Assembly (NCBI GenBank): GCA_029260695.1
Contig: JAJDCT010000379.1
Location: forward strand, 1 to 10,427
DNA from: Phycisphaeraceae bacterium
GTDB lineage: Bacteria; Planctomycetota; Phycisphaerae; Phycisphaerales; Phycisphaeraceae
DNA: 10,427 nucleotides
Reading direction: 5' to 3'
Under the pieces are notes generated by a model. That model worked only from the letters and a program-made list of their open reading frames with translations. It was not told where the DNA came from and did not search any database. The translations under genes and the position numbers were made by a program. This document shows, piece by piece, positions 1 to 10,427 of this stretch; within the stretch, counting starts at the first letter, position 1; the number at the start of each line of letters is the position of its first letter.

Positions 1-348
1 GGCGCTGCTCCCCACCGCCGGCCAGACCTGTTCCAACCCGATCATCAGTGAGCTGACGAGCATACACATGACCGCCAGGACCAATAGCAGCAGTGCGCTG
101 CGGATCAGCCTCGCCAGGCATAGCACCTGGTGCGCCTGGTGCTCGAGGTGCTCGCTCCGATCGGCGAGCAGTTCGCGCTCGCTCCCAGTTAATGAACGCA
201 GCTTGGTGATGGCCTCAAACCGCTCGCGGTGGAACCCGCGCAGCCGGCTGATGATCCCGGAATACCGCGCGAACTGAGCCAGGCACAACAGACCACAGGC
301 GGAGATGATCACCACGGGAGGTACGAGTTGTTGGATCGGGCTATCCAT
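1..348 (-). CDS. DUF2721-family two-helix membrane protein (C-terminus off the window)
   Basis: The visible 116 residues start MDSPIQQLV and stay open to the left edge, so the C-terminus is missing. A first hydrophobic helix covers about residues 7-26 (PPVVIISACGLLCLAQF). A charged, probably cytoplasmic stretch follows (about 27-78, rich in Arg, Glu and His), then a second helix at about 82-105. This layout, with the ISACGLL-type first helix, a basic coiled linker and a leucine-rich second helix, matches DUF2721, a small membrane family with no known function. The ATG is preceded by AGGA with 7 nt spacing. The gene begins 28 bp after the stop of the Rieske-glutamate synthase gene on the same strand, so the two are probably co-transcribed. 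The family assignment is from memory of the family pattern; no biochemical role can be given. Confidence 0.75.
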   Translation of the reverse strand, partial: MDSPIQQLVPPVVIISACGLLCLAQFARYSGIISRLRGFHRERFEAITKLRSLTGSERELLADRSEHLEHQAHQVLCLARLIRSALLLLVLAVMCMLVSSLMIGLEQVWPAVGSSA

Positions 349-376
349 ATATATGTCCTGGTCAAGGCATAGACAC

Positions 377-2026
377 TTATTCTGAGCCGACACCGCCGTA
401 GGTCACACCGGTAAGGCCCGCGACCCCCCGCTTGAACGTCGTCAGATCGTCTCGGCTGAACTTACTCAGTGATTCATGCCCACACGCCCTTGCGAGGACG
501 GACATCATCTCAACCGTTGCCCCGAAGAAATTATTAAGCCGTTGAGCGGAGGCGTCCAAGACAAGACGCTCACGGAGGTGCGGCTTCTGGGTCGCTATCC
601 CGACCGGGCAGTTGTTGCTGTTGCAGGCGCGCATCCCCAGGCAGCCTATCGCCTGGATCGCGGAGTTTGCCAGGGCGATACCGTCGGCACCCAACGCCAG
701 CGCCTTACAGAAGTCGGCGTCAATACGCAGCCCCCCAGTGATGATCAGAGTCACGTCACGACCGACCCCGATCTTATCCAGGTGACGACGTGCGCGGGCG
801 AGTGCCGGCATAGTCGGGACCGAGATGTTGTGCTTGAAAATATTTGGTGCAGAGCCGGTCCCACCGCCCCGCCCATCGAGGATGATGTAATCGGCGCTCG
901 CGGCGAGTGCAAAATCGATGTCTTTTTCGATGTGCTGTGCTGAGAGCTTGAACCCGATGGGGATGCCGCCGGTGGCTTGGCGGACCTCGTCGGCAAGCCG
1001 CCTGTAGTCCTCGATACTATTGAGGTCTGCGAAACGTGGTGGGCTGATCGCGGGCTCACCTTCGTTAAGGCCGCGGACCTCAGCGATCTTGCCCGACACC
1101 TTGTTGCCCGGCAGATGGCCTCCCGTACCGGTCTTGGCGCCCTGGCCGGCCTTGAAGTGGAAGGCCTGGCAGCGCGCGACCTTGTCCATGCTGTAACCGA
1201 ATTTCGCGGACGCCAATTCGTAAAGATAACGCGTGTTGCTCCCCTGCTCCTCAGGAAGCATCCCGCCCTCACCCGAGCAGATGCCGGTCCCCGCGAGTTC
1301 GGCACCCATGGCCAAGGCGACCTTCGCCTCTTCACTCAGCGCCCCGTAGCTCATGTCACTGACAAAAAGCGGGATCTTCATCACCAATGGCTTCTTGGCA
1401 CGCGGGCCGATGACCAGTTCGGTCGCGACCGGCACATCTTCCATCAACGGGAGCTTGTGGAGCTGTGCGGTCACGAATTGCAGATCGCCCCATCGCGGCA
1501 ACTCGGTGAGGGACACCCCCATCGCGCTGCCTGGGCCATGGTGACCGACCTTGCTTAGGCCGTCACGGGCGAGTTGCTGGATGTATCCGTTGTGTGGCTC
1601 GTCTTCGACGCCATGGACATCCTGGTAGAGCCCGAGGTATTGATCGCGGTTATACGGCTGGGGGTGCTGCAACTCCCAGGCGTCGATCTCCGCCCGATCG
1701 ACATACACGGCGTCGTCATCGGTATCGATCCAGGCGCTAAACTTGCTCAGGACTTCCTTGTTGTTGTATTCACTGACGCCGGTGTCGATCCGGTAGTCCC
1801 AGCCGTGCACGCCGCAGATGAGGTTGTCGCCGTCGACATGGCCATCAGACATCAAAGCCCCGCGGTGCAGGCATCGGCCGTAAAGCACGGATACCGAATC
1901 ACCGGATCGGACGACCACCAGGTCCACGCCGCCAACCAGCGCGTAAATTGGTTTACGGTCCTCCAACGACGACCACGTCGCAACCTTAGCTTTTACTTGT
2001 GGCTCGGACTGAGGTAACTGCATCAT
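377..2026 (-). CDS. Rieske [2Fe-2S] domain fused to FMN-binding glutamate synthase core
   Basis: 549 aa with two parts. Residues about 12-110 form a Rieske domain with the ligand boxes C52-L-H54 and C71-x2-H74, 16 residues apart, as in ferredoxin-like Rieske proteins. Residues about 165-520 match the FMN-binding synthase domain of glutamate synthase (GltB type): a SYGALS segment near 226-231, a candidate Lys360, a glycine-rich GRGGGTG at 385-391, ITGGLR at 429-434, and the 3Fe-4S triad C462-x5-C468-x4-C473 with the spacing of classical GltS. The N-terminal class II glutamine amidotransferase and the C-terminal GXGXG domain of full GltS are absent. In this family the core reduces 2-iminoglutarate using electrons passed through Fe-S centres, so the Rieske domain may act as the electron entry. 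The real substrate and ammonia source are unknown. GGAG lies 6 nt before the first of two adjacent ATGs; either could be used. Confidence 0.93.
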   Translation of the reverse strand: MMQLPQSEPQVKAKVATWSSLEDRKPIYALVGGVDLVVVRSGDSVSVLYGRCLHRGALMSDGHVDGDNLICGVHGWDYRIDTGVSEYNNKEVLSKFSAWIDTDDDAVYVDRAEIDAWELQHPQPYNRDQYLGLYQDVHGVEDEPHNGYIQQLARDGLSKVGHHGPGSAMGVSLTELPRWGDLQFVTAQLHKLPLMEDVPVATELVIGPRAKKPLVMKIPLFVSDMSYGALSEEAKVALAMGAELAGTGICSGEGGMLPEEQGSNTRYLYELASAKFGYSMDKVARCQAFHFKAGQGAKTGTGGHLPGNKVSGKIAEVRGLNEGEPAISPPRFADLNSIEDYRRLADEVRQATGGIPIGFKLSAQHIEKDIDFALAASADYIILDGRGGGTGSAPNIFKHNISVPTMPALARARRHLDKIGVGRDVTLIITGGLRIDADFCKALALGADGIALANSAIQAIGCLGMRACNSNNCPVGIATQKPHLRERLVLDASAQRLNNFFGATVEMMSVLARACGHESLSKFSRDDLTTFKRGVAGLTGVTYGGVGSE

Positions 2027-2052
2027 TCAGGTCTCCGGGGCTGATCAACGAG

Positions 2053-2076
2053 CGGCGACGTCCTGGGCCGTCGCCG
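2053..2076 (-). other. Intergenic stem-loop between the NTF2-like and Rieske-glutamate synthase genes
   Basis: A perfect 8-bp inverted repeat (CGGCGACG / CGTCGCCG) encloses an 8-nt loop. It sits in the 58-bp gap just after the stop of the upstream gene on the transcribed minus strand. No T-run follows it, so it is not a standard intrinsic terminator. It could be a weak attenuator or an mRNA-stabilising or processing hairpin that sets different levels of the two proteins. The structure is visible directly; the function is inference. Confidence 0.45.
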
Positions 2077-2084
2077 GATGAGTA

Positions 2085-2465
2085 TCAAAAGTTCGGGTTG
2101 TAATAAAACTTGTTATGGACCGCCTGGCCGTTCTTCCACCGGGTGACCTGCACCTGGTCGGGGTTGAACTTGCTTCCGTCTTTCATGTCGACCGAGAGCT
2201 TGTACTCAGCAAACGTGACCCCGTTTCCGCTGCCATCGTCTGCGCTGACACCGACCGACCTGACTTCACAGCCGTGGTAAGCGGCGACGTTGGCCAGGAT
2301 TTCTTTCTCGTTGGCGATGATGACGGCCTTGCCCACGGTCTTGTCGCCTGTGGGCTCTTCATTGACCACGTCGTCGGCATAGAATTCCTCCATACCCTCG
2401 ACGAATTGGCCCTGCTTGAGCATCTCAATGATTCGGTGGGTCTTGTCTAAAAGTGACTCGGACAT
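2085..2465 (-). CDS. SnoaL/NTF2-like small protein
   Basis: 126 aa with no signal peptide or membrane segment. An N-terminal helical half (SLLDKTHRIIEMLKQGQFVEGMEEFYADDVV) is followed by beta-rich segments, including a VTRWKNGQAVHNKFYYNP-type end. This is the usual layout of the NTF2-like/SnoaL fold, a cone-shaped alpha+beta domain used for small-molecule isomerases, hydrolases or simple ligand binding. The 'FYADDVV' and 'W.NG..V....FYY' elements are typical of SnoaL-like polyketide-cyclase-type proteins. No catalytic residues can be assigned with confidence. GGAG lies 8 nt before the ATG, which supports the start. It is the first gene of the minus-strand unit and lies 58 bp ahead of the Rieske-glutamate synthase fusion, so it may bind or process a substrate or product of that enzyme (inference). 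Confidence 0.8.
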   Translation of the reverse strand: MSESLLDKTHRIIEMLKQGQFVEGMEEFYADDVVNEEPTGDKTVGKAVIIANEKEILANVAAYHGCEVRSVGVSADDGSGNGVTFAEYKLSVDMKDGSKFNPDQVQVTRWKNGQAVHNKFYYNPNF

Positions 2466-2817
2466 TGTGGTGTCTCCATGTTGAGAGATTGTTGAATACG
2501 ACGAACACGCCCAGAAGAAGATTTATTTCACACGCACCTCCCCGGCACAGACATCACCCCGCCCACAACCTATCCACAGCACCCGTCAGAAGAGGGCACC
2601 GCAGGCGACCGAAAAATAAGGTGATCCACGCCCGTGGAATAGAATACATAGACTACCGAGTTTATTCCATGATTGGATGCACCGATTGCTTTTTGCACCC
2701 ACATACGGGACACCTGGGGACGCCAACCAGTCGCACCAACCTAACGAAGTCGATAGACTCCTGATGCCGGGCGTTTGCCCCTGACAACCAACACCACGCA
2801 TCGGGTCTGGGTGAAAT
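2466..2817. other. Divergent intergenic region with operator-like repeats, no gene seen
   Basis: This 352-bp gap separates the minus-strand NTF2/Rieske unit from the plus-strand DinB/NRDE/hydrolase unit, so promoters for both should lie here. It is visibly richer in A/T than the flanking genes around 2610-2690. I could not assign convincing -35/-10 pairs in either direction. The open frames that cross it have no ribosome-binding site and no recognisable protein character. Its clearest structure is the pair of overlapping inverted repeats at 2625-2669, listed separately. A short direct repeat TGCACC occurs at 2678-2683 and again near 2694-2699. Confidence 0.6.
2625..2669. promoter_or_regulatory. 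Overlapping inverted repeats, candidate operator for the divergent units
   Basis: Two inverted repeats overlap. The first is TCCACG-CC-CGTGGA (2625-2638), a perfect 6-bp dyad with a 2-bp spacer. The second is TGGAATA (2635-2641) paired with TATTCCA (2663-2669) across 21 bp. They lie near the middle of the divergent intergenic region, where a regulator controlling both directions would be expected to bind. I do not recognise the site as that of a known regulator family, and the arms are short enough that chance cannot be excluded. Confidence 0.3.
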
Positions 2818-3378
2818 ATGATTCCTGAACAGCTAAATCAGACAAGCACTAAACAGGCGGGACGTGACTCGAGTAACCCAGAAGCCGTCGCGCCTGTTCG
2901 GCAGGTCTTGAGGCAGTTGCGTGATGTTGTCGGCCTGCTCGATGTAGACCACTACACCCGCCAGCCGGTTACGACGTTCGGGGGAAGCATCGGTGGACAT
3001 GTCCGTCATTGCCTTGACCACGTCGAGGCCGTCATATCCGGTGCCGATGCTGGCGCGATCGATTATGACCACCGCGAGCGGGGGACGGAAGTCGAGACAG
3101 ATCCCGTGGCAGCGATTGTTGAGATCGATCGGCTAGATTCGTTGTTGGGGATAATGCCCGACGACGCATCGGGTCGCACGGTTGTGGTAAAGATCATGCT
3201 CCGCGGCGATGGGTCGGTCAAAGAGATGTCTTCGACAGTCGGGCGCGAGCTGGCGTTTGTGTTCAGTCACACGATCCACCACGGCGCAATGATCGGCGGG
3301 ATGGTCCGGGCCCTGGGCGGGGATGCGCCAGAAGGGTTCGGCCTGGCACCCTCCACGATCGCGTATCGGAAACAATAA
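2818..3378 (+). CDS. DinB-fold protein, putative metal-dependent enzyme
   Basis: 186 aa, soluble. It has the DinB/YfiT four-helix-bundle pattern: a first long helix (about 25-42), a helix carrying clustered histidines at GGHVRHCLDHVE (H61, H64, H68), and a later helix with SHTIHHGAMIGG (H151, H154, H155). Histidines in these helices form the divalent-metal site of DinB-family proteins, which include metal-dependent thiol transferases and many proteins of unknown function. Residues 1-24 are low complexity and may be disordered. The ATG has only a weak upstream GGTGA close to it, but no internal Met gives a better start before the first conserved helix. The stop is 2 nt before the start of the NRDE/TANGO2 gene, so the two are almost certainly co-translated. 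The fold is confident; the substrate is unknown. Confidence 0.8.
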   Translation: MIPEQLNQTSTKQAGRDSSNPEAVAPVRQVLRQLRDVVGLLDVDHYTRQPVTTFGGSIGGHVRHCLDHVEAVISGADAGAIDYDHRERGTEVETDPVAAIVEIDRLDSLLGIMPDDASGRTVVVKIMLRGDGSVKEMSSTVGRELAFVFSHTIHHGAMIGGMVRALGGDAPEGFGLAPSTIAYRKQ

Positions 3379-3380
3379 GC

Positions 3381-4142
3381 ATGTGTACCGTCACGATCGT
3401 TCCGACGTTCGGCCCGGCGGGCGTGCGCAGTGGTATCCGCGTTGCGTGTAACCGAGACGAGTCACGCGGCAGGCCCGCAGCGTTGCGTCCAATCGAAAAA
3501 ACCTTTAGTCGACATCGCGCCCTGATGCCTGTCGACACCGTATCGGGGGGGACGTGGATCGCGGTAAATGACGCCGGGCTGGTTTTGACTCTGCTGAATC
3601 AGAATCCAGGTGACATGCGGGGAATCACGTTCTTAGACAAGACAAGCCGTGGCGGGATCATCCCAGCACTGCTGTACGCAGACACGTTAACCGAGGCCTG
3701 CGAGCTTGCACGCGATATCGATGTGTCAATATACCCCCCGTTCCGGCTTGTGATGGCGGACACAGCGTACTGCATCGTAATGTCTGGTGATGGAGGCGTG
3801 TCGACCACCCACCGCGAGCCCATCTCTGCCCCCATATTCTTCACTTCATCCGGCTTAGGTGACGCACTGGTCGAAGCACCACGCCGAGAACTATTTCATA
3901 GCTTGTTCGACGATGACAGCAGTGCCTGGGCACAAAACCAGGACGCGTTTCACCGACATCATTGGAAGGATCGGCCGGAGCTATCTGTAGACATGTCACG
4001 CGAGGACGCGACGACGGTGAGCCTGACCCTGGTCGAGCTATCCAGGGATTACACGACGCTTACTTACCACCCCGCGTCGCCAAGTGTTCATGCCGAGGAC
4101 AGCACATTACGGCTGCCCCCAGCCAATCAGGTCAAGCCATGA
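3381..4142 (+). CDS. NRDE (TANGO2) family protein
   Basis: 253 aa beginning MCTVTIVP, with the family signature CNRDE at residues 23-27, a GGTWIAVND segment at about 57-64 and ALLNQN-like strands after it. These features define the NRDE/TANGO2 family. The conserved Cys2 directly after the initiator Met suggests an N-terminal-nucleophile-type fold. Eukaryotic TANGO2/HRG-9 has been linked to haem trafficking and lipid or acyl-CoA metabolism; the role of bacterial members is less settled. The length agrees with the family. The gene follows the DinB-fold gene by 2 nt and ends in ATGA shared with the start of the hydrolase-VTT-ATP-grasp gene, so it is the middle gene of a tight operon. The family call is strong; its function here is unknown. 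Confidence 0.9.
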   Translation: MCTVTIVPTFGPAGVRSGIRVACNRDESRGRPAALRPIEKTFSRHRALMPVDTVSGGTWIAVNDAGLVLTLLNQNPGDMRGITFLDKTSRGGIIPALLYADTLTEACELARDIDVSIYPPFRLVMADTAYCIVMSGDGGVSTTHREPISAPIFFTSSGLGDALVEAPRRELFHSLFDDDSSAWAQNQDAFHRHHWKDRPELSVDMSREDATTVSLTLVELSRDYTTLTYHPASPSVHAEDSTLRLPPANQVKP

Positions 4143-6733
4143 ACCGGGGCAGCGGCAAGCGCCGCCGTTGGCTGGTTATATGGCTAGCGTTGCTAATCGC
4201 TTCGTTCACGGTCCAATTATTTGGGCCCGCCATGCCGGAGCCTAGTGCCAATGACTTGATAGTGAAGGTCGGACCTCAGACATCAGATGGCCCTGCCGCA
4301 GGCGACCCGGTCCGCGTTGCCTACACCGATCTCGGCGACAAGAGCCACCCGGCCCTGATACTCATCCACGGCAGCCCGGGCTCAAAAGAAAATTTTACCC
4401 GCCTCACCCCCCTGCTCACGCCGTACTTCCGTGTGATCTCGGTCGACCTCCCGGGGTTCGGCGCATCGACACGCTCGATCCCAGACTACTCGATCAAGGC
4501 CCACGCACGATACGTCTTAGCGCTGATGGATACGCTGGAAATCGACCGTGCCCAGGTGCTGGGTTTTTCGATGGGGTCGGGGGTTGCGTTACACATGGCC
4601 GAACTGGAACCGGATCGCATCGGGGGCCTGGTCTTCTATGGCGGGATCGGTATCCAGGAAGGCGAAGGGTCGGGTGATTATGGGTTCGAGCACCTCAAGT
4701 ACGCCGTCGGCTACGGCGCGCTTGTTGTGGCACCAGAATTGATACCCCACTTCGGCCTGTTAGGACACCGCTCGTTTCGGCACAGCTTCATCCGGAATTT
4801 CTGGGACAGCGACCAACGACCCTTGCGCACCATCCTTGAGAATCTCCGTCCTGAGCAGACCCCCCTTTTGATCCTCCACGGCCGAGACGACCCGCTGGTT
4901 CCGGCGTGGACCGCGTATCAACACCACCAGATCGTCGGGCACAGCGAACTGGTGATGTTCGATGCCTCGCACTTCATGGTGTTTAGTGATAGTGGCTCAC
5001 GTCGATTGGCCGATGAGGTTATCCCGTTTGTACTGCACCATGCACAGGGCAAGCCCGGTGTCCGACGTACTGCCGATGACACCGCCGACCGTTTCGAGCG
5101 CCCGTCACCTCTACCTTTTGGTTGGGATCTGAGGCGTGGGATGAGCCCGTGGGCGCAGATCGGGATAATCATCGGCGCGTCTTATATCCTTGAAGATCCA
5201 ACGACGGTGTTCACCGGATTGATGATTGCTGAGGGGCAGATCGACCTGTTCGTAGGCATCTTGGCGGTTTTCATCGGCATCTTTACCGGAGACCTGGCGC
5301 TGTACCTGCTTGGCTTTGTCGTTGGACGCCGGGTGTTGCGCTGGGCGCCGCTTGCCAACAGGTTGCCGACGCGGCATGTGGAGCGGTTAGGCGAGTGGTT
5401 CGACCGGCACGGCTGGACGGCGGTACTCGCGTCACGGTTCATCCCAGGCACGCGGCTGCCTCTGTATGTTTCTGCCGGCGCTCTGGGACGCAAGCCCGGC
5501 CGGTTCGTGCTGTGGACCTGCATGGCGGTAGCTATCTGGGCGGTCATGATGATCCTGGCGACGGTCCTCCTGGGCGAAGCGGCCATCACGCTGACCGGTG
5601 TCTTCGGCCAAGGCTGGCTCCCGCTTGTTATCTCCCTTGTGCTGATCCTGGTATTGCTTCGTGTCTTGACGTTGCTATTTACCTCGATCGGGCGCGCCCG
5701 GTTGATGGTGTCGGTCGCCCGGATTTGGCGGTGGGAGTTCTGGCCGGTCTGGCTGTTTTATCTCCCAATCGTCCCTTGGATCGCCTGGCTATCGCTGCGT
5801 CACCGAGGTTTCACTACTGTCACAGCAGTCAACCCCGGCATGCCCGACGGCGGCTTTGTCCACGAATCGAAGATCGACATCCTAAACAAACTCCCCGACG
5901 AATGGATCATCCCCAGCGCGTCGGTCATGACCGCCGACGAACTACGTCATGTGATGCAGGATCGGGGGTGGTCATTCCCGTTGATCCTCAAGCCCGACAC
6001 CGGTGAGCGCGGATACGGGGTTAAAAAAATCGCCTGTGATGCCGACATTGACGAATACTTCGAACAACCGCAACAACTTGTGTTGGCGCAGACCTACGAC
6101 CCCGGGCCGTTGGAGGCCGGCGTGTTCTATTACCGCCTGCCCGGTGAGGCGTCCGGGCACATCTTCTCGATCACCGATAAGGCGTTCCCCATACTTCGGG
6201 GCGACGGCCGACACACCCTCGAGCAATTGATCTACCGGCACAGACGCTACCGCATGCAGGCGAGCACATTCCTCAAACGGTTCGGCGACGAACGTGACCG
6301 GGTATTAGCCAGGGATGAAAAACTGCCGCTGGTCACCGCCGGGAACCACTGCCAGGGGGCGATATTCCTGGACGGCTCGCATTTGATTACCCCGGATCTC
6401 GTAAAAGCTATCGACCGGATCGCCCAGTCCTACGAGGGCTTCTACTTCGGCCGCTGCGACGTGCGCTACAACGATGTGGAACTACTCAAAGCCGGCCGGG
6501 GCTTTGCAATCGTGGAACTCAACGGCGCGACAAGTGAATCCACAAATATCTACGACCCGAACCTTTCGTTATTCAACGCCTACCGAACGCTCTATCGGCA
6601 GTGGTCAATCGCATTCTCTATCGGGGCTACTAACAGGATCAACGGTGCATCGGTCACACCGATCCGTAAGCTGCTCCGCACAGCCAGGTCGCACTACAGG
6701 GGACGGCCCCGATCAAACGCACTGGCAGACTGA
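4139..6733 (+). CDS. Three-domain membrane fusion: alpha/beta hydrolase, DedA/VTT, ATP-grasp ligase
   Basis: 864 aa. A basic N-terminus (KRRR) and hydrophobic helix (11-29) form a signal anchor. Residues about 58-302 are an alpha/beta hydrolase: oxyanion HGSPG at 77-81, nucleophile elbow GFSMGSG with Ser144, acid Asp251 in HGRDDPLVP, and His278. Residues about 338-515 are a DedA/VTT domain with ILEDP (350-354), GDLALY (384-389) and RFIPGTR (433-439) before a long helix; this family moves lipids such as undecaprenyl phosphate or phosphatidylethanolamine. More helices follow to about 552. Residues about 575-830 are an ATP-grasp ligase with the nucleotide loop K618-PDTGERGYGV and metal ligands D774, E793 and N795 (VELNGATSE). 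A basic LSLRHR after the last helix suggests the ligase faces the cytoplasm and the hydrolase the outside. The frame is open upstream to 3962, but the ATGA overlap with the NRDE stop and the clean signal anchor decide for 4139. The combined function is unknown. Confidence 0.92.
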   Translation: MNRGSGKRRRWLVIWLALLIASFTVQLFGPAMPEPSANDLIVKVGPQTSDGPAAGDPVRVAYTDLGDKSHPALILIHGSPGSKENFTRLTPLLTPYFRVISVDLPGFGASTRSIPDYSIKAHARYVLALMDTLEIDRAQVLGFSMGSGVALHMAELEPDRIGGLVFYGGIGIQEGEGSGDYGFEHLKYAVGYGALVVAPELIPHFGLLGHRSFRHSFIRNFWDSDQRPLRTILENLRPEQTPLLILHGRDDPLVPAWTAYQHHQIVGHSELVMFDASHFMVFSDSGSRRLADEVIPFVLHHAQGKPGVRRTADDTADRFERPSPLPFGWDLRRGMSPWAQIGIIIGASYILEDPTTVFTGLMIAEGQIDLFVGILAVFIGIFTGDLALYLLGFVVGRRVLRWAPLANRLPTRHVERLGEWFDRHGWTAVLASRFIPGTRLPLYVSAGALGRKPGRFVLWTCMAVAIWAVMMILATVLLGEAAITLTGVFGQGWLPLVISLVLILVLLRVLTLLFTSIGRARLMVSVARIWRWEFWPVWLFYLPIVPWIAWLSLRHRGFTTVTAVNPGMPDGGFVHESKIDILNKLPDEWIIPSASVMTADELRHVMQDRGWSFPLILKPDTGERGYGVKKIACDADIDEYFEQPQQLVLAQTYDPGPLEAGVFYYRLPGEASGHIFSITDKAFPILRGDGRHTLEQLIYRHRRYRMQASTFLKRFGDERDRVLARDEKLPLVTAGNHCQGAIFLDGSHLITPDLVKAIDRIAQSYEGFYFGRCDVRYNDVELLKAGRGFAIVELNGATSESTNIYDPNLSLFNAYRTLYRQWSIAFSIGATNRINGASVTPIRKLLRTARSHYRGRPRSNALAD

Positions 6734-6755
6734 TGGCCGTCGACGGGCGTGGCGC

Positions 6756-7514
6756 TCACATCCGATCAATATCAGCCGGGTCGATCCTGAGCATCAGGAG
6801 GTCGCCGACACGCCCGACTTGACCTGATATCTGGACCGGGTCGGCGATGAAAGGCAGCATCGTCTCGAGTTGATCACCCGCAATCCCATCGCCGGCTTCA
6901 TTTAGCAGAAGGTAATACGTCCGTTCTCCCTGAGCATCGGTGGTCATGAACATCGGCGGGATGCCGCCATTGATGCACAAAGTAGCGCAGGCCTTGTGCA
7001 CCTTGCCCTCGCCAGGTTTCATCGCCCCGAAGTAACACTTGGGGTCGATGATCTGTCCGCTCAGTGTCGCAGCGCCTAGCGTCTTCGGCGACCATTGGGC
7101 TTGGTGTTGATCCGATTCTTGAACGACACCCCCAACGGGGTCTTCGATGGTTAACAGGGCCGTGTCCCCACCCCGAGAAATCGGATAACCGGTCACACTC
7201 ATCGATCCACCGTCCTCAGGCAGATTCAGGGCAGACCCGCCGATCTTTCCCATCGTGACAAGCAGGATATTCCGCGTGGCTCCGTCATCATCGCCGGGAA
7301 CTATGAGCATGGGGTACGGCTCTGATCGCAGGACACCGCTGAGCGTGACCGTGTTGTTCAGATCCCACGTCCCCGGACCGGGGTCGCTTTGTTGGGACGT
7401 CATCATCACCGATGCGATGATTGCACCGACAGCTAAAAGAGGGACAAGCACAAATAAAAACTGCTTGTAACTTCGAGGCATCGGCAGATAACCGACGTAA
7501 AACTCGTCATTCAT
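6756..7514 (-). CDS. Membrane-anchored protein with Cys/His motif, last gene of the redox operon
   Basis: 252 aa. One transmembrane helix at about 19-40 follows a short N-terminus containing PRSYK, so most of the protein probably faces the periplasm. The body is beta-rich, with two similar strand patterns ('TVTLSGVLRSEPYPML' near 55-70 and 'VQISGQVGRVGDLLML' near 227-242) like small OB-type barrels. Between them lies a striking motif: DPKC160YFGAMKPGEG, then H173-KAC176-x3-C180-x2-GGIPP. The close Cys/His set suggests a metal, haem or Fe-S site, or a disulfide. I recall similar motifs beside Rieske-type membrane proteins but cannot name a family. The start overlaps the preceding stop as ATGAATGA (8 nt), and GGAG lies 9 nt upstream. 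It faces the plus-strand ligase gene tail to tail with only 22 bp between them and no clear terminator. Confidence 0.75.
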   Translation of the reverse strand: MNDEFYVGYLPMPRSYKQFLFVLVPLLAVGAIIASVMMTSQQSDPGPGTWDLNNTVTLSGVLRSEPYPMLIVPGDDDGATRNILLVTMGKIGGSALNLPEDGGSMSVTGYPISRGGDTALLTIEDPVGGVVQESDQHQAQWSPKTLGAATLSGQIIDPKCYFGAMKPGEGKVHKACATLCINGGIPPMFMTTDAQGERTYYLLLNEAGDGIAGDQLETMLPFIADPVQISGQVGRVGDLLMLRIDPADIDRM

Positions 7515-8592
7515 GGTGCGCTTCTCCGATGACTGCTGGCTCGACCGCCGTTCCGGGCTCGTTGGGAGCCGGGTTAATCAGGACCCGCCCGGCCAAGATT
7601 TTCACCCCGTATGTCGGGATCTTCTCGGTGAACGGCGGTGGTGATTGGCCATTGTGTGGGTGATACTGGTAGCCATGCCAAGGGCAGGTGATACAGCCGT
7701 CGACAACCTTGCCCTCACCCAACGGCCCGTTCTGGTGGGCACAAACATTGGCTACCGCGTTGATCTTGCCGTCGTAACGATACACCGCGACCCGCTCACA
7801 GCCCTTAAGACTTACGACCTTGGCCCGGCCGTCCGGGATTTCGTCCACACCGGCGACATCGACCCAGCCGCCCGTCGCTGCGCCCGCCGAACCCTCCAAG
7901 CGTGCTTCTTTGAGCCCGGCGACGATATGCAATGCCACGATCACCAACGCACTGCCCCCCAGAAACACCGAATACACCGGACTAACACTGTCTTGAAGGA
8001 AACCCAACGTCACATGCATAATCAACAGCCCGTAAGCCACATACACAAGCGTGTGCAGGTTTTTCCAGATACGTGGCGACAGGTTCTTCAGCCAGAAATC
8101 GTGGCTGGTCGCCGCCATCAGAAACAGGATGCCCAGCGCCGCAACGCCCATCGGCTGGAATGGAAACCCGGCGAGCCAACCCTGCCACCGCTGCCCCTCG
8201 CCGGGGAGGTAGTTGGCGTTACTTGTAAAGACCGAAACGATCGGGTTGATCACCCCAAAGCCGTGGTACCAGAAGATCGCGAGTACGGCATGGATGAAGG
8301 CGACAAGGAACATCGTCACGCCCATGTGCCTGCGGTTGTATAGCAAAGGGCTGAACCTGGGTGACAGCCTGGCAAGCGGGCCGATCGCCAGGATAAGGGT
8401 CAACAGCGTGATGGCACAGGTGCTGGTTGCACGCATCAGGAGTGTGACCGGGTGTGCCGCCGCGTCTCCGGGCCAAAGCGACATCCCCACGCCGACGAAT
8501 ACGCCAAGATACGCCACAACGCCCACAGCAAGCAACGCATCGTAGATACGCTTGTGCCGGCTCCACTGTACAGCCTGGTAGGAAACGCTCAT
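7507..8592 (-). CDS. Ferric-reductase-like haem membrane domain fused to a Rieske domain
   Basis: 361 aa. Five to six hydrophobic helices lie at about 18-40, 50-73, 90-110, 147-162, 178-200 and 206-225. The histidines H89, H101, H180 and H193 sit in helices as expected for b-haem ligands of the ferric-reductase/MsrQ transmembrane superfamily. No FAD/NAD(P)H-binding half follows, unlike full ferric reductases and NOX enzymes. Instead residues about 242-342 form a Rieske domain with C284-A-H286 and C303-P-W-H306, the boxes again 16 residues apart. This suggests electron transfer between a [2Fe-2S] cluster and membrane haem. If both termini are cytoplasmic, the Rieske domain would be on the inner side, but topology is not certain. 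A strong GGAGGT lies 6 nt before the ATG, which overlaps the 50-aa gene as ATGA. It is third in a four-gene coupled operon. Confidence 0.9.
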   Translation of the reverse strand: MSVSYQAVQWSRHKRIYDALLAVGVVAYLGVFVGVGMSLWPGDAAAHPVTLLMRATSTCAITLLTLILAIGPLARLSPRFSPLLYNRRHMGVTMFLVAFIHAVLAIFWYHGFGVINPIVSVFTSNANYLPGEGQRWQGWLAGFPFQPMGVAALGILFLMAATSHDFWLKNLSPRIWKNLHTLVYVAYGLLIMHVTLGFLQDSVSPVYSVFLGGSALVIVALHIVAGLKEARLEGSAGAATGGWVDVAGVDEIPDGRAKVVSLKGCERVAVYRYDGKINAVANVCAHQNGPLGEGKVVDGCITCPWHGYQYHPHNGQSPPPFTEKIPTYGVKILAGRVLINPAPNEPGTAVEPAVIGEAHHE

Positions 8593-8741
8593 GGTGACAC
8601 CTCCGTTGCTGCCCCGCTAAGCCCCGCGTCTTGCACCGGCACGGGGCGTCGGACTGACAACCCAAGCGCAAGCCCAATCAGGATCAACGGACCGAGAATC
8701 AACCATATCAACAGGTGTCGGCGTCGCTGGGACCGGATCAT
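8589..8741 (-). CDS. 50-aa single-helix membrane microprotein
   Basis: A small gene that is easily missed. Its product begins MIRSQRRRHLLIWLILG and ends AATEVSP. Five Arg and one His at residues 3-9 are followed by one hydrophobic helix (about 10-29), then a short polar, proline-containing tail. The positive-inside rule puts the N-terminus in the cytoplasm and the tail outside. Its start overlaps the stop of the 72-aa gene as ATGA, and its own stop overlaps the start of the Rieske-haem fusion as ATGA, so it is locked between two coupled genes. This is the main evidence that it is real. By position and size it could be an assembly factor or accessory subunit of the redox complex, comparable to the small subunits of cytochrome oxidases. 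No family is recognised. Confidence 0.7.
   Translation of the reverse strand: MIRSQRRRHLLIWLILGPLILIGLALGLSVRRPVPVQDAGLSGAATEVSP
8599..8604 (-). promoter_or_regulatory. Strong ribosome-binding site for the Rieske-haem fusion gene
   Basis: GGAGGT on the minus strand, 6 nt before the ATG at 8592. It lies inside the 3' end of the preceding 50-aa gene, supporting both the start of the large gene and translational coupling with the small one. Confidence 0.75.
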
Positions 8742-8956
8742 GATGCCACCGCCTTACGCACACCCAGCCAGCGCATCAACAGGACAGGCCAAAGCGCCGC
8801 AGCGCCTGGGAATATCAGCAACCGAAAACCGAAGGTCGGTGACCGTGCCGCATCGTCGATGCGCGCAACGCCGATCGTCACGAACACCACCGCGAACAAG
8901 AAACCAACTACGGCGTATGCCGCCACCAGTGATAGAGCTACGGTGACCATAACCAT
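8738..8956 (-). CDS. 72-aa two-helix membrane protein, first gene of the redox operon
   Basis: 72 aa starting MVMVTVALSLVAAYAV. There are two hydrophobic segments: about 3-28, and about 44-58 (FRLLIFPGAAALWPVLLMRWL). Between them is the loop GVARIDDAARSPTFG, whose 'RID.AAR' and 'G.RLL..PG..ALWP' elements look conserved. I recall small proteins of this pattern next to membrane redox genes but know no function. An in-frame ATG further upstream at 9001 would add 15 polar residues. The inner ATG at 8956 is preferred because GAGGT(GGG) lies 9 nt before it and the extra residues look like untranslated leader. The stop overlaps the start of the 50-aa gene as ATGA. It lies 81 bp after the acyltransferase stop, so a promoter in that gap is likely. 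Confidence 0.78.
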   Translation of the reverse strand: MVMVTVALSLVAAYAVVGFLFAVVFVTIGVARIDDAARSPTFGFRLLIFPGAAALWPVLLMRWLGVRKAVAS

Positions 8957-8962
8957 TTGATA

Positions 8963-8970
8963 CCCACCTC
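8963..8970 (-). promoter_or_regulatory. Ribosome-binding site deciding the 72-aa protein start
   Basis: GAGGTGGG on the minus strand. Its GAGGT core is 9 nt before the ATG at 8956. A good site here, and none before the in-frame ATG at 9001, is the reason for choosing the shorter protein. Confidence 0.65.
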
Positions 8971-9023
8971 TAGGAAATTGTATTGAATAATGCTGACGCA
9001 ACGAATCAGTGCCTGTAATACCG

Positions 9024-9037
9024 TTAAGTATACCTAA
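9024..9037. promoter_or_regulatory. Near-perfect 14-bp palindrome, candidate operator or promoter element
   Basis: TTAAGTATACCTAA is symmetric except for one mismatched pair (A9027 against C9034). It lies directly after the acyltransferase stop and about 68 bp before the start of the four-gene redox operon. On the minus strand it contains TATACT, five of six bases of the sigma-70 -10 consensus, although I see no good -35 at the right distance. It may be the operator/-10 region of the redox operon. Confidence 0.35.
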
Positions 9038-10427
9038 CTATTCCACCGCACTATGACATGATAAGTAATCCGGGACGCTACCCGGGCCCATATACTTACT
9101 CAGAACCGGCCTGGGAATATCCAGGATGTCGAAGAGCATCAGCCCGTCAAGGACATTGCCAAATTCCGGGTCGATGTTCAAACCCAGCAGTTTGCCGTTG
9201 AGTTTGAGGTATTGCCTAAGCAGTACGGGCATCGGTTTGCCGTCGGCTTCCAGGTCAGCCAGCAGCTCGTTGACCCCGTTCACGTCACTAACCACGGTCG
9301 AAAATTCCGCGGGATCCCAATCCACATGCGGGCGCTGTCGTGGCGGGTTCTTAGGTTTCAACAGCCCGGAAAGCTGTGGCAGCGAACGGTGGGTCTGCAG
9401 GAAACTCATCAACAACTGCTTGGACATCGAGGTGTATTCCGCGCTGATGCTGACGGTGCCAAACAGGTGCCGATAGCGCATATTCTTAGCGACGAACCGA
9501 CCAATCCCCTGCCACAGCAACATAAGAGGCGAAAAACGCCGCTGGTGATCAGGGTGGATAAAAGAACGACCCAATTCGATCGCCGGACCAATCTGTTCGA
9601 GCAGTCGCCGCTTAAACCGGAAGAGTGTTGATGTATACAAACCATCGACGCCGAGCGTGGGGAGGATACGATCCGTCAGACCCAGCCTATACGCACCAAC
9701 CACACGTGCCTGATCCCTGTCCCAGACAACAAGGTGCAGGTAATGCTTGTCGAATCGGTCCAGGTCAGTAGACCTACCGGTACCTTCCCCGACCTTTCTG
9801 AACGTGAGTTCCCGGAGTCTTCCGATCTCAAGCAGCACGGCAGGGAGTTGCTCGGCTGTTCCGATGACGACGTCCATACCGCCGCTTGATAGTAACTGTT
9901 GATCTTCGGGCAGTGAAGCGACCTCATCGATCATCGCTTCCACAGGCTGGGGCCCCGCTATCGGTTCACCCCGGGCCGCCTCTTGCGCAAGGGCCAACCT
10001 CCGTTCGCGCTCCACCCTTGCGTCCCGAGATTTCAGGATGTAGGTACGGACACGCAGGTAGCTGGTAAGGGATTCCGCGTCAGCGAACGACGCCGTGCGC
10101 ATCGGTGGAATGACGCTGCCGATCCGCAGCCGGAAAGTTTGGCCACGCTTTCTCAGTGTCTCGCGTATCAGCATCGTGGTTCGGACACGCGGATGGATCA
10201 TCCCGGCGACCTGAAACAGCGCACTGTTTCGGCCGTAAAAGAACGCCGGGACGACAGACGCCCCGGTGCGTTTGACGATCTTGGCAACCGTCTTGGACCA
10301 CGCAGGATCGGCAACCGTGCGCCGGCGTAAGTTCAGATGTGAAACCTCCCCGGCGGGGAAGACACCCAGCACGCCGCCGCGCGCTACCCAGTCCGTTGCC
10401 TCACGCATCGACGCCAGGTTCCGCCTC
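9038..10427 (-). CDS. Lysophospholipid acyltransferase fused to OlsB/hemolysin-like GNAT acyltransferase (N-terminus missing)
   Basis: At least 462 codons are visible. The frame is open through the right edge (RRNLAS before the first visible Met at 10408), so the true start lies outside. Numbering from that Met, residues 1-110 are the end of a PlsC-like acyltransferase: GGVLGVFPAGEVSH (11-24) matches the FPEGTRS substrate-binding block, and VVPAFFYGR (52-60) the last conserved block. The catalytic HX4D must lie upstream of the window. After a charged linker (about 115-170), residues about 180-330 form a GNAT-like domain of the OlsB type, with VVGAYRLG (236-243) and ELGRSFIHPDHQRR (278-291). 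The tail (LLRQYLKLNGKLLGLNIDPEFGNVLDGLM) is typical of these proteins. OlsA/OlsB-type pairs acylate an amino acid and then the lyso-lipid in ornithine-lipid synthesis. That role is likely here, but another aminolipid is possible. Confidence 0.88.
   Translation of the reverse strand, partial: RRNLASMREATDWVARGGVLGVFPAGEVSHLNLRRRTVADPAWSKTVAKIVKRTGASVVPAFFYGRNSALFQVAGMIHPRVRTTMLIRETLRKRGQTFRLRIGSVIPPMRTASFADAESLTSYLRVRTYILKSRDARVERERRLALAQEAARGEPIAGPQPVEAMIDEVASLPEDQQLLSSGGMDVVIGTAEQLPAVLLEIGRLRELTFRKVGEGTGRSTDLDRFDKHYLHLVVWDRDQARVVGAYRLGLTDRILPTLGVDGLYTSTLFRFKRRLLEQIGPAIELGRSFIHPDHQRRFSPLMLLWQGIGRFVAKNMRYRHLFGTVSISAEYTSMSKQLLMSFLQTHRSLPQLSGLLKPKNPPRQRPHVDWDPAEFSTVVSDVNGVNELLADLEADGKPMPVLLRQYLKLNGKLLGLNIDPEFGNVLDGLMLFDILDIPRPVLSKYMGPGSVPDYLSCHSAVE

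Follow-up and report, generated by a model that had tools for sequence, protein, structure and literature searches.

We have found, in a window of 10,427 nucleotides that makes up a whole contig of a Phycisphaeraceae bacterium, a gene for a protein of 864 aa (4139..6733, + strand) that we take, with modest confidence, to be a membrane machine that remodels lipids of the N-acyl amino-acid type, ornithine lipids being the likeliest. The link to these lipids is well supported by the comparison of gene content and neighbourhood across genomes, and we infer the chemistry of the ligase, VTT and hydrolase cycle set out below.

Architecture of the polypeptide

From its N-terminus the protein joins a transmembrane anchor, an alpha/beta hydrolase, a VTT domain, a membrane segment and an ATP-grasp ligase, and the claim of an earlier note that hydrolase, DedA/VTT and ATP-grasp domains lie in a single polypeptide holds for this open reading frame. 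The anchor (residues 5–28; 4151..4222, +) is a helix in the structural model, with a positive N-terminus inside; hydropathy, charge and model together suggest that it anchors the hydrolase on the outer side. The hydrolase (residues 40–303; 4256..5047, +) belongs to the alpha/beta hydrolase superfamily by its fold and its Ser-Asp-His triad (S144/D251/H278). The VTT/DedA domain (residues 337–513; 5147..5677, +) was recognized by PF09335 (57.3, above the gathering score of 33.9), by conservation and by three strong hydrophobic stretches, and its conserved sites in the alignment are E352-D353, D385 and RFIPGTR (433–439). A membrane-dipping segment, EFWPxWLFYLPxxPW (5726..5800, +; helix 537–554 in the model), precedes the ligase and is conserved in the alignments, stand-alone ligases included. 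The ligase itself (residues 575–830; 5861..6628, +) falls within the ATP-grasp superfamily by fold, by the ATP-binding Lys and by the Mg-binding Asp/Glu/Asn (K618, D774, E793 and N795). A Pfam scan of the protein at E 0.01 returned only alpha/beta-hydrolase-type and VTT models.

The catalytic residues, earlier described as intact, are kept in 53/53 aligned rows of the hydrolase and in 120/120 of the ligase; decay of the ligase active site among homologues, which the earlier note had named as evidence that would count against it, was absent from these 120 rows. The two-sided topology proposed there also stands, i.e., loop charges put the hydrolase on the outer side of the membrane and the ligase on the inner side. 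As for the statement that this triple architecture lacks a characterised member, no published function for it was found in our searches of the open-licence literature, and search listings gave nothing relevant on the domain combination.

Association with aminolipid enzymes

The evidence for a lipid substrate comes from the genes that accompany the ligase. At the end of the contig lies an OlsF-like aminolipid synthase (9038..10408, − strand; NF052615 E 4e-89, over profile positions 148–569 of 570; PF13444 E 1.6e-24), whose open reading frame is without its N-terminal part. An OlsB/OlsF-type N-acyltransferase (PF13444) was present in 34 of the 43 ligase-positive genomes of Planctomycetota, the phylum of the window, and in 28 of these 34, from seven families, no more than 5 kb separated it from the ligase match, while the expected chance linkage is about 0.3% per genome (one copy in 4 Mb). 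Eight of the nine genomes devoid of PF13444 had an OlsH-like enzyme, so that 42/43 contained one or the other N-acyl enzyme. OlsH is a route to the same lipid that is unrelated to the OlsB/OlsF type. The earlier note had left the target as a lipid or envelope molecule; the lipid is retained, and the context narrows it to N-acyl amino-acid (ornithine-type) lipids.

In a draw of 294 genomes, either enzyme was found in 31/32 ligase-positive versus 47/262 ligase-negative genomes (odds ratio 142), after excluding 10 of 42 matches that were VTT-only and scoring as absent those weaker than E 1e-20; OlsH alone was only mildly enriched (8/32 vs. 27/262). Among ligase-positive genomes titled as other phyla (35 of the 37 loci titled outside Planctomycetota, L091 and L103 being left out) PF13444 was present in 32 and missing from three, the match of G362 being weak (E 1e-6), and no convincing OlsH was detected in the three genomes lacking PF13444, in G362 or in G286. 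The link was weaker in a draw of Verrucomicrobia (18/21 vs. 98/173, p 0.01, p-values being inflated by the relatedness of the genomes), and there only 4/18 had PF13444 at 5 kb or less from the ligase, as judged by eye.

At the level of single loci, operons with the order OlsB-like, OlsA-like and three-domain gene were found in L144, L147, L149 and L150, and one with OlsI-like, OlsH-like and three-domain gene, whose longest frames overlap by 4 bp, in L168 (gene orders follow the longest frame, and the high-GC stretches L164, L165 and L169 were left out). The OlsA, OlsB, OlsF and OlsH matches score below their NCBIfam cut-offs (for example, OlsF 299.7/620, OlsB 151/350, OlsA 148/300, OlsH 393/620), and for this reason the amino acid of the lipid may be other than ornithine.

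The hydrolase and VTT domains

The model aligns over residues 4–304, transmembrane helix included, with the membrane-anchored phospholipase A 6i8w, which we take to be PlaF, at 20% identity; PlaF is a stand-alone protein. Identity to OlsI-like proteins was 21% (L166, E 3e-7) and 22% (L168), and, given this low identity to OlsI-like neighbours and the existence of separate OlsI-like genes, an equation of the fused hydrolase with OlsI was set aside. A variant of our reading stays within the same lipid pathway and makes the outside domain an OlsI-like acyltransferase, which would transfer an acyl chain to or from the outer-leaflet aminolipid. It draws on the triad conserved in every aligned row and on OlsI, an enzyme of alpha/beta-hydrolase fold that performs the O-acyl step of ornithine lipid synthesis (accessible part of PMC12493201), and we regard it as unlikely, though less so than the other alternatives.

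The VTT domain has PF09335 and the RFxPGxR plus acidic motif in common with the DedA/VTT proteins UptA, PetA, TMEM41B and VMP1, from which it differs in being fused to two enzymes. In favour of our reading, VMP1 and TMEM41B, which are relatives of DedA, are described as scramblases in the accessible text of PMC11980842, where fusions of DedA with MprF are also reported. Undecaprenyl phosphate translocases, on the other hand, include DedA proteins. It could be argued that the VTT domain, like UptA, serves to recycle undecaprenyl phosphate or that the protein works on a cell-envelope glycan, with the ligase attaching an amino acid to a precursor of the envelope and the ornithine-lipid genes being mere neighbours with envelope functions. 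The VTT-type models that scored in the NCBIfam scan were indeed those of UptA, and a paper on undecaprenyl phosphate translocases exists (PMC9876793). However, the score of 53 bits is far under the cut-off of 250 (NF052604), and the steady partnership with either OlsB/OlsF-type enzymes or OlsH, unrelated routes to one lipid, would be left unexplained; we find this improbable.

The ligase and the proposed direction of its chemistry

The ligase was folded alone, since fold searches with the whole model filled up with alpha/beta hydrolase matches. Its nearest relatives by fold were peptide-type ligases, namely cyanophycin synthetase, LysX/ArgX, the bifunctional glutathione synthetase GshF and RimK. 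Cyanophycin synthetase also has a Mur-ligase half, of which there is none in the window protein; here a membrane segment stands before the ligase, identity to the cyanophycin synthetase rows was 13–18%, and the score (24.1 bits for TIGR02068) is far below the NCBIfam cut-off of 850. These relatives activate the carboxylate of the larger substrate and join an amino acid to it by its amine. On this analogy, we favour the view that the ligase would activate the carboxylate of the lipid. The earlier note had the enzyme put a carboxylate or amino-acid group on an amine, and it is in the direction of the reaction that we depart from it.

Alternatively, the ATP-grasp domain might be an N-acyl amino-acid synthetase that converts a 3-hydroxy fatty acid to its acyl phosphate and couples this with an amino acid, i.e., a further route to the lyso-aminolipid. 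An ATP-grasp route to acyl-histidine has been described in a review (PMC11631085) and OlsH is likewise ATP-dependent (PMC12493201), in both cases according to the accessible parts of these papers. Against it, the step is already covered by the adjoining OlsB-OlsA-like or OlsI-OlsH-like pairs, and all but one of the ligase-positive Planctomycetota genomes have another N-acyl enzyme, so that it seems to us slightly less probable still than the polyprenyl-phosphate proposal.

Other genes of the neighbourhood

For the neighbourhood census 80 loci were collected, of which five without a ligase open reading frame above 100 bits were removed, leaving 75; these loci partly overlap with the genomes used above (for example L037 with G060 C75, L063 with G018 C17 and L052 with G041 C5) and the counts are not independent. 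Overlapping the main gene by 4 bp is a gene for a TANGO2/NRDE-type putative Cys-Ntn hydrolase (3381..4142, +; PF05742), present near the ligase gene in 43/75 loci and fused to the main polypeptide in P0009 only. Its Cys2 and R25-D26-E27 columns are invariant (44/44), a Cys2 and NRDE motif shared with human TANGO2 (8sv7, 9bwa), which our six-row bacterial profile matches at E 0.002 only and over part of the chain. For human TANGO2, a role as a Cys-Ntn hydrolase acting on derivatives of fatty acids has been proposed (PMC13044924, accessible part). Ending 2 bp before this gene is one for a DinB-like protein (2818..3378, +; Pfam below cut-off), found in 40/75 loci, with H64, H68, H151, H154 and H155 conserved in 41/41 and no match to solved structures at E 1. 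On the opposite strand, the ferric-reductase-like membrane domain plus Rieske protein (7507..8592, −) recurs in 19/75 loci, and a 252-aa family with an invariant Cys/His motif (6756..7514, −; no Pfam; motif columns 19/19) in 18/75. YHS and DoxX genes also recur near the ligase gene.

The least probable of the explanations, in our opinion, is a redox, haem or thiol cassette in which the ligase makes a peptide-like cofactor for the DinB-like, TANGO2 and Rieske/ferric reductase proteins, since, although DinB, TANGO2, Rieske-reductase, YHS and DoxX genes recur, the first two in more of the 75 loci than Ols, and the ligase fold also resembles GshF, the Ols link, the membrane segment and the fused VTT and outside hydrolase would have no explanation, and PF05742 finds TANGO2 in only 29/43 ligase-positive Planctomycetota genomes, an undercount because it misses the TANGO2 of G058 (L162) that a custom profile detects.

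Distribution of the family

The same 75 loci were used to count architectures (a wider count was set aside because some genomes appear in it twice, e.g., L001 and L114). Besides the triple form, the ligase occurs alone and as VTT plus ligase, the VTT domain being missing from 13/75 loci and the hydrolase from 58/75. As the triple form is one of several, the hydrolase and VTT domains are additions to a membrane-bound ligase that is itself widespread. A pairing of the stand-alone ligase with a separate VTT gene was considered and dropped, as there was none on the 13 VTT-less stretches. Five genomes of the same genus were searched and all lacked the ligase, which was present in 22/61 genomes of the search that included them, a patchy distribution for which the gene could be accessory, or the contig of the window misbinned. 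This patchiness, like the absence of VTT or hydrolase from many loci, tells against our reading. One relative, P0021, belongs to Algisphaera agarilytica, a cultured species. One scan of viral contigs gave no relative.

Proposed cycle and closest known systems

In the aminolipid remodelling that we prefer, OlsF (or OlsBA, or OlsH plus OlsI) would synthesize the lipid on the inner leaflet, where the ATP-grasp domain, kept close to the bilayer by the preceding segment rich in Trp and Pro, would phosphorylate the free alpha-carboxylate. The activated carboxylate would then react with the amino group of an amino acid or of a comparable small compound to give a lipodipeptide-like head group, and the product would be carried to the outer leaflet by the VTT domain, there to be acted upon by the anchored hydrolase, which may cut an ester or move an acyl chain. 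The co-encoded TANGO2-type protein may cleave the new amide inside, for editing or recycling.

The synthase of MprF, which makes aminoacyl-phosphatidylglycerol, is tRNA-dependent. The best reading of the cycle is that it would resemble MprF (synthase plus flippase) combined with a periplasmic hydrolase of the AcvB kind, built from unrelated parts. The common plan of MprF and of AcvB/LpiA is an inside enzyme that puts an amino group on the lipid head, a fused membrane domain that moves the lipid and an outside hydrolase; acvB and lpiA form one operon and their proteins interact (PMC13197417, accessible part). In contrast, the window protein has an ATP-grasp ligase and a VTT domain instead of the MprF synthase and flippase domains, which the Pfam scan at E 0.01 did not recognise in it, its hydrolase is fused, and we propose an aminolipid instead of PG as the lipid. 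With respect to the OlsBA, OlsF and OlsH-OlsI pathways, whose similar genes adjoin the main gene and one of whose enzymes, OlsI, shares the hydrolase fold, the protein would work downstream or in parallel; in their accessible parts, PMC12493201 and PMC11631085 name neither an ATP-grasp ligase nor a VTT domain for ornithine lipids.

Implications

We put forward, more tentatively, that several phyla contain an undescribed class of ornithine-type lipids, with the carboxylate extended by an ATP-grasp ligase to a lipodipeptide or similar amide, and that certain lineages use a single polypeptide to build the head group inside, move the lipid across and process it outside. Known head groups include those of taurine-ornithine and serine-glycine lipids (PMC12493201, accessible part), and a ligase of this kind would be a natural candidate for amides of this type. 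If the proposal is true, aminolipids would gain an MprF-like modify-and-move system of their own, made from other domains, and a gene would be named for the extension of their head groups. The location of bacterial TANGO2-like and DinB-like proteins beside aminolipid genes gives, in addition, a lead on their role.

Conservation and topology of the three-domain protein

The joining of a hydrolase, a VTT/DedA domain and an ATP-grasp ligase in one polypeptide, pointed out in the earlier note, is real, and the protein (864 aa, window 4139-6733, + strand) is conserved. Of 80 named loci that were fetched, 75 had a ligase ORF; this form was found in 15 of these, while 45 had VTT plus ligase, 13 the ligase only, and two hydrolase plus ligase, the VTT domain not being found in these by single-sequence search. 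The stand-alone ligases retain in alignments the membrane segment EFWPxWLFYLPxxPW, and its retention in the absence of VTT would be expected if the substrate is a lipid. The conservation alignment comprised the best 120 of 1422 matches among 8000 candidates scored, window protein included, and thus describes only the closer members of the family. The key residues of the three domains had been described as intact, and so they proved: ATP-grasp K618, D774, E793 and N795 and VTT R433, P436, G437, R439, E352, D353 and D385 were found in 120/120 rows, and the triad S144, D251 and H278 in all 53 of these rows with at least 780 aa. A ligase-only search gave 5006 matches among 6825 candidates. An Asp at or near the C-terminus is common to the ATP-grasp relatives (D864 column, 120/120 of the best 120 of 1422). 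It was mostly the final residue in the rows inspected, with the exception of the homolog P0166, where the chain continues; from its position, it looks as if the chain end were fixed or bound.

Sidedness was predicted from hydropathy and loop charge, a structure model playing no part. Averaged over the 53 rows, the main hydrophobic stretches were 19-23 (TM1), 365-388, 462-482 and 490-511. Short stretches at 198-200 (inside the hydrolase), 350-354 and 543-544 were likewise above the threshold, and the margin of TM1 was small (peak 1.44 vs. 1.36 at 198-200). A TM1-like stretch was detected in 44/53 rows and its N-side was the more positive in 40 of them; averaged over all 53, K+R fell from 2.5 ahead of TM1 to 0.85 behind it, and the loops 398-435, 488-494 and 512-536 had means of 7.5, 0.1 and 5.7, respectively. 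By the positive-inside rule, these charges give a predicted topology with the hydrolase outside and the ligase inside, as the earlier note had it. The homolog P0009 is a single frame of 1121 aa with TANGO2 (Cys2 kept) ahead of TM1, followed by hydrolase, VTT and ATP-grasp, an order that would fit a cytoplasmic N-terminus; alternatively, the fusion could be a sequencing error joining two overlapping genes. In the window its two units are separate genes with a 4-bp overlap.

Association with ornithine-type lipid synthesis genes

An indication of function comes from the enzymes that accompany the ligase in Planctomycetota. We gathered 43 ligase-positive genomes, 22 from a search of 61 genomes and 21 more from a draw of 294. 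PF13444, an N-acyltransferase domain in aminolipid synthesis (PMC11631085, section 4), was found in 34 of them, in 28 of these no more than 5 kb away from the ligase match (expectation for a single copy in 4 Mb, about 0.3% per genome), and those 28 cover seven families. Of the nine genomes lacking PF13444, eight had an OlsH-like GH3 enzyme; in planctomycetes, OlsH has been reported to make lyso-ornithine lipid by an unrelated route (PMC12493201). Seven of the eight matches had E 1e-107 or better and one was split across two contigs; a weak OlsH match was additionally found in 2/34 PF13444-bearing genomes. The only genome of the 43 with neither PF13444 nor a convincing OlsH-like match was G286, an assembly 84% complete. 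Within the 294-genome draw, PF13444 or OlsH was present in 31/32 ligase-positive vs. 47/262 ligase-negative genomes (odds ratio 142, Fisher p 2e-19), PF13444 alone in 24/32 vs. 26/262 and OlsH alone in 8/32 vs. 27/262 (p 0.04), p-values that, like the one given below, ignore relatedness among genomes.

The window itself carries an OlsF-like gene at 9038-10408 (E 4e-89, under the model cut-off). At four loci (L144, L147, L149 and L150) OlsB-like and OlsA-like genes directly precede the three-domain gene on the same strand. The OlsA-like identity was confirmed by NCBIfam in all four, and the OlsB-like one by NCBIfam for L144 and L147, by Pfam for L149 and by PF13444 in genome G331 for L150. At L168 the order is OlsI-like alpha/beta hydrolase (45% identical to its counterpart beside OlsH in genome G046), OlsH-like gene and three-domain gene, the longest frames overlapping by 4 bp, and at L162 OlsH-like, DinB, TANGO2 and three-domain genes stand in a row. 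Overall, OlsH lay within 2 kb of the ligase gene in 3/8 OlsH genomes and was distant or on a separate contig in 5/8.

In genomes titled as other phyla, PF13444 was present in 32/35 ligase-positive cases (one at only E 1e-6); an OlsH search of the remaining three gave no match in two and a weak partial one in the third. An Ols-type N-acyl enzyme was found on the fetched stretches of 23/75 named loci, Acidobacteria and Verrucomicrobia titles included. In a Verrucomicrobia-centered draw, 18/21 ligase-positive vs. 98/173 ligase-negative genomes had PF13444 (p 0.01), within 5 kb of the ligase in only 4/18, judged by eye. The Ols link is thus tight in Planctomycetota; outside this phylum, where PF13444 is common regardless, it is looser. 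The ligase matches of five genomes of this draw (G548, G508, G502, G412 and G537) sit in open frames of 868-895 aa, a length that suggests that the three-domain form also occurs in Verrucomicrobia.

Recurrent neighbors and distribution

Within seven genes of the ligase gene, the 75 named loci had a TANGO2-type gene in 43 cases, a DinB-like gene in 40 and one or both in 56. Less frequent were Rieske/ferric-reductase (19/75), an unnamed Cys/His family (18/75), Ols-type (16/75), DoxX (12/75), YHS (11/75) and DUF1223 (7/75) genes. The same profiles match the DinB-like, TANGO2, Cys/His-family, Rieske/ferric-reductase and OlsF-like genes of the window. Cys2 and the R-D-E columns of the TANGO2-type protein were conserved in 44/44, 29 of the 44 called frames beginning MCT and the remainder being called from starts further upstream; for human TANGO2, a role as a Cys-Ntn hydrolase acting on fatty-acid derivatives has been proposed (PMC13044924). 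The DinB-like protein (window 2818-3378, + strand; loci L034-L113), a steady partner of the ATP-grasp gene, has a fully conserved His set. The Cys/His-family protein (252 aa, window 6756-7514, - strand), for which there was no Pfam model, is encoded by a gene that overlaps the Rieske/ferric-reductase gene. Its invariant columns (K159-C160, G163, M165, P167-G168, H173, C176-A177, C180, G184 and P186-P187, 19/19 rows) make it look like a metal- or haem-site protein in a conserved redox pair. At 377-2026 (- strand) a Rieske and a glutamate-synthase-type flavin domain share one protein (PF00355 and PF01645).

The distribution is patchy, with the ligase gene in 22/61 genomes searched (window's own included) and in 32/294 of the phylum draw. 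Titles of the locus records, mostly MAGs whose taxon labels may be wrong, included Planctomycetota, Acidobacteria, Verrucomicrobia, Leptospiraceae, a Spirochaetia and three of Proteobacteria/Alphaproteobacteria/Oligoflexia. The window spans the whole of one 10.4-kb contig, from an assembly of 492 contigs that is 77% complete, and this contig may be accessory DNA or misbinned, given that the ligase gene was missing in all five same-genus genomes of the 61-genome search.

A possible role in head group modification

The closest relatives of the ligase, among them cyanophycin synthetase, RimK, LysX and GshF, phosphorylate the carboxylate of the larger substrate and couple it to the amine of an amino acid, and ornithine lipid retains a free alpha-carboxylate. 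Since the genes for ornithine lipid synthesis are already present, the simplest role for the ligase would be a step after this synthesis. The ligase would extend the head group of ornithine lipid inside, the VTT domain would move the extended lipid, and the hydrolase domain would carry out hydrolysis or acyl transfer outside. In the known AcvB-LpiA operon a lipid synthase is encoded together with a periplasmic hydrolase (PMC13197417), an arrangement that resembles the one proposed here. We found no study of the three-domain protein in the open-licence literature on ATP-grasp, DedA and ornithine lipid combinations, which is not proof that none exists. While the exact reaction is one that we infer, there is good support for placing the three-domain protein in aminolipid metabolism.
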